Part shown: positions 1 to 64,000 of the stretch, in pieces | How the letters are laid out: the number at the start of each line of letters is the position of its first letter | How positions within the stretch are numbered: position 1 is the stretch's first letter | The notes under the pieces: generated by a model | Database searches by the model: none | Seen by the model: the letters and a program-made list of their open reading frames with translations, nothing else | What the model was told of the DNA's origin: nothing | Translations under genes and position numbers: made by a program | Assembly (NCBI RefSeq): GCF_016593255.1 | Contig: NZ_AP023212.1 | Coordinates: 856,001-920,000, forward strand | Direction: 5' to 3' | Source: Hydrogenimonas urashimensis | GTDB taxonomy: Bacteria; Campylobacterota; Campylobacteria; Campylobacterales; Hydrogenimonadaceae | DNA length: 64,000 nucleotides

Positions 1-205
1 CGACACTTTTGGACCACAGATGCTCCGTTTCGATGCCGTCCTCGGCCAGCACCTGCAACGTTTCGTGATCGATGCTTCCTTTCGGCGCCAGACCGGCACT
101 CTCGGCGTGCACATCACACGGACGGCCCAGATACCGGTTGACAAGCGCCTGCGCCATGATCGAACGGGCTGCGTTGCCGTTGTCGATGATCAATACTTTT
201 TTCAT
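1..205 (-). CDS. LMW phosphatase/arsenate reductase-like protein lacking the catalytic Cys (partial)
   Basis: The first 68 codons are present; the C-terminal end runs off the window. The start is ATG at 205 with GGAGAAT upstream. The N-terminus reads MKKVLIIDNGNAARSIMAQ. This aligns with the P-loop of low-molecular-weight tyrosine phosphatases and thioredoxin-coupled ArsC (compare VLILCTGNSCRSIIAE of the intact arsC at 16454-16873), but the nucleophilic Cys is Asp and the second Cys is Ala. Family knowledge says the first Cys is essential for catalysis, so a reductase or phosphatase activity is unlikely. A regulatory or binding role is possible but is inference. Confidence 0.7.
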   Translation of the reverse strand, partial: MKKVLIIDNGNAARSIMAQALVNRYLGRPCDVHAESAGLAPKGSIDHETLQVLAEDGIETEHLWSKSV

Positions 206-270
206 GCTATCATTCTCCGAGACTGGTTTTGATGTATCATAACAATTAAATGATTTAAAAAGGTTTTACC

Positions 271-1143
271 GTGCGTCCGAGACCGCAGATGAACAAAGCC
301 CTCAGGCAGCAGCAGAACGAAATCGATGACTACCTCATCTATACGGCACTCTCCCGTATCGAAAAGGATCAAAAAAACAAAAAGATCCTGAAAGATATCG
401 CCGCCGAAGAGAAGCGCCATTACGAATTCTGGAAAAAAATCACCCGCAAAGAGCGTAAAGCCCGTCGCTGGATCGTCGTACTCTACGCCCTGATGGCCAG
501 ATATCTGGGAACCTCCTTCGCTCTGAAACTGCTGGAGCGGCGCGAAGAGGGTGCCGAAGAGTTCTACCGAGAACTTTTCGATATCTATCCCGAAGCGAAA
601 ACCATCTACGAGCAGGAGTCCCATCACGAAAAGCTGCTCATCGATATGCTCAGCGACAGGAAACTTCTTTATGCCGGTGCCATCGTACTGGGTATGAACG
701 ATGCGCTGGTGGAGCTGACGGGCACGCTCAGCGGCATCGCCCTGGCGTTCGACAAAAGTGCCCTTGTTGGTATCACCGGGCTCATCATGGGCATCGCCGC
801 TTCGCTCTCGATGGCGGGGTCGGCCTATCTGGAGTCGAAGGAGAGTCCCGCGGAGGGTATCGATCCAGCGGTCTACGCTCTTTACACCGGTATCGCCTAC
901 ATTTTTACCACGATTCTTCTGGTGGGCCCCTTTTTCCTTTTCGAAACCACTCTGCCGGCACTGCTTTTGATGTTTGCTGCAGCCGTCGCCGCCATCGTGC
1001 TCTACAACTTCTACATCTCTGTCGCCCGCGACCAGCCGTTCTGGAAACGGCTCAAAGAGATGTCTCTCATCACTTTCGGTGTCGCGCTTGTCTCGTTCGG
1101 CATCGGCTACACGGTGCGGACCTGGTTTGGAATCGACATTTGA
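271..1143 (+). CDS. Ferritin-like/VIT1 fusion, predicted Fe(II)/Mn(II) transporter
   Basis: A 290-residue protein. Residues about 10-135 form a rubrerythrin/ferritin-like helical domain with E17, E46, E47 and H50 in the expected ligand spacing and a later ESHHEK motif. Residues about 140-290 match the VIT1/CCC1 family, with small-residue-rich membrane helices (ALVELTGTLSGIALAF). Known members with this architecture move Fe(II) or Mn(II) across membranes, with the ferritin-like domain loading the metal. The annotated start is GTG at 271 with AGG eight bases upstream; ATG at 289 is an alternative. It stands alone and converges on lapD across a strong hairpin. Confidence 0.85.
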   Translation: MRPRPQMNKALRQQQNEIDDYLIYTALSRIEKDQKNKKILKDIAAEEKRHYEFWKKITRKERKARRWIVVLYALMARYLGTSFALKLLERREEGAEEFYRELFDIYPEAKTIYEQESHHEKLLIDMLSDRKLLYAGAIVLGMNDALVELTGTLSGIALAFDKSALVGITGLIMGIAASLSMAGSAYLESKESPAEGIDPAVYALYTGIAYIFTTILLVGPFFLFETTLPALLLMFAAAVAAIVLYNFYISVARDQPFWKRLKEMSLITFGVALVSFGIGYTVRTWFGIDI

Positions 1144-1189
1144 CCCATATCCTTAATGACCGACATTTGGCCATTTTGAAATCATGACC

Positions 1190-1219
1190 GACGGTACGCG
1201 TCGCGCACCGCGTACCGTC
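1190..1219. terminator. Bidirectional hairpin between the VIT gene and lapD
   Basis: An 11-bp perfect stem (GACGGTACGCG pairing with CGCGTACCGTC, 8-nt loop) lies between two convergent genes and overlaps the lapD stop codon. There is no T-tract, so intrinsic termination is only suggested. Confidence 0.55.
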
Positions 1220-3104
1220 AGATAATAAAGTAATCGGCACCGAGTTCACTCAGTTTTTCGAGATCTTCGGAAGATTCCGCCCCGCTGATCAGCAGTTTCG
1301 TACCGATGCTTCCAAGCAGGAGCGTCAGGGAATCTCTGAGTGTATCGCTCATGTCGAGGAACTGGCCGATATGGAGTTTGACATAGATCGGCCGTACTTT
1401 GTGAAGCAGCTCAAGCATCTGGGTATCCGCGTTGAATCGGGCGATCGCGATGGGAATGGCTTGACGATGCAACTCTTCGACGATCGCTTCGATCGCCGAG
1501 AAGTTTTTTCTGATCAGGTCGTTCTGACCGATTTCGACAACGAAACCGCGATGCATCGCTTTGAGTCGCTTGATGTATTCGAGCATCTTTTCGAATTCGT
1601 GGGTCGTATCCAGGTAACGGATGGGAAGCTCCATCGAAATGCGGCTGCACGAAAACGTCGGCTGTGAGATGAGATATTCGAATGCATATTCGGCGTAGCG
1701 GGAAAAGAGATCAAGCTGCGTGAGCATGGGCGCGTAGATGCGGTAGGGTATCCTTTCTCCGCTGCCGGTGGTCAGGTCGAAAATCAGCTCGGCCGAAATG
1801 TCTACGCCGTTTTCCGAGAAAATGTTGGTCAGTACCGGTTCGAGGGTTCCCTTCTCCATCGCCTCCACGATAAGCTTTCGCCACTGCGATTTTCTCGTGG
1901 GCAGGCCGTCTTCGTAGGTCAGTTTTTTGAGGGCGTCGCGGTTTTGGCTCATCGCATCGTTGAGAGCGAGGTCGATGGAAGCGAAGAGTTTTTCCAGCGG
2001 TTTCTGCGGCGCGTAGGGTACGAGGGCGGCCGCGACATAGAGTGTTTCCCGGACAGCGTCGGCTTTGTCGATCTCTTCTCTGGCACTCTTTAGCAGCCGG
2101 TTGATCATCTCTTCGGCCTCTTCCATCGGCAGCGAAGGCACCAGAAGCGCGATCTCCATGCCGGAAATGCGGCATGCCACCATATCTTCGTCCGTTCCGA
2201 AGACTCCGTGCACCTTTTGGGCCACCGATTTGAAAAGGAGATTGACCCGGTCGTAACCGATCACCTTGTTGGCTTCCATCGTGCCGCAGAGGCGAAGTGC
2301 CACGGCCATCCCCGCGGAGCGATTGTCTTTTGATCCGGTGTACTCTTCGTAGCGCACCACAAAGTATCGACGGTTGCAAAGGCCTGTAAGAGCGTCGCCA
2401 TACTCCAGTTCGCGATTTCTGCTCGTGAGGGCTATCAGTTTCTGGTGCATCTCTTCCATCCGCTTCACCAAAGCGTTCATCGCGAGGGACATCCGTTTGA
2501 GCTCCTCCGTGCGGGGAAGATCCTCATTGAGGATAAAACGGTTTTGCAGCACACCTTCGGCCTGCTGCTTCATTTTCTGTATGGGTCTGAGGATCATTTT
2601 GAGCAACGCCATGATGATGAACCAGCCCAGCAGCGCGGAGAGAAGAAAAACGAGAACGATCTTTTTAAAAAGCGAGTAGAGATAGGCGAGCGACTCGGTC
2701 GGATCCGATACGACCTCCAGTATTCCAAGCGGTTTCCAGCCCTCAGATACCTGTGCACGGGCTCTTTCGATTTTCAAATGCACCATCGATGCGAACCATG
2801 CCGGAACGGCCACAAGCGGCTCCCTGGACTTCTTGAAAAGTGTGGCGCCGCCAAGATCTTTCAACAGGATGGTTCGGTAGTAGCCCGTATCGAATACCGC
2901 ATCGGCCATGACGGACATCTTCGTCACATCCCCTTCCGCCTGGGACATCGTCACGGCAAGAGTGGAGGCGGTATTCTGCGCTTTCGTATAGAGTTCATTC
3001 TCTATATAATCCCTCGAATCGCTGAAGCTGATCGCCAGAACGATCGCCAGCATCGTGAGAAAGAAGAGTGTAAAAACTGCCGTTATCTGTCTGAAGAGTG
3101 TCAT
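1218..3104 (-). CDS. lapD: LapD-like c-di-GMP receptor with degenerate GGDEF and EAL domains
   Basis: A 628-residue inner-membrane protein. TM1 is about 6-26, a periplasmic LapD/MoxY-type domain about 28-145, TM2 about 148-170, then a HAMP linker, GGDEF-like and EAL-like domains. The GGDEF signature has become SGMEI and no EAL tripeptide is visible, so it should bind rather than make or break c-di-GMP. In known LapD, c-di-GMP binding lets the periplasmic domain sequester LapG; a Trp (here W123, context SEGWKPLG) sits where the LapG-contacting loop is expected. The start is set by an ATGA overlap with lapG at 3101-3104. It is the last gene of the lap cluster. Confidence 0.88.
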   Translation of the reverse strand: MTLFRQITAVFTLFFLTMLAIVLAISFSDSRDYIENELYTKAQNTASTLAVTMSQAEGDVTKMSVMADAVFDTGYYRTILLKDLGGATLFKKSREPLVAVPAWFASMVHLKIERARAQVSEGWKPLGILEVVSDPTESLAYLYSLFKKIVLVFLLSALLGWFIIMALLKMILRPIQKMKQQAEGVLQNRFILNEDLPRTEELKRMSLAMNALVKRMEEMHQKLIALTSRNRELEYGDALTGLCNRRYFVVRYEEYTGSKDNRSAGMAVALRLCGTMEANKVIGYDRVNLLFKSVAQKVHGVFGTDEDMVACRISGMEIALLVPSLPMEEAEEMINRLLKSAREEIDKADAVRETLYVAAALVPYAPQKPLEKLFASIDLALNDAMSQNRDALKKLTYEDGLPTRKSQWRKLIVEAMEKGTLEPVLTNIFSENGVDISAELIFDLTTGSGERIPYRIYAPMLTQLDLFSRYAEYAFEYLISQPTFSCSRISMELPIRYLDTTHEFEKMLEYIKRLKAMHRGFVVEIGQNDLIRKNFSAIEAIVEELHRQAIPIAIARFNADTQMLELLHKVRPIYVKLHIGQFLDMSDTLRDSLTLLLGSIGTKLLISGAESSEDLEKLSELGADYFII

Positions 3105-3763
3105 GGTTCGTTCCTTTTCATTCGCTGCATCAGGTCTTCCCATTTGCGCTTCACTTTCCTGTTTTTCTCCTTGAGGCCGTTGCGGGAGTGATTGCTGTAG
3201 CGTTCCAGCAGCTCTCCGTTGAAAGTGTATACGGGAATGATATCTTTTCTTTTGGATGCGGGGAAGATTCTGTAGTTGATACTGTCAAGAATCAGAGGTT
3301 CGGCCTCCGGTGTTTCGTAGTAGGCGAGCACCATGTGGGGTATCTTCCTGTTACGCACGCGGACATAGACGAAATAGAGTTTTTTTGGATCGATTCCCAA
3401 ATCTTTCAGGGTGAAGTATTTGGCGATCACATAGTCTTCGCAGTCGCCGCGATCCTTGAGCAGAAATTCGGAAGGGGTCGCCCAGTAGTCCTTTTTTCCC
3501 CAGACCCGCAGGTCGCTTCCGTAGCGCACGCCGTTCCAGAAGTCATTGGTCTCCTCCAGTTTACGGCGGGTATCGGCATGCCTGAGAGACTCGACCAGTT
3601 CGTCGAGATATTTGAAACGTGCCGCGACGAAGGGGCCGTATCTGGCCCGCAGCCGCTGCAGTCTCTTCTGGGCGATGTAGGCATCAAGAGAAACGGATGC
3701 CGTCAGAAAAAGGAGCATGGCAAAAACCGTGCTCCTTCGTACCGTGGGTGCCAGCTTTTTCAA
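3101..3763 (-). CDS. lapG: LapG-type periplasmic cysteine protease (peptidase C93)
   Basis: A 220-residue transglutaminase-like protease with an N-terminal signal segment (about 11-28). The catalytic triad is visible as C108 (DRGDCEDY), H143 (IPHMVLAY) and D160 (LDSINY). In the known pathway LapG cleaves the N-terminal retention module of a LapA-type adhesin when c-di-GMP is low, releasing cells from the biofilm. The best start is TTG at 3763, because it preserves the signal peptide; no ATG precedes that segment. It lies six bases after the adhesin stop and overlaps lapD by 4 bp. Confidence 0.9.
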   Translation of the reverse strand: MKKLAPTVRRSTVFAMLLFLTASVSLDAYIAQKRLQRLRARYGPFVAARFKYLDELVESLRHADTRRKLEETNDFWNGVRYGSDLRVWGKKDYWATPSEFLLKDRGDCEDYVIAKYFTLKDLGIDPKKLYFVYVRVRNRKIPHMVLAYYETPEAEPLILDSINYRIFPASKRKDIIPVYTFNGELLERYSNHSRNGLKEKNRKVKRKWEDLMQRMKRNEP

Positions 3764-3768
3764 CCCAC

Positions 3769-6700
3769 TCAGCCGTGCTGAACATCCTGATCGATTTTGA
3801 GCGTGACCGTCGGATCACCGCTGCTGCTGGTGTAGGTGTAGACGTCATACCCGCCTTCCGTCGACTGGGTCACGCTGTAACCCGACGGAGCGTCGGGAAC
3901 ATCCACTTTGTCGCCGCTTTCGCCATCGATAACGAGCGTATTGTCTTCATCGGTCATTTCGATGACATCTTCGAGCGTGAGCTTGACAAGATTCTCCTCT
4001 TTGCCGTCTTGCATATCGATCGTTTCGATGTTTTTGATCTGCCCGTCGGCCAAGAGGGTGAAGTCGATATTCTCCTGGGTAAACAGCGTATCGTTTCCGC
4101 TCCCGCCATCGACCGTATCGATGTTTTCGAACAGCAACGCATCGTTTCCGCCCTCTCCTTTGAGAGTATCCGCCTGATTGGAAGTGCCGAGAAGAATTTC
4201 ATCGGCGTCGGTGCCCGTCACCGTCTGCGAATCCGTCAGGGCCACTTCGACCGATGCGTCATCGCTGTATTTGCCGTCACTGATTTCGTAATCGAAAGAG
4301 CCGTGTCTCTCCCCTGGAACCGGGTCGATCGAAATCCACAGCTCATAGTTGCCGTCGTCATCCTGGATACCATGAGCGGAATTGTCCCACGCCGTCGCTT
4401 CGATGTAGTAGTACCCGTCTTCACTGACCTCGTATTCCAGGTAGGAATCGAGCGAGTTGCCGTGATAGCCGCTCTTGACCGATCCTTCGCCTCCCGCGTT
4501 AGGAGCCGCATCATCGTTGCTTGCCAGCAGGTTGCCGCTTCCATCGTATAGATAGACAGCCATATCGACATCCTGGGGATCTTTTCCGACATCCCTGTCT
4601 CCGTCATCCCCTTTGTCGACATCGAGAATGATCTTTTCTCCGGCATGGAGATAGACTTTCAGATAATCTTTGTCGGAGACTCCGGACGTCGAACCGTCGT
4701 CATCGATCGTTCCGGTCCATTTGAACGAAGGAAGCGCCGCATCGGCGACATACGGGGCCTGTGAACCATCGACACGTCCGAAACGGTCACGTGTGATTTC
4801 GTAGGCATGCTCCAGATCGTTGTTCAGGGGGTTGGCTTCGGAATCGCCTGCATAGCGGTCCGCTTCGTTCATCGTCTCCGCCGTGCGGCCGACGTGTAAG
4901 TGGTCGGTAAATTCGATTGGATCGACGCCGTGTACGTCTCCCCCGACGGGATTGGAAACCGAGGTGACGGCCAGATCGTCCAGATCGGCGTCGCTGTCGT
5001 TGTTCAACAGCATGCGTGCCGGAATGGGAATGGCTTCCCCCGCTTCGATATTGGTCAACACGATATCGTCGTTGGCCACAGGCGGATGGTCGTTGCTGTG
5101 GGCTTGAACGACCAGTTCATCCTGCGTCGTGTCTTCGGAGCGGTTGCCCGCGCGGTCGATGGTCGTGACTGTCACATCGTATACGCCGGCAGCCAGAGGG
5201 GCATTAAGCGCGAGCGACCAGTTGCCGTTTCCGTCCGTCGTCAATTCCGGATCGTTGCCGAGCACATAGGTTTTTCCGTCAAGAGTCACCTCCAGGCCCG
5301 TACTTTCCGCTTCATCCCAGGTTCCCTGCAGAAGGGGAGTGTCGTCCTTCGTCGTTTGCGAAATCACGGTCGGTGTACCCGGAGCCGTCGTATCGAGCGT
5401 CACACTCAACGGATCGCTCGAAGCGCTGTTGCCGTAGGGATCGACAGCCGTCGCGGTGAAATCGAATTTCGGGTTTTCGATGCTCATCCAGAGCTCGTAG
5501 GTTCCGCTGTCGTATTTGCTGCCATTGTTGAAGGCGGAGACCTGGATATAGTACTCCCCATCCTTGGGTACGGTAAATTCGTAATAGGGATCGAGCGTTC
5601 GGGCATCGGGTCCGGTCCGGTCGTATATTTTCGAACCTTCCCCGCCATCCAAAGGCGTCAGATCGTCGTCTTGCATCGCGTCGGTGATCTCGCCCGCGGG
5701 ATAGTTGTAGATATGCTTATCGACGCCCCTTACCAGCTCTCCGTTGGCATCGAAGACCCGGATCTCCGTATCGACGGAACCGTCGTTGTTCCAGATATTG
5801 CCGTCAACGCCGTAGTCGACGTCCAGGATAAGTTTCTCTCCCGCCTTCAGGGAGACTTTCACCCAATCCTGATCCACGTGACCATCGGCAGGGAAAGAGC
5901 TTCCTTCGGGATCGACATTCCTGATTTCGCCGACGAAGCGTGCCGAAAGGGTGTTGGGGTCTTTGACGTTTTCGGGCACTTCCCGTCCGTTGATGTCGTC
6001 CGACCCGCCGAAATTCCGGGAGAAAGCGCCAAAGTCGGAACGCTCGAACACGACAGCGGTATCGAGGGTGTTGTTGAGCTCGTTGCCGTTGGAGTCTTGC
6101 GCATCTTCCGTTTTCGTCGTGACCGGACGATCGATCAAAGAGGGAACCTCGAACTCCCATTTTCCGTCCGCATCCGCCGTCACCGTTCCTATTGCCGTGC
6201 CATCTTGATAGATGGTTACTTCCGCACCGGGGTCCGTCTGACCCGTCAGAAGCGGCGAGTCGTCGTTGGTCAGGTTGTCGGAATCGGATTCTCCGGTGTC
6301 ACTCGAAGAGGCCAGGCCGATCGTCACGGAGCAGACGGTATCTTTCACTATCTCGCCTGTGGCGGTTCCGGTGTTGCCATAGGCATCCTCACCGCTTACG
6401 GCCACCTGCAGCGTGCCGTCGTCAAGAGTGGAAAGATCCACATCGACACGGTAGTTTCCATCCTGCTCGACAACGACATCCGCCGGATCGATCTCGAGTC
6501 TGTGACCCGCTTCGTCCGTGATGACCATCGTTTTGATCACGGCGCCCGGTTCCAGATGTCCCGTAACCGCGGCCTGATGCTGTTCGGCCCGATTGATCAC
6601 ATTGTCGCTGTCATTCGGGTTGTTGTCGCTTAGAGCGACGCTTATATCCAGCGCCGTATCGATACGGTAACTCTCGCTGTCTGTCGCCGTCGCCACATTG

Positions 6701-8550
6701 CCCGCTTCGTCGGTCACGCTCACCGACGCTTCGATCGTGCGGTCCGGATCTGCCGCAAGATCGCTTCCGGGCACCATCGCCGTAAATCTTCCCTCATGCA
6801 CCTCCGCCGTGAAGGTTTTCCCGTTGACGTTCAGCGTGACGGTATCGCCCTCTTTCACATCACCGCCCACGGTACCGGTTATGGCGATATCTCTGCCGCT
6901 CTCTTCCGCGTTGATCACATCGTCGGGCGTAATGGTTCCATCCAGCGCAATCGTCGCGCCCGGTGCCGTCGTATCGACGATGGCGCTGTCGCTTCCCGCG
7001 GGCGAGGGGTTTCCTGCCGCATCGACGATGACCGCTTCGACCTGTATCGTGCCGCCCTCCCCGGGAGCGTCGAAAGCGACCGAAACGCGGCCGCTTTCGA
7101 TCATCTCCTCACTCAGAGTCACACTCTGCACATCCGTTCCGTCTGTGACACGAAGACGATCACCGGCTTCCGCATCCGCGGGAAGATCGATCCGCACATC
7201 CACTTTTCCATCCAGCTCGGCACCGCTGATGAAGCCGTCGTTATTAGCATCCTCCGCGATTTTCACGACAGGCGCTTTGGGAGCGTTCAGATCCACACTG
7301 TAGCGGTCCGAATCGATGGCGGTGGTTCTGTTGCCCGCTGCATCCAAAACGGTGATGCTCGCTTCGATCGTATGGTCGGGATCGGCGACGAGCTCTTTTC
7401 CCGGAACCTCGATGACGAATCTGCCGGATGCATCGACCTGGCCGGTGTATTGCTGACCATTGACAGATAGATGGACAGTCTCTCCGACATTGAAATCGCC
7501 ATCGACATGTCCGGAAATTCCGATGTTCCCATCGGCTTCGGCCGCATTGATCACATCATCGGAGGTGATCGTCTCGTCCAGTGTCAACTCAACGTGTGGC
7601 GGCCTCGTATCTTTCAGCAACGTGGAAGTGGATGTGGCGCTGTTTCCCGCTTCGTCGGTGCTTGTAAGGCTCACGACGATGGGTCCGTCCGCGAGGGACG
7701 AGACATCGATGCCATCCACTGAAAAGTGCCCGGTCGAAGGGGTGTAACGGATCGCCGACGAAGGGACATGAAGGGTATTCTCTCCATCGGAGAAGGTCAG
7801 CGAATCGATCCTGCTTCCGGGTTCGACGGTGCCGGAAACGGCGATGTGTGTCGCTTCATCGGCGTTGATGATATTGTCCCCGTTTCCGTCGGCCACCGTG
7901 AAACTGTTGCTCGTTTCCGTATCGTTCGGCGGCTGGATGGGCATGGGAGGCACGGTCGGAGAGGGAGAGGGGGCCACGGGCGAAACCGATGCTTCGGGTG
8001 TGAAAAGACCCGTCCCGTTCTCGCTTCTTTGGGCCTGGGCAGGGTTGTATGTCTGGTCGAGCGAGTAGTTGTGGGAAGCGACATTGCGCAGTGATGCTTC
8101 CACGTTCGCTTCCGCACCGCTCTGTGCGGCGAAAGTGTCACCGCTCTCATGCGATTGCGGCAGAACCTCTTTCTCACCGACTGCCGTCTCTTCCACATCG
8201 ATGTCGCCGTACTCTTTTAGTAGCATGTCGATCGGATCGTTTTCGCCCCGTTCCTCTGCGGCGAGGGCTGTCACCATATCCGCTTCGCTCAATGCCGATT
8301 CAGCAAGACGCGTTTCGTTCTGCGCCACGGTTTCGTCGAACATGATTTCGGCCTTCCCGCTGGCGACAAGGTCGTTTTCGGCCCTGAGAAGATCGATAAC
8401 CACCCGGTTGGCGGCATTGTGGGAAGGGTCGTACACCAGATCGTTGCTGAAGATCGGGTCACCCTCTTTCAGCTCCCTCACCGATCCGTCCGGACCCTTG
8501 GCGTAAAATTTTCCTTCCGTCGATTTTACATACCCGATGATGTGTGCCAT
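3769..8550 (-). CDS. Large LapA/BapA-like repetitive adhesin, type I secreted
   Basis: A 1593-residue surface adhesin. Residues about 1-120 form a retention module (MAHIIGYVKSTEGKFYAK) with TALAAEE at 94-100, close to where LapG sites occur in other adhesins. A Pro-rich linker follows at about 190, then tandem bacterial Ig-like repeats with recurring blocks such as ITPDDVINAEESG and ASVTVTDEAGN. Two PPC-like beta domains (IILDVDKGDDGD and a sister copy) and one RTX nonapeptide block (GGSGNDTLF) near residue 1460 precede the C-terminal secretion region. ATG at 8550 is chosen over GTG at 8565 because AGGGAA lies at the right distance. It is encoded between the regulator and lapG, as expected for the substrate of the secretion genes upstream. 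Confidence 0.9.
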   Translation of the reverse strand: MAHIIGYVKSTEGKFYAKGPDGSVRELKEGDPIFSNDLVYDPSHNAANRVVIDLLRAENDLVASGKAEIMFDETVAQNETRLAESALSEADMVTALAAEERGENDPIDMLLKEYGDIDVEETAVGEKEVLPQSHESGDTFAAQSGAEANVEASLRNVASHNYSLDQTYNPAQAQRSENGTGLFTPEASVSPVAPSPSPTVPPMPIQPPNDTETSNSFTVADGNGDNIINADEATHIAVSGTVEPGSRIDSLTFSDGENTLHVPSSAIRYTPSTGHFSVDGIDVSSLADGPIVVSLTSTDEAGNSATSTSTLLKDTRPPHVELTLDETITSDDVINAAEADGNIGISGHVDGDFNVGETVHLSVNGQQYTGQVDASGRFVIEVPGKELVADPDHTIEASITVLDAAGNRTTAIDSDRYSVDLNAPKAPVVKIAEDANNDGFISGAELDGKVDVRIDLPADAEAGDRLRVTDGTDVQSVTLSEEMIESGRVSVAFDAPGEGGTIQVEAVIVDAAGNPSPAGSDSAIVDTTAPGATIALDGTITPDDVINAEESGRDIAITGTVGGDVKEGDTVTLNVNGKTFTAEVHEGRFTAMVPGSDLAADPDRTIEASVSVTDEAGNVATATDSESYRIDTALDISVALSDNNPNDSDNVINRAEQHQAAVTGHLEPGAVIKTMVITDEAGHRLEIDPADVVVEQDGNYRVDVDLSTLDDGTLQVAVSGEDAYGNTGTATGEIVKDTVCSVTIGLASSSDTGESDSDNLTNDDSPLLTGQTDPGAEVTIYQDGTAIGTVTADADGKWEFEVPSLIDRPVTTKTEDAQDSNGNELNNTLDTAVVFERSDFGAFSRNFGGSDDINGREVPENVKDPNTLSARFVGEIRNVDPEGSSFPADGHVDQDWVKVSLKAGEKLILDVDYGVDGNIWNNDGSVDTEIRVFDANGELVRGVDKHIYNYPAGEITDAMQDDDLTPLDGGEGSKIYDRTGPDARTLDPYYEFTVPKDGEYYIQVSAFNNGSKYDSGTYELWMSIENPKFDFTATAVDPYGNSASSDPLSVTLDTTAPGTPTVISQTTKDDTPLLQGTWDEAESTGLEVTLDGKTYVLGNDPELTTDGNGNWSLALNAPLAAGVYDVTVTTIDRAGNRSEDTTQDELVVQAHSNDHPPVANDDIVLTNIEAGEAIPIPARMLLNNDSDADLDDLAVTSVSNPVGGDVHGVDPIEFTDHLHVGRTAETMNEADRYAGDSEANPLNNDLEHAYEITRDRFGRVDGSQAPYVADAALPSFKWTGTIDDDGSTSGVSDKDYLKVYLHAGEKIILDVDKGDDGDRDVGKDPQDVDMAVYLYDGSGNLLASNDDAAPNAGGEGSVKSGYHGNSLDSYLEYEVSEDGYYYIEATAWDNSAHGIQDDDGNYELWISIDPVPGERHGSFDYEISDGKYSDDASVEVALTDSQTVTGTDADEILLGTSNQADTLKGEGGNDALLFENIDTVDGGSGNDTLFTQENIDFTLLADGQIKNIETIDMQDGKEENLVKLTLEDVIEMTDEDNTLVIDGESGDKVDVPDAPSGYSVTQSTEGGYDVYTYTSSSGDPTVTLKIDQDVQHG

Positions 8551-8607
8551 ACTGTTCCCTTCCACTGTCGTTTTTTTCAGATTTTATTGCATTTTCTCTC
8601 TTTTCGT

Positions 8608-9222
8608 CTATTGGACGAAAGTACTAGAACCCGTCTCTTTGACTTTCAATGCCAGCTCCAGGCGGTTGGAAACGCGAAGTTTCCCGTAGATGTTGCCAAG
8701 ATGGGCCTTGACCGTCCGTTCGGCGATACCAAGCCGTTCGGCGATCTCCCTGTTGTTTTTGCCCTGCGCAACCTCTTCGACGATCTCTTTTTCACGGGGT
8801 GTCAATATATCCGGCATATCCTCCGCACGGAGGTTTTGCGTTTTAGAATGCATGATCTTTTCGACCAAGGCGCTGAGGAATTCGGGATAGACCCAGAGGT
8901 TCCCGCTCCTAACCGTCTCGACGCACGATTGCAGATGGATCGGCTGCATGTAGGCGTTGCCATACCCCTTCACACCGGCCGCGAAAAGTCTCTCCGCGGT
9001 CCGGCGCTTTGGAACGCCTTCGAGCACGATCAGTTCCACCCGCCCGTCCGATCGCTTTTTCAGGTAATCGAGCACCTCTTTCCAGGCGGTGGTGAAATCC
9101 GCGATGAGGATCTTCCGCGACTCGGAAGACTCGATTCTCTCCACAATCAAGGGATCGTACTCTTTCAGAGCTTCCCGCCAGCGGTCGGCCAGAACGATAT
9201 CCCCACTCAGAATTTCGATCAT
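8608..9222 (-). CDS. LuxR/NarL-type response regulator inside the lap cluster
   Basis: A 204-residue regulator. Residues about 1-125 resemble a receiver domain but no clear DD...D...K phosphorylation set is visible, so it may be phosphorylation-independent. Residues about 138-200 are a NarL-type helix-turn-helix (LTPREKEIVEEVAQGKNNRE, then IAERLGIAERTVKAHLGNIY). The start is ATG at 9222 (TGATG overlap with lapC) rather than TTG at 9225. Its location between secretion genes and adhesin resembles CsgD-like biofilm regulators, suggesting local control of the adhesin; that is inference. Confidence 0.8.
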   Translation of the reverse strand: MIEILSGDIVLADRWREALKEYDPLIVERIESSESRKILIADFTTAWKEVLDYLKKRSDGRVELIVLEGVPKRRTAERLFAAGVKGYGNAYMQPIHLQSCVETVRSGNLWVYPEFLSALVEKIMHSKTQNLRAEDMPDILTPREKEIVEEVAQGKNNREIAERLGIAERTVKAHLGNIYGKLRVSNRLELALKVKETGSSTFVQ

Positions 9223-10556
9223 CAATGCTCCGTGAAAATATAGTCTTTGCTGTTGAGTATCGGCTTGAGCAGATAATCGAGAATCGTCCGCTTGCCTGTG
9301 ATAATATCGGCATTTACAACCATTCCTGGAATGATTTTCAGCTCTTTTCCGTTGGAAAAGAGAAAATTCTTGTCGGTTTTGATGCGGACGATGTAGAAAG
9401 TCCTCTCTTTTTTGTCGGTGACCGTGTCGGGACTGATTCCCACGACCTTGCCGCTCAGCCCCCCGTAGATAGCGAAGTCGTAAGCGGTGAATTTCACGAG
9501 TGCTTTCTGCCCCGGATAGATGAAGGCGATATCTTTGGGGCTCACCTTCACTTCCGCGATCAGGTTTTTGTCCAACGGCACGATCTCGACCAGGTCCATT
9601 CCGGGCTTGACGACCCCACCGATCGTATTGACGTAGAGTTTTTTGACCAGTCCGTCCACCGGTGAGCGGACAAGCGTACGGTTCACGGAATCGCGGAACG
9701 CCTTGATCTTTTCGGTGAGCCGCTCCATCTCTCCCAGGGCCTCGTTCATCTCCTTTTCCGATTTGCTCCGAAAATCCAGCTTCGCCTCTTTGATGCGGCT
9801 GTTGATTTCCAAGATCGCGGACTCTATGCGGGGTATCGAATTTTTGACACTGTCGATTTCCGTCAAGATGGCATTGGCTTCCCGCTGGAGTTTCAGAAAG
9901 TCGACACGCGATTTGACCCCCTCTTTGACCATCGGTTCGCTCATTTTGACCTCTTCTTCGATCAGTTCGTAGCTGTGCCGGAGGTTTTTGAGCTTCGCCC
10001 TGGCCTCTTTGAGCTGCTCCCTTTTCTGGCGGATCTGCCTTTTGAATGTCTCGACCTGCGCCGCAAGGCGGCCCATGTTGGCCTCGTAAAGGCTTTTTTC
10101 CCGCGCCACCAGGTCCGGATGCGCCTTGCGCATGACAGGATCGAACGTCAAAGGCCTGTTCTTCGCCTGCGCACGGAGCCGGCTGGCCCTCGCGGCCAGT
10201 TCGTTGTATTTGCTCAGATAGCCGGCCAGTTCCGTTTTCGATTTGACGTTTTTGATTTTCAGCAGCACCTCGCCTTTTTTGACGGCATCCCCCTCCTTGA
10301 CGAGAATCTCCTCGACGATACCCCCTTCGAGGTTTTGAAGTGTCTTGTTTTCGCCGGATGGGACGATCTTTCCCTGGGAACGGACGATCTCATCCACTTT
10401 GGCGATGGAGGCCCAAAGCAAGAAAGCCGCGACGGTCACCAGCCAGAAATAGAGAATGATACGGCTGCGTCTGGGGGTCGAGTGCAGCACCGCCTGACTC
10501 AGGCTTTCAAGATAGGCGAGCTCCCGTTCGCTGAGCTGCTCTTTACGCTTTGCCAT
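9222..10556 (-). CDS. lapC: Type I secretion membrane fusion protein (LapC/HlyD family)
   Basis: A 444-residue periplasmic adaptor. One N-terminal TM helix (about 30-52), a lipoyl-like half-motif (GGIVEEILVKEGDAVKKGE), a long coiled coil (about 120-310), the second lipoyl half (VRSPVDGLVKKLYVNTIGG) and a C-terminal beta-barrel. It links the ABC transporter to the TolC-type channel. ATG at 10556 is chosen because GAGGCGAAAACC precedes it; it overlaps the lapB 3' end by 14 bp. Confidence 0.9.
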   Translation of the reverse strand: MAKRKEQLSERELAYLESLSQAVLHSTPRRSRIILYFWLVTVAAFLLWASIAKVDEIVRSQGKIVPSGENKTLQNLEGGIVEEILVKEGDAVKKGEVLLKIKNVKSKTELAGYLSKYNELAARASRLRAQAKNRPLTFDPVMRKAHPDLVAREKSLYEANMGRLAAQVETFKRQIRQKREQLKEARAKLKNLRHSYELIEEEVKMSEPMVKEGVKSRVDFLKLQREANAILTEIDSVKNSIPRIESAILEINSRIKEAKLDFRSKSEKEMNEALGEMERLTEKIKAFRDSVNRTLVRSPVDGLVKKLYVNTIGGVVKPGMDLVEIVPLDKNLIAEVKVSPKDIAFIYPGQKALVKFTAYDFAIYGGLSGKVVGISPDTVTDKKERTFYIVRIKTDKNFLFSNGKELKIIPGMVVNADIITGKRTILDYLLKPILNSKDYIFTEH

Positions 10557-12699
10557 GGTTTTCGCCTCGCAGTGTTTTGAGGACCACATCGCGCGGTCCG
10601 TCCAGATAGATTTTTCCTTCATGCATCACGATGACGCGATCGACCGCCTCCAGCAGGGAGAGTTTCTGGGTCGACAGAAGGAGCGTTTTGCCGCGAAAAC
10701 GGGATTTGAAAAGCGCGATGATACGCGCCTCACTGACCTGGTCCATCGCGTTTGTCGGCTCGTCCATCATAACGATCGAGGCATCCCGCATCAGAGCCCT
10801 GGCGATGGCGACGCTCTGTTTCTGGCCTCCCGAGAGACCGACACCCTGTTCGCCGATCATCATTTCGTATCCTTTGGGATGCTTCTGCACAAATTCGTGA
10901 ACACCCGACGCTTTCGCCGCCTCGATCATCCGTTCGTCATCGATATAGGGGTTGCCGTATTTGAGGTTCTCCTTCATCGTGCCACGAAAGAGTTTGACAT
11001 GCTGGTCGACATAGGCGACATTGGCGCGCAGATCGGCCGGATCGATCTGTTTGATATCGATGTCGTCGATCAAAACGGCCCCCTCATCCGGTTCATAAAG
11101 ATGCATCGCCAGTTTCAAAATCGTGCTCTTTCCCGAACCGATGCGACCGATCAGCCCCACTCTCTCTCCCGGTGCGATCGTGAAGGAGACGTTCTGGATG
11201 GCCGGCCGCTCCTCGTCCGGATAGCTGAAGGTGACATCTTTGAACTCTATCTTGCCTTCGAAATGCGGTTTCTGGACGAACTCCTTCGCTTCGGGACGCT
11301 CCACCGGCTGATTGACGATCTCCTCCATCATCCTGTAGACGGTTTTGACATCCTCGTAATTGGCGATGAGCGAAGCGGCCTGTCCCATCGGGGCCACCGT
11401 TCTTGATACGAGTATGACGATTGCGATCAGGTCTCCCATCGTCATCGTTCCCTCTTTGATCAGATAGACCCCCACCACGACGACCAGTACCGTATTGAAC
11501 TGAACGAGAAACGATGTGATCGCAGGCAGGGAAGCCGACATCAGACGGGCCGAGAGGCTCTTTTCGGCCACCTCACCTGTCGCTTCCTCCCACTCCCACT
11601 GCACACGGCCCGCCGCACCGAGGGTTTTGATGGTTTCGAGATTGTGAAGCGCCTCGACCAAAATTCCGTTTTTGTGGGCGGCCGCCTGATGGGTCTGCTC
11701 GATCCGGCGATAGAGCGGTTTTCGGATCAGCAACGCATAGCCGATAATCAGAAGAATCGTGACGATCGGCACCCAGACGATGGGGCCTCCCAGATACCAG
11801 ATGACGACCAGGAAAAGGATTGCGAAAGGGATATCGATGAGTGTCGTCAGAGTCGCCGATGTCAAAAAAGAGCGGATCGCGTCGAAGTCTTTCAGATTGC
11901 TGGCGAAGGAGCCGACCGACTTGGGCATCGCTTTCATCTGCATGTCGAGTACTTTTTCGAAGATCACCGACGACATGATGATGTCGGACTTTTTGGCGGC
12001 GATTTCAAGAAAATAGGTGCGGGTGAGCTTCAAAAAAAGATCGATCAGATAGATGACCACGACACCGCCTGCGAAGTACCAGAGCGTTTCGACCGCCTGG
12101 TTGGGGATGACCCGGTTGTAGACGGTCCGGGTAAAAAGCGGGGTCGCCAGAACGAAAATGTTGACAAGGATCGATGCCATGATGACATCTTTGTAGATGC
12201 TGTAGGAGTGCCTGATGCTATCCCAGAACCAGTGTTTGACATCAAGATTGAGCCGCTTCTGCTCCCGCTCCCCGTAGTCGTAGATTCTCTTCAGCAAAAA
12301 TCCGTAGCCCGTATACTCCTTTTCGAGTGTCTCAACATCCACCCACTCATGGCTCTCTCCCGCATCGGGAAGAACGATCTTCGCCTCTTTTCCGTCCGGA
12401 GAGAAACTCTCCAGAATGCAGCTCTCCCTGTTCTTGAGCAGCAGGATCATCGGCAAAAAGAGCGGAGAAATCTCATCGAGATCTTTTTTGACGAATGTCG
12501 ATTTGAGACCGGCACGCTGTGCCGCACGGGACATCAGTCCCCGCGCTTTGTTCACGCTGAACAGAACCGGCCTGCCCTCCTCGTTTTCAAGAGGCAGGCC
12601 ATGGGTCAACGATTCGGCCGAGTAGGGTTTATGATAGAGTTTCGTAAAGAGGACAAGGGAGTTGAGCAGTGAGTCGTATGCAGTATTTTCCGGTTTCAT
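10543..12699 (-). CDS. lapB: Type I secretion ABC transporter (LapB family)
   Basis: A 718-residue transporter. An N-terminal C39-peptidase-like domain (about 1-135) lacks an obvious catalytic Cys, as is usual for adhesin exporters. Six TM helices (about 165-440) are followed by an ATPase with Walker A GRIGSGKST, signature LSGGQKQSVAIARAL, Walker B IVMMDEPTNAMD and a switch His region. It powers export of the adhesin. It starts 24 bp after the tolC-type gene stop, so the genes are probably one operon. Confidence 0.92.
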   Translation of the reverse strand: MKPENTAYDSLLNSLVLFTKLYHKPYSAESLTHGLPLENEEGRPVLFSVNKARGLMSRAAQRAGLKSTFVKKDLDEISPLFLPMILLLKNRESCILESFSPDGKEAKIVLPDAGESHEWVDVETLEKEYTGYGFLLKRIYDYGEREQKRLNLDVKHWFWDSIRHSYSIYKDVIMASILVNIFVLATPLFTRTVYNRVIPNQAVETLWYFAGGVVVIYLIDLFLKLTRTYFLEIAAKKSDIIMSSVIFEKVLDMQMKAMPKSVGSFASNLKDFDAIRSFLTSATLTTLIDIPFAILFLVVIWYLGGPIVWVPIVTILLIIGYALLIRKPLYRRIEQTHQAAAHKNGILVEALHNLETIKTLGAAGRVQWEWEEATGEVAEKSLSARLMSASLPAITSFLVQFNTVLVVVVGVYLIKEGTMTMGDLIAIVILVSRTVAPMGQAASLIANYEDVKTVYRMMEEIVNQPVERPEAKEFVQKPHFEGKIEFKDVTFSYPDEERPAIQNVSFTIAPGERVGLIGRIGSGKSTILKLAMHLYEPDEGAVLIDDIDIKQIDPADLRANVAYVDQHVKLFRGTMKENLKYGNPYIDDERMIEAAKASGVHEFVQKHPKGYEMMIGEQGVGLSGGQKQSVAIARALMRDASIVMMDEPTNAMDQVSEARIIALFKSRFRGKTLLLSTQKLSLLEAVDRVIVMHEGKIYLDGPRDVVLKTLRGENHGKA

Positions 12700-12723
12700 A
12701 ACCCTCGTCCGTCATCTTTGGTC

Positions 12724-14142
12724 TCATTTCTCTTTTTTGGTGACACTCTTCTGCAGCGTTTCGAGAAATGTGTTGTTTTCATTCAAGATATCGACCGGCA
12801 GCGAATCCTGTTTACTCTCATCATCCGGACCGAGTCCCACACGGGCTGTGTAGATACCGCTTCGGCCCACGACAGCGGGTACCATCGTTCCCATCGCATC
12901 GAGGATGCGGTATTTCGAGAAGAGATAGCCGTATTTGGTCATGACGATCTGCGATTTCGCATTGATCAGGTCGTTTTGGGCAGAGAGAAGATCGAGCAGC
13001 GAACGGCGTCCCATTTCGTACTCTTTGGAGTAGAGCCGCAGCGTGTTGACGGCATGAAGTTTGTACTCCTGCAGGTGTTCAAGCTTGTTTTTGAGATGTT
13101 CGTAGGCCGCCCAGGAGAGGTCGAAACTCTCTTCGGTTTTGCGCATCAGATCGTGTTTGAGCATCACCTCCTGCTGCACTTTGCTCACACCCTTCTGTAT
13201 CGCCGCTTTATCGGCGAAGCCGTTGAAAAGGTTGTAGGACAGTGTCGCCGTGACACGGTAGCGGTCGTCGTGGCCGTCCCGTTCTCCCCCCATGTTGTAG
13301 TTCCATGAACTGCGGGCGCGGATATCGACACTGGGATAGTAGCGGCCCCTTTTCTCCTCGTAATCTTCCTGGGCCACTTTGATATTGTAGCGTTGCACGA
13401 GAATCGAAGGATTGTGGTTCAACGCATAGTTCCTGCCCTCTTCGTAACTGCCGGGCAGCGAAAGTGCGAGATCGGGAATCTCGAAAGCTTCGGGATCGAC
13501 TTTCTCTCCGTAGAAATACTTGAACTGAAAGAGGGCATCGCTGAGATTGTTCCGCTGGACCACCTCGTTCGAACGTGCCAGCGCCAGTGAGGCGGCCGCC
13601 TTCTCCATCTCCGATTTGGTCGTCAATCCGCCCTGGTAGAGCTTGTTGACCTTGTTGAAGATCTCTTCGTTGATGCGTATATTCTCTTCGGCGATTTTTA
13701 GCAGTTCCCTGTTTTTCACCACTTCCAGGTAGTAGTTCACCAAGCGGTACCCGGTGTCGTCGACCACCTCGATGTAATTGTAGGCTGCGGCGAGAACACG
13801 CGCTTGCTGGGTGTTTATCTGATGGGTCGTACTCCAGCCGTTGAAAATATTTTGCGTCAACAGAAGGGAATTTTCGTAAATCCTGTAATCGTTCCAGTCA
13901 TGATCGGTGTAGAGGTTTTTTCCCCACTCGCGTCCGACACCGCCGTAATAGTCGAGTTTCGGCAGCCATCCGCTCTTTGCGATCGTGACATCTTCACGCG
14001 TCGCATTGTAGTTTTTAAGCCGCTCCTGGATCAGGGGATTTGTCTGCAGTATATGCAGCATCGCTTCCTGCAGATTGAGCGCAAAAAGCGGATGGACCGA
14101 CAGCAGAGCCATCAACACCCCGATTTTCGATAATATTCTCAT
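12724..14142 (-). CDS. lapE: TolC-family outer membrane channel of the lap secretion system
   Basis: A 472-residue protein with a signal peptide (residues 1-21, MRILSKIGVLMALLSVHPLF) and two outer-membrane efflux repeats. Conserved segments include the LRLYSKEYEMGRRSLLDLLS motif and NLFNGFADKAAIQKG. It is the first gene of the cluster and provides the outer-membrane exit for the adhesin. A short charged tail ends in KKEK. Confidence 0.88.
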   Translation of the reverse strand: MRILSKIGVLMALLSVHPLFALNLQEAMLHILQTNPLIQERLKNYNATREDVTIAKSGWLPKLDYYGGVGREWGKNLYTDHDWNDYRIYENSLLLTQNIFNGWSTTHQINTQQARVLAAAYNYIEVVDDTGYRLVNYYLEVVKNRELLKIAEENIRINEEIFNKVNKLYQGGLTTKSEMEKAAASLALARSNEVVQRNNLSDALFQFKYFYGEKVDPEAFEIPDLALSLPGSYEEGRNYALNHNPSILVQRYNIKVAQEDYEEKRGRYYPSVDIRARSSWNYNMGGERDGHDDRYRVTATLSYNLFNGFADKAAIQKGVSKVQQEVMLKHDLMRKTEESFDLSWAAYEHLKNKLEHLQEYKLHAVNTLRLYSKEYEMGRRSLLDLLSAQNDLINAKSQIVMTKYGYLFSKYRILDAMGTMVPAVVGRSGIYTARVGLGPDDESKQDSLPVDILNENNTFLETLQKSVTKKEK

Positions 14143-14517
14143 GAAAATTCACTCCTTCGTTCGCGCATTTTCGCCTTTTTTTGAAAAAAATTATAGCACA
14201 TATCGATTCTTTTCAATTATGTTGCAATATAATATTTACTCACGGTATCCATTGTATGCCAACAGTGCCGGAATTATATATCGGCAAAAACATCGCCCGA
14301 TTATAGCTTGACCTCTCTCCCGATGGAAAAGTTGACAATCTTTTTGCTGCCGAAGGTCGTTTTGGCGAATTTTATCTTTCAAACAAGGCGCCAAAATTTT
14401 TTTTGGATATTTTAAAGCAATCCCCCCCAATGCGACAAAAAGAACGGGGGATGTAACAACAAGGCCTACTTTTACTCACCCCACCCAATATGCACTCCTT
14501 TTTTAAAGAACATGGAG
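14143..14517. other. Intergenic region between the ars remnant and the lap cluster
   Basis: About 375 bp without a convincing gene. It includes a minus-strand TATAAT at 14190-14195, about 48 bases before the tolC-type start, a plausible -10 box for the lap operon. It also has a T-rich tract near 14400 and a run of seven C residues at 14424. Confidence 0.5.
14190..14195 (-). promoter_or_regulatory. Candidate -10 box for the lap operon
   Basis: TATAAT on the minus strand with TTGAAA about 15 bases upstream. The spacing is short of the optimum, so only the -10 element is well supported. Confidence 0.4.
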
Positions 14518-15007
14518 CTACAGCAGTGTGGCAAGTGAACCGATGGAGGTCATTTTGGGCCCCGGGTTTGAACCGAGTATATTGGCGTATGTCAAGGCTT
14601 CATGACCCCCATAGCTCCCGTGGTCGATGGCGATATCCATGATCATGTTGGTGGGCATGTTGTTCATCACCGCGCTCATGATTGCGAAAATGAAACCGGG
14701 CCTTCGTTGGCGAAAAAAGCGGCCACCAACGCCCCCAATATCATATTGACGAACATCAACGGGCCGCTGCCGCCCACTCGAAAAAGCCGATCTCGTCCAG
14801 CACCATCGAAAGCAAAATGATGCCGATGAGCGCCAGCATGGCGTCCCAGACGATCGCCGTCACCGCCACCACGTCGTGCCAGGAGACGGCCCCCAGCAGC
14901 AACGCAGCCACGGCATCCAGCACCGCCGTCGTGCCTATCTGAAGGCCTTTTGGCTGCCAGATGACAAGAATTAGTGTCACCAAAAAGAGAGCCAGTGCCA
15001 GAATCAT
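14518..15007 (-). pseudogene. arsB: arsB remnant with internal deletions and frameshifts
   Basis: The first 83 codons encode a typical ArsB N-terminus (MILALALFLVTLILVIWQPK, later LIGIILLSMVLDEIGFFEW). Homology then continues in another frame (GSGPLMFVNMILGALVAAFF), and in a third frame with the C-terminal signature SAVMNNMPTNMIMDIAID and SNPGPKMTSIGSLATLL before a TAG at 14518. An intact ArsB has about 430 residues, so roughly 200 central residues are gone. The start still overlaps the upstream permease stop by 4 bp, showing that it was the last gene of the operon. Confidence 0.8.
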
Positions 15008-15963
15008 GCGAGCATCACGTTGAAAAGATAACCGATGGCCATGATCCCCACCGCAACGGTGCTAAAAAAGATCGCGATCAGTTTCATGGAGAGAATCTTT
15101 TTCAAAATCATCGCCTCCGGCAAACTCAATGCCGTAATGGCCATCATGAACGAAAGTGCCGTCCCCATGAGCATCCCTTTTTGTGTCAGCACTTCGATCA
15201 GGGGCATGACACCGGCGGCGTTGGAGTACATCGGCACACCCAGGATCGTCGCCAGCGGTACGCTATACCAGGCGTCGCCACCGGCGTATCTGACGATGAG
15301 ATCAGCGGGAACGTACCCATGAATCCAGGCACCGATACCCACCCCTGCCAGCACGTAAAGTCCTACTTTTTTCAAAATATCCAGCGTATAGGCCCACGCC
15401 TCTTTCAACCGTTTGGCGACAGGTATTTCGACTGTTTCGATCGTGTGTGGTTTCATGGGCGGGGGCTTGATGAGTACCTCCTCTTCCAGGTCGAGGCGGT
15501 CGATGACGAGTCCGGCGACGATAGCCACCAGCAGCCCGAAGCCGATATAGAGCGCCGTCACTTGCCATCCGAACAGCGTAAAAAGCATGGCAATGGCGAT
15601 TTCGTTGTTCATCGGTGCGCTGACGAGGTAGCTGAAGGTCACGCCCAACGGGATACGCGCCTGCAGGAAACCCAGAAAAAGCGGAATCGCCGAACAGGTG
15701 CAAAAGGGGGTAATGATACCAAACAGCGCCGCTGTGACATAGCCCACTATCTGGTGTTTGTCGGCCAGCCAGTCGCGCACTTTCTCCACGGGAAAGTAGC
15801 TGCGCACGAAGGTCACGAGAAAGATGATGACAGTAAGAAGCAGCAAAATCTTGACCGTATCGAAAAGAAAGAAATCGAGCGCACTTCCCGCGGCGGAGTT
15901 GGGGTCGAGCCCCAGTGTGCCGTAGACGAAACCGTCGACGATCTTCTGCCACCACCCGAACAC
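15004..15963 (-). CDS. DUF318/ArsP-like permease
   Basis: A 319-residue membrane protein with about eight helices. It carries the family signature TPFCTCSAIPLFLGFLQARI and a second half with LGVPMYSNAAGVMPLIEVL. Members (YraQ/ArsP) have been linked to efflux of arsenicals; ArsP exports trivalent organoarsenicals. GTG at 15963 directly follows the stop of the upstream gene. Since arsB is broken, this may be the only arsenic efflux protein left here, which is inference. Confidence 0.82.
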   Translation of the reverse strand: MFGWWQKIVDGFVYGTLGLDPNSAAGSALDFFLFDTVKILLLLTVIIFLVTFVRSYFPVEKVRDWLADKHQIVGYVTAALFGIITPFCTCSAIPLFLGFLQARIPLGVTFSYLVSAPMNNEIAIAMLFTLFGWQVTALYIGFGLLVAIVAGLVIDRLDLEEEVLIKPPPMKPHTIETVEIPVAKRLKEAWAYTLDILKKVGLYVLAGVGIGAWIHGYVPADLIVRYAGGDAWYSVPLATILGVPMYSNAAGVMPLIEVLTQKGMLMGTALSFMMAITALSLPEAMILKKILSMKLIAIFFSTVAVGIMAIGYLFNVMLA

Positions 15964-16221
15964 TTATACCCTTTTGCAGTAAAGGTCGATCAACTGACGG
16001 ATCTCTTTGGAACAGCAGCGGCCATTGGGATTTTTTTCGGCACATTCATGACCGCTGCAAGCGCCGGTTTTTTCCTTGATCGCCTTCAGATCCGTCGCCC
16101 CGTTTCGGATGGCTTCGACGATGCTTTTTTTGTCCACTTCGATACAGTAACAGATCAAGTCGTCGTCATCGAGCGTCGTGGCATCATCAAAACATTTGAT
16201 TTTCGTAAAGAAACGCATCAT
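15964..16221 (-). CDS. BFD-like [2Fe-2S]-binding small protein
   Basis: An 85-residue protein with six or more Cys residues. The pattern ICYC near residue 23 followed by GACSGHEC and GRCCS resembles BFD-type [2Fe-2S] domains, as in CopZ N-terminal regions. The start at 16221 gives an ATGA overlap with the thioredoxin-like gene. It probably handles electron or thiol transfer for arsenate reduction, but its substrate is unknown. Confidence 0.65.
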   Translation of the reverse strand: MMRFFTKIKCFDDATTLDDDDLICYCIEVDKKSIVEAIRNGATDLKAIKEKTGACSGHECAEKNPNGRCCSKEIRQLIDLYCKRV

Positions 16222-16457
16222 CCGGCCTTTTGGATCAGCTGGGCGATCTCGTCGGGCGAGAGCACCTTGCCGACACTGACGACCTGCCCATCGATCACCA
16301 GGCCCGGCGTAGTCATGACCCCATACTGCATGATCTCGGTGATATCCTCCACCTTTTTCAATTCCGCGAATTTCCCCACTTTTCCCAATGCCGCCATGAC
16401 ATTCTGCTCCAACGTTTTGCATTTGGCGCAACCGGTTCCAAGTATTTCGATCTTCAT
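16218..16457 (-). CDS. Small thioredoxin-like redox protein
   Basis: A 79-residue glutaredoxin/thioredoxin-fold protein of the redox-active disulfide 2 type. The active site is GTGCAKCKT (residues 7-15) and the cis-Pro loop is GVMTTPGLVIDG. Such proteins are common in ars operons next to DUF318 permeases. It may recycle ArsC or deliver As(III). It overlaps arsC by 4 bp. Confidence 0.85.
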   Translation of the reverse strand: MKIEILGTGCAKCKTLEQNVMAALGKVGKFAELKKVEDITEIMQYGVMTTPGLVIDGQVVSVGKVLSPDEIAQLIQKAG

Positions 16458-16873
16458 TCATTTCCTCCATTCAGTTCTTTTTCGATGATGGGCAAAAGGT
16501 CGTTTTTGATCTTCTCTTTCGTTTCGACGAAAGCGTCATAGGGTTGGCCGTCGGGGTCTTCGAATCCCACATGGATCGTTTTGACGCCGCCCGGGAAGAC
16601 AGGGCAGCTCTCTTTGGCATCGTCACAGACGGTCACCACCAGATTGAAGGGGCCCTCTTTCATCGCTTCGTCGATCGTTTTGGAGTGGTAGCGCTCGTCC
16701 CACGCCCCTTCCTCCTCCAACACCCGCTTCGCATCGGGGTTGACCCGGCCGCTGGGGCGGCTGCCGGCACTGAAGGCTTCGATCCCCTTCGTTTGAAGGG
16801 TTTTGTTCACCAGCGCTTCGGCGATGATAGAGCGGCAGCTGTTGCCGGTACACAGAATCAGCACTTTTTTCAT
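16454..16873 (-). CDS. arsC: Thioredoxin-coupled arsenate reductase
   Basis: A 139-residue LMW-phosphatase-fold ArsC. The P-loop is LCTGNSCRS with C8 and C13; the redox pair C83 and C90 lies in VCDDAKESCP, as in the S. aureus pI258 type. It reduces arsenate to arsenite using thioredoxin. ATG at 16873 is chosen because it forms an ATGA overlap with arsR. Confidence 0.93.
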   Translation of the reverse strand: MKKVLILCTGNSCRSIIAEALVNKTLQTKGIEAFSAGSRPSGRVNPDAKRVLEEEGAWDERYHSKTIDEAMKEGPFNLVVTVCDDAKESCPVFPGGVKTIHVGFEDPDGQPYDAFVETKEKIKNDLLPIIEKELNGGNE

Positions 16874-17190
16874 GCGTTGCATACCTTTCGGTTTTTCGGA
16901 ATTTCAAGTGGTAGCGAACGAATCTTTTCCAGCGCTGCCCTGTGAAAGGTCCCGGGATTTGGATGAATCGCGTAATAGACCCACCTTCCCCTTCGCTCGG
17001 ATGTCAAAAATCCCGCCTCTTTCAAAATTTTCAAATGGCGCGAGAGCCTGGATTGGAGCATTTTGAAAGCCTCTTCCAGTTCACAGACGCAGAGCGGACC
17101 ATACCTGTCGATATACTTGAGCAGCCGGATGCGCGTTTCGTCATAGAGTGCCCCTGCGGCTTTGAGAAAATTTTCGGTTCCCTTCTCCAT
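16870..17190 (-). CDS. arsR: ArsR-family arsenite-responsive repressor
   Basis: A 106-residue winged-helix repressor. The As(III)-binding motif CVCEL lies at the start of the DNA-binding helix region, followed by SRLSRHLKILKEAGFLTSE. ATG at 17190 has AGGAG seven bases upstream; the longer reading frame to 17238 lacks a good site and would run into the operator. It is first in the operon. Confidence 0.92.
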   Translation of the reverse strand: MEKGTENFLKAAGALYDETRIRLLKYIDRYGPLCVCELEEAFKMLQSRLSRHLKILKEAGFLTSERRGRWVYYAIHPNPGTFHRAALEKIRSLPLEIPKNRKVCNA

Positions 17191-17231
17191 CGCTTCTCCT
17201 TGACGCGAAAGTATATCATTGTTTTTACTAC

Positions 17232-17251
17232 ATATCAAAATATATTGATAT
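17232..17251. promoter_or_regulatory. ArsR operator
   Basis: A perfect 7-6-7 palindrome, ATATCAA-N6-TTGATAT, about 40 bp upstream of arsR. It matches the ATCAA-N6-TTGAT pattern typical of ArsR-family sites. Confidence 0.8.
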
Positions 17252-17283
17252 ATTTACTATCTGTTTTTCATTAAATTTTCTGT

Positions 17284-18045
17284 CTACAGCAAAATTGCCG
17301 GCAAATCCGCTACCGAATCGATGACAGCGTCGGGTTTGACACCCCCTTCCAGGTCGGAAGGCCGGAACTTGCCCGTGCGTACCAATACGGCACGTATGCC
17401 CGCACGCTGCGCCCCGGCGATGTCGCTTTCGATGTCGTCGCCAACCATCACCGCTTCTTCGGGGGCAACCCCCATGGAGCGAAGAGCCTGGCGGAAAAAT
17501 TCGGGGCTCGGTTTGCCGACGACCGTCGCCTCCACGCCGGCGGCATACTCCAACGCAGTAACGAAACCGCCGGCATCCAGCGAAAGTTCGCCATCGGCAT
17601 CTTTGAAATATCGATTTTTCGCCGCGGCGATCAACCTGGCGCCGTTCATCAATGTCCGAAATGCCCGGTTCATGCGCGGGTAGTTGAAGTTTTCTCCCGC
17701 GTCCCCCACCACCACAAAAGGCGAAGCGGTGTCGATGCAGTGAAGGCTGCCGAAATACTTCTCCGCCTCCTCGGTCAATATCGTCACCGCCTTGCCGCCG
17801 GCCTCCTCCACGATCTGCCGGGCGGCGGCAAGCGCCGTGAAGAGTTGCGATGGCTCGACCTCAAATCCCATTTTTGTCAGTTTCGCATGGATCGTCCCGG
17901 GCGGTCTGCGCGTGGAATTGGTCACGAAACGCATGGCGTAACGCCCCTGCAGCGAAGCGATCGCTTCAAGGGCACCGGAAACAGGCTGTTCGCCTACATA
18001 GAGCACGCCGCCAATATCCAACAGGATTCCTTTGACATTTTCCAT
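17284..18045 (-). CDS. HAD-IIA family phosphatase (LHPP/HDHD2-like)
   Basis: A 253-residue HAD hydrolase. Motif I is LLDIGGVLY, in which the second Asp of DxD is Gly, as seen in the TIGR01458/LHPP subgroup. Motif II is FVTNST and motif III/IV is VGKPSPEFF...VMVGDDIESDIAGA. The substrate cannot be predicted. It is monocistronic downstream of the arsR promoter region. Confidence 0.82.
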   Translation of the reverse strand: MENVKGILLDIGGVLYVGEQPVSGALEAIASLQGRYAMRFVTNSTRRPPGTIHAKLTKMGFEVEPSQLFTALAAARQIVEEAGGKAVTILTEEAEKYFGSLHCIDTASPFVVVGDAGENFNYPRMNRAFRTLMNGARLIAAAKNRYFKDADGELSLDAGGFVTALEYAAGVEATVVGKPSPEFFRQALRSMGVAPEEAVMVGDDIESDIAGAQRAGIRAVLVRTGKFRPSDLEGGVKPDAVIDSVADLPAILL

Positions 18046-18431
18046 ACCATCTCCCTTGTTTTGGCATCATTGCTCTATTCTAACATGGAAGATATCCCAT
18101 TTCATCCTTTTTCGAGAAAAAAGACAACCTAACCATCCTGCCAAACCATCAAACCATATAGGAAACGGTTTTCTTTTTAGTGGGTCTCACCCTCGACTAT
18201 CCGTCTGTTGCAAGCTTCAATTATTGGGGTGATAATAGAAAATTTACCGTGTTCACAAACATGGTTGATCAAAAAATAAACAATTGATCAACATTTTGAT
18301 TAATTTTTAAACAATTTTTGACGATAAATTATAATCATTTCATCGCCTTCCTTGATTTTGGTCAAAAGAAACCGAAAAGGTGTTTTTCTATACTTCCCCT
18401 GAATTTTCAAAGTTTTGGCAAGGAGTAAAGG
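18046..18431. other. Regulatory intergenic region upstream of the NO reductase-like operon
   Basis: An AT-rich 386-bp region. It holds two TTGATCAA palindromes at 18265-18272 and 18284-18291 (19 bp centre to centre) and a TATAAT at 18330-18335. The half-sites resemble FNR/Crp-family half-sites but their spacing is not the classic TTGAT-N4-ATCAA. Confidence 0.5.
18265..18291 (+). promoter_or_regulatory. Paired TTGATCAA sites
   Basis: Two identical 8-bp palindromes about 40-65 bp upstream of a TATAAT. They are candidates for an FNR/NNR-type regulator controlling the operon. Confidence 0.4.
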
Positions 18432-19025
18432 ATGTTTCAGACATCATTGGAGCTGCTCAAGTTTCACTGGGCGGCCTATTCGATCTATGCGCTGCTGATC
18501 ATTTCGGTCATCGCGTGGTTCGGTTACAACCTGACCCGCAAGGAGAAGGTCAAGTCGATCGTTCGGATCCCCTTTTACGGCTACATCGCCTTTCTCGTCG
18601 CCGGCGGGGTCGGGCACCATATCTTCACCTACAACGCCATCCCCTGGGTGGCTGAAGATATCATGCGCCACGAAATCACCCCCGACCGCGACTACGAAAT
18701 AGAGATCGCCAAGCACAAGTGGAAGCTTCCCGAAGAGCAGATGGTCGCCAACATGGGCGAAAAGGTGCGTTTCAACGTCCACAGCCACGACCTTACCTAC
18801 GGATTCGGCCTCTTTCGAAAAGACGGCACGATGGTGATGCAGATGCAGGTGGTCCCCAAGCACGACAACGACATCGTCTGGACCTTCCACGAGTGCGGCA
18901 AATTCGACCTCACCTCCACCGAGTACGCCGGCCCCGGCCAGTACGACAAAGAGACAGGCGAAGACAAGATGTTCGTCAAAGACGCCCTCATCGTCAACTG
19001 TAACGACAAATTCGCGAGCAGATAA
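18432..19025 (+). CDS. Heme-copper oxidase/NO reductase subunit II-like cupredoxin
   Basis: A 197-residue protein with two N-terminal TM helices (about 14-33 and 47-66) and a C-terminal cupredoxin domain. The region expected to hold CuA reads FHECGKFDLTSTEY, with only one Cys, so a full CuA centre is not formed. That fits quinol-type or NO-reductase-type members rather than cytochrome c oxidase. It begins the operon, with AAGG close upstream of ATG. Confidence 0.75.
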   Translation: MFQTSLELLKFHWAAYSIYALLIISVIAWFGYNLTRKEKVKSIVRIPFYGYIAFLVAGGVGHHIFTYNAIPWVAEDIMRHEITPDRDYEIEIAKHKWKLPEEQMVANMGEKVRFNVHSHDLTYGFGLFRKDGTMVMQMQVVPKHDNDIVWTFHECGKFDLTSTEYAGPGQYDKETGEDKMFVKDALIVNCNDKFASR

Positions 19026-19036
19026 GGAGCCACAAT

Positions 19037-20734
19037 ATGGAAAACGTAGCGAAAAAACCCTTTTTGGAGCAGTTGATCCACGGGACCAACTTCGATGCCG
19101 ACAGCCTTAGCGCCCTGCAGAAGGTCACCCTGCGGGCGGTGGTGATGAGTTTTCTCTTCTTCGGCCTCGTTGCGATCGAAGGGATGATCATGCGGATGGT
19201 GCAGACCGGCCCCATCAACCCTCTGCCCGAGATGTTCAACCATCCCGACCACTACTTCTCCATCATGACGGTGCATCCCATCGTCGGTATCTTCGGCTCG
19301 ACCTATCAGCTGGTCTTCGCCGCCTTCATGTTCCTGGTGCCCTACCTGACGAAAAAGCCGCTCTACAGCGTCAAACTGGCCAACTTCGTCTGGCTCTGCA
19401 TCACGATCGGTACGGCGATGGCGTGGATCGCCGGCTTCATCTGGCAGTATGCGCCGCTCTATACACTCTACTGGCCGCTGCCCGCCGACTTCGAGCAGTT
19501 CAGCGTCATCGGTGCCTTCGTCTTCGTTATCGGCGTCGCGCTCATCATGATCGGCACCATCGGCTTCATCTACAACATCTACGCCACCATTTTCGCCCGA
19601 ACCGGTGTGCACAAGAACAAGACGACCAAAGAGCTTCTGATTTCGGGCTTCGGTATTGATGGGTTGATGAACCTCATCCATAAACTGATGGGCAAGCCGC
19701 CTTACTCCAAGGAGCCGGCACTCAGCCTGCCTGTCGTCGCCATCTTCCGCGGCACCGTCGACACCTTCCTCGACGCCATCGTCATTCTGGGAGCCGGCAT
19801 CCTGGTGCTGGTCTACATCGTCGCCCATGCCGGCGGTTTGTCGTGGGATGTCCACGCCGTCGACTCGCTGCTTTATAAAAACTACTTCTGGTGGGGACTC
19901 GACCTGGTCGCCGACGGCCTGGTGCTCATCTACGTCGCCGGCTCGTGGTACCTGCTGGCCACCATCATCACCGGCCAGAAGCTCTTCATGGAAAACGTCG
20001 CCCGCGCCGCGTTGTTGCTGGAACTCTTCGTCAGCTGGATGGTCTGGAGCCACCACCTGCTGGCCGACCAGCCGCAGCCCGAGATGATGAAGCTCATTTC
20101 AGGCGAAATGGTCACCGCCTTCGAACTGCTCACCCAGGGGCTGGCCCTATTCATCACGCTGGTGACACTCTGGAAGGCGCGTCCGCTGAAAATGAGCCCC
20201 GAGCTGGCCTACCTGCTGGGCGGACTGGTCGGCTTCGGCCTCGCCGTACCTGCCGGCATCATCCAGGCCGACATGGGCCTCAACCGCGTGTTACACAACA
20301 CCCAGTGGATCAGCTTCGCGCATTTTCACATCGCGCTGATCGTGGGGCTTTACATGACGCTCTACAGCGCCCTTTACGTCCTGTGGCCGCTGGTGACCAA
20401 CAACACCAAGCTCTTTAGCAAAAAGCTGACCTGGGCGCACTTCTGGCTCTACCTCATCGGCGGTATCGGCATGGGCGCCTTCGCCGGAATGGCAGGACTT
20501 GACGGCATGCTGCGACGCCACCTCTACGTCGACGGAGAGTTCCATGGCTGGATGATCCTGGCGGCCATTTTCGGCACGATGGTACTGATCGCATGGTTCC
20601 TCTTTTTGTACAACATCGTCATGAGCGTCGGCCTCAAGGGGCTCATCGGCATCTTCAAACCGGCCAACAACGACATCGCCACCTTCGGCATCGAAGAGGA
20701 GCCCGAACCAGCTCCCGCCGCCGTCAAGGCGTGA
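19037..20734 (+). CDS. Heme-copper superfamily subunit I, probable nitric oxide reductase (gNOR/sNOR-like)
   Basis: A 565-residue, about 12-helix protein. Visible heme and metal ligands are H80 (TVHPIVG), the H339-H340 pair (VWSHHLLAD) and H429/H431 (FAHFHIAL). The helix VI motif of oxidases (GHPEVY) is replaced by WWGLDLVADG (residues 286-294), so the third CuB His is missing, with an Asp nearby, and the cross-linked Tyr is absent. Such changes are known in alternative NO-reducing members of the superfamily. An NO reductase is the likeliest role. The name gNOR is tentative. Confidence 0.72.
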   Translation: MENVAKKPFLEQLIHGTNFDADSLSALQKVTLRAVVMSFLFFGLVAIEGMIMRMVQTGPINPLPEMFNHPDHYFSIMTVHPIVGIFGSTYQLVFAAFMFLVPYLTKKPLYSVKLANFVWLCITIGTAMAWIAGFIWQYAPLYTLYWPLPADFEQFSVIGAFVFVIGVALIMIGTIGFIYNIYATIFARTGVHKNKTTKELLISGFGIDGLMNLIHKLMGKPPYSKEPALSLPVVAIFRGTVDTFLDAIVILGAGILVLVYIVAHAGGLSWDVHAVDSLLYKNYFWWGLDLVADGLVLIYVAGSWYLLATIITGQKLFMENVARAALLLELFVSWMVWSHHLLADQPQPEMMKLISGEMVTAFELLTQGLALFITLVTLWKARPLKMSPELAYLLGGLVGFGLAVPAGIIQADMGLNRVLHNTQWISFAHFHIALIVGLYMTLYSALYVLWPLVTNNTKLFSKKLTWAHFWLYLIGGIGMGAFAGMAGLDGMLRRHLYVDGEFHGWMILAAIFGTMVLIAWFLFLYNIVMSVGLKGLIGIFKPANNDIATFGIEEEPEPAPAAVKA

Positions 20735-20735
20735 C

Positions 20736-20862
20736 GGTCCGTGCGCCTGGCGCACGAACCGCGGAGAACAGGGAATAGGGAACAGGAAACAGTGAACGGA
20801 TGGAGGCGCAAAGCGCCTCTCCCAATAACCAATATACCAATAACCCAATAACAAGGACCATA
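20736..20862 (+). repeat. Intercistronic low-complexity element with hairpin
   Basis: Between two genes of the same operon lie a hairpin (CGTGCG/CGCACG), purine-rich GGGAACAGG-type repeats, a GAGGCGC-AAA-GCGCCTC hairpin at 20803-20819 and an AATAACCAAT-type repeat. Its composition differs from both flanks, suggesting an inserted small repeat element. Confidence 0.55.
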
Positions 20863-21468
20863 TTGACCAACCTCGACCGCGTCGCCCGTGAAATCAAAGA
20901 TGTCGGGCTCTACGACCTCATCTTGCAGGATGTCCAGAAGATCGCGGGGACTTCCCGCCCCACGGTGGAGCAGATCAAGGCGATTCTGCAGAGCCACCCC
21001 GACATCCTGCGCGATTACAAGCAGACCAACGTCGAATACAACCTCAGCAACATCCACCTCAAACCGATTCCCACCGAGGAACTGAGCGGTGCGTGCCTGA
21101 AGGAGGCGAAGCGATTCAACGAAAACCTCGAAACGCTCAAGGCCATCGAAAAGTATACCCTCGACTTCGAACACTCTTCGACGCTGGTCATCATCTTTTC
21201 GGTGGAGTTTTTCGTCCTCTTTTCGGTGCAGTACTTCATCGTGTTGCTCAATCTCAAAGCCTACCAGTGGTACATCTACGGGCTCTTCGCCCTCTCCATC
21301 GTCGCGGCGTGGTGGTACGCCAGCAAGGAGCGCAAAAAGTACGCCCGCGAAAACGCCCGCTTCGAGCGGCTTTACGACGAGACCCTGGCCATCCTGGAGG
21401 AGCTGGAGGCGAAAGGATGCGTCGAAAAAGAGAGGCTTTGGATCATGGAGAGTGACGAGCATGTCTGA
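20863..21468 (+). CDS. Membrane protein of unknown function in the NO reductase-like operon
   Basis: About 201 residues from the TTG at 20863, chosen because AAGGA lies six bases upstream; upstream codons derive from the repeat element. Residues about 1-110 are soluble and helical, two TM helices follow (about 112-133 and 139-157), then a charged coil (about 160-200). No family was recognised. Co-directional with the NO reductase-like genes. Confidence 0.7.
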   Translation: MTNLDRVAREIKDVGLYDLILQDVQKIAGTSRPTVEQIKAILQSHPDILRDYKQTNVEYNLSNIHLKPIPTEELSGACLKEAKRFNENLETLKAIEKYTLDFEHSSTLVIIFSVEFFVLFSVQYFIVLLNLKAYQWYIYGLFALSIVAAWWYASKERKKYARENARFERLYDETLAILEELEAKGCVEKERLWIMESDEHV

Positions 21469-21976
21469 ACCCTCCTCCATCCATGTTTCCATGACGTGGG
21501 ACGAAGCGACCTTCCTCGAAGGGGCGAAGATCGCCTACGACGTCGACATGCGCCACTCCTGGCGACGCTACGCGGGGTGGTTTTTCATCGCCCTGACGCA
21601 GTTTGGCGTCGTGGGTGCCATCCGCCACCAGGCCATCGGGTTGCTGCTTGTCTCGACCCTGCTGGTCATCTACTGGTACGGCCTGCGCTGGCCCCTGCGT
21701 CGGCGGATGCTGCGCCGCTTCTTCCGCTCCCATCCCGACGCCGGCAAAACACTGGAGATCTCCCTTTTAAAAGAGGGAGTCTGCGTCAAAGAGGGGTGCA
21801 TCCCCTGGAACCGCTTCCTGCGGGCGATTCTCTCCCCCAAAGGGTACCTGCTGCAGCTGGATGACGGTACGTTCCTCTACCTGCCCAGACGCATTTTCCC
21901 CGACAGCGACACACGCAACGCCTTCGTCGCCGAAATAAGAGAGAAAATTTCATCTATCGTCAAAATCGACACATAA
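21461..21976 (+). CDS. YcxB-like membrane protein
   Basis: A 171-residue protein with two TM helices near residues 35-75 and a C-terminal beta-rich domain (WNRFLRAILSPKGYLLQLDD) resembling the YcxB domain. Function unknown. ATG at 21461 overlaps the upstream gene by 8 bp. Confidence 0.65.
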   Translation: MSEPSSIHVSMTWDEATFLEGAKIAYDVDMRHSWRRYAGWFFIALTQFGVVGAIRHQAIGLLLVSTLLVIYWYGLRWPLRRRMLRRFFRSHPDAGKTLEISLLKEGVCVKEGCIPWNRFLRAILSPKGYLLQLDDGTFLYLPRRIFPDSDTRNAFVAEIREKISSIVKIDT

Positions 21977-22001
21977 CCCAACACAACAAGGAGTGACCAT
22001 C

Positions 22002-22508
22002 ATGAAAAAACATTTCGTTATCGCCGTATACGACAAACCCGAAAAAGCGAAAGAGGTTGTCCATCACCTGCTCGATGCGGGTGTCGACAAGCGGACCATC
22101 TCTCTCGTCTCCCGAAGCAACGAAGATGAAGCCGAGAAGATCGAAATCGAAAAGGTCGACAGCGATGTCAAAGTGTGGGGTACCCAGGGCGCGCTCTGGG
22201 GCGGCCTGATCGGTGCGCTGATGGGGGGCGCCTTCTTCATCGTTCCCGGATTCGGTCCCATCGTCGGCGTCGGGCCCGTTACCGCCGCATTGGCGGGGCT
22301 GCTGGGCGGTGCCATGACCGGCGCCGCGGTTCTGGGACTCAGTGACGCCCTCGTCGAATGGGGAATGGGTGAAATCGAGGCCAAACGGTACGAGGAGCTG
22401 GTGGAGAAGGGAAAGGTACTGGTCATCGTCCACGGCAAAGAAGAGGCCGTCGCCAAAGCCGAGACCCTGCTACAGTCCACCGGTGCGGAAAAGGTGGAGG
22501 TGCATTGA
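22002..22508 (+). CDS. General stress protein 17M-like glycine-zipper protein
   Basis: A 168-residue protein. The N-terminus (FVIAVYDKPEKAKEVVHHLL) and C-terminus (GKVLVIVHGKEEAVAKAETL) are the two halves of a ferredoxin-like fold. A central glycine-rich hydrophobic segment (about 62-118) resembles a glycine zipper. Related proteins are stress-induced. AAGGAG precedes ATG 22002 by eight bases. It may be the last gene of the operon. Confidence 0.65.
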   Translation: MKKHFVIAVYDKPEKAKEVVHHLLDAGVDKRTISLVSRSNEDEAEKIEIEKVDSDVKVWGTQGALWGGLIGALMGGAFFIVPGFGPIVGVGPVTAALAGLLGGAMTGAAVLGLSDALVEWGMGEIEAKRYEELVEKGKVLVIVHGKEEAVAKAETLLQSTGAEKVEVH

Positions 22509-22526
22509 CTTTTTTAACTCTCCAAT

Positions 22527-22545
22527 GCGGAGACCCAACCTCCGC
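22527..22545 (+). terminator. Weak hairpin after the stress-protein gene
   Basis: GCGGAG and CTCCGC form a 6-bp stem with a 7-nt loop, followed by only three T residues. Confidence 0.35.
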
Positions 22546-22827
22546 TTTGGCATACTTTTCCCACTTTGCCTTCATTCCTAAATCAAGGATCAGTTTCATC
22601 GTTTTGGCAGTAGGTCGATTCTTCCGGAAGGAGCTCCTGCGAGTGAGATGGAGATTGCCGTTCCTTTGAAAGCCATCCAGAAGAGAGCATTATCGGTATC
22701 CAATGTTTTGAAGTCGAGATTGCAGCAGCCTACTGACCCGATGAAATCTGCCAGATTGCACCGTTTGATTTACAAACTGATGTTACAATATACGCAATAA
22801 ACGGAATGGATAGATAGACGGGATGAT
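22546..22827. other. Intergenic stretch with an uninterrupted minus-strand reading frame lacking a start
   Basis: About 280 bp. On the minus strand a 57-codon frame ends near 22598 (NLADFIGSVGCCNLDFKTLD) but follows a stop and has no start codon. It may be a decayed gene piece. No family was recognised. Confidence 0.35.
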
Positions 22828-23892
22828 ATGGGAAAAATGTTGATACGTTTTTTGATCGACGAGTGGCTGCTTCTGGTTTCACTGGCGGGTTTGGCGGCCA
22901 CCTCGCTCTACCTGAAAAGTTGGCCTCTCTATACCGAAAAGGAGATGGAGCCGATCTTTCTTCTGTTTGCCCTCTTCGTCGTCGTCAAGGGGATCGAAAA
23001 CAGCCAACTTCTCGGTATGATCGCCAAAGTGTTGGAAAAAAGGGGACGCATCCCTCTGCTGTTGGTCTTAGTCACGTTCGTGCTCTCCATGTTCGTCACG
23101 ATCGACGTGACGCTTGTGACGGTTCTGCCCATCGTTATGGCGATGAATATCCGTGAAAAAGAGAATCTCGTCATCCTCGTCGCGCTGACGGCCCACGCGG
23201 GTGCGGCGCTCACCCCTTTCGGAACGCCCCAGAATATCTTCATTTTCAGCTATTACGAACTCCAGACCATACCCTTCATCCAGACCATCGCGCCTTTCTC
23301 CTTCGGAATGCTTCTGCTCTTTGCCATAGCGGCCCTCTTCCTCAAAAACCGTCCCAACTCCGGCTCGAAACGTAAAAAGAGGCCCATAAGTCAGCCATTG
23401 GCACTGATCTATGGCGTCCTTCTGCTTATCGTCGTACTCTGTGTCCTTCGGATCTTGCCGACCGGCACGGCACTGCTGGCGCTCGTTTTCGCTCTCTTTT
23501 TCGACCGAAAAAGCCTGAAAGTCGATTACGCCCTTCTTTTGACTTTCATCGCGTTTTTGGGGCTTACCACCAATATCCAGGCGATGATCGGCGCATCGCT
23601 GGAACATCCGATGCATATCTTTATCCTCTCCAGCCTTATGAGCCAGGTCATCAGCAACGTGCCCACGACCCTGCTGATGGAAAAGTTCACGAGCAACTGG
23701 CAGGCGCTGCTGTGGGGGACCAACGTCGGCGGTTTCGGTACCCTCGTCGCGGCGTTGGCCAATCTCATCACCTACCGCATCTATGTCGCCGGTGCCGAAG
23801 CGGGAAAGAGTCTCTCTTTTGTACGAAAATTCGTCGGGGCGGGGTTTGTCGCTTTCTTCGCGGGGTATGCAATTTTCTATCTTTTCTATTAG
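22828..23892 (+). CDS. ArsB/NhaD/citrate-type ion transporter superfamily permease
   Basis: A 354-residue protein with about ten membrane helices. The segment FGTPQNIFIFSYY and a second, SQVISNVPTTLLMEKF, are the paired signature hairpins of the IT superfamily. This size is shorter than ArsB (about 430). The substrate is unknown; anions or arsenite are possible. It stands alone. Confidence 0.7.
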   Translation: MGKMLIRFLIDEWLLLVSLAGLAATSLYLKSWPLYTEKEMEPIFLLFALFVVVKGIENSQLLGMIAKVLEKRGRIPLLLVLVTFVLSMFVTIDVTLVTVLPIVMAMNIREKENLVILVALTAHAGAALTPFGTPQNIFIFSYYELQTIPFIQTIAPFSFGMLLLFAIAALFLKNRPNSGSKRKKRPISQPLALIYGVLLLIVVLCVLRILPTGTALLALVFALFFDRKSLKVDYALLLTFIAFLGLTTNIQAMIGASLEHPMHIFILSSLMSQVISNVPTTLLMEKFTSNWQALLWGTNVGGFGTLVAALANLITYRIYVAGAEAGKSLSFVRKFVGAGFVAFFAGYAIFYLFY

Positions 23893-24209
23893 ATGTTAGA
23901 CTGACCTACCAGCCCAACTGAAGCAGCATCGAGAAAAAATAGATCATGTATGTCAATGCAAAATCATCTATCGTTTTTTAACAAGGTGGAAATACCCCGG
24001 TCGAAAAAAACCCTTTCGGAAGGCTACCTTTTTGAATGTTCAACTCCAACAGAATGAAGCGAAATTGATCATCACAACTTTTTGTTCCACGGCTGCGCGT
24101 TGCAACGTGATATTCAAACGATGCGTAACTTCATGCCATTCACCAAAGAGAGGTTTCATGGTGCCATGTGACCGCCTGTAATATCTTTGCCTAAATAAAC
24201 GAGAGCTAT
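23893..24209. other. Convergent intergenic region
   Basis: About 317 bp between convergent genes. No gene, clear terminator or repeat was seen. Confidence 0.4.
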
Positions 24210-25109
24210 CTACCCGGTTTCAACGACCAACTCCTTGCTGTCATTCCGCCGATATTCCGGCTGCAGCGTGACATGGGCGATGTGGAACTTCTCTTTCAGC
24301 AACCGTTCCACCCGTTCGATGGTTCGGGTCACCTCTTTGAGGTGCAAATTGCTCGAAAAATCGAGGTGCGCTTCCAGAAACACATCGTGGTCGTCCAATC
24401 GCCAGATGTGGATATGGTGGATGTTTTCGATGCCCGGCATTTTTTCGACCGCTTCGGCCACTTTTTCCAAATCAAGCCCTTCGGGGGCAAACTGCATCAA
24501 AATCGCCACCGCCTCTTTGGCAATATCGAAGGAAGCGTAGATGAGATAGAAGGCGATCATCATCGATACCAGCGGGTCGACCCAGAAAAGCTGCCACCGG
24601 TACATCAGCATCCCGCCTGCGACGACGGCGACCGAGGTCATCACGTCGGTTAGAAGGTGCAAATAAGCCGCCTTGATATTCATGTTGCCATGAGCGTCGT
24701 TTTTGATAAGCAGCACGCTGGCGGCGTTGAGCACGATACTGAGCATCCCCAGTCCGATGACCCAGCCCGATTTGATCGTCTCGGGATGGATGAACTTGTG
24801 GAACGCTTCGATGATGAGGAAAAAGGCGATGCCGATAAGCACAGAAGCGTTGAAGAGCGCCGCGATGATCTCGGCACGCCGGAAGCCGAAGGTATACCTC
24901 TCGCTCCCGGGTCTTGCGGCGATTCGGTGGGCGACCCAGGCCACCGCGAGCGCCAGTACGTCGCTGAAGTTGTGCATGGCATCACTCAAAAGCGAGAGCG
25001 ATCCCGAGTAGAGTCCGCCCACGATTTGCGACAGGGTGATGATGACATTGAGCAAAATCGTGATGAAAAGATTGCGCCCCATGCTATCGTGGTGGTGATG
25101 GTGTGCCAT
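24210..25109 (-). CDS. Cation diffusion facilitator (ZitB/CzcD-like)
   Basis: A 299-residue CDF exporter. The N-terminus is His-rich (MAHHHHHDS). TM2 carries SDAMHNFSD and TM5 carries AYLHLLTDV, giving the HxxxD metal site pair. The cytosolic C-terminal domain has HIHIWRLDDHDVFLEAH. It exports Zn(II) and related metals. ATG at 25109 starts the His-rich motif; upstream codons overlap the preceding gene. Last gene of the TetR-led efflux operon. Confidence 0.92.
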   Translation of the reverse strand: MAHHHHHDSMGRNLFITILLNVIITLSQIVGGLYSGSLSLLSDAMHNFSDVLALAVAWVAHRIAARPGSERYTFGFRRAEIIAALFNASVLIGIAFFLIIEAFHKFIHPETIKSGWVIGLGMLSIVLNAASVLLIKNDAHGNMNIKAAYLHLLTDVMTSVAVVAGGMLMYRWQLFWVDPLVSMMIAFYLIYASFDIAKEAVAILMQFAPEGLDLEKVAEAVEKMPGIENIHHIHIWRLDDHDVFLEAHLDFSSNLHLKEVTRTIERVERLLKEKFHIAHVTLQPEYRRNDSKELVVETG

Positions 25110-25113
25110 AGGT

Positions 25114-25425
25114 TTACCTTTGCAGCATCTTTTCAAAGAGTACACTCAGGGTTTCGGCCGACACAAGCCCTTCGGCCAGAATCTCATGGCCAAGCGTCAG
25201 TGTCGGGTCTTTCGAGACTCCGGCTTCGAGGGATTTTTCCACATCCTTTTCGTACCGAATGCGAAGCCGCAACGGCAGATGTTTCACGGCGCATACGAGC
25301 CGCTTGGAGAGCTTCACCCGCTCCCTGTCGCTGCCGTGGATCGTCACGGAAAAGAGCGGCCATTCGGGATGGTCCGCATTCAGCACTTCACCTTCAGCCA
25401 GAGGATAGCAATATTCCAGTGCCAT
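25114..25425 (-). CDS. Small protein with a possible thioredoxin-like fold
   Basis: A 103-residue soluble protein. The C-terminal DPTLTLGHEILAEGLVSAET resembles the cis-Pro half of a thioredoxin fold, but there is no CxxC motif. It begins one base after the RND stop and ends five bases before the CDF start, so it is translationally linked to the efflux genes. Function unknown. Confidence 0.65.
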   Translation of the reverse strand: MALEYCYPLAEGEVLNADHPEWPLFSVTIHGSDRERVKLSKRLVCAVKHLPLRLRIRYEKDVEKSLEAGVSKDPTLTLGHEILAEGLVSAETLSVLFEKMLQR

Positions 25426-25426
25426 C

Positions 25427-28400
25427 TTATTCCTCGATAAACTCTTCGATCTCTTCGATCGGATTGCTCTTTTTGTTGCGTGGGTCGGTCGCATAGGCAT
25501 AGAGCGGTACGTAGATCAGTGTCAGCAGCGTACCGATCAAAAGACCTCCGACAGCCACGTCGGCCAGCGGGCTCAGACGCTCCAGGCCCACCGCCTGCTC
25601 CAGCGCGATCGGGATCATACCCGCGATCGTACCGAACGCCGTCATCATGACGGGGCGGAAACGCACGCGAACACTCTGGATAGCCGCATTAAACGGCCGC
25701 TGACCTTTTGCTTCGTACTCTTTGTAGAAGTCGATCAGCAAGACGGCGTTTTTGATGATGATGCCAAAGAGCAGCAGCACACCCACCATACTCGGCATAC
25801 AGCTCGGTTTCTCAAAAAGCAGCATGCCCCATGCCGCGCCGATCATCGAAAGGGGAAGCACGACGATCATGATGAGCGCCAGCCGTACCGACTGGTAGAT
25901 CGCGATCAGCGTCATCGTCAGGATGATGACACCCAGCCCGATCGCTTTGATCATCCGCTTGAAACTGTCGTTGAGCTGCGCTATATCCCCCTCCTGGGTC
26001 ACGACGAAGCCGGTAGTGTCGATCGTTTTGAGCAGTTTCTCGCTATCTTCGGTGATGTGCGTCACCGGCCGCTTGGCACGGTAGCCGCTGGCATCGACGC
26101 TGTAGAGCATCTTGTCGCGCTCGATCTTGGCCGGAGTGAGCTGCAGATGGATGTCGGCCAGCTCTTCGAGCGGTATTTCACCGAACTTCGTCTGGATCGG
26201 GAGCAGCCGCACCGTCTGGATGTTTTTGGCGAATTTGCCTTTCAGATAGAGCCGCATGAACTGCGTATTCATCGAAGCCAGGTCGGCACCAAGTGCTACG
26301 ATCTGCCCTTTTTCCGGCATCTGCTGCGCTATCTGGTAGGGCGTGACGCCATAACTGAGCGCTTTGTTGACATCGATGTCCACCGCGATCTCGGCGAAGT
26401 CGTTGTCCCAGCTTTGCGAGAGGGAGGTCAGACCCTTGATGCTCTTCATCGCATCGACGATTTCACGCGCCTTTTGGGGCAGCTGGTCGTAGTTGGGCGA
26501 TTTGATCCGCACATCCAGCGGCGCCTTGATCGTCGAAAGCGCCGTCGCGCCGAAATCGAAGACGTCGTTTCGCTTCACACCCGGCAGCTTGGCCAGATGG
26601 TCGCGTATTTCGTCTTCGAGCTGCCAGATGCTCTTCTTTCGCTCGAAACGGTTGACGGCGTTGATCGTCACCGTCGCCTCGGCGGGCAGGTTTCCGCTTC
26701 CAAGGCTCAGTACGCCGGGTTCGGAGCCGAAGGCCACCGAACTCATGCGCACCCACGGCTGGCCGTGCAGCCAGGCCAGAAACGGTTTGAGTTTCTTTTC
26801 GGCGCTCTCCACCGTTTCGTTGGAGCTGAAGAGAATCTGCGCCTTGATGATACCCGTATCCATCGGCGGCATCACGTCCTTTCCGATGAGCGGCAGGATA
26901 TTTTTGACGCTCAGTACGAGCGTCAGAACCACCGCGGCGGTCAGTGCCATGCGCCTGAGCGCCCACCATTTGCCGTTGGAAAATTTCAACACGCCGATAT
27001 AGGGCCCGACCAGAAGCCCGATCGTGTGCTGATAGAGCCATTCGAACCACTTTTCGACCTTCGTCTTGCCGGTGCCGTTTCTGTAGAGCCACGCCGACAG
27101 CTTCGGAATGAAGGTGATCGAAAGGAAGTAACTCACCAGCAGTGCGATGATCAGCGTCGATATGAGCGGCCGGAAGATATGCTGCGGGAAGTCGCCCACA
27201 AACATCAGCGGGAACATGATCGCGATCGTCGCGATCGTGCCCGCGAAGACCGGCTTGATGACCTCTTTGGTCCCCTTCTCGATCGCCGTCTGCAGATCTT
27301 CGTGCTCCTCGTCGAGGTGCCGTTCGATGTTTTCGAGTACGACGACCGCATCGTCGGTGAGCATCCCCAAAGCCAGTATGATCGCCGTGTAGATGACGAT
27401 ATTGAGCTCACCTCCCATCAGCCAGATGATCGCCATCGTCGCGAAAAAGACCATCGGGATCGAAAGGCCCGCCGCGATGATCGCACGGAAATTTCCCAAA
27501 AAGATCAGAATGACGATCAACGTATAAACCACCGCGTCGCGAAGCGCTTCGAGCATGTTGGTGTTGGCCGTTTCAATCAGGTCGCGCTGGGTATCGGCGA
27601 TAGAAAAATCGATGTTGGGATAGCGTTTTTGCAGTTTCGCCATCTCGGCCCGCGCCGCTTTGGAGACGCTAAGCACCGAACCGCCTGGCGATCGCTGGAT
27701 AGAGAGGGCGATGGCCTCTTTTCCGTTTCCGAGATAGCCGCTCATACGCTTCTTGTAGCTCCAGGAGACATCGGCGATATCCCCCAGCCGGACATTGGGA
27801 AGGACCGGAAGGTTTTTGAGGCGCTCGACCTGGTCACGCTCGCCGTAGTAGGTGATGGTATAGAATCCGTTCTCGCTCTTTGTGAACCCCAAAGGAATGT
27901 CGTGGTTGGTCGCGCCGATCACCTGTGCCAGTTTGTCGAAATCGACGCCGTAGCGCTTGGCCTTGAACGGATCGACTTCGATACGAATGGCACTTTCGTA
28001 TCCGCCGAAGACTTCGACATTGCCGATCGCAGGGTCACTGAGCAGATAGGGCTTGATGAAACTGTCGGCGATTTTGCGTATATCGCTCATCGAGAGCTGG
28101 TCGTTTTTCGGGCGCATCGCGATGACGTCAACAGGAAGCGTGAAGTCGCCGGCCGTGTAGATCGACGGATTGGCCGTGCGCGGAAGCTTCCCTTTGGCGA
28201 TCGAGAGGGCGTTGGCCACGTCGACCGCCGCCGCTTCGAGTCCCTTTTCATACTCGAATTCCGCTTTCACGATCGAAAAGTTCGCCACGTTGACCGAGCT
28301 GATGTCACGCACCAGGCCCAGACGTGAAATCTCTTCCTCGATCGGCTTGGAGACGGTATTGGCTGCTACCTGCGCCGTCGCACCCGGTACCTGGGTGATA

Positions 28401-28534
28401 ACCACGACCTGCGGACGGTTGGCGTCGGGAAAGAGGTTTTTGGGCAGCGTCACGAGCGCGATGATGCCCATGATAAAAAAGGCCGCGATGATGCTGTAGA
28501 GCATATAGGGCCGTTTGTAGAAATAGTCAAACAT
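25427..28534 (-). CDS. RND efflux transporter, AcrB/HAE-like
   Basis: A 1035-residue inner-membrane pump with 12 TM helices and two large periplasmic loops. TM4 contains GMLTDDAVVVLENIER, with the proton-relay Asp pair. Other RND signatures are NLFPDANRPQVVV near the start and GILLLFGIIIKNAVLLIDF in the second half. It is more like HAE1 pumps than heavy-metal CusA pumps, because a Met-rich entry is not evident. It works with the adaptor and channel encoded just upstream. Confidence 0.93.
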   Translation of the reverse strand: MFDYFYKRPYMLYSIIAAFFIMGIIALVTLPKNLFPDANRPQVVVITQVPGATAQVAANTVSKPIEEEISRLGLVRDISSVNVANFSIVKAEFEYEKGLEAAAVDVANALSIAKGKLPRTANPSIYTAGDFTLPVDVIAMRPKNDQLSMSDIRKIADSFIKPYLLSDPAIGNVEVFGGYESAIRIEVDPFKAKRYGVDFDKLAQVIGATNHDIPLGFTKSENGFYTITYYGERDQVERLKNLPVLPNVRLGDIADVSWSYKKRMSGYLGNGKEAIALSIQRSPGGSVLSVSKAARAEMAKLQKRYPNIDFSIADTQRDLIETANTNMLEALRDAVVYTLIVILIFLGNFRAIIAAGLSIPMVFFATMAIIWLMGGELNIVIYTAIILALGMLTDDAVVVLENIERHLDEEHEDLQTAIEKGTKEVIKPVFAGTIATIAIMFPLMFVGDFPQHIFRPLISTLIIALLVSYFLSITFIPKLSAWLYRNGTGKTKVEKWFEWLYQHTIGLLVGPYIGVLKFSNGKWWALRRMALTAAVVLTLVLSVKNILPLIGKDVMPPMDTGIIKAQILFSSNETVESAEKKLKPFLAWLHGQPWVRMSSVAFGSEPGVLSLGSGNLPAEATVTINAVNRFERKKSIWQLEDEIRDHLAKLPGVKRNDVFDFGATALSTIKAPLDVRIKSPNYDQLPQKAREIVDAMKSIKGLTSLSQSWDNDFAEIAVDIDVNKALSYGVTPYQIAQQMPEKGQIVALGADLASMNTQFMRLYLKGKFAKNIQTVRLLPIQTKFGEIPLEELADIHLQLTPAKIERDKMLYSVDASGYRAKRPVTHITEDSEKLLKTIDTTGFVVTQEGDIAQLNDSFKRMIKAIGLGVIILTMTLIAIYQSVRLALIMIVVLPLSMIGAAWGMLLFEKPSCMPSMVGVLLLFGIIIKNAVLLIDFYKEYEAKGQRPFNAAIQSVRVRFRPVMMTAFGTIAGMIPIALEQAVGLERLSPLADVAVGGLLIGTLLTLIYVPLYAYATDPRNKKSNPIEEIEEFIEE

Positions 28535-28546
28535 ATCGCTCCCCTT

Positions 28547-29641
28547 TTACTTGATCGTCTTGATCGCGACGCCGCTTAGAAGTTTGAGAAGAATGTCCGG
28601 TTTTTCGACGATGAGCCTTTTTCCCTCGATCGTCGTGTCCGTCACGACGACGCCCTCCTGACCGCGTGCTTTCACCCGTACCGGCATCGCTTTGGCGCGA
28701 TCGCCTTCGACGGCGAGCACATAGGTTTTGCCTTCGCGATCGAGCAGTGCATCCATCGGAAGTTTGATCCCCTGCCCCCTATAGGTGACGACATCCACAT
28801 CCACACGCTCTCCTGCCGTCAGCGTCGTCGCTTTCAGGTCTGCGCGGTACTCTTCGAGCCCGTTGAAGGTATGCATCAGATCGACGGTTTTGAGCAGTTT
28901 GCCCCGGTAGACGATCGCTTTGGGATGGATATCCCGAGGTGCTCTGACGATCAGGTAGACGCCGGTTTGCGCGTTGATCTGCATCAGCGGTTTGCCCGGC
29001 ATCGCCATATCGCCGGCATTGGCGAAGGTTTTGCTGACCGTGCCGTCGACCGGGGAGACGATTTTGGCGTAACTGAGCAGATCGAGAATCTCTTTCCGGT
29101 TGGCTTCGAGGCTTTTTATCTTCGAAAGTGCCTCTTTCACCCCGGCTTCGGCCGCGGCGATCCTGCTCGCTTCGCTTTCGTACTGCTCCATGGACGCCCC
29201 CCTGACCTTCAGCAGCGTTTCGGTGCGTTTGTGGATCGCTTTGAGATTTTCAAGCGTCGCACGCCTCGCTTCGAGTCCCTTTTTCGCCGCTTCGATCTGC
29301 GCGTTGATACTCTCCAATTTCGCTTTCAGGTCGGTTGTATCGAGCTGTGCGACCGTTTCACCCCGCCTGACAGGATCCCCGGCATGCCTGATGGCGACGA
29401 TACGGGCTGCGAGTTTGGAGGCGATCGTGGCACTGTTTTCGTTCTCCGCGATCGCGATATAGGGCAGTGTCAGCGTCACTTTCCCGGCTTTGGGTTCGAT
29501 GGTATGGACCACCACCGCATACTCTTTGGCTGTCGGCATCGACGCCTCGGCCGCTCTTTTGTGCTTGATCGCTCGAATTCCCAGTACCACCAACAATACG
29601 ACAACCGCCAGAATGATCGATATCTTGAGTGCCTTCTTCAT
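28547..29641 (-). CDS. RND efflux periplasmic adaptor
   Basis: A 364-residue HlyD-family adaptor. It has one N-terminal TM helix (about 5-24), a lipoyl half-motif around AIRHAGDPVRRGETVAQLD, a coiled coil (about 95-190) and a second half-motif (KIVSPVDGTVSKTFANAGD). It couples the pump to the outer-membrane channel. Confidence 0.92.
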   Translation of the reverse strand: MKKALKISIILAVVVLLVVLGIRAIKHKRAAEASMPTAKEYAVVVHTIEPKAGKVTLTLPYIAIAENENSATIASKLAARIVAIRHAGDPVRRGETVAQLDTTDLKAKLESINAQIEAAKKGLEARRATLENLKAIHKRTETLLKVRGASMEQYESEASRIAAAEAGVKEALSKIKSLEANRKEILDLLSYAKIVSPVDGTVSKTFANAGDMAMPGKPLMQINAQTGVYLIVRAPRDIHPKAIVYRGKLLKTVDLMHTFNGLEEYRADLKATTLTAGERVDVDVVTYRGQGIKLPMDALLDREGKTYVLAVEGDRAKAMPVRVKARGQEGVVVTDTTIEGKRLIVEKPDILLKLLSGVAIKTIK

Positions 29642-29650
29642 CTTCTCTCC

Positions 29651-30964
29651 TTACTCCACAATAGTTTTCAGATCGTTGCCGTAGATGACGGCCAGCTGGG
29701 CCATCGTCTGCCACCGCTTCATTTGTGCTTCGAACACCTTGCTCTGGGCATCGAGCAGCCCCTCTTCGTAGCGAAGGTACTCCTCTTCGGTGAGACGGCC
29801 CGCCTGCAGCGCCACTTTGGCGTATTCGAGCAGCGATTCTCTTTTTTGGACACTCTTTTTGGCCAGTTCTATGGAACGGGTGTAGAGTTTCAGGGACGTT
29901 TTGAGTGCTTTGGTTTTGGCGAGAAGCTCCTGTCTCATTTTGGCCAGATGCAGTTTCTCTTTTTCAAGCGCGACCCTCGCACGTTCGATATCGGTGTAGG
30001 TGCCCTTTTCAAACAGCGGCATCGTGACACCGACCATGTAGTTGCCGTAGCTTCGGTGCACGTCGTCGGAAACATGGGTCGAAACAGATGGGGGAACGGT
30101 GTTGACAGCGTTTTGGCCATAGTTTTCGCTCCACACGGCGCTCAGTGATATCCTGGGGTAGAGCCTGCCGTAGCTCGCGTCGATTCCCTTCGCCTTGGCT
30201 TCCACCCCATACTCCAGCGGTTTGAGGGCGAAGATCTCTCCTTCCTGCACCCCCCGTTTTTGGGAAATCGGGGCGGGTTCATCCAACTCCAGTCCCGTCA
30301 GTGACGCAATGCGGCTGCGAAGGGATGCCTGCTTGATATCGATATCGTTCACGGCAATGTCAAGACGGTTAATCGACTCCTCCATCTTGTCCAGGGTCAC
30401 ACCGGGAGCGCGACCGCTTGTCACCTTGATACGGGTGTCTTCGAGCATCTTTTCGATAGAACGCTTTCGGGCCGCGAGCGCTTTTTTGAGAGATACAAGA
30501 TAGCGCCAGGAAGCGTCGGAACCTAGCAGCAACGCTTCGTGTTCCAGCAGATTGAGCCGCTCTTTGGCTTTGGCGCTTTGAGCCATCGAACGGGCCTGGT
30601 CTGCGAGAGCGAAGAGCTCTTTGACGAAGATCGGCATCGAAAGCCTGCCCCCAAGCCGTTCGATCGTCGTAGCAAAGGGCAGTGGCTCCCCGTGCCCTGA
30701 AACTTTTATGGATTCCGCCGGCGACATCGGGCGAAGATTGGTTGGCGAATTGTAATGCTCATAGGTGGCAAAAAGCGATGCCCTCGGATAGAAGGCGTCT
30801 TTCACCTTCTGGGCCGACAGTTCGGCGTATTCGGAACTTTTCACATCCATCTGTGTGACGGGGTTTTTCTTAAGGGCATCGAAAAGCTCGGTCATCGTCG
30901 CCGCCTGCGACTGGGTCGCGAATCCTACCGCCACCGCCACGCTGATTGCGAACCGTCGTTTCAT
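29651..30964 (-). CDS. TolC-family outer membrane efflux protein
   Basis: A 437-residue protein with a signal peptide (residues 1-21, MKRRFAISVAVAVGFATQSQ) and the two helical OEP repeats. It overlaps the TetR gene by 4 bp (ATGA). Confidence 0.9.
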   Translation of the reverse strand: MKRRFAISVAVAVGFATQSQAATMTELFDALKKNPVTQMDVKSSEYAELSAQKVKDAFYPRASLFATYEHYNSPTNLRPMSPAESIKVSGHGEPLPFATTIERLGGRLSMPIFVKELFALADQARSMAQSAKAKERLNLLEHEALLLGSDASWRYLVSLKKALAARKRSIEKMLEDTRIKVTSGRAPGVTLDKMEESINRLDIAVNDIDIKQASLRSRIASLTGLELDEPAPISQKRGVQEGEIFALKPLEYGVEAKAKGIDASYGRLYPRISLSAVWSENYGQNAVNTVPPSVSTHVSDDVHRSYGNYMVGVTMPLFEKGTYTDIERARVALEKEKLHLAKMRQELLAKTKALKTSLKLYTRSIELAKKSVQKRESLLEYAKVALQAGRLTEEEYLRYEEGLLDAQSKVFEAQMKRWQTMAQLAVIYGNDLKTIVE

Positions 30965-31581
30965 TCTTTATCCTTTTTCACTGATTTGATCACTTTATTG
31001 GCCAGTATCCGGGCCAGATCCGGCAGCGAAGGGTCGGGACTGACGGGGTGAAATCCCCGCACGTTCCGTGCGACACGGGCACGAATCGTGCGAGTGGTCT
31101 GGTGCATGATGAGCGTCGAGACGATCATCATCTGCACGACCATCGGATTTTCCATCGCGAAGACCCCTTCCTCGATCCCTTCGTTAAGGATTGCCGTTAC
31201 CGTTCCCAGGGATTCGGAGAGAACCTTGGCCGCCCGGTCGCTCATCTGTTTGCCGTCGTCGGCAAATTCGTGGGCCAATATGGCGGCAAAACAGCGATGC
31301 TCCTGCAAAAAGGCGCCAAAGGCTTCGATATAGGCGCGAAGTTTCGCTTCGGCCCCTTCGCTTGCGGCGACGGCTTCTTTGACCGATTCGGCCAGCTTTT
31401 CGAGCCGAAAAAGCAGCACCGCTTCGTACAGAGCCGCTTTGTCTCTGAAGTGGTAGTAGATGGCAGGTTTGGTCACTCCCACTTCCGTGGCAATCTCCTC
31501 CAGCGACGCCCCTTCGAACCCCTTTTGGGAGAAATGCTGCGCCGCCACCCGAAGGATTTTCTCTTTTTTGCTTCCTTTCAT
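30961..31581 (-). CDS. TetR-family repressor of the efflux operon
   Basis: A 206-residue regulator. The N-terminal helix-turn-helix is FEGASLEEIATEVGVTKPAI with YYHFRDKAALYEAV. The C-terminal ligand domain resembles AcrR/TtgR types. AAGGA precedes ATG 31581. Being first in the operon and having a palindrome just upstream, it probably represses itself and the pump. Confidence 0.9.
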   Translation of the reverse strand: MKGSKKEKILRVAAQHFSQKGFEGASLEEIATEVGVTKPAIYYHFRDKAALYEAVLLFRLEKLAESVKEAVAASEGAEAKLRAYIEAFGAFLQEHRCFAAILAHEFADDGKQMSDRAAKVLSESLGTVTAILNEGIEEGVFAMENPMVVQMMIVSTLIMHQTTRTIRARVARNVRGFHPVSPDPSLPDLARILANKVIKSVKKDKE

Positions 31582-31589
31582 ACTTGTCC

Positions 31590-31607
31590 TTACTTACTGT
31601 TAAGTAA
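31590..31607. promoter_or_regulatory. TetR operator
   Basis: A perfect 7-4-7 palindrome, TTACTTA-CTGT-TAAGTAA, nine bases upstream of the repressor start. It sits between the repressor and the divergent Spy-like gene. Confidence 0.75.
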
Positions 31608-31710
31608 CTATAACACGGGAGAGACCGGTTTGTCAAATATCCGAAACCGTTCACAATCCGTACACATAGTTGTGATACCATACGAACGCAATCACAAAAA
31701 AGGAGAAACA

Positions 31711-32232
31711 ATGTTCAAAAGAGCACTCGCCATGATCGCTGCGGCATCAATCGCACTGACTGCCGCACAGGCCCAACCGGAAAATCCCCAGATGCAAGGA
31801 CAAAAGCATATGCAGGGCAAAAAGAAGATGAGAGGCATGCACTCGGTCTTCCTGATTCAGCGCGGCCTGCCCCACTACTCGATGATTCTGATGAAAATGT
31901 GGGACAATCCGAAGCTGGCCCTCACGCCGGAACAGAAAACGAAACTCGAAGCGATTCGCACTCATACCATGACGCAGATCAAAGAGATCGCGCCGCAGGT
32001 CAAGCAGCTGCGCAAAAAAATCGTCCAGGAATCCAAAAGCGGTGCCAAACCCGAGACACTCGCAGCCAATGTCGACAAACTGGCAAGTCTTAAAGCCAAA
32101 GCCACAAAAGTTCAACTGCAATGCATTTATGACACACGACAGGTTCTTACGGCTGAACAACTCGAGTTCATTCACAAACATCTGAAACATAAAATGAAAA
32201 AACACAAACAAAAAAAGAGAGAGCATCAATAA
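31711..32232 (+). CDS. Spy/CpxP-like periplasmic LTxxQ protein
   Basis: A 173-residue secreted protein with a signal peptide (residues 1-21, ALTAAQA|QP). The helical body includes LTPEQKTKLEAI, an LTxxQ motif, and a second LTAEQLEFI. It is rich in Met, His and Lys (KHMQGKKKMRGMH), suggesting metal binding. AGGAG precedes the ATG at 31711; longer upstream frames are antisense to tetR. It is divergent from the efflux operon and may share its operator. Confidence 0.8.
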   Translation: MFKRALAMIAAASIALTAAQAQPENPQMQGQKHMQGKKKMRGMHSVFLIQRGLPHYSMILMKMWDNPKLALTPEQKTKLEAIRTHTMTQIKEIAPQVKQLRKKIVQESKSGAKPETLAANVDKLASLKAKATKVQLQCIYDTRQVLTAEQLEFIHKHLKHKMKKHKQKKREHQ

Positions 32233-32246
32233 GCTCCGATGAACCT

Positions 32247-32267
32247 TCCCCGCTTGTACGGCGGGGA
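32247..32267 (+). terminator. Hairpin downstream of the Spy-like gene
   Basis: TCCCCGC and GCGGGGA form a 7-bp stem with a 7-nt loop. The T-tract is poor. Confidence 0.5.
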
Positions 32268-32306
32268 TTAACTCCCGTTTAACACTCCTTCGATAGACTG
32301 CTTCTC

Positions 32307-32819
32307 ATGAAAAAAATCGTGATCGTTCTTGGTTTCATCGTTCTTGTGGTGATTTTGTTCCTCTCGCTGGCCGAAAAACCGCATCCAAAAATTGTTTTGT
32401 TGGGAAATATCGGACAAAAAGCGGTGGAAATCGTCCCCAATGCCTGGCAGTGCAGTGCGTGCAAAATGCCGATAACCTCGCAAAGGCATGCTGGCGAAGT
32501 GGTCACCGACGACGGAAAAACGTGGTTTTTCGACGATGTGGGATGTCTTGCCGGATGGCTGAGTGACAAACCCTTCAGAGAAAAAGCAGTGGTCTGGGTC
32601 CATACACTCGATACGAAGCGATGGATCGATGGAAGAAAAGCGTGGTACAGCGTCTTGGAAAACACCCCGATGGGATACGGTTTTAGTGCCTATGAAAAAC
32701 AAGGACCCGACAGAATCGATTTTGCGACGATGTGCGGACGGATGGCGAGGGGAGAGAACCTGACTGACAGAGAATATGCCCGAAAACTTTTGAAAGAGAG
32801 GCGGCATGGAAGCCGTTAA
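32307..32819 (+). CDS. NosL-like copper-binding protein
   Basis: A 170-residue protein with an N-terminal membrane anchor (about 4-22). The NosL-type core is WQCSACKMPITSQRH with CxxCxM, followed by WFFDDVGCLAGWL. NosL proteins deliver Cu(I) to N2O reductase and relatives. No nos genes are in the window, so its partner is unknown. It overlaps the next gene by 14 bp. Confidence 0.78.
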   Translation: MKKIVIVLGFIVLVVILFLSLAEKPHPKIVLLGNIGQKAVEIVPNAWQCSACKMPITSQRHAGEVVTDDGKTWFFDDVGCLAGWLSDKPFREKAVVWVHTLDTKRWIDGRKAWYSVLENTPMGYGFSAYEKQGPDRIDFATMCGRMARGENLTDREYARKLLKERRHGSR

Positions 32820-33516
32820 TTTCCTCTCGATCGCTACGATCGCCTTTCTGGGAAGTTTCGGCCACTGCATCGGCATGTGCGGCGGCATCGTCCTGGCCTA
32901 TACGGGCACCAAGGTCCATCCCCAATGGAACGCCGTCCACCAATCCACCGCCCATCTGCTCTATTCGCTCGGCCGTGTCACCACCTACACGGTGATGGGG
33001 GCGCTGTTTGGCTATCTGGGCAGTGTGGCGACCTTCAGCGGCTACACGGTCGCGGCCCTCTTCATCTTCGCGGGTGGCGTGATGATTCTAACCGGACTCT
33101 CCATCATGGGGAAGGTGAAATTTCTCACTCTCATCGAACATTCGCTGATGAAAAGCCATTGGTACCAGAAGAGTTTCCGCGCCATCATGCACGACAGAAG
33201 CCTTTTTAGCTTCTATCTGCTCGGCATGCTTAACGGCCTGCTTCCCTGTGGCTTCGTCTACTTCTTCGCCGTCACCGCCGCCAGCACGATGAGCCCGTTC
33301 TGGGGCGCGGTGGTGATGCTGGTTTTCGGCCTAAGCACCGTTCCGGCCCTCTTTTCGCTCGGTTTTTTCACCGGAATGATGCAAAAAGGCAGCCTGCGCA
33401 AAACGATGGTCACCCTCGCCTCCGTCGCCGTCATTGTCTATGGCCTCTTCATGATCGCCGATGCCGTGAAATTCATCCGGCACCCCGAACGAAGCCTTTT
33501 GCACTGCTGCGATTGA
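32806..33516 (+). CDS. Sulfite exporter TauE/SafE-like (CcoH-associated type) membrane protein
   Basis: A 236-residue protein with six or seven helices. It has GSFGHCIGMCGGIV near the N-terminus and GMLNGLLPCGFVY in the middle, the paired Cys signature of the family linked to copper delivery and cbb3 oxidase biogenesis. Its overlap with the NosL-like gene supports a copper-trafficking pair. Confidence 0.78.
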   Translation: MEAVNFLSIATIAFLGSFGHCIGMCGGIVLAYTGTKVHPQWNAVHQSTAHLLYSLGRVTTYTVMGALFGYLGSVATFSGYTVAALFIFAGGVMILTGLSIMGKVKFLTLIEHSLMKSHWYQKSFRAIMHDRSLFSFYLLGMLNGLLPCGFVYFFAVTAASTMSPFWGAVVMLVFGLSTVPALFSLGFFTGMMQKGSLRKTMVTLASVAVIVYGLFMIADAVKFIRHPERSLLHCCD

Positions 33517-33573
33517 AAGTGGATAATGTATAGCGAAATATTTACTTTGCTCGTTTGGTAGGTAGTTGGAAAG

Positions 33574-33591
33574 TAGCCCCTTGCGGGGCTA
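33574..33591. terminator. Bidirectional hairpin between convergent genes
   Basis: TAGCCCC-TTGC-GGGGCTA, a 7-bp stem, lies between the TauE-like gene and the peroxidase gene. Confidence 0.55.
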
Positions 33592-33595
33592 TAGT

Positions 33596-34627
33596 TTAGT
33601 TCAGATCGGGTTTGGGAGTTTTGTTCGTGCTGGCAGGAAGCATCGGGTAGCGGACATAGGGTTTCTTGCCTGTCAGCGCGCCGAAGAAGGTTTCGATCTT
33701 TTCGGCCTCTTTGTCGCTGATCTTCACGCCAAGCTGCGTCTCGCCCATGATCTTGATCGCCTCTTTGATGTCCCACACCGCACCGTTGTGGAAATAGGGG
33801 CGTGTTTCAAGGATGTTTCGCAGGGTCGGTACTTTGACCATACCGTTTTTGTCACCCTTGAAATCGCCGACATTGGCGTATTTGTATTTTCCGACGGCAG
33901 GGAACGGCTGCATGCTTCCGCCAAGCGCCACGCCGTTGTGGCAGCTTGCACACCCTTTGTCGATGAAGAGTTTCAGGCCCTCTTTCTCCTCTTTGCTTAG
34001 CGCTCTGTCGCACCCCTGCAGATATTTGTCATAGCGTGAAGGGGTCACCAGCGTGCGCTCGAAAGCGCCGATCACGTCCGCCACATCTTTGAAGGTCGGT
34101 TTCATCTTCGGATTGTGGTAGGCTCGTTTGAACGCCTTGACATATTCTGGGATAGAATTGACCACGTCGGTGACATGCTGTTTGGTCGCGGCCATTTCGG
34201 GAGAAGCCTGCATCGGTCCTTGGGCCTGGTCTTCCAGGTCGGGGCTGCGGCCGTCCCAAAATTGGCTTCCGGCGAAGACGGCGTTGTAGACCGTCGGCGA
34301 ATTGAGGTGGTGCGGGTTGTGGCGCCACATATGACCCGTCGCCGCGTCGACACCGTCCACACCGCCGGTTGCCAGGTTGTGACAGGTGTTACAGCTGATC
34401 AAACCGCTCTTGCTGAGCCTGGGGTCGAAATAGAGTTTCTTACCCAGCTCCACCTTCTCGTCGGTGATCGGGTTTTTGGGGTTGTCGATCAGTTTCAAAA
34501 GTTCCGTTCTACTCTCCGGAATCGGTTTGAGACCGGCTTTTTTCGCCTTTGTCATCAACGCATCCGAAGCGACGGCACTGATACCCAAAGCCGCAACAAC
34601 ACTCAATGCTGCTGTTAATCTTTTCAT
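33596..34627 (-). CDS. Di-heme cytochrome c peroxidase
   Basis: A 343-residue periplasmic protein with a signal peptide (residues 1-20). Two heme c motifs are visible: CNTCH and CASCH. Other family segments are PRLSKSGLISCNTCH and GMVKVPTLRNILETRPYFHN. It reduces H2O2 with electrons from cytochrome c. AGGAG precedes ATG 34627. Confidence 0.93.
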   Translation of the reverse strand: MKRLTAALSVVAALGISAVASDALMTKAKKAGLKPIPESRTELLKLIDNPKNPITDEKVELGKKLYFDPRLSKSGLISCNTCHNLATGGVDGVDAATGHMWRHNPHHLNSPTVYNAVFAGSQFWDGRSPDLEDQAQGPMQASPEMAATKQHVTDVVNSIPEYVKAFKRAYHNPKMKPTFKDVADVIGAFERTLVTPSRYDKYLQGCDRALSKEEKEGLKLFIDKGCASCHNGVALGGSMQPFPAVGKYKYANVGDFKGDKNGMVKVPTLRNILETRPYFHNGAVWDIKEAIKIMGETQLGVKISDKEAEKIETFFGALTGKKPYVRYPMLPASTNKTPKPDLN

Positions 34628-34712
34628 CTTTTCTCCTCCTGAAATTTTATAAGAAATTATACACTATTGGATAATATTTTTCTCTTAAAGTAAATAATTT
34701 ATTGTCGCTGTC

Positions 34713-35360
34713 TCAGCATAGATGTTCGCGCTTGAAATACTCTCTCGGCGCTTTGCACAGAGGGCACGCTTTGGGCGCTTTTTTGCCCCTGTGGACATGG
34801 CCGCACACTTCACAGACCCAGTATTCATCCTCGTCGCTGTCGAAGAACCCCTCCTCTTCGAGGCACTTTTTGAGCTCGGCGTATTCGCGCTCGTGCTCCA
34901 CTTCGACTTTGGCGATCGCCTTGAGCAACCTAGCGATATCCTTGTGTCCCTCCTCTTCGGCGATTTTGGCGAAGTTGGGGTACATTTCGGTATGCTCGTA
35001 ATGCTCCCCGGCCATGGCGATGTCGAGATTTTTGAGCGTTTCGTAGATCTCAATGCCGAACATCAGCTGGTTGTAGGCCTTGAATTCGGCTTTGGCGTGG
35101 TACTTTTCGTTCATCGCCGCCTCTTTGAAGTGTTCGGCGATGCGATGCCACCCCTCTTCCTGCGCCATCTCGGCAAAAAACTCGTATTTGTTTCGCGCCA
35201 TCGATTCGCCGGCGAAGGCCTTCATCAGATTCACCGCCGTGAGGTTTTCGGTGGTGCAGACCATCTCTTCGCCGCAGCAGACCAGCGTACCGCCGCCGAC
35301 TTTCTGGACTTCGACCTCGTTGCCGCATTTGTTGCATTTGTAGGTTTCATACTGTCTCAT
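34713..35360 (-). CDS. Rubrerythrin with N-terminal desulforedoxin and C-terminal rubredoxin domains
   Basis: A 215-residue peroxide-reducing protein. Residues about 8-35 hold a CNKCG and CCGEEM desulforedoxin-like iron site. Residues about 40-170 form the diiron domain ([24 protein letters not shown]). Residues about 178-210 form rubredoxin ([17 protein letters not shown]). This three-part layout is the Campylobacterota Rrc/Dlp type. GGGAG precedes ATG 35360; it overlaps the ferritin-like gene by 4 bp. Confidence 0.92.
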
Positions 35361-35872
35361 TGGATACTCCCTTTTATCTGTTCGACAAATTCGGAAATGT
35401 CTTCGTGCAGTGCCACAAGATCCTCTTCGTGCTCCACCTCGTCGGCAAGAATCTGGCTGACGATGTCGTAGGTGACGATATCCTTGTCTCTCGTCATCTC
35501 CGCCAATTGGCTGTAGACGCCGATCGCGCACTGCTCTCCTTTGATGGCATCCTCGAGAACACTGAGCACATCGAAATTTTCGGGTGCATCGTAACCGCAG
35601 TTGGTTTTTTCGAACCACTCTTTGGGATGCAGAATCGGCGTGCCGCCCAGCTGGATGATACGGTCAGCCACCATCCCCGCATGCCGCAGCTCGTCCGCAG
35701 CGTGCTGATCCAACTCGGCAATAGCCGCATCTTTCATGATCCCTTTGATCACTTTGCTTTCTATATAATACTGATAATAGGCCAGCCACTCATCCGCATA
35801 GGCTCTGTTAAGCATACGGATCACTTCAGCGATGTCGACACCTTTGATGATTGAATTGCCACGAGTTGCCAT
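35357..35872 (-). CDS. Ferritin-like/DPS-like protein
   Basis: A 171-residue ferritin-superfamily protein. Ligand-type residues appear in [42 protein letters not shown] and [10 protein letters not shown]. It resembles bacterioferritin/DpsL types and probably stores iron or detoxifies peroxide. It is co-transcribed with rubrerythrin and divergent from perR. Confidence 0.85.
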
Positions 35873-35890
35873 TTTGACTCCTTTTTTATT

Positions 35891-35946
35891 GGAAAATTTT
35901 TTTCCTAAGAAAATTATTGCGTAAAAAGTCTTAAAAGAAAATTATT
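35891..35946. promoter_or_regulatory. Repeated Fur/PerR-type operator region
   Basis: Between the ferritin-like gene and perR are GGAAAA-N3-TTTTCC at 35891-35905 and two direct copies of AAGAAAATTATT (35907-35918 and 35935-35946), 28 bp apart. The repeats are consistent with PerR or Fur binding to the divergent promoters. Confidence 0.5.
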
Positions 35947-36058
35947 TTCCACTCAGCACCTTCAGCGTTAACGGCCCTGTCAATATGTTTGATGTATAAC
36001 TATAAAAAATAAAAGACTCTTTTTGGTAAAATGCCGACATTCTTATTGGGGGAAAATG

Positions 36059-36481
36059 ATGAAAGGAACAGCCGAACTGCTCAAAGAGCATCAGCTCAAA
36101 GTGACGCCGCAGCGTCTGAAAATTGTCAAGATGCTTGAAGAGCATGGTCATATCAATATCGAAGAGATGTACCGTGAAATGCTCAAAGAGTTTCCAAGCG
36201 TTTCTCTGGCCACGATTTACAAAAACATCAACCAGATGATCGAGAGCGGACTCATTCAGGAGGTGAAGCTTCCGCAAACGAAATCGGTCTACGAACTGAT
36301 CAAAGAGCCGCATCTGCATATGGTTTGCGACAGATGCCACAAAGTGGAAGATATCGTCATCGGTACCGAGAAAATCATAGAAGAAGCGGAAAAACTGAGC
36401 GGCTACAAAATTAAAGAGAGCTTCATCACCCTGCGTGGCATCTGTCCCGCGTGCCAGAAGAAGGTGTCCGAAGAGGCATGA
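36059..36481 (+). CDS. perR: PerR/Fur-family peroxide or iron regulator
   Basis: A 140-residue protein. The winged helix spans about residues 8-85 (LKVTPQRLKIVKMLEEHGHI). The Zn site has CDRCH and CPAC. The regulatory-metal region HLHMVCDRCHKVEDI fits PerR. Start ATG at 36059 or 36056 after a GGGGGA site. Its gene ends inside the 3' end of the convergent diguanylate cyclase (56-bp tail overlap). The divergent ferritin and rubrerythrin genes are likely targets. Confidence 0.85.
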   Translation: MKGTAELLKEHQLKVTPQRLKIVKMLEEHGHINIEEMYREMLKEFPSVSLATIYKNINQMIESGLIQEVKLPQTKSVYELIKEPHLHMVCDRCHKVEDIVIGTEKIIEEAEKLSGYKIKESFITLRGICPACQKKVSEEA

Positions 36482-38231
36482 GTGCCTCACGCTCTCGCCA
36501 CGGCGGACATTTCGCCGTCTTCGTCCCACATATTCCCGCCTCTTTTGTACTGTCTCCCGTTATTCTGTTTTTTCCCTGCCGCTTCGAGTGGTAGGCATAT
36601 TCGTCGGCCCGCTTGAATACCGATATCGCGTCGTCCCCCTCTTTAAAGAGCGTCACCCTAACGCTCAAGGTGATATGCAGCCCTTCCGCGAAGCCACGTC
36701 CCGCCACCTTCCTGCACAGCGCTTCGGCAAAGCGGACGGCTCCCTCGACCCCGTCGGTCTGAATCAGCATCGCGAACTCTTCACCTCCTATGCGAAAGAG
36801 TCTGTCGGTTCGCCGGCTATCCTCTTCAATGATTCGCGTCAGCTCCTGCAGCACTCTGTCGCCCGTGTCATGACCGTAACGGTCGTTTATCGTCTTGAAA
36901 TCGTCGATATCGAAAACGATCAGGGCATAACGCTTTTTGTAGCGCTTGAACTCATAGAGCGCCTGCTCGAGCATCTTCGCGAAATAGCGGCGGTTGTAGG
37001 CACCGGTGAGGGCATCGCTGAAAGAGAGCGCTTCGAGCTCTTGATGTTTCCGTGCCACTCTGCTGCGGTACCCGTTCAGCGCCTCGGCCACCTGTACGAG
37101 CTCGTCGATCACGAAGCCTCGCGAATCGACATCTTCCTCTTTCACAATGGCCGTCGAAATACGCTCGAGACTCTCCGAGAAGAATTTTCTGAACAGAAAG
37201 AGCATGATCAGGACCATCGATAAAGCGGCGAAAATCTGGAATCCCAAACGCAAAAGTCTCTGGTGGTAGTGGGCGAACTGTGGATGAAGGTCCAACCGGC
37301 TCCGCAGGAGGATATACTCTTTGTTCAACGGTTCGTTGAAAAGATTCTCCGACACGGAGTAGACGACGGCCTCCTGCCGATTATCGTCGATTCTGTAACG
37401 CAGTTTCCGGCCATTGAAGAGTTGAGTGAGCACATCGCTTTTTTCATTCACGCTTTTGGGGTCGATACCGCCGATATCCTGAATGAAACGGTTTATGAAC
37501 GAGCGTTTCTCCCGGGCGAGGCGTTCGAAAAATTGTCGTTTGTCGGCCATTTTACCATTGAGTGTCTTGATGAGCCCGTTGCTGAAAAGGATCACATCCA
37601 GCGATCTCAGATCCCGATGGCGCGACTTGAGCGTTTCGACCTCCTTTTTTATGCTATCTATCGGGAAATAACTGTGCGAAATCTGCACGAAAAACTTTTT
37701 CGATGTCGAAAGTGTCAGAAAATACCTGACAAACTCCTGCGTGATCGAATGGAGATAGGGGTGGGAAGCGTGATAGGGCATCTCGCCCGATTCGACGATG
37801 TCGAACACTTTCATCGCGATGTCGAACTTCTTGAAATCGAGCCCGATATCGGGTTTGAAGGAGGCGTTGACGATGACCCTGTTGCGATCGATCAAAAAAA
37901 CCTCGTAAGTACCGAAAACGACATGGCGGTTCAACGCCTCTTTTATCGGGCCGATCGGTTTGTCGATCCTGTCGAAATAGGCTTTGGCCTCCATCAGCTT
38001 TTTTCGGTCCAGATCGGAGGTTTTGTTGAAAACGTAGTGTATCCTGTCGAAGTCGTTGGTGAAGTGCTCCTGCAGCGTAAAGGTTTTCGATTCGACGGCC
38101 CGCTTCAGTTGGGTGGTGAATTCGTTGTCGATGTTCCGGTACTCTTCGTACCCGGTCATCGCCACAAACAGAAGCAGAAGCGCTGCAATGGCGATATTCA
38201 GAGACTTTAAAGAGATGACCGCATGATTCAC
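36426..38231 (-). CDS. Membrane diguanylate cyclase (GGDEF)
   Basis: A 601-residue protein. TM1 is about 8-26, a long periplasmic sensor about 30-330, TM2 about 332-352, then a linker and a GGDEF domain (about 395-560) with an intact RIGGEEFAML and SFSDALTGAYNRRYF. It should make c-di-GMP, which could feed the LapD-type receptor at 1218-3104; that link is inference. The last about 40 residues overlap perR antisense and look non-conserved. Confidence 0.87.
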   Translation of the reverse strand: MNHAVISLKSLNIAIAALLLLFVAMTGYEEYRNIDNEFTTQLKRAVESKTFTLQEHFTNDFDRIHYVFNKTSDLDRKKLMEAKAYFDRIDKPIGPIKEALNRHVVFGTYEVFLIDRNRVIVNASFKPDIGLDFKKFDIAMKVFDIVESGEMPYHASHPYLHSITQEFVRYFLTLSTSKKFFVQISHSYFPIDSIKKEVETLKSRHRDLRSLDVILFSNGLIKTLNGKMADKRQFFERLAREKRSFINRFIQDIGGIDPKSVNEKSDVLTQLFNGRKLRYRIDDNRQEAVVYSVSENLFNEPLNKEYILLRSRLDLHPQFAHYHQRLLRLGFQIFAALSMVLIMLFLFRKFFSESLERISTAIVKEEDVDSRGFVIDELVQVAEALNGYRSRVARKHQELEALSFSDALTGAYNRRYFAKMLEQALYEFKRYKKRYALIVFDIDDFKTINDRYGHDTGDRVLQELTRIIEEDSRRTDRLFRIGGEEFAMLIQTDGVEGAVRFAEALCRKVAGRGFAEGLHITLSVRVTLFKEGDDAISVFKRADEYAYHSKRQGKNRITGDSTKEAGICGTKTAKCPPWREREALMPLRTPSSGTRDRCHAG

Positions 38232-38257
38232 GACGGCTCCTGGCAGTTTTTAATGGA

Positions 38258-38365
38258 TAACTGAGCCTGCACAATATACACCGCTATCCGCGGCATCAGC
38301 ATCGCGCCCCATATCCTGTGGTTATTGTTTGACGGATGGTAATGTATATTGTGCAAGGTCAGTTA
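38258..38365. repeat. 23-bp near-perfect inverted repeat, MITE-like
   Basis: The left arm (38258-38280) and right arm (38343-38365) match at 21 of 23 positions in inverted orientation, around 62 bp of unrelated sequence. No gene lies inside. It may be a miniature element or an operator pair. Confidence 0.55.
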
Positions 38366-38451
38366 ATAATAGTGGCGTTTGCCTTACATTTCATTGAAAC
38401 TGTTTTATAGCGTATCGTTAATTTGATGATGGAGTATGTTTTGGAAAGCAA

Positions 38452-38478
38452 AAAACCCGGCATCACAGGCCGGGTTTT
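38452..38478. terminator. groESL terminator
   Basis: AAAACCCGGC pairs with GCCGGGTTTT around a 7-nt loop, giving a T-run on either strand. It lies 45 bp past the groEL stop. Confidence 0.85.
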
Positions 38479-38522
38479 ATTATGGAAATAGGGATAATAA
38501 GCTCGTTTGGAAGCCGGGAGGC

Positions 38523-40166
<1,644 letters not shown>

Positions 40167-40177
40167 TCACCCTCCTC

Positions 40178-40447
40178 TTATTTCAAAATTCCGAGAATAT
40201 CGTCGCTGTTTAGTATCAGCAACTCTTTTCCGTCAATGGTGATCTCTGTACCACTGTATTTACCGAAAACGACTCTGTCGCCCACTTTGATGTGGCCCTC
40301 TTCCTCAACCTCCGGTCCGATTGCCAGTACTTTGGCCTCTTGCGGTTTCTCCTTCGCATTGTCGGGGATGATGATTCCCGAAGCAGTCTGCTGGGGTTCA
40401 TCAACACGTTCTACCAGTACCCGATTGGCAAGTGGTTGGAAACTCAT
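40178..40447 (-). CDS. groES: Co-chaperonin GroES
   Basis: An 89-residue Hsp10 starting at ATG 40447 with AGGAG upstream. It has FQPLANRVLVERVDEPQQTA, the mobile loop, and KVGDRVVFGKYSGTEI. Confidence 0.97.
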   Translation of the reverse strand: MSFQPLANRVLVERVDEPQQTASGIIIPDNAKEKPQEAKVLAIGPEVEEEGHIKVGDRVVFGKYSGTEITIDGKELLILNSDDILGILK

Positions 40448-40471
40448 TGACGCTCCTTTCATGATTTGATT

Positions 40472-40498
40472 TTAGCAATTACTTTTTTAAAGTGCCGA
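40472..40498. promoter_or_regulatory. Degenerate CIRCE-like element
   Basis: TTAGCAATT-N9-AAGTGCCGA, 24 bp before groES. It matches the 9-9-9 CIRCE layout with 7 of 9 and 6 of 9 consensus bases, suggesting HrcA control. Confidence 0.4.
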
Positions 40499-40585
40499 AA
40501 TTTTAACCCAATTTTTTTTCTTTGTCAAGATTTTCACCATATTGTTTAGCTAAATTACATTAAATTCTTTAGTCTATACTACTCA

Positions 40586-40591
40586 ATTATA
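40586..40591 (-). promoter_or_regulatory. Candidate groES -10 box
   Basis: TATAAT on the minus strand in an AT-rich tract, about 140 bp upstream of groES. Confidence 0.3.
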
Positions 40592-40645
40592 AATCACTAT
40601 ACCACTTTTGGCATTCCACACATCCTCTAATTCAACGTTTCATGA

Positions 40646-40651
40646 TATAAT
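40646..40651 (+). promoter_or_regulatory. Candidate -10 box for the AsmA-like gene
   Basis: TATAAT 34 bp before the ATG at 40685. Confidence 0.4.
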
Positions 40652-40684
40652 TCATCAAATTTTGCTGTGACAAAGGATCGGGTC

Positions 40685-42184
40685 ATGAAGTATCTCATCT
40701 CTCTTCTCGTTATTATCCTGCTGCTGGTCGGCGCGCTCTATGGAGTGCTCTTTACCTCTCCGGGCAACAATCTCCTCAAACCTGTCATCGAAAAGAAAAT
40801 CGCCGCACAGGTACCGCTCCCCACTACACTGGAAACTTTCGTACTGCGGCCGGACCGTTTCGAAATTGCGCTCAAGATTGGCGAAGATACCCGCATCGAA
40901 GCCAAAGGCACGATGAATCTGATGGCACAGTCGGTCGACGCGACCTATCTTGTCGATATCAAGGAACTCGCCAATCTTCAGAAACTGATCGGTCAAAAGC
41001 TCAACGGGCCTTTCAAAACGAACGGTACAATCAAAGGGGATCAGAAGATGATGCATATCGATGGGGTAAGCGATGTGGCGGGCAGTGCCACCGACTACCA
41101 CCTGGCTTTGAGAAATTTTTCGCCGGAAAACCTCAAGGCGAAAATCGCGCACCTGCATATCGACAGACTGCTGCATATGGTTAATCAGCCACAATACGCC
41201 GAAGGAGAGGTAGACATCGAAGCGGATATTCCGAGTCTTAATATGAAAAACCTGAAAGGGAACGTGGTCACCACTATCGCCAAGGGTCTTGTGCATCCGG
41301 CACCGGTCAAATCCGATTTCAATCTCTCCATTCCCGCAAACCTCACATTCAAAGGCAATATCCATACCCGTCTGACAGGGACAAAAGCGATCTCCAACGT
41401 CGATTTTGTCACATCCATCGCATCACTGAAAAGCAAGGCGGTCACGTACGACATCAGCGACGGCTCCCTCGCAACCGACTATCACCTGCATGTACCCAAC
41501 CTCGATGACCTCTATTTTGTCACCAATCAACATATGAAAGGCAAGATTACCGTCACTGGGGATGTCAAAGTCGCCAAAAACGGCCTGGAAGCGACCGCCC
41601 ACTCCGACACTCTCGGCGGAGCGTTCGATGCCATCGTCAAAAACAACAAAGTGAATGTAAAAATCAAAAACATCCAGACGGTCGCTTTGACCGATATGCT
41701 TCTTTATCCCCATATCTTCGATTCACGCGCCAACATGAATCTCGACTACGACACCGTAACGCAACAGGGCGTCATGCACGCCGAACTGCTCAACGGCCAG
41801 ATTCTGCCCAACAAAATGAGTTTCATGCTTCGGCAGATGGCCAATTTCGACATTACCCGCGAAGTTTACGAACGTACCACTCTCGATACGAAAATCGACA
41901 GAAAAGTGCTGCACAGCGACCTTTATATGAAAAGCAAACTGACAGAAATTTCATCGAAAAACGGACTTGTCGATCTTGACAAGCAGTACATCGACACCAC
42001 GATCAATGTCAAACTCAAAAAGATGTTCATTCCGGTCGTCCTGAAGGGCAAACTCAGCAATCCGGAGGTCAAAATCGACAGCAAGGGTCTCATTAAGGCA
42101 AAAGCGAAGGAGGAACTTGAGAAAAGACTCCCTGATAATATCAAAAAATCTCCAGCCGGCGGCCTGCTGAAAAAACTTTTCTGA
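40685..42184 (+). CDS. AsmA-like envelope protein
   Basis: A 499-residue protein with an N-terminal signal anchor (about 3-22) and a long beta-rich region with repeating AsmA/TamB-type strands (SKNGLVDLDKQYIDTTINVK; LKGKLSNPEVKIDS). Such proteins act in outer-membrane lipid or protein homeostasis. AAGGATC precedes ATG 40685. Confidence 0.7.
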   Translation: MKYLISLLVIILLLVGALYGVLFTSPGNNLLKPVIEKKIAAQVPLPTTLETFVLRPDRFEIALKIGEDTRIEAKGTMNLMAQSVDATYLVDIKELANLQKLIGQKLNGPFKTNGTIKGDQKMMHIDGVSDVAGSATDYHLALRNFSPENLKAKIAHLHIDRLLHMVNQPQYAEGEVDIEADIPSLNMKNLKGNVVTTIAKGLVHPAPVKSDFNLSIPANLTFKGNIHTRLTGTKAISNVDFVTSIASLKSKAVTYDISDGSLATDYHLHVPNLDDLYFVTNQHMKGKITVTGDVKVAKNGLEATAHSDTLGGAFDAIVKNNKVNVKIKNIQTVALTDMLLYPHIFDSRANMNLDYDTVTQQGVMHAELLNGQILPNKMSFMLRQMANFDITREVYERTTLDTKIDRKVLHSDLYMKSKLTEISSKNGLVDLDKQYIDTTINVKLKKMFIPVVLKGKLSNPEVKIDSKGLIKAKAKEELEKRLPDNIKKSPAGGLLKKLF

Positions 42185-42204
42185 TCCGCATCGAAAATGC
42201 GGAT
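42184..42204 (+). terminator. Hairpin after the AsmA-like gene
   Basis: ATCCGCAT and ATGCGGAT form an 8-bp stem with a 5-nt loop directly at the stop codon. No T-tract. Confidence 0.5.
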
Positions 42205-42210
42205 TCTGGC

Positions 42211-42239
42211 TTGACACCACCTCTGTTTTTGGTTAAAAT
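42211..42239 (+). promoter_or_regulatory. Promoter of tRNA-Met
   Basis: TTGACA (42211-42216), a 17-bp spacer and TAAAAT (42234-42239), 21 bp before the tRNA. Confidence 0.8.
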
Positions 42240-42260
42240 ACCGCTCCACAAACAGAGGTT

Positions 42261-42337
42261 GGCTGGGTAGCTCAGCTGGTTAGAGCGCTGGTCTCATAAG
42301 CCGGAGGTCGGGAGTTCAAGTCTCCCCCCCGCCACCA
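42261..42337 (+). tRNA. tRNA-Met (CAT anticodon), island attachment site
   Basis: A 77-nt tRNA with D arm (GCTCAGCTGGTTAGAGC), anticodon loop CTCATAA, T arm GGGAG-TTCAAGT-CTCCC and encoded CCA (42335-42337). The acceptor stem has one mismatch (T4 against C69). Its 3' end from the T loop onward is the left copy of the 29-bp repeat that bounds the island. Confidence 0.93.
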
Positions 42338-42343
42338 TCTTCA
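42315..42343 (+). repeat. Left attachment repeat (tRNA side)
   Basis: A 29-bp sequence from the T loop of tRNA-Met to six bases past CCA, identical to 58131-58159. Confidence 0.92.
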
Positions 42344-42384
42344 AACCCCGAAATTTAGGGCTTTCCGAAGGTTCATCTCTCGGA

Positions 42385-42405
42385 TTGTACTAAAATTGTA
42401 CTAAA
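42385..42405 (+). promoter_or_regulatory. Candidate integrase arm-type sites, tRNA end
   Basis: Two direct copies of TTGTACTAAA at 42385-42394 and 42396-42405, 11 bp apart, just inside the left repeat and overlapping nothing coding. The same pair occurs at the other end. Confidence 0.6.
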
Positions 42406-42413
42406 TCACACTC

Positions 42414-43496
42414 TCAAATAGCTATGTTTTTTACGCGTGAAGTGTCAACCTTCACGCGGCCCATGTAGTGTTCGTATGTAATGTCGATCTTGCTGTGTCC
42501 GACCTGCTGGATGATCCAGCTTTCCGGCATGCCGCTTTGGGCCATAATCGTGATGAATGTATGGCGCATATCGTACATACGAAGCTCTTTGACGCCGGCG
42601 CGCTTCACGGCCGTCTTGAACTGCCTTCGGAGCGTTTCGCTCTCCTGGTAGGGCACGCCGTGTTGCGTCAGGAATACATCCTTCGCCAATCCGGTGTGCC
42701 GTCGCTGCCGCATCAGTGCCTCCTTGGCCTGCGGAAGCATATCGATCACCCGCTTCTTCTTGCTCTTCGTCACGTCGACCACCCCTTCGCGTCGCCGGCG
42801 CTGCACGATGATCGTCTCCGTCTCGAAGCTGATGTCGCTCCATCGAAGCGCGATCATCTCTCCCGGACGCATGCCGGTGAAGAACATGAGCTGAACGAAA
42901 TTCCTGAAAGGCTCTTCGCACGCCCGGATGATCTTCCTGACCTCCTCGATCGTGTAGGTCTCTATCTCCCGTTTCGGCTGCCTTGGCACTTCAACGAAAT
43001 CGAGTGGATTGCGATCGATGATGCCGTCCGCATACGCCATCTTGAATATCGAAGCCAGAACGGACCGGTAGTTCTTCACGGTCTTTGGCGTGACACGCTG
43101 CAGCATCCTGTTCTGCCATCGCAGAATGTCGCTCGCCTTGATATGCTCCACAAGCATGTCGCCGAACACCTCGTTCAGGCGTTCGAGCTTCTTCATCGAT
43201 TCGTCCTGGGAAAATCCGTTCCGACGGGAGGATGTGTTCTCGATGACCATCCGTCCGTAATCCTTGAATGTCGCGCCGGACCTCTCCCGATGCTTCTTCT
43301 CGTGCAGTTTGATAAATTCGCGCTCTTTGTTCTTTTCGAGCCACCGCCGGTTGACGGCGTTCGCCTCCTTTCCTGTGGCGTAGGTGTACTGTTTTTTGTC
43401 GATCGTCCCGCGCAGGGACAACTTGTTACCTCTTTGGACAACGGAAACCACGCATCTCCTTTCCAGTTGCCCGGCCAGCAATGCGTATTTTACCAT
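42414..43496 (-). CDS. int: Tyrosine recombinase (island integrase)
   Basis: A 360-residue phage-type integrase. An N-terminal arm-binding domain (about 1-70), a core-binding SAM-like domain (about 75-160) and the catalytic domain with R210 (TGMRPGEM), R311-H312 (DMRHT), H334 (VGHS) and Y344 (YEHYMG). ATG at 43496 is chosen because the longer frame runs into the dUTPase-like gene. It lies next to the tRNA and reads towards it, as usual for tRNA-integrated elements. Confidence 0.95.
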   Translation of the reverse strand: MVKYALLAGQLERRCVVSVVQRGNKLSLRGTIDKKQYTYATGKEANAVNRRWLEKNKEREFIKLHEKKHRERSGATFKDYGRMVIENTSSRRNGFSQDESMKKLERLNEVFGDMLVEHIKASDILRWQNRMLQRVTPKTVKNYRSVLASIFKMAYADGIIDRNPLDFVEVPRQPKREIETYTIEEVRKIIRACEEPFRNFVQLMFFTGMRPGEMIALRWSDISFETETIIVQRRRREGVVDVTKSKKKRVIDMLPQAKEALMRQRRHTGLAKDVFLTQHGVPYQESETLRRQFKTAVKRAGVKELRMYDMRHTFITIMAQSGMPESWIIQQVGHSKIDITYEHYMGRVKVDTSRVKNIAI

Positions 43497-43497
43497 G

Positions 43498-43824
43498 TCA
43501 CACCCCTGTCGACCCGAAACCGCCACGTCTTGCGGCATCGATCCGGTACGCCTCTTTCATGATTTCCCTGCCGAAATGCCGGTGAAGCAACAACTGCCCC
43601 ACAGCCATCCCCCTTTGGATTCTGAATGGCCCGTTTTCGCTTTCTGGAAGCTGCATGATCATTTTGATTTCGTCGTAGAAATCCATGTCTATTATGCCTG
43701 TCCCGTTTGGGATATACACGCCCCGCATCGCCACGGAGCTTCTTATGTAGAGCCCGAATTCGAGCGTATTGAGTATTTTTTTACGAAGGCCCTGTCTCGT
43801 AAAACTGATGAAGCGGCACCGCAT
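43498..43824 (-). CDS. dUTPase-like protein lacking motif I
   Basis: A 108-residue protein. dUTPase motif II is IRSSVAMRGV, motif III PNGTGIIDMDFYDE, motif IV RIQRGMAVGQLLL and motif V RGGFGSTG. Normal trimeric dUTPases are about 140-150 residues and start with motif I (AGYDL), which is absent in all upstream frames. The start is uncertain: ATG 43824 lies 44 bp inside the upstream gene. Phage dUTPases also act as derepressors of SaPI satellites; such a role is speculation here. It ends one base from the integrase start. Confidence 0.7.
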   Translation of the reverse strand: MRCRFISFTRQGLRKKILNTLEFGLYIRSSVAMRGVYIPNGTGIIDMDFYDEIKMIMQLPESENGPFRIQRGMAVGQLLLHRHFGREIMKEAYRIDAARRGGFGSTGV

Positions 43825-44008
43825 GGTCTATCACGTCAAGCCCCTCGGCGACACGCCTGTGTTTGGGCAGCAGGTCGCCAAGACGCACATAGCTCTTCCC
43901 GCCGCTGGTGATGATCTTGCCGCGGTAGGCCCGACATTTGCGTATCGCCCCTTTGTACAGTCTCGCCTCGAGTTCGCTCACCAGCACGCACTCACGCAGC
44001 ACTGTCAT
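43781..44008 (-). CDS. Small island protein, unknown
   Basis: A 75-residue basic protein starting at ATG 44008 with AAAGGGG upstream. It overlaps the end of the replication gene and the start of the dUTPase-like gene. Contains KIITSGGKSYVRLGDLLPK, a short beta-rich segment. No family recognised. Confidence 0.55.
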   Translation of the reverse strand: MTVLRECVLVSELEARLYKGAIRKCRAYRGKIITSGGKSYVRLGDLLPKHRRVAEGLDVIDHAVPLHQFYETGPS

Positions 44009-45053
44009 TGCCACCCCTTTCGTCGAGTTTTGAAAGAATGTACGTCGCGTACTCCCTCACCGTGCAATCCTCGTAAATAAACGGCCTGGAGCGGTTCACC
44101 GAATCCATCACCGCCAGCTCCTCCGCGCTGAAATACCGCGCCTGCGGCCGCTGGCTCGGCAGCACCTCCGCGTCCTCGTCCTCTCCCAGCTCCTCCAGCG
44201 CGCGCACCAGCCGCCCCACCAGGTCCGCGAACCGACGATCCGCCGGCTTGTGCCTGCGCACCAGCTCCGACGCCGAACGCACGCTCGCCGCCTCCGGGTC
44301 CCCGCCGATCCACTCCTCCCAGTCGTTCAGCCATGTCGCGGGGTGCGGAATGTAGGTCAAATCCCTCTCGGCGATCGCCTCGGCCACCCTCGGCGACTTC
44401 ACATAGTGCCCCACCGCCTTGAGCAGCTCCCTGATGCGTTTATGAAGTTTTTTCGATTTGAAGCGCTTGTAGGCCGTGTCCTTTCTGACCTTGCGCGGGT
44501 AGAGCTTCCAGAAGCGTGAAAACGCCTCCTCCACCTCGTCGGTTTTGGAGCCATTTTCACAAGAAGATGAGTCGTCCAAAGAGGTCCTTTTGGACCGATT
44601 TGGACAATATATATTATTTATTTTATATAATAGGTTGTGGTGGACATCTTTGTCCGCCTCAAAGAGGACATCTGTGTCCGCCTGGAGGACATCAGTGTCC
44701 CCATCGATGTAATCAGGAATGCTATATTTATCTGGCTTGAGATGCAATGCCATAACAGCTCTATCGGTAGGGTAATATGCAAAGGTACTACGAGAATGTT
44801 CAATTCGATGCATTGCCCCCGCATCGACGATTTTTTTGAGAGTTCTCCTGATATGTCTATCGCTATCATCAAGAGAAAGTGCCTCTTTGAGCATTTTCGG
44901 AGTAAGAATCATATACTGTTTGCCGTTCACCATAATAGTATCCTTGATTATTTTATCCGCGTCAATTGTCCACAATACTATCAGCGCCTCAGTCGTATTA
45001 AGCTGTGGAAACAGCTTCCTAAATGTTCTCAAAAACTGCCATATCATCTTCAT
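43992..45053 (-). CDS. Phage-type replication initiation protein with in-gene origin
   Basis: A 353-residue protein. Residues about 15-105 form a winged helix. Residues about 120-165 are a repetitive linker encoded by iterons. Residues about 178-255 hold the FWKLYPRKVRKDTAYKRFKS and YIPHPATWLNDWEEW signatures typical of phage replication proteins of the lambda O/DnaT-like kind. The C-terminal part is GC-rich, charged and coil-like. It should bind the iterons in its own gene and recruit a helicase. It lies upstream of and divergent from the repressor. Confidence 0.78.
   Translation of the reverse strand: MKMIWQFLRTFRKLFPQLNTTEALIVLWTIDADKIIKDTIMVNGKQYMILTPKMLKEALSLDDSDRHIRRTLKKIVDAGAMHRIEHSRSTFAYYPTDRAVMALHLKPDKYSIPDYIDGDTDVLQADTDVLFEADKDVHHNLLYKINNIYCPNRSKRTSLDDSSSCENGSKTDEVEEAFSRFWKLYPRKVRKDTAYKRFKSKKLHKRIRELLKAVGHYVKSPRVAEAIAERDLTYIPHPATWLNDWEEWIGGDPEAASVRSASELVRRHKPADRRFADLVGRLVRALEELGEDEDAEVLPSQRPQARYFSAEELAVMDSVNRSRPFIYEDCTVREYATYILSKLDERGGNDSAA
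44583..44700. repeat. Iterons and AT-rich stretch: candidate replication origin
   Basis: Three palindromic iterons GGACA-N4-TGTCC at 44642-44655, 44666-44679 and 44687-44700 (24 and 21 bp apart, so in frame), and a related palindrome GGTCC-TTTT-GGACC at 44583-44596. An almost pure A/T stretch (44606-44632) sits between them. The arrangement matches lambda-type origins located inside the O gene. Confidence 0.7.
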
Positions 45054-45103
45054 TTCTTCTCCAGCTTCAATATTTCGTTAACCGAATCTAATATCTGAAT
45101 TTT

Positions 45104-45250
45104 TTATCGCTTCAGTTCTCTTTTGAGCCCATAAGCCATCTCGTTTATTTTGGCAGTGCGGTACTCTTCTACGGCGTTTAATTTCCCTCTGGAGTGATGG
45201 GCGAAAACCGCCATCCAGATTGTAGTGGTCCGTAAATCTAAGGTATGCAT
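45104..45250 (-). CDS. Small island ORF, unknown
   Basis: A 48-residue reading frame (MHTLDLRTTTIWMAVFAHHS and a basic helical tail ending GLKRELKR). Its composition is more protein-like than the overlapping 71-codon frame. It lies 50 bp upstream of the replication gene on the same strand. The ribosome site is weak, so it is tentative. Confidence 0.35.
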   Translation of the reverse strand: MHTLDLRTTTIWMAVFAHHSRGKLNAVEEYRTAKINEMAYGLKRELKR

Positions 45251-45293
45251 TTCTCACATGACACCTTACGATTTTCTTCATTTCTACATTCAC

Positions 45294-45514
45294 GTATTAT
45301 TCCGATGCCTATCTTGATGAGCCGCTTAACTGCGCATGATCTATAATTTTACATCTCATAATTTTCTCTCCTTTTGCTATAATTTGTTAGCAAATATGTT
45401 TAACTTTTTTGTGTTTTTTACGATTTTTTGGTAAATAATTAGTTTACTATAGTCTTTTATAACAACATTATACAAATTTTTGTGGCTATTTTCAATCACA
45501 TAAAGGATTTTAAT
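45294..45514. promoter_or_regulatory. Divergent control region of the island
   Basis: An AT-rich region between the replication genes and the repressor. A perfect palindrome GTAAA-N7-TTTAC lies at 45431-45447, and GTTA-N11-TAAC lies nearby at about 45388-45406. TATAGT follows the palindrome. It is the likely repressor operator region. Confidence 0.55.
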
Positions 45515-46261
45515 ATGGATGATGTAGCAAGAAGACTTGATAAAGCAGTCGAATTAGGTGGTTTCAAAAGTCGTCGTCAAATGGCAGAAGTATTGGGTAT
45601 TTCGTATAATACTCTTAATACGTGGATTAAAAATGGTTCAATTAGCGAAAAAGGCGCAGTAAAAATTGCCTCGAAAATCCCGATTGCCCAGAATTACCTC
45701 CTTACCGGCGAAGGTATCCCCGAAAAACATATAGACATTCATGAACTATTCGGAAGAGAAAAAAAAGAATATAATAGTGTCTTTGCCGATGCCTGGGACC
45801 CCAAAATTTTAGATATGCTCAAAAAAGCACAAAAGAATGAAGAAATCAAGAGACAGGTCGCCATCCCCCGCCTCACCGCCAAAGCCTCCGCAAGAAGCGG
45901 CAACAACATAGAAAGCATCGACGTCTTTGAAACCGGAGAAGTTCTCTTTGTCGACCGATCCCTCTTTAAAACCCACCCAAAAAATGTTCGTGCCATCCAA
46001 GTTGACGGTTACAGTATGGTCCCCGTCCTACTTCCTGACTCCTGGGTCTTCTTCACCGAAACCTCGGAATGGACCGGCGACGCCCTCTACGTCCTGCTCT
46101 TTAGAAACATCCTCATGGTCAAACTCGTCGAAGCCGACCCCAAAACAGGAAACCTCTGGATCAAATCCGCCAACCCCGACTACGACAGCTGGCAATACGA
46201 CCCAACCCAGGACCAAAGCACCATCAAAATCATAGGCCGCGTCATCCGCTGCATGGTGTGA
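45515..46261 (+). CDS. CI-like phage repressor with S24 peptidase domain
   Basis: A 248-residue repressor. Residues about 15-65 are a helix-turn-helix (SRRQMAEVLGISYNTLNTWI), residues about 140-248 an S24/LexA-like domain with Ser167 (DGYSMVPVL) and Lys203 (ILMVKLVE) as the catalytic pair. No clear Ala-Gly cleavage site was seen. ATG 45515 has AAAGGA upstream. It should keep the island silent until a helper or damage signal. A second copy of its last 16 codons occurs at 48318-48379. Confidence 0.85.
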   Translation: MDDVARRLDKAVELGGFKSRRQMAEVLGISYNTLNTWIKNGSISEKGAVKIASKIPIAQNYLLTGEGIPEKHIDIHELFGREKKEYNSVFADAWDPKILDMLKKAQKNEEIKRQVAIPRLTAKASARSGNNIESIDVFETGEVLFVDRSLFKTHPKNVRAIQVDGYSMVPVLLPDSWVFFTETSEWTGDALYVLLFRNILMVKLVEADPKTGNLWIKSANPDYDSWQYDPTQDQSTIKIIGRVIRCMV

Positions 46262-46273
46262 TTGGTAAAAAGG
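46218..46273 (+). repeat. Repressor-tail repeat, copy 1
   Basis: The end of the repressor gene and its downstream leader. It repeats at 48336-48390 with a 21-bp identical core (46232-46252 and 48350-48370) and a similar AAAAAGGA site. Confidence 0.75.
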
Positions 46274-46279
46274 AATAAC

Positions 46280-46606
46280 ATGTGCACTTCATCCTATGTG
46301 CTTGCAGCATTTCTGATCTATCTGTTTGTGAAATACATTGCACTCAAAGATGCATTCGGTCATGCACTGATCGATCTTGACGAAGCATATGAAAAACTTG
46401 GGACAGATCAGTTTGAAACCGGAGTGACAGATATAGGAGGATGGAAAGCACGATTGTTCAGACGATCCTCCAAGAGAAGGAAAGAGTACCTCGTGAATTA
46501 TCTTGCAGAAAAGAGTGAAGCGAGAAAAAGGCTTGGAAAACCGCCCATCGATCCAGCCATGATCAAAGGCCTTGAAATCGATGTCTTACGCATATTCAAA
46601 TCTTGA
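46280..46606 (+). CDS. Small membrane-anchored island protein, unknown
   Basis: A 108-residue protein starting at ATG 46280 with AAAGGA upstream. A TM helix spans about residues 5-25, followed by a charged helical domain. No family recognised. First gene of the cargo module after the repressor. Confidence 0.6.
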   Translation: MCTSSYVLAAFLIYLFVKYIALKDAFGHALIDLDEAYEKLGTDQFETGVTDIGGWKARLFRRSSKRRKEYLVNYLAEKSEARKRLGKPPIDPAMIKGLEIDVLRIFKS

Positions 46607-46658
46607 ATGAGCAGCAATAAACCATGAGAAAGATAAACACAACGATGGAGGAGCCCGT

Positions 46659-47282
46659 ATGCCTTGCCATGCACTGATCCAGAACACAGATATAGCAAAT
46701 ATCTATCATATAAAGCAGATTAAACGTGTTTCGCTGAAATGCGAATGCAAAGACGACGACGTCAAAGAGTGCTTTATCACCCCTGAGGCCAAAAATTCCC
46801 CCGCTTTGGTCTGCCAACCTATTCAACGTACATACTACCGACACAAGCCCCTTCGCGGCATGAAAGGTACCGGGAAAGTCGTCAAGCACGAACTATTTTA
46901 CATGTGCCCGTTCTACAGAAAAAAAGGCATCGCATCCGCATTGGCAGACAATGAAATGACGATCTACAGAAGAAATAATTTCGACGAGATTCAGCTGGAT
47001 GCCGCCGCGGACGGCGTAGTGGTTTGGCAGCGTCTTGGGTTCGAATACCAAAGGAAAAGCGATGAGCGGATGCTCTTGTTGGCATGGAAGCGCTACTTCA
47101 TGGAGATTTACAATGAAGGCAATATTTCCAATGAAGTTAAAGCGGATATAATATCGAAAATCAGACATTTCCACGATGTCAAATCAAAGCATATGAAGCA
47201 AAGCAACGGTCCATCATTCAGTGATTGGCTTCGGGGGAGCCCAAAGACGCAGATGCTTCCAATGTACAAGAGAGTGGCATAA
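46659..47282 (+). CDS. GNAT-like acetyltransferase
   Basis: A 207-residue protein. The core segment FYRKKGIASALADNEMTIY is an acetyl-CoA loop (R/Q-x-x-G-x-A), and VVWQRLGFEYQRK matches the C-terminal GNAT strand. The ends are unrelated to known domains. GGAGGAG precedes the ATG. It overlaps the next gene by one base (TAATG), so the two are translationally coupled, as in two-component toxin or defence pairs, though that role is only a guess. Confidence 0.6.
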   Translation: MPCHALIQNTDIANIYHIKQIKRVSLKCECKDDDVKECFITPEAKNSPALVCQPIQRTYYRHKPLRGMKGTGKVVKHELFYMCPFYRKKGIASALADNEMTIYRRNNFDEIQLDAAADGVVVWQRLGFEYQRKSDERMLLLAWKRYFMEIYNEGNISNEVKADIISKIRHFHDVKSKHMKQSNGPSFSDWLRGSPKTQMLPMYKRVA

Positions 47283-48313
47283 TGAACGAGCGCAAACGTT
47301 ACGATTTTAGGATGTATCTTGGAAACGGAGAATCCAAGATACTCTTTTTCCGTGCCCTTGTCGTCAATGAAGAGAACTATTATTTCATCGAGGTGCCCCA
47401 TTTTGGCATAGATGAAGGTGCCAAAGAGATTTTCGAAGGTATTCTGCACGGTACGCTGGAAATCGAATATTTCGATACGGAAGAATATAAAAATCCAGAA
47501 ATCGCGCCAGAAATTCACGTCTGGAGGCCTCATGGAGAGACTGCTATCGAAAGGCTTGAAAGCGCCGTTGATGCACCACTCTCAGACGTATTGCCGGAAA
47601 TGTCAATTGATCAAATAGAACTCGTGGAAGCTTTTTCTTTCCGGTTCGACGGTCATGATCTCAATCTTGCATATGGGCTCAGTCCCAAAAGCGCGGGGAA
47701 CGTCTTTACCCTTTCTAACCAATATGCCACAACGATATCATCATGCAACAATGGAAGTTTCGGTGAGACTCTGCAAGTCGAACCCATCGCCGCAAGCACA
47801 AAAGTGCCCTATCTTGCAGAAAAGATCGATGAAACCGCGATTGCCACGATCGAAAAGGCGATCCGTGACGTCAAAGACGGCACCATAGACAGGACATACG
47901 CTTCGCAGAACGATGCCTATGCCAGGCTTTACAAAAAGTTCCTCAAAGAGTTGAAATATCTCAGAACCATTACAGACATCCGCAAGTTCGAGTTTTCGTC
48001 TCAGAACGTTTCGATTGGCATCGATGATTTTTCCGTACTCAATGATATCGATATGCAGCTCTACAACGAAACGGTACAGGGTTCCGGCACGGTGCATCAT
48101 CATGAGCGATTTTTGAAGAGTAGGCCCAATATTTATGTGGTCGTACTGGATGAAAACGATCACGAAACGAGGCTTCATCTCGACAGTCAGCGGGACAATT
48201 TCAAACAGATGCTCCGCATTCTCAAAGAAAATGACGAAAAACGTATCCGGTACGAAGGTATTCAGGTAAGTGAAACCGTTGTAGAGGCAACACATGTATA
48301 TGCCGACGCATAG
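47282..48313 (+). CDS. Unknown cargo protein coupled to the GNAT-like gene
   Basis: A 343-residue soluble protein. The N-terminal half is rich in beta structure (YDFRMYLGNGESKILFFRAL; EENYYFIEVPHFGID), the C-terminal half is mixed and contains RRNIYVVVLDEN-like strands. No TM or catalytic motif recognised. The 1-bp overlap with the GNAT-like gene argues for a joint function. Confidence 0.6.
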   Translation: MNERKRYDFRMYLGNGESKILFFRALVVNEENYYFIEVPHFGIDEGAKEIFEGILHGTLEIEYFDTEEYKNPEIAPEIHVWRPHGETAIERLESAVDAPLSDVLPEMSIDQIELVEAFSFRFDGHDLNLAYGLSPKSAGNVFTLSNQYATTISSCNNGSFGETLQVEPIAASTKVPYLAEKIDETAIATIEKAIRDVKDGTIDRTYASQNDAYARLYKKFLKELKYLRTITDIRKFEFSSQNVSIGIDDFSVLNDIDMQLYNETVQGSGTVHHHERFLKSRPNIYVVVLDENDHETRLHLDSQRDNFKQMLRILKENDEKRIRYEGIQVSETVVEATHVYADA

Positions 48314-48317
48314 CATG

Positions 48318-48379
48318 AGAACACCGCCGACGACTCCACCATGAAAATAATAGGCCGCGTCATCCGCTGCGTCGTATGA
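48318..48379 (+). pseudogene. Remnant of a second CI-like repressor 3' end
   Basis: About 20 codons (ENTADDSTMKIIGRVIRCVV) match the C-terminus of the intact repressor (QDQSTIKIIGRVIRCMV). The rest is missing. Confidence 0.75.
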
Positions 48380-48397
48380 TTGTAAAAAGGAGCACCC

Positions 48398-48772
48398 ATG
48401 AAGCGCATCATAGCAGGAACCCTCATCGCCGCCGCATTTGCTTTCGCGGAACATCGTCCAACACAATGTCAGATATGGCTAATGCTAACAAAGGGCGAAA
48501 AGCTTGCTATGCTTTGGGGAATGGAGTTTGCCTATTTCGACTCACATAATGAAGTTATCGTGGACACTATTGCTTACAGTACATACAACATCGAAGGAAT
48601 CGATAAAGTCTGCAAAGACCCAGACAATAAATATGTTCAAATCGTCGATGCCGCTGCACTTGCTCATTATAGATCAATAGGAAGCGTTATTAGGAAAAAT
48701 GATCTGGAAGAGATAAGGAGAAGAGGTTATAAGTTATACCGACGATGGTATAATTCGAATCCGAAAAAGTGA
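48398..48772 (+). CDS. Small secreted island protein, unknown
   Basis: A 124-residue protein with a signal peptide (residues 1-18, MKRIIAGTLIAAAFAFA). The mature part has two Cys residues and no known domain. AAAAAGGAG precedes ATG 48398, in the same relation to the repeat as the 46280 gene. Confidence 0.55.
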   Translation: MKRIIAGTLIAAAFAFAEHRPTQCQIWLMLTKGEKLAMLWGMEFAYFDSHNEVIVDTIAYSTYNIEGIDKVCKDPDNKYVQIVDAAALAHYRSIGSVIRKNDLEEIRRRGYKLYRRWYNSNPKK

Positions 48773-49567
48773 GAAATTTTTCACAAAATTTTTCGCACCC
48801 CACAAACCGGGAAAACGAAAATTTCCACACACTCCTACATCTGTGGAACGCGGCTTTTTTTAAAAAAGGCCCGGGTGGGGGACGCACCCCCCTCCAAAAT
48901 GAAAAACCGTTTTCCGATGAATACCTACGCGCCCGCCTGGGCAGATTGCCGGAAACGTTTCAAGCCGTCTCCAGAGCGCCTCGATGGAGATTTTCCGCTT
49001 AAGGTTTCTTTTTTCAGAAGGTTTGAAAATCATAATTTTCAATACTTTTTAGGGCGCTTTTCATCACTTTCGCCGCGCCATGCAGAGCCATTCAGCGCCA
49101 CAACCTTAAACACGCCTATTTTTCCCCGATCCTCTTAAGATTTCCCCAGACAATGCCCCTTTTCATATTGTATTCTTACGCTTTGAAATTAGTTTGCCGT
49201 TTTCAGTGAAAACAGGCTTAAATCACCGCCATCGAGACTCGCTATCGTCCGTTGCATCGCTCTTTTCAGCGGATCGCCCCCGTTTTGGCCTCGCCGGTCG
49301 CCCGCTCCCTGCGCCAACCCAAACCATAGCACCCGATCACCGGACGCGTCCAAATTTTTCAAATTCCAAAGCCGCCCTCCCCTTTACGTATCATTTTCGC
49401 CCGAAAATCTGCCGAGTTTACCGCTTTTTCGCTTTCTATAGACCTCCTCTTTTTGTTTGAATTGTCTCTCTTGCCGATTCGATGGAGCGTAAATTCATTT
49501 TGACTATTTTCAGCGCAAAAGCGGCGCGGCTGTGTTATAGTGTGTCATCTTGTTTAAAAGGTGCGCA
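48773..49567. other. 795-bp noncoding stretch in the island
   Basis: No convincing gene. It holds a near-palindrome GGCTTTTTTT-AAAAAAGGCC (48852-48871), a GGGTG/CACCC hairpin at 48873-48889 and several polypyrimidine runs. A packaging site or an unrecognised RNA is possible, but there is no direct evidence. Confidence 0.4.
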
Positions 49568-49855
49568 ATGAAAATGAAATTTCTCGCAAAAGCGGCGGCG
49601 GTTCTTTTGGTAACGGTTTCTTTGTTCGGCGGTTCTCTTTTTGACAACCCATACGACGGCGAAAAGAAGAGTGAATACAAGTACGAAGGTTCAAGCGGCG
49701 CGCATTACAAATATGACCTTAGTGACCCCTCCGACCGTATCGAGTACAGCACGGATCTCGACGCCCAGATGAATGACAAAATGAGCGTTAGCCCCAATCG
49801 GGATCTCGATCGGCAGATGGGGCAGTTCGGCGGCGGTATCGACCCGAACGATTAG
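49568..49855 (+). CDS. Small secreted protein, unknown
   Basis: A 95-residue protein with a signal peptide (about 1-22) and an acidic, Tyr- and Asp-rich mature part (NPYDGEKKSEYKYEGSSG). It converges on terS with a 4-bp stop overlap. No family recognised. Confidence 0.55.
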   Translation: MKMKFLAKAAAVLLVTVSLFGGSLFDNPYDGEKKSEYKYEGSSGAHYKYDLSDPSDRIEYSTDLDAQMNDKMSVSPNRDLDRQMGQFGGGIDPND

Positions 49856-50493
49856 TCGTCATCGCCGGCAATAGCGGCGTCGCGCTGCTGTTTTTCGAGC
49901 ATCCGGCGCAGCTCCTCGTCGCTCATCTTGCTGTAATCCTCGACCTTGTTGGTATTGTTGTTGACGACCACCACATCCGGACTTTTCCCGAAGACTTGCT
50001 GCTTGGCCATCGCCACGATCTCGTTGTAGGTCTTGATCTCCCGCATGTCCACACTGGCCGGCGACGATCGCATCAGCTTCTTCATATGCTGAAGCTTGTC
50101 GTGCGCCATCATCACCCCCTCGAACGCCAGGGCGTCGAACTTCTCGATGCTCAGTGCGCCCATGATGATCGCCTCGGCCCTTCGGTCCGCGATCAGGTCG
50201 TGCGTCTGCAGCTCGATCAGGTCGCGCGGCTTCCCCGTCTTCTCCTCCAGCTCGTCGACGATCTTCTTCTTCGCCTCCTGGAAAATGTCGGTGCTCTCCA
50301 TCCGCTCCTTAAGGATTTCGGCCGCTTTCTTGACCTCTTCCTTCAGCGCGCCCTTCATCCAGTTCTCCCGCTTGCGCCACTCCCCCAGCGTCGCCTTGGG
50401 CACGCCAAGATGCTCGCCGATCTTGCTCAACGGCCAGCCGTACACCTCGTAATAGTCCCGTGCCCTGGCCCGTATCTCCGCGCTGTACGCCAT
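49852..50493 (-). CDS. terS: Phage terminase small subunit-like protein
   Basis: A 213-residue protein. An N-terminal helix-turn-helix (about 8-45: WPLSKIGEHLGVPKATLGEW, then RKRENW) is typical of TerS/DUF1804 proteins. A long helical middle and an acidic tail (DEELRRMLEKQQRDAAIAGD) follow. TerS recognises the packaging site and partners with TerL; no TerL is present. In PICIs an island TerS redirects a helper phage's packaging. AAGGAG precedes ATG 50493. Confidence 0.72.
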   Translation of the reverse strand: MAYSAEIRARARDYYEVYGWPLSKIGEHLGVPKATLGEWRKRENWMKGALKEEVKKAAEILKERMESTDIFQEAKKKIVDELEEKTGKPRDLIELQTHDLIADRRAEAIIMGALSIEKFDALAFEGVMMAHDKLQHMKKLMRSSPASVDMREIKTYNEIVAMAKQQVFGKSPDVVVVNNNTNKVEDYSKMSDEELRRMLEKQQRDAAIAGDDD

Positions 50494-50495
50494 GC

Positions 50496-50524
50496 TTGCA
50501 TCTCCTTCGCTCTTATGTTATTAT
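50496..50524 (+). promoter_or_regulatory. Promoter of ncRNA A
   Basis: TTGCAT (50496-50501), a 17-bp spacer, TATTAT (50519-50524). It overlaps the divergent terS ribosome-binding site, so transcription could affect terS expression. Confidence 0.5.
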
Positions 50525-50530
50525 TTTCGC

Positions 50531-50689
50531 GTGCCAGTGGGTCGCATGCCGTGGGTAGGCCAGGGCCAAACACACTCCCGGCGGCGCTCAGCCTTCCGCC
50601 CGTAGGATTAACGCCGGGACGGCGGGGCGGCGGTACCCCCACGTCTTACGACGACTCCGGGCCGGTAGGCGGGTAAGCCGGCCTGGCAC
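50531..50689 (+). ncRNA. Structured RNA candidate A
   Basis: About 159 nt closed by a GTGCCAG/CTGGCAC stem that begins seven bases after the -10 box. Inside are a TCCCGGCG/CGCCGGGA stem (near 50576-50614), GGCCGG/CCGGCC and a CGTC-TTAC-GACG hairpin. No open frame with a start site fits. The opposite strand also folds, so the strand is inferred from the promoter. Confidence 0.5.
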
Positions 50690-50705
50690 ATCCTTCTGTA
50701 AAGTT

Positions 50706-50734
50706 TTGACATCTCTTCACATTTTCGATAAAAT
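50706..50734 (+). promoter_or_regulatory. Promoter of ncRNA B
   Basis: TTGACA (50706-50711), 17-bp spacer, TAAAAT (50729-50734). Consensus quality. Confidence 0.8.
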
Positions 50735-50741
50735 TTCAACA

Positions 50742-50820
50742 GCAGGCCGCCTCGCGGCCAGGATTTATCCTGCGTTGGTTACTACCTCCTGATCTTCAGG
50801 GGCGCTAGGGGGCGGCCTGC
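50742..50820 (+). ncRNA. Structured RNA candidate B
   Basis: About 79 nt beginning eight bases after the -10 box. P1 is a perfect 10-bp stem of 50742-50751 with 50811-50820. P2 is CAGGA-TTTA-TCCTG (50759-50772). A conserved GCGTTGGTTACTACC follows, then P3, CCTGA-TCT-TCAGG (50788-50800). It is a homologue of candidate C. Confidence 0.75.
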
Positions 50821-50854
50821 AAAAACCTCGCGCTACACGATCTCATCCACACAT

Positions 50855-50883
50855 TTGACATCTTTTCCTATTTGCGATAATAT
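50855..50883 (+). promoter_or_regulatory. Promoter of ncRNA C
   Basis: TTGACA (50855-50860), 17-bp spacer, TAATAT (50878-50883). The spacing to the RNA is the same as for B. Confidence 0.8.
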
Positions 50884-50890
50884 TTCAGAA

Positions 50891-50968
50891 GCAGGTCGCC
50901 CTTCGGTCAGGATTTATCCTGCGCTGGTTAGCACCTTCCGCAAACGGAAGCGCTGCGGGGCGGCCCGC
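50891..50968 (+). ncRNA. Structured RNA candidate C
   Basis: About 78 nt. P1 pairs 50891-50901 with 50958-50968 (one mismatch, one G-U). P2 is identical to B. The GCGCTGGTTAGCACC core is conserved with B, and P3 has changed sequence but kept pairing (CTTCCG-CAAA-CGGAAG, 50935-50950). The 3' strand can instead form GCGGG-GCGG-CCCGC followed by TTTCTTCT, a terminator, which would compete with P1. Confidence 0.75.
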
Positions 50969-50974
50969 TTTCTT

Positions 50975-51235
50975 CTACTGCTTCATATACAGCAAATTCG
51001 CATCCGGAACTTTCAACAACTCTTTAATCTTCGAAAGATTTTCAATCTCGAAAAACGTTTTGTGCACCAATTCTCCATCTTTGTCCAAAATGAAGCTGGC
51101 GAGATGGTAGTGGCCATTTTCATCTTTGAACGGCTTGTAATAGACATGCTGCCACTCCCCTTTGTACCGCTTTTTCACGACGAATAGAGGATCTTTGAGG
51201 GTCTCGACAAAAGCACCTACAAGATGCTTTGTCAT
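50975..51235 (-). CDS. Small BECR-nuclease-like protein
   Basis: An 86-residue protein resembling the PBECR nuclease domain (Barnase-EndoU-ColicinE5/D-RelE fold) usually found at the end of phage head morphogenesis proteins. Visible segments are HLVGAFVETLKDPLFVVKK, VYYKPFKDENGHYH and KELLKVPDANLLY. It may be a freestanding toxin or a phage-gene fragment. Its stop lies at the end of ncRNA C, on the opposite strand. Confidence 0.5.
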   Translation of the reverse strand: MTKHLVGAFVETLKDPLFVVKKRYKGEWQHVYYKPFKDENGHYHLASFILDKDGELVHKTFFEIENLSKIKELLKVPDANLLYMKQ

Positions 51236-51277
51236 CCATATGAGTATTGTCTGCGCCTATTCAACCTATAAGCGCAA

Positions 51278-51540
51278 TCAATCCACCATTTTATCCAATT
51301 CCTTCACAAGCTTTTGGAAAAAGACTTCATGGGGTGTTTTGTAACCCAATACTTTTCTTGGCCTGTGATTGAGTCTGTTTTGAATCTTCGTGGTCTCTTT
51401 GACGCTGATATATTCGAGTTCACTCTCTTTGAAAATAGCCCATATGCGTACCCCAGATTTTTTAAAGTATGAATCATGACAAATTCCTCTTTGCTTATCA
51501 TTGCCTCTCCGGATAGGATTTTCATCGGGGTTTAGCAACT
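51278..51540 (-). pseudogene. Transposase remnants (IS30-type C-terminus, IS21-like N-terminus)
   Basis: The 3' part (about 51284-51420) encodes SVKETTKIQNRLNHRPRKVL and GYKTPHEVFF, a typical IS30 transposase C-terminus. The 5' part, in another frame, encodes MISKEEFVMIHTLKNLGY, similar to IS21-family N-termini. Both are short and broken. Confidence 0.7.
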
Positions 51541-51855
51541 TCTTTCTCTATCTCGGTGGTACATTTTAGCGCGTTGTTTAACAGTGAGCAAAATTTGTAA
51601 AAAATTGTCCATAAAAATAAACGTACTTAATATAAATTCAATATTGAGAAGTCCAGTACTCTAAAATTCTATTTTATGCCGTACTGAGATTTTATTATAT
51701 TGATATCAACATATTTGGCTCCCTATAATTATATTATGGCACTTGAGAATATCTAGCCTGGAAGGTTCCAAAAACTCATGCACAGACACTTCCCTCTTCG
51801 CATCCATGGATAGGCTTTAACAAAAACTATATATAATTATTTAAAAAGGCTTGTT
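51541..51855. other. AT-rich intergenic stretch
   Basis: About 315 bp, strongly AT-rich. No gene or repeat was seen beyond scattered A/T tracts. Confidence 0.4.
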
Positions 51856-52503
51856 GTGTCCAATAAAACGTTTAGAAGTAAATGCCAAAAGTGTGGAAAA
51901 GCCATAAATATGGTCGAGACAGATGAAGGATGGAAAGCTTTTGAAATAGGGACTTATGGTTTACATTTTTGCAGTAAACGAGATAACTGGTCACTTTCTT
52001 CTCTTGGACATAGGCTCACATGCACCATCCGATGCTGGTGGTGTAGGGAAACAGTTTATTTTCATACAAATGGAAATGGTGATGCTGTTTTGTTCGAAAA
52101 ACTGGGTGCCCCATGGGAAATCCACCCATGTTGGGAGAAGCACAAACATTCCAGATCTGCAAAGATTAAAGAGTTAGAATCAATACTTAAGCAGGCAGGG
52201 TATGATGGAAGATCTAAACAATTCAATCTTCTCAAGCGGCGAAAACATGATCCATATATTAAAATGATTTTACAATCAAAAGATATGAGGGTACTGGATA
52301 ATTATTTAATTGATTTTTGCAAATGTCTGGTAAGCAATGATATTTCATTCAAAGGACCTATACCTATGAATGTTAAAATTAATAATGGTGTCAAGATATA
52401 TAAACGAATCATAAAAATATTGACGGCCAGTGCAATCAAAGATATTGATTGTTTTAAAGAAATGATTCCACCTTCTATCAATATTAAATTAAAAATAATT
52501 TAA
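51856..52503 (+). CDS. Zinc-ribbon-like protein, unknown
   Basis: A 215-residue protein from GTG 51856 (AAGG upstream). An N-terminal CQKC pair and a middle segment CTIRCWWCRETVYFHTNG, later LGAPWEIHPCW, form zinc-ribbon-like and treble-clef-like sites. The C-terminal half is basic and helical. AT-rich codon use sets it apart from the backbone, suggesting separate acquisition. Confidence 0.6.
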   Translation: MSNKTFRSKCQKCGKAINMVETDEGWKAFEIGTYGLHFCSKRDNWSLSSLGHRLTCTIRCWWCRETVYFHTNGNGDAVLFEKLGAPWEIHPCWEKHKHSRSAKIKELESILKQAGYDGRSKQFNLLKRRKHDPYIKMILQSKDMRVLDNYLIDFCKCLVSNDISFKGPIPMNVKINNGVKIYKRIIKILTASAIKDIDCFKEMIPPSINIKLKII

Positions 52504-52744
52504 TAAAATGTATCAATAAGTGATAATCATTCGTAAAAATCCGACTCCATTCTCGAAGAAAGTAGAATATATAAAAAGTTGTCTATCATTGGAGATTGTC
52601 TATCCTTTATTTGTCAAGATAAATTTATCGACCATCATCTTTAAGTTACTCAGATCGCCTACTTCATAGAGGATCAGTGTAGATTTATTAATTATTTCCT
52701 TCTTATTGTTTATTAAAGTGTTACCAAATTCTTTCCTTTAATGG

Positions 52745-55243
52745 TCATATATTTCCTTCATAGTCATCTGAACTGATAACAGTATCATATAGTCCGACCT
52801 CTTCCCCTATATGCTTATTAATACCGACATATTCAAGACTTGCATCTTCATATCGTTTAAATTTGTAAACCGCATCGTTCATAAGGGCACTGTTAAAGAC
52901 ATCAAGACTGACCAAAAGCTCAAAGTCCTCTACTGTTAGACCTGTAACCTTTTTGAATAGACCAGGTTCAAGCTGCGTGATAACATCTTTCAGACTCTTC
53001 TCGCGATAATCTGTCAAATACATAAATACTGGTATTCGTGTTGCAAATTTGATGAGCTTTTCCTGAATCTTTTTACGGAGGCTTTTATACTCTTTCTCTT
53101 CTTTACTAAGTTCTTTTTTCTCTTCCTTGGTCAGATCTCTATCATTAGCTTCTTTTTTGGCTTTCTTGACTGCTTCAGACTTGTTAATGATCGTTTCTAT
53201 GTCCTGATTGAGAGAGCGAAACCCTTCGATGCTCATGAGCGCGTTCATCGCTTTTTCGTTATCCATGAGTCTTTGTAGTGTTGCGTTGTCTACATTGACC
53301 AGCAGAGCACTTTCCCATCGTCTCGCAAGCAGTGTCGCTGTCGTTCCACTCAATGCCATGTCGAGAACACCGGCAGCGTCTATGCGCTTCATTGAGCTTC
53401 CGTCATAGGCGAGAATCGGAAGGAAGTGAATGAATTCGGCTACTTTCTTTTCAGGATCAGGTTCTTCCACATTCAGCCTTGAACTATATTCGGCAATTTG
53501 ACTCAGTGCTCTGTTCGGCGCGAAGTCAAAAACATAACACTCTTCTTTGATGATCTCTTCTTTGTTGGGGGACTTTCCATCCGGGTTCTTAACTGTCCAT
53601 GGAGTTTGTACCCTGAACGCTGCCTGAAAATAGGTCTCCGGACTACTGAGGTTTCGCAGCATAAAGATCCCGGACCAGGGCTTTACGGAAACACCTGTTG
53701 TGAGTTTCCCGCATGAGAGGGTGATGGTTTTGGTTTTAAGGGGATCTCCCATCGCTTTGAGTACCGGTTCCAGAGCCTTGACACCTATTCCAGCCTTTGG
53801 ACCTGCAGCCACTACAATGTTGTAGTCGTGATAAAACCTGTTTTGTCTCTTCATCATCAGGTTTCTCATAGCATACGCCGATGCTACGGACGGCAGGAAC
53901 CAGAAGGTATGGGTCAGGATGTGAAGCAGTCTGGTATCTGAAAAGGGAAGCGCCGGTTTTTTGGCACCGAGTTTGAGATTGTCTGTACTTGTCGGCAGAT
54001 AGGCACCACGGATCAGGTCAAGCCATTTCTGCACATACTCTTCATAGACAAACTTGGCATCATCGCCTTCACCTTTGGCAGAGAAAAAGAGGTTGAGGTC
54101 AAATTCGTTAAACTCTCCGCCCATAGCGATAGAACGGATCGATTCCGGCATCTGGTAGGTCAGCATGACCATACGCGGCAAAGAGGCATAAGGATTGTTA
54201 TCACCTTTCCACTCTTCTTTGGCTCTTTGTTCATCGGAGTATGTCCAGTTGAATATCTGCTCTTCTATGAACTCACCAGTGCTGATGGCGCGAAACGGAG
54301 TACCCGAGAGATATAGATAGTGATTTGTAGTGATAGGCATAATATCTTCAATATCGTCATCGTTTTTATCGAGAATATCAACCGCTTCACCCTGTGCCGC
54401 TTTCTGCTCTTTGGCATCTTCTGCCTCAAAAAGCTCTTTGGCACTCTCTCGCCATGCCCCGTAATGATACTCATCGAAGACTACACAGTCCCAGTTGGTA
54501 GCGTGTACCCACTCATTTTTCGCCTTGATACCGCCGGCAGAGTTTTTGCCGAGGTAATCCTGAAATGAACCGAAGCATACGAAAGGCTTACTCTCATCGA
54601 CGCTCTCCTCCTTCAGACGCTCCGGAGAGTAAAACTCCCACCCTTCAAAGTCAACATGACTCTCAAGATCCTCTTTCCATGCGCTTTGTACCGCAGGCTT
54701 GAAGGTAAGCACAAGTATTTTTCTCCACCCCATCTTCTTCGCCAGCTGATAGGTCGCAAAGGTCTTACCGAAACGCATTTTTGCATTCCACAGAAAGTGA
54801 GGTGTCTTACCCGGATTCTCCGCTTTGAAGCTCTCGAAATAGCGAATCGTCTTATCCACCGCTTCAGCCTGCTCCGGACGCATCTTGAATGTCAAGGTAC
54901 GGTTTTCCACATTCTCTTCACCGTTTTTGATGGCATGTATAGCCGCTTGGATTTCTCTTTTGCCGCATCTGAACCACTCCCCGTCAGGGTTGGCGATCCC
55001 TCTGGCACGCAAATAGCGATGGACATCATGGTCAGTGAAAGTGCTGCCGTCATTTCGCATGGCGGACTCTTCGAGGATGATCTCATAGCGCAGTCCCGCC
55101 GTACCGACCTGCTCTTTAATCCGCTGGCGTACATCTCTGGTGGTGTAACCTACTTTTACAAGACCTTCTCTGTCTGAGGCATTTAAGATCTTGTAAGCAT
55201 AGATTGTGGGATGTAGATCAGGGCGTTGTGGGAAAAAGTCCAT
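52745..55243 (-). CDS. GIY-YIG nuclease/SF2 helicase fusion restriction protein
   Basis: An 832-residue protein. Residues about 13-45 hold a T5orf172/MUG113-type GIY-YIG motif (TIYAYKIL, LVKVGYTTRDVRQRI). A DEAD-like helicase follows with NAKMRFGKTFA (K160), VVFDEYHYG near 250, YLSGTPFRA (motif III) and FQAAFRVQTPW (motif VI). It lies four bases after the methylase stop and is read with it. It is the likely cleavage and translocation subunit of a restriction system. Confidence 0.78.
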   Translation of the reverse strand: MDFFPQRPDLHPTIYAYKILNASDREGLVKVGYTTRDVRQRIKEQVGTAGLRYEIILEESAMRNDGSTFTDHDVHRYLRARGIANPDGEWFRCGKREIQAAIHAIKNGEENVENRTLTFKMRPEQAEAVDKTIRYFESFKAENPGKTPHFLWNAKMRFGKTFATYQLAKKMGWRKILVLTFKPAVQSAWKEDLESHVDFEGWEFYSPERLKEESVDESKPFVCFGSFQDYLGKNSAGGIKAKNEWVHATNWDCVVFDEYHYGAWRESAKELFEAEDAKEQKAAQGEAVDILDKNDDDIEDIMPITTNHYLYLSGTPFRAISTGEFIEEQIFNWTYSDEQRAKEEWKGDNNPYASLPRMVMLTYQMPESIRSIAMGGEFNEFDLNLFFSAKGEGDDAKFVYEEYVQKWLDLIRGAYLPTSTDNLKLGAKKPALPFSDTRLLHILTHTFWFLPSVASAYAMRNLMMKRQNRFYHDYNIVVAAGPKAGIGVKALEPVLKAMGDPLKTKTITLSCGKLTTGVSVKPWSGIFMLRNLSSPETYFQAAFRVQTPWTVKNPDGKSPNKEEIIKEECYVFDFAPNRALSQIAEYSSRLNVEEPDPEKKVAEFIHFLPILAYDGSSMKRIDAAGVLDMALSGTTATLLARRWESALLVNVDNATLQRLMDNEKAMNALMSIEGFRSLNQDIETIINKSEAVKKAKKEANDRDLTKEEKKELSKEEKEYKSLRKKIQEKLIKFATRIPVFMYLTDYREKSLKDVITQLEPGLFKKVTGLTVEDFELLVSLDVFNSALMNDAVYKFKRYEDASLEYVGINKHIGEEVGLYDTVISSDDYEGNI

Positions 55244-55247
55244 ATCA

Positions 55248-56747
55248 TTACTCCATCGGACGAATCATGGATTCAATAAAAGCAATTTCATCCTCACTCA
55301 AACCATATTTACTGTAAAGTTTTTCATCTGTCCACTCTTGAGTAAAATCCTGTTTCGGTGCAAATTGATAAACTTTAGAAGTTGCATGTTGTGTTGGTTT
55401 ATTAAGCAGTACCATAAATCTCAAAAATTTTGTTTTTAGATAATTTTTAAGATTTTCTGCCTCCTGTGCATTATCATATGCTCCTGCAATGAGATAGGTT
55501 TCTGTGCAGGCGCTATTGGGCTCAGCAACAAATGGTTGCCCTAAAATTGGATGAGGAAAAGAATCACTACCGCTACCAAGTGGAGGAATCATTACTTTAT
55601 AAAGAGGTACATACTCAAGTCCCTTGCTTATCTTCTCTATACCGATATACCCTATGCCACCATTCTGATAGATCTTAATACAATCCTTAAATGGCTTTGT
55701 TTCCCCCTTAAAAGTAGTATCAAGACCAAATGGTTTTCTTGAACTGATTTGAGACATCAAGGACGGTTCTTTTTTCTCTCGAACCTTTTTTAAGATAGGG
55801 ATTGCTTCATTGTACCGGATAAATGTATCAGCTCCATCTTCAAGTAGCGGTCGCTCCATAACAGAAGGAGTATTATCTTTGGAGTATGAAAACACTTTAC
55901 AAAGACCTGGTTCATCCCGCTTCCAGAGAAAATAACAAACACCACCTTTAATCTGCACGCCAGGGAAAACATGAGTTGCATCAGGAAAATCATGGATCTC
56001 ACGAATGCGATTGTCTGTGAGCATCTCTTCACGAAAACTGTCCAAACCCTTTCCGCCTGAAAACCATCGTGCAGGTATAATCATTGTCAGATATCGAGGT
56101 TTTAATTTTTTGGCTTGTTGAACAAATTTATGATAGATTGGTTTGGCACTTGTTCCGTAACCACTATCACTTAGCTGATAAGGAGGGTTTCCTACAATAA
56201 CATCAAATTTCATATTAAATATCTCCTCTGGATTATCTGTGTGTATAAACTGATAAGCATGGGTCTCAAGAATGTCGTCCCGATCATACACCTCTTGACT
56301 GGCACCGCAGTATTTGCACTTTCCGTTTACCCATGTATGCTCAATGCGCTTAAAGATAATATTTCCCTGCTCATTGGTAAATGTTTCACAAAAAGAGTAC
56401 TTGCCGTTGGCAATTTTCGAACCGTATACACTCCGGCGTGAGAGCAGAGATGTAAGCTCTGTTATAGCTATTCCAAAGAGCTGTTTTTCGAAAATATGGT
56501 TGATGCGCTCTTGCTTGTCAGGTATGATTTCTTCGAGACCTTTTACAAGCCGCTTTGCGATTTCTCTTAAAAATACACCGGATTTGCTGAAAGGGTCAAG
56601 GAAGGTCGCATCGGGGTTTTGCCACAACTTCTCCGGCAGCAGGTCAAGCATATCGTTGGCAAGTTCCGGCGGCGTAAATACCTCGTCACTGCTGAGGTTT
56701 GCCAGCATGTTGAGTACATCAGGGTTGTAATTTATTTTATTATCCAT
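55248..56747 (-). CDS. Eco57I-like N6-adenine DNA methylase with target recognition region
   Basis: A 499-residue protein. The AdoMet region is [20 protein letters not shown], the catalytic motif GNPPY is at 186-190, and CKYCG (144-148) may bind zinc. The C-terminal half (about 330-490) resembles a target recognition domain. It overlaps the upstream small methylase by 8 bp. Confidence 0.8.
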
Positions 56748-57390
56748 GTTCTGCCAGCCTTAAAAAATGGGTTACGGGGTACTCCTTCACCGGGTCGGGA
56801 ATAAATGCTTCCTCCCCCAGGTCCGAAAAAAGGCCGGCATCACTGCCAAACTGGGTGTTGTGCAGTATCTCGAAGCTGTAGTCTCTGCGCTTGATCATCA
56901 CACTGTTAACGGGGGACCATTCGGAGAAAATGATAGGTTCACCTTTCCTGTCTGTCCTCTTAAAGGTAAGGGCATCGCCCTGGATGATGTTGCGATCTAA
57001 AATATATCTCACACTTTGACGGCATGCTTCCTGACAACGCTCTTTGAAGAGTTTGGTATATTGCGCATCAAACAGATCATAGAGCCGACAGCGACACTCT
57101 TCGACATTATCTTCCAGCAGATCGATACCGTAAATGCTTGAGACGGCAATCACCGCATTTCGTTCATAGTCCAGCTGGTTCTTCTTGTAGCGACTCTTCA
57201 CCACTTCCAGTTTCCTGCGTAAAACCTCCAGCAAAAAGTTCCCGGTACCGCATGCCGGTTCCAAGAAGCGAGATTCTATCCGCTCCGTTTCATGTTTGAC
57301 TAGATTAAGCATCGCATTTACTTCTCGTTCCGCAGTGAATACCTCACCATGGTCTGCTACCCGAGTTTTACATTTTACTTGTTTATGCAT
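56740..57390 (-). CDS. Small N6 methylase-like protein
   Basis: A 216-residue protein with motif [12 protein letters not shown] (43-53) and [15 protein letters not shown], typical of N6 DNA methylases, but no NPPY is visible. It may supply AdoMet binding or act with the larger methylase as a split enzyme. First gene of the three-gene cassette. Confidence 0.72.
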
Positions 57391-57739
57391 TTAACTTATC
57401 CTATTGCTACAAATACGATTAGCTTAATTATTTTTTTCTCTTTATTGTATCGTTACACAAATGCTAAAAATATGATAACTCATCCTCCCCATTCGTCTTC
57501 TTTCTAGAATTATAATTCGATTATATATCATATTTTGAATTTTTTGCCTAAAACCTTGGCCAAAAACTAACTGTCCACAGTGTTGATAGATCGTTTTATC
57601 TTTGACAGTAATGCTCCCCATTCTTTACCGCATCCAAAAGTAAAACCAGGCCGCCAAGCAACCTTTTACCTTGGCACAATGTCGTTTCTATATGGGCCTT
57701 TTTGACCTCGTGCCCGCCATCTTTACTGTTATGCCTCAA
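57391..57739. other. AT-rich leader of the restriction cassette
   Basis: About 350 bp upstream of the cassette, AT-rich around 57420-57560 and likely to hold its promoter. No complete gene. Confidence 0.4.
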
Positions 57740-57861
57740 TTCCAGCTGATCATCGATAGATGTACACCGATTCGTTCGGCAATCTCTTTTTGGAACATAC
57801 CGCTCTTGCGCAAAACTGAAATATGATATCGTTTCTGCAGGGTTAATTAATGATAGCTCAT
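57740..57861 (-). pseudogene. IS30-type transposase N-terminal remnant
   Basis: Starting at ATG 57861 the frame reads MSYH, a stop, LTLQKRYHISVLRKSGMFQK and EIAERIGVHLSMIS, then shifts to ELRHNSKDGGHEVKKAH. This is the N-terminal HTH of an IS30 transposase with a nonsense codon and frameshift. The C-terminal part of an IS30 transposase is found 6.3 kb away in the same orientation. Confidence 0.72.
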
Positions 57862-57865
57862 GCAA

Positions 57866-58130
57866 CTTTCCTTCTGTTTTTGGTCGAACAAGGATAACTG
57901 AGCCCCTGATAACCGTCTCTTACGACCTTATGAAAAATTGTGTTTATCTTTTGAATAAGCTTTTAAAAAAATGCTCCGAAAGTGCCCTGGAAACCAGGAT
58001 GCAAAAAGAGGAAATAACGCAGTTTGTTTTGTACTAAATTTGTACTAAAAATCACCCGAAAATCGCTGACCGGACAACTCTTCTTTTACCGAAAACAGGG
58101 AAACCGCCGCAATCACGGCATCAAAAAAAC
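57866..58130. other. Right end of the island
   Basis: About 265 bp with no gene. It contains the second pair of TTGTACTAAA sites. Confidence 0.5.
58029..58049 (+). promoter_or_regulatory. Candidate integrase arm-type sites, distal end
   Basis: TTGTACTAAA at 58029-58038 and 58040-58049, again 11 bp apart and in the same orientation as the pair at 42385-42405. Confidence 0.6.
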
Positions 58131-58159
58131 TTCAAGTCTCCCCCCCGCCACCATCTTCA
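58131..58159 (+). repeat. Right attachment repeat
   Basis: 29 bp identical to the 3' end of tRNA-Met at 42315-42343, without the rest of the tRNA. Confidence 0.92.
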
Positions 58160-58242
58160 CTTACACACATTTTCTCTCATTCGACAATCGAACAAATACA
58201 GCAATCTTAAATTGAAAATCAGAAGACTCTACGTAGTTTGGC

Positions 58243-59007
58243 TCAGGCAGGAAGAAAAAGCGTGCCCCCTTCATGTCGCTTTTCGATAAGAAAAGCGTAG
58301 GCATCCTTGAGGTCGAAGCCGCTTGCGAGAAACATTTTTTTCCCATGCTTCAGAAGAAAAGAGGCCGCTTTGAGCTTGGTGACGATTCCGCCGGTGGCGA
58401 AAGAGCCGTTGGGAGTGCACTCCGCTTCGAGGTCTTCGGCAGGAATCTCGTGAACGATCTTAAGCGGCCGTGCATCTTCGAACTTTCGGGGATCTTTATC
58501 GTAGTAGCAGTCGATATCGGAGAGTATGACGAGCAGTTCGGCATCGAAATAGTAGGCGACACGGGCGGAGAGTTGATCGTTGTCGCCAAAAACCAGCTCT
58601 TCGGTGGCCGTCACGTCGTTTTCGTTGATGATGGGCACGACGTTCTGTGCCAGAAGCGTCTCGACAGCACATTTGGCATGATAGGTGCGTTTTCTGGAGT
58701 CGAAATCGTCCGCCGTCAGCAGTATCTGCGATACGACAATGCCAAATTTTTCAAATTTTTTCTGATACATCGATATCAATTTCGGCTGACCGATGGAAGC
58801 GAGTGCCTGGCGATTGGCCACGATACGTTTGTCGAGCTTGCACAGGGTATATCCGGCAGCCACCGCGCCGGAGCTTACCAGGATCACCTCGATCCCTTTC
58901 TCCTTGACTCTGGCGATCAGTTCCACCAGTGCCGCCATGCGCTCTCTTGCCACGCGGTTCTGTTCTGTCAATACGGCGCTGCCGACTTTGATGACAATCC
59001 GTTTCAC
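58243..59007 (-). CDS. proB: Glutamate 5-kinase, short form
   Basis: A 254-residue amino-acid kinase (proline biosynthesis, glutamate to glutamyl phosphate). It has [41 protein letters not shown] and GTGG-like [13 protein letters not shown]. It lacks the C-terminal PUA domain of the E. coli enzyme. It overlaps obgE by 4 bp. Confidence 0.95.
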
Positions 59008-60080
59008 TGACGCTTCTCCATGACATCCGCCAGAGCGAAAATGAGCGGTTTGATGTTGATCTTCGCGACGGCCGAAATGGGCATGACAAAGTGGGGGTTG
59101 CCCTTAGTTTCGCTGCCGTAGCCGATGTAGTTTTCATCGACGCCGTATTTTTTCAGCACATCGTTGGGTACTAGGTCGATCGATTTAAGAAGTTTCCACA
59201 TCTTTTCATTGACCACTTCGCCCTCGATGGCGTCGATTCGGGTAAGAGCGATGGCATAGGGACGTTTCGCGAGCTCCGTGCTGTAACGCGCCAACTCCTT
59301 CCGCAAAGCTTCGAACTGATCAGCCACTTCCCGATAGTTGGCCGCATCGATCATGTACAGCAGCGTCTTGGTACGTTCGATGTGTTTCAGAAACTCGATG
59401 CCAAGCCCCCTGCCGTCGCTCGCCCCCTCGATGATCCCGGGAATATCGGCCATGACAAAGGATCGGTACTCGTCGATCGCCACGACACCGAGTTTCGGTG
59501 TGAGCGTCGTAAACTCGTAATCGGCGACTTCGGGATGGGCATTGGAGACCGTGGAGATGAGTGTCGATTTGCCCACGTTGGGAAAACCGACAAGCCCCAC
59601 ATCGGCAATCAGTTTCAGCTCAAGACGCACATCCTTCTCCTCACCCGGTTCGCCGGGCTGGGCATAGGTGGGACGCTGATTGGTCGACGACTTGAAATGG
59701 ACATTTCCAAGGCCCCCCTTGCCTCCCGCAAGAAACTTCACCTTCTGACCCTCTTCGGTCAAATCAAGCAGAAGCTCGCCCGTCTCTTTGTCGATCACCT
59801 GGGTACCCGGCGGCACCTTGATATAGAGCGATTCGCCCGTTTTGCCGGCACACTTGCGTGGCATTCCGGGGCGGCCGTTTTTCGCCTTGAGATGGGTTTT
59901 TCCCTTGAAATGCGAAAGGGTGTCGGTGTTTTTGTCCACGACGAACCAGACGTCGCCCCCGCGCCCGCCGTCACCGCCGTCGGGACCGCCTTTGGCCACG
60001 AACTTTTCACGACGAAACGAGGAGCACCCCTGGCCCCCTTTTCCGGAACTGAGTTTCAGCTCTACACTGTCTACGAACAT
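59004..60080 (-). CDS. obgE: GTPase Obg
   Basis: A 358-residue ribosome-associated GTPase. The Gly-rich OBG fold is about 1-158; the G domain has [19 protein letters not shown] and related motifs. It acts in ribosome assembly. It lies downstream of rplU-rpmA as is common. Confidence 0.97.
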
Positions 60081-60166
60081 AAGAAACTGCCTTGAATTTT
60101 TGATTTTAAAATATCAGATTTCGGGACGTTTGTCAAAAAGCGGGTACGGGTATGATGAAGTAAGAG

Positions 60167-60184
60167 GCGGCCAAAGCCGCCTGC
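60167..60184 (-). terminator. Hairpin after rpmA
   Basis: AGGCGGC and GCCGCCT form a 7-bp stem around four bases just after the rpmA stop, before obgE. Confidence 0.55.
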
Positions 60185-60187
60185 GGA

Positions 60188-60442
60188 TTATGCGGGATAG
60201 ACGGAAACTTTTTTGCGATGCTTGTCTTTGCGCTCATACTTGACGACACCGTCGATGAGTGCGTAAAGCGTATGGTCTTTCCCCATTCCGACATTGTTGC
60301 CGGGATGGATTTTCGTACCGCGCTGGCGGTAGATGATGTTTCCGGCTACGACCGACTGGCCGCCGATCTTTTTGACACCGAGCCTGCGTCCCGCTGAATC
60401 ACGGTTGTTCTGGGTAGATCCCTGACCTTTCTTGTGAGCCAT
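60188..60442 (-). CDS. rpmA: Ribosomal protein L27
   Basis: An 84-residue protein, [40 protein letters not shown]. Its N-terminus lacks the cleavable extension seen in Firmicutes. 16 bp after rplU. Confidence 0.98.
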
Positions 60443-60458
60443 GCTATCTCCTTGCTGC

Positions 60459-60767
60459 TTATGCGATTTTAGTTATGCGTACGCGAGTGAAATCTCGGCG
60501 GAAGCCACGCTTGAGTTTGCTATCTTTACGACGTCGTTTCTTGTAGATGATGATCTTTTTTTCACGACCTTCGTTGATCACTTCCGCTTCGACAACGGCG
60601 CCATCGACGAACGGTGTACCGACTTTCAGGTCGCCATCGTTCTCGACAGCCAATACCTCTTTGATCTCGATTTTGGCTTTCGGCTCAAGGCCCATATGAT
60701 CGAGGCAGAGAATATCGCCTTCATTGACCTTGTACTGCTTGCCGCCATGTTTGATAATTGCTGTCAT
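60459..60767 (-). CDS. rplU: Ribosomal protein L21
   Basis: A 102-residue protein, [18 protein letters not shown], ending in [13 protein letters not shown]. First gene of the operon. Confidence 0.98.
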
Positions 60768-60805
60768 GCCGTTTCCTTTTGATTGTCCAACGATTTTAGT
60801 GGCGA

Positions 60806-60811
60806 ATTATA
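60806..60811 (-). promoter_or_regulatory. Candidate rplU -10 box
   Basis: TATAAT on the minus strand 39 bp before the rplU start, after an AT-rich tract typical of Campylobacterota promoters that lack a strong -35. Confidence 0.5.
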
Positions 60812-60847
60812 CTCAATCTATATTTAAGTATAGTTTAATGCTTTGTA

Positions 60848-61234
60848 CTATCTTCGGTCTTCGGTCAAAGCCACACAGTCGATTTCGACCCGAGCATTTT
60901 TCGGCAGTGTTCTGACAGCCACGGTACTTCGGGCCGGCCTATGCCCGTCTAACCACTTTTCGTAAACGGCGTTGACTCGGGCGAAATCATCCATATCCGC
61001 CAGGAATATCGTCGTTTTGATCACCTGCTGCAGCGAACTGCCAGCCGCTTCGAGAATCGCTTTGAGATTGCGCATCACCTGCGCCGTCTGAAGCTCTATG
61101 TCCCCCTCGACCATCTCACCCTCCGGCGTCAGCGCGATCTGTCCGGAAGTATAGACGAATTCGCCAACTTTCACAGCCTGTGAGTAGGGTCCGATCGCCC
61201 CGGGGGCAGTATCGGTTTGGATCACCTTGACCAT
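60848..61234 (-). CDS. ridA: RidA-family enamine/imine deaminase
   Basis: A 128-residue protein with AVKVGEFVYTSGQIALTPEG and VNAVYEKWL; it carries the RPARSTVAVRTLPKNARVEI signature with the catalytic Arg. It hydrolyses reactive enamine intermediates. ATG 61234 is chosen because GAGG lies five bases upstream. Confidence 0.93.
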   Translation of the reverse strand: MVKVIQTDTAPGAIGPYSQAVKVGEFVYTSGQIALTPEGEMVEGDIELQTAQVMRNLKAILEAAGSSLQQVIKTTIFLADMDDFARVNAVYEKWLDGHRPARSTVAVRTLPKNARVEIDCVALTEDRR

Positions 61235-61256
61235 CGCCACCTCTTTTTTCCCGCAA

Positions 61257-62162
61257 TTATACCATTACAAGAGGCCAGATGGATGCGAAGTAGAGAAGAA
61301 AAAAGAGGGAACTGACAAAAACGAGGGCCGCCACATCTTTGGGACGGCAGTGGAAAAGCGCGGCAAAATTGACATTGGCGACAGCCAGTGGGGTCATAAG
61401 CTCGAGCAGCAGAACCGCCTGGACCATCGGCGGCAGCGCCGTGAACCGCATCGCCACCCAGCCCGCCAGCGGAAGCAGAACGAACTTGACGCTGCCCACG
61501 CTCCCCAGTAGCCGCCTGTCGAGATGTTCGGGGCGCACCTGGGAGAGGTAGATGCCAAAAAGCAGCAATTGCACCACGATGGAGGCGTAGGCGCCCAGCT
61601 TCAGGTTGGCTTCGATCGAACCGGAAATCTGCAAGCCGAAAATATTGACTGCGATGGCGGCGAGCGCACTCCAAAGAATCGGCATCTTGACGACATTCAT
61701 GACCGACTGTTTCGGCGAAAAAGTGCCCGATGAGTAGATGTAGACACCCAGAATGTTCACGAAAAAAACATTCGCCAGATTGATCATCGTCGTATAGGGC
61801 ACACTCGCTTCACCGAAGATCGCGATACCCAGCGGTATGCCCAGATTGCCGGTATTGCCGACCAGGGAGGCGACGAGAAATATGGCCCGCTTCTTCTTTT
61901 CGGCAAAAAGGGCGCGGGCAGGGAGAATCATCAGAAGGAAAATCGCCGCCACGATCCCGATGTACCAGAAGGAGACTTCGAAAACGTCCGGTTCGATGGG
62001 ACGGGCGGTCAATCCCCAGAAGGTCAGAAACGGCTGCAGAAGATAGACGGACACGAGAATGAGCGAACGCTCCTGCAGATCCTCTGCGAATTTCCATTTC
62101 GCGAAAGCACCCAGCGCCACGAAAAGATAGATGCCCAGTATCGAGATCAGTAAATCAACCAT
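61257..62162 (-). CDS. AEC-family transporter
   Basis: A 301-residue membrane protein with about ten helices. LVGNTGNLGIPLGIAIFGE and LLELMTPLAVANVNFAALF are family signatures. Substrate unknown (auxin-efflux-carrier superfamily; bacterial members move dicarboxylates or malonate). ATG 62162 is preferred; TTG 62189 is possible. Confidence 0.85.
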   Translation of the reverse strand: MVDLLISILGIYLFVALGAFAKWKFAEDLQERSLILVSVYLLQPFLTFWGLTARPIEPDVFEVSFWYIGIVAAIFLLMILPARALFAEKKKRAIFLVASLVGNTGNLGIPLGIAIFGEASVPYTTMINLANVFFVNILGVYIYSSGTFSPKQSVMNVVKMPILWSALAAIAVNIFGLQISGSIEANLKLGAYASIVVQLLLFGIYLSQVRPEHLDRRLLGSVGSVKFVLLPLAGWVAMRFTALPPMVQAVLLLELMTPLAVANVNFAALFHCRPKDVAALVFVSSLFFLLYFASIWPLVMV

Positions 62163-62208
62163 GGGTAAAAGTATAGTATAATCATTCAAAAAAATCCGAG
62201 GAGACGAC

Positions 62209-62445
62209 GTGGATATCGAAGCGATCAGAAAAGAGTTGAGAGCCTATGAGGACCGGCGGGACGAGTTTTACCGCTATCTCGACGAGAACATTCCCCACGA
62301 CGGCAGCACGGGGCTTTATGATTTTCGCACCCGTCCGATGCTCGATGCGGAAAAGGTATACGAACTCTTCCACAAACTCGACTACCAGGCACGTAAGATC
62401 CGTGGCATCGTGATCAACGAAATCGTTCAGAAGTCCGACGCTTGA
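62209..62445 (+). CDS. Small protein, unknown
   Basis: A 78-residue acidic helical protein from GTG 62209 with GAGGAG upstream. Sequence features include RRDEFYRYLDENIPHDGSTG. No domain recognised. Divergent from the AEC gene. Confidence 0.7.
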   Translation: MDIEAIRKELRAYEDRRDEFYRYLDENIPHDGSTGLYDFRTRPMLDAEKVYELFHKLDYQARKIRGIVINEIVQKSDA

Positions 62446-62810
62446 CACTGCTTCTTCTTCTCGTCGCTGCCGCCGCAGGCATTGTCGTACTGCTCTATGA
62501 AAAGCGGCTGCGGGAAGAGAATACCGCCAAACTCCAAAACTACATCGTCCAGGTTCTCCACGACGACAAACTTCTCGAGCGAGAGAAGATAGCGCGCATC
62601 ATGGATCTCTTCAGCGAAAACCGATACAGAATCGACGATATGAAAAACGGTACGCTTATCGTCAGCCGCAGGGAATTCAGTGTCGGCGCCGCGTTGATGT
62701 GGCTCTCGCTTGCCGGCATCGGCCTGATCGTCTATTTCGCCTACTATTTCCTGAAAAAACCGGAAAGACTCCATGTCGACCTTGCCACAGGAGCCGTCCA
62801 TGCCGGATAA
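62442..62810 (+). CDS. Small membrane protein, unknown
   Basis: A 122-residue protein with TM helices at about 2-18 and 82-101 and a helical soluble segment between. TTG 62442 overlaps the previous stop (TTGA), suggesting translational coupling. It overlaps the next gene by 11 bp. Confidence 0.65.
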   Translation: MTLLLLLVAAAAGIVVLLYEKRLREENTAKLQNYIVQVLHDDKLLEREKIARIMDLFSENRYRIDDMKNGTLIVSRREFSVGAALMWLSLAGIGLIVYFAYYFLKKPERLHVDLATGAVHAG

Positions 62811-63198
62811 TCCGAATGAAACCTGCCCCTGCGGATCGGGAAAAACCTACGAAGCGTGCTGCAGAAGATACCTGCAAAAGGGTCTGCAGGCACCGACCGC
62901 CGAAGCGCTCTTGCGTTCCCGCTACACCGCCTATGTCAGGGGCGATCTCGACTATCTTGTCGATACCGATTTCCACGAAGTCGACAAAGAAGCGACAGAA
63001 GCTTGGATGCGGAGCACACGCTTTTACAAACTCGAAATTCTGAAAATCTACAAAGGCAAACCTCTGGACAGAAAAGGCCGCATCGAGTTCAAAGCCTATT
63101 TTACGGAAAACGGAGAAAAGAGAGTCCACCATGAACTCTCCGATTTCGAAAAACACAAGGGACGATGGTACTACAGCGGCGGCCTGGCGGCGGAGTGA
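62800..63198 (+). CDS. YchJ/SEC-C family protein
   Basis: A 132-residue protein starting at ATG 62800 with AGGAG upstream. The SEC-C zinc motif is CPCGSGKTYEACC (about 9-21), followed by the YchJ domain (AEALLRSRYTAYVRGDLDYL). Function uncertain; the motif binds zinc and often mediates protein interaction. Confidence 0.88.
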   Translation: MPDNPNETCPCGSGKTYEACCRRYLQKGLQAPTAEALLRSRYTAYVRGDLDYLVDTDFHEVDKEATEAWMRSTRFYKLEILKIYKGKPLDRKGRIEFKAYFTENGEKRVHHELSDFEKHKGRWYYSGGLAAE

Positions 63199-63206
63199 GC
63201 TCCGCC
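63189..63206. terminator. Bidirectional hairpin
   Basis: GGCGGAG-TGAG-CTCCGCC, a 7-bp stem at the convergent stops of the YchJ-like and hemoglobin genes. Confidence 0.55.
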
Positions 63207-63210
63207 AACA

Positions 63211-63693
63211 TCACACCTTCGCCAGGTCATCGAACGCCCTGGCGTTTCTGGGGCGGTTGATTAGAAGCTTCGAATAGGTGTCCAGAAAGCGGAAATAGGA
63301 CTCCACGATTTTTGGCTCCACATTCTTTGCGTGGATTTCGAGCACCTCCCTCCAGGTTCCCAGCCATTCGGTCCGATGTTTTTCGTTGATACTGAAGGGT
63401 TTGTGCATTTTGACCTGGTCGACATGTCCCAACTCTTCACTGTAACGCTTTGGTCCACCCGCGATTTCGGCGAAATATTTGCCATTGTGCCTCTTGATCT
63501 TTTCGATCTCCTCATCGTCCTGCGGGAAAAAGAAGGCGATATCACTCTCGACAATCCGATCGTAAAATTCTCCGATCATTTTTTTAAAACCTTCCTCCCC
63601 GCCGACAGCCTCGTAAAATCGGGGATCGGGCAGCGAAATCTCCTCCTCTTTCGGAACGTTGTCCGGATCGTAGGAGGTAATGACAAGATTCAT
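63211..63693 (-). CDS. Truncated hemoglobin
   Basis: A 160-residue globin. The proximal region is HVDQVKMHKPFSINEKHRTEWL. Group II-like features are the FAEIAGGPKRYSE segment and the conserved Trp. Likely role in NO or O2 handling. ATG 63693 has AAGGAG upstream. Confidence 0.85.
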   Translation of the reverse strand: MNLVITSYDPDNVPKEEEISLPDPRFYEAVGGEEGFKKMIGEFYDRIVESDIAFFFPQDDEEIEKIKRHNGKYFAEIAGGPKRYSEELGHVDQVKMHKPFSINEKHRTEWLGTWREVLEIHAKNVEPKIVESYFRFLDTYSKLLINRPRNARAFDDLAKV

Positions 63694-63782
63694 CCGCACT
63701 CCTTTTGGGATTTTGCAAACTTTACCATACTCCAAACGGAATTTCGATAAATTTATACCGAAAAATATTCAAAAAACGGAAT

Positions 63783-64000
63783 ATGATGAAATTTGTAATA
63801 CTCGATACCGAAACGACGGGAGCCGAAGAGAAAGACCGCATCTGCCAGATCGCCTACATCGTCGCGTCCCCTCAGCTTGTGGGCACCACAATCGAGGAAG
63901 TGCACGAAGATTTGTGCAAACCGCCGGTTGAAATCGGTTTCGGTGCGATGGCGGTGCACCATATCACCAATGAAACCGTCGCGAAAAAACCGCCCTGCGT
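63783..64000 (+). CDS. DnaQ-like 3'-5' exonuclease (partial)
   Basis: The first 72 codons are present. MMKFVILDTETTGAEEKDRI carries the DxE exonuclease I motif (DTETTG). The C-terminus is beyond the window. Probably a proofreading-type or RNase T-like exonuclease. Confidence 0.85.
   Translation, partial: MMKFVILDTETTGAEEKDRICQIAYIVASPQLVGTTIEEVHEDLCKPPVEIGFGAMAVHHITNETVAKKPPC

Follow-up and report, generated by a model that had tools for sequence, protein, structure and literature searches.

Where does an integrated element that carries its own initiator gene begin its replication? Origins located inside initiator genes have long been known in phage lambda and the lambdoid phages, and embedded origins also occur in P22, phi80, SPP1 and some lactococcal phages. 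The question is raised here by an integrative element of 15.8 kb in Hydrogenimonas urashimensis, contained in the stretch of 64,000 nucleotides that we analysed (contig NZ_AP023212.1, positions 856,001 to 920,000; hereafter the window, with coordinates counted from its first letter). We consider it highly probable that positions 44574-44700 constitute the origin of this element, situated inside the element's own initiator gene (rep) and lambda-like in its working.

The element is delimited by two copies of a perfect direct repeat, the first of which overlaps the 3' end of a tRNA-Met gene (42261-42337). Its principal features are the following:

42315..42343, element end 1 (att), 29-bp perfect direct repeat
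42414..43538, minus strand, tyrosine integrase (Phage_integrase, 4.1e-26)
43498..43824, minus strand, short dUTPase-like protein, downstream of rep (PF00692, 2.8e-5, above the cut-off)
43992..45053, minus strand, initiator (Rep) gene, 353 aa, containing the candidate origin (phrog_270 match)
45373..45394, perfect 22-bp palindrome TTTGCTA-N8-TAGCAAA, candidate CI operator, unlike the iterons
45467..45495, minus strand, promoter-like TTGAAA-17-TATAAT directed toward rep and the origin (a consensus match only, 11/12)
45482..46261, plus strand, CI-like repressor with HTH and S24 peptidase domains, divergent from rep (Phage_CI_repr, 2.7e-9; Peptidase_S24, 3.9e-12)
50738-50826 and 50887-50974, plus strand, twin structured RNAs, 84% identical (folding, covariation)
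52745-57390, minus strand, type IIG-like restriction-modification system, three genes
58131..58159, element end 2 (att), second copy of the 29-bp perfect direct repeat, 15,816 bp away from the first

The restriction-modification genes encode a protein with T5orf172 and ResIII domains, an Eco57I-type methylase and part of an MmeI-like methylase. An HTH protein (49852-50493) has weak matches to terminases (phrog_5751, 3e-5; phrog_2606, 1e-3), the match to DUF1804 being below the cut-off. One copy of a 52-bp direct repeat (87%) lies at the 3' end of cI (46219-46270) and the other 2.1 kb further on (48337-48388), suggesting that the end of a repressor gene was duplicated or recombined. In a congeneric genome, an unrelated element of 8.9 kb (L048; G397:C1:694500-705500), bounded by 50-bp repeats and devoid of a related rep, occupies the same tRNA-Met gene, which therefore is an integration hotspot.

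Rep matches the phrog_270 family, annotated as 'replication initiation protein' (E=1.2e-16; aa 64-253 aligned to positions 80-254 of 383), and its C-terminal domain also matches several other phage initiator families. By contrast, neither PF04492 (Phage_rep_O) nor phrog_277, both of which are matched by lambda O, was matched by Rep, which at the level of sequence falls outside the lambda O family. Given that the sequence families are unmatched and the anatomy is alike, we describe Rep as lambda-O-like in its working rather than as a member of that family. An AlphaFold2 model built from an 8-sequence alignment (mean pLDDT 62) predicts a winged-helix domain with the secondary structure H-H-E-E-H-H-E-E, a disordered linker and a helical C-terminal domain containing the motif FxRFWxxYPRK...PHPATWLND, a region common to phage initiators. 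Foldseek matched the N-terminal part weakly to winged-helix proteins, among them ArsR, TubR and RTP, in no case with an E-value below 0.001, and sequence searches yielded no relatives of solved structure. No close full-length homologue of Rep was found in 397 sampled genomes of the phylum, in 18 genomes of the genus or family, or in viral or genome contigs, the searches returning relatives of the C-terminal domain only. All parts of the candidate origin are located within the codons of the linker (about aa 118-160), as can be seen from the layout of the gene, given here in the 5' to 3' direction of rep for the protein domains and then for the DNA features:

44760..45050, minus strand, predicted N-terminal winged-helix DNA-binding domain, aa 2-98 (AlphaFold2, pLDDT about 62-86)
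44550..44759, minus strand, disordered linker, aa 99-168 (AlphaFold2, pLDDT about 30-40)
44304..44552, minus strand, helical C-terminal domain, aa 168-250, proposed to recruit the helicase (pLDDT 75-93)
44687..44700, iteron 1 in gene order, GGACATCAGTGTCC (plus strand), exact match
44666..44679, iteron 2 in gene order, GGACATCTGTGTCC (plus strand), exact match
44642..44655, iteron 3 in gene order, GGACATCTTTGTCC (plus strand), exact match
44606..44632, A/T-only tract of 27 bp, proposed DNA unwinding element (stability, permutations)
44574..44605, palindrome of 32 bp with arms of 7 + 5 bp and a 4-nt loop, abutting the A/T tract

Three GGACA-N4-TGTCC iterons, spaced by 24 and 21 bp, had been proposed from the letters of the sequence, and indeed all three are exact, with identical arms and varying N4 spacers and flanks. 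The array begins at nt 354 of the gene, and no other exact match to the motif exists in the 2,297,889-bp genome. Similarly, in a search of the window for inverted repeats (arm 5, gap 0-12, three copies within 120 bp), the rep iterons were the sole triple with identical arms. The protein repeat that the same reading had connected with the iteron spacing is present in the translation as DTDV/DTDV/DKDV.

The A/T-only stretch proposed within the coding sequence likewise is present, 9 bp from the last iteron on the gene-3' side. By nearest-neighbour energies, no 27-mer in the window is less stable, and the tract is the second-longest A/T run there. It is followed by the palindrome, GTCCAAAGAGGTCC-TTTT-GGACCGATTTGGAC, which starts 36 bp past the last iteron, pairs at 12/14 positions and folds at about -10 kcal/mol (z -5.6), so that the order along rep is iterons, A/T tract, palindrome. 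The sequence-only reading had included a related palindrome in an origin spanning 44583-44700; the palindrome exists, but begins 9 bp outside that interval. A known RNA structure at this site was considered and rejected, there being no Rfam match at the palindrome (the tRNA is the sole Rfam match), which also is absent from the list produced by the terminator scan.

Because the candidate origin is embedded in a coding sequence, its features could conceivably be by-products of the protein, with the DTDV repeat representing an in-frame tandem duplication in a disordered linker and serving no function at the DNA level. Disordered linkers tolerate repeats, and spacings of 24 and 21 bp preserve the reading frame. 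We permuted synonymous codons within rep, keeping the protein and the codon usage, and in 20,000 permutations the three iterons were never rebuilt (0/20,000; two sites in 51), the pairing of the palindrome was reached in 2/20,000 and an A/T run of at least 27 in 2/20,000, counts that are not free of selection since the exact motif and the palindrome were picked after seeing the sequence. Statistics blind to the pattern gave 0/300 for inverted repeats in rep and p = 0.013 for three-copy direct repeats, a value in favour of a protein repeat and no lower since the signal derives in part from DTDV. The iterons, the A/T tract and the palindrome are three independent DNA features that the protein does not explain. 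Furthermore, a duplication acting on the protein would not account for arms that are identical in three copies alongside variable spacers and flanks, nor for the A/T tract and the palindrome, and the arrays of many related genes have spacings of 22 or 23 bp that break the frame. So do those of lambda: when gene O was run through the same tools as rep, its four annotated iterons were recovered at spacings of 20, 24 and 23 bp. The spacing by multiples of three in rep is hence incidental, and the earlier suggestion that the frame is kept 'as in lambda O' has to be dropped, together with frame-keeping as a sign of likeness to lambda. With the synonymous permutations counting against it, we reject a protein-only repeat and regard it as hardly credible.

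A function in regulation rather than replication is somewhat less far-fetched but still very improbable. Dyad-symmetric sites are typical of operators and the gene of a CI-like repressor adjoins rep, so that the iterons might serve the CI-like protein or a roadblock through which Rep represses its own gene. However, they are 350 bp into the gene, far from the promoter-like site; the cI-rep intergenic region contains no copy of the iteron with up to two mismatches and is occupied instead by a different perfect palindrome, TTTGCTA-N8-TAGCAAA, on which grounds we discarded the iterons as CI operators. An operator also would leave the A/T tract, the hairpin and their lambda-type order unaccounted for. 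The remaining alternative, an origin that once worked and is now unused in a decayed remnant, is a variant of the main explanation and compatible with it, and we judge it unlikely, albeit far less so than an operator. The short dUTPase and the lack of recognizable structural genes among the element proteins scanned are in line with decay, but the integrase, rep and repressor genes retain intact reading frames and the two att repeats match perfectly. The proposal that the replication gene houses an origin agrees with every lambda-type prediction that could be tested at the level of sequence.

A lambda-type mechanism of replication is very likely. The N-terminal winged helix of Rep would bind each GGACA-N4-TGTCC iteron, probably as a dimer given that each iteron is a dyad, and the three occupied sites, spaced by about two helical turns, would wrap or bend the DNA. 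Binding of Rep to the iterons would then lead to melting of the adjoining 27-bp A/T tract, whereupon the helical C-terminal domain may recruit the replicative helicase; no helicase or helicase loader of the P/DnaC type was recognized among the element proteins scanned. Opening would be bounded, as in lambda, by the palindrome past the A/T tract. Transcription starting at the upstream promoter, presumably controlled by CI, would cross the origin and may aid its opening, and the origin would be expected to act after excision of the element.

To gain insight into the spread of this arrangement, we surveyed phrog_270 genes from sampled genomes of the same phylum, which formed 51 clusters at 50% identity, lambda excluded. 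Repeat arrays beyond the synonymous null (p <= 0.01) were detected in 19/51 clusters, with about 60% of the surveyed relatives showing no significant array. In all 19, the array starts between aa 93 and 155, spacings of 21-24 bp being frequent. A/T content over the 60 bp located 3' of the arrays exceeds that of the genes as a whole (0.683 vs 0.624; Wilcoxon p = 0.0008), and no A/T enrichment was found in the 60 bp on the 5' side. Clear dyads are seen in some relatives, for instance, five copies of GTTCA-N5-TGAAC (L012) and four of GTCA-N3-TGAC (L016). A second set, recovered by way of the C-terminal domain of Rep from viral contigs plus one genome contig, comprises 11 clusters, of which 7 have arrays, each located N-terminal to that domain. 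Among control ORFs, 6/135 passed the array test, which amounts to about 3% of real controls because two of the six are initiators that the filter had missed. Thus, iteron-like arrays in linker codons recur in relatives of Rep.

Like Rep, the phrog_270 initiators combine a winged helix, a linker and a C-terminal part, although only a few of them have the C-terminal domain of Rep in common, and iteron sequence and number vary from one initiator to the next. Coevolution of the winged helix with its target would be expected to produce such differences. To judge from the survey, linker codons commonly house iterons even in initiators remote from lambda O, the DNA-binding domain and its binding sites travelling together in a single gene, which would explain how replication modules exchange hosts and specificities. 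As a separate observation made by eye, a second, shorter set of direct repeats (AACCRTCA, AGAGACTACA, AGTAAGACTGA, AATTACAAGC) occupies the A/T-rich DNA on the 3' side of the iterons in the rep genes L010, L012, L016, L025, L031, L066, L070, L071 and L074; these repeats resemble those of unwinding regions.

What kind of element would use such an origin? Its gene content fits a satellite or PICI-like plan, with an integrase, a regulator, a rep-ori module and att repeats but without structural genes, no capsid, portal, TerL or tail match having been obtained among the element proteins scanned. A phage-satellite reading of 42315-58159 is plausible. The same genome contains a full prophage (985.0-1024.8 kb; L152/L153) with genes for capsid/head, portal, large terminase, tape measure and integrase, the initiator of which (L007) has its own iteron array, different from that of rep. 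It is possible, but on balance doubtful, that the element is an undescribed satellite of this bacterial group with an embedded origin, a repressor, a TerS-like gene, a type IIG system and an RNA pair, perhaps packaged by this prophage 100 kb away. Were that so, the iteron linker would act as a specificity cassette, general and quick to change, by which the two replicons avoid sharing origins.

The twin RNAs are unrelated to the candidate origin. Each is located just 3' of a promoter with TTGACA-like and GATAAA- or GATAAT-like elements (50705.., 50854..), and both fold into the same three-way junction (z -3.45 and -3.62), in which both copies retain 30/30 pairs, helix 3 having undergone 4 two-sided compensatory changes. 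They are not in Rfam, and no further copy was found in the 397 genomes of the phylum.

The locus thus offers a candidate origin that is exact to the base and directly testable, and the open-access literature that we searched contains none for this bacterial group. It also provides a rule for finding origins in uncharacterized prophages, namely, to look for repeats unexplained by the protein between the winged helix and the C-terminal domain of the initiator.

Comparison with known systems shows the element to be lambda-like in its layout. As with the candidate in rep, the origin lies in the middle of the initiator gene in lambda gene O and in lambdoid Stx phages (PMC7466680, PMC5043065), and the lambda iterons are bound by O dimers, after which the neighbouring A/T-rich region opens (PMC5043065, PMC7466680). 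In both cases, dyad iterons 20-24 bp apart are repeated within the initiator gene, beginning at nt 349 in O; an A/T-rich tract adjoins them on the gene-3' side; and a palindrome stands past that tract, which in lambda has 12-nt arms and a 4-nt loop and starts 43 bp beyond the last iteron (L037, 1163-1190). A CI-type repressor is encoded upstream of the initiator in each. The differences are equally definite: three iterons with 5-bp arms and an N4 spacer here versus four 18-bp sites of unrelated sequence in lambda, an initiator outside PF04492 and phrog_277 with a YPRK-type C-terminal domain, the lack of a recognized P-like loader among the element proteins scanned, and an integrase downstream of rep on the same strand. 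A putative lambda-like origin has been predicted, and only predicted, in gene fhv_0043 of the Francisella prophage KIRK, where repeats in the replication gene also are accompanied by a repeated amino-acid motif (KDNNK x3), albeit with other repeats and in another host (PMC7924643). The iteron plasmids RK2, P1 and F resemble rep in having an iteron array beside an A/T-rich opening region (PMC5043065), but their iterons are direct repeats bound by monomers, whereas the sites in rep are dyads, as in lambda. Embedded origins as such are already known, and the value of the present one is its exact target and the recurrence of its arrangement across distant initiators.
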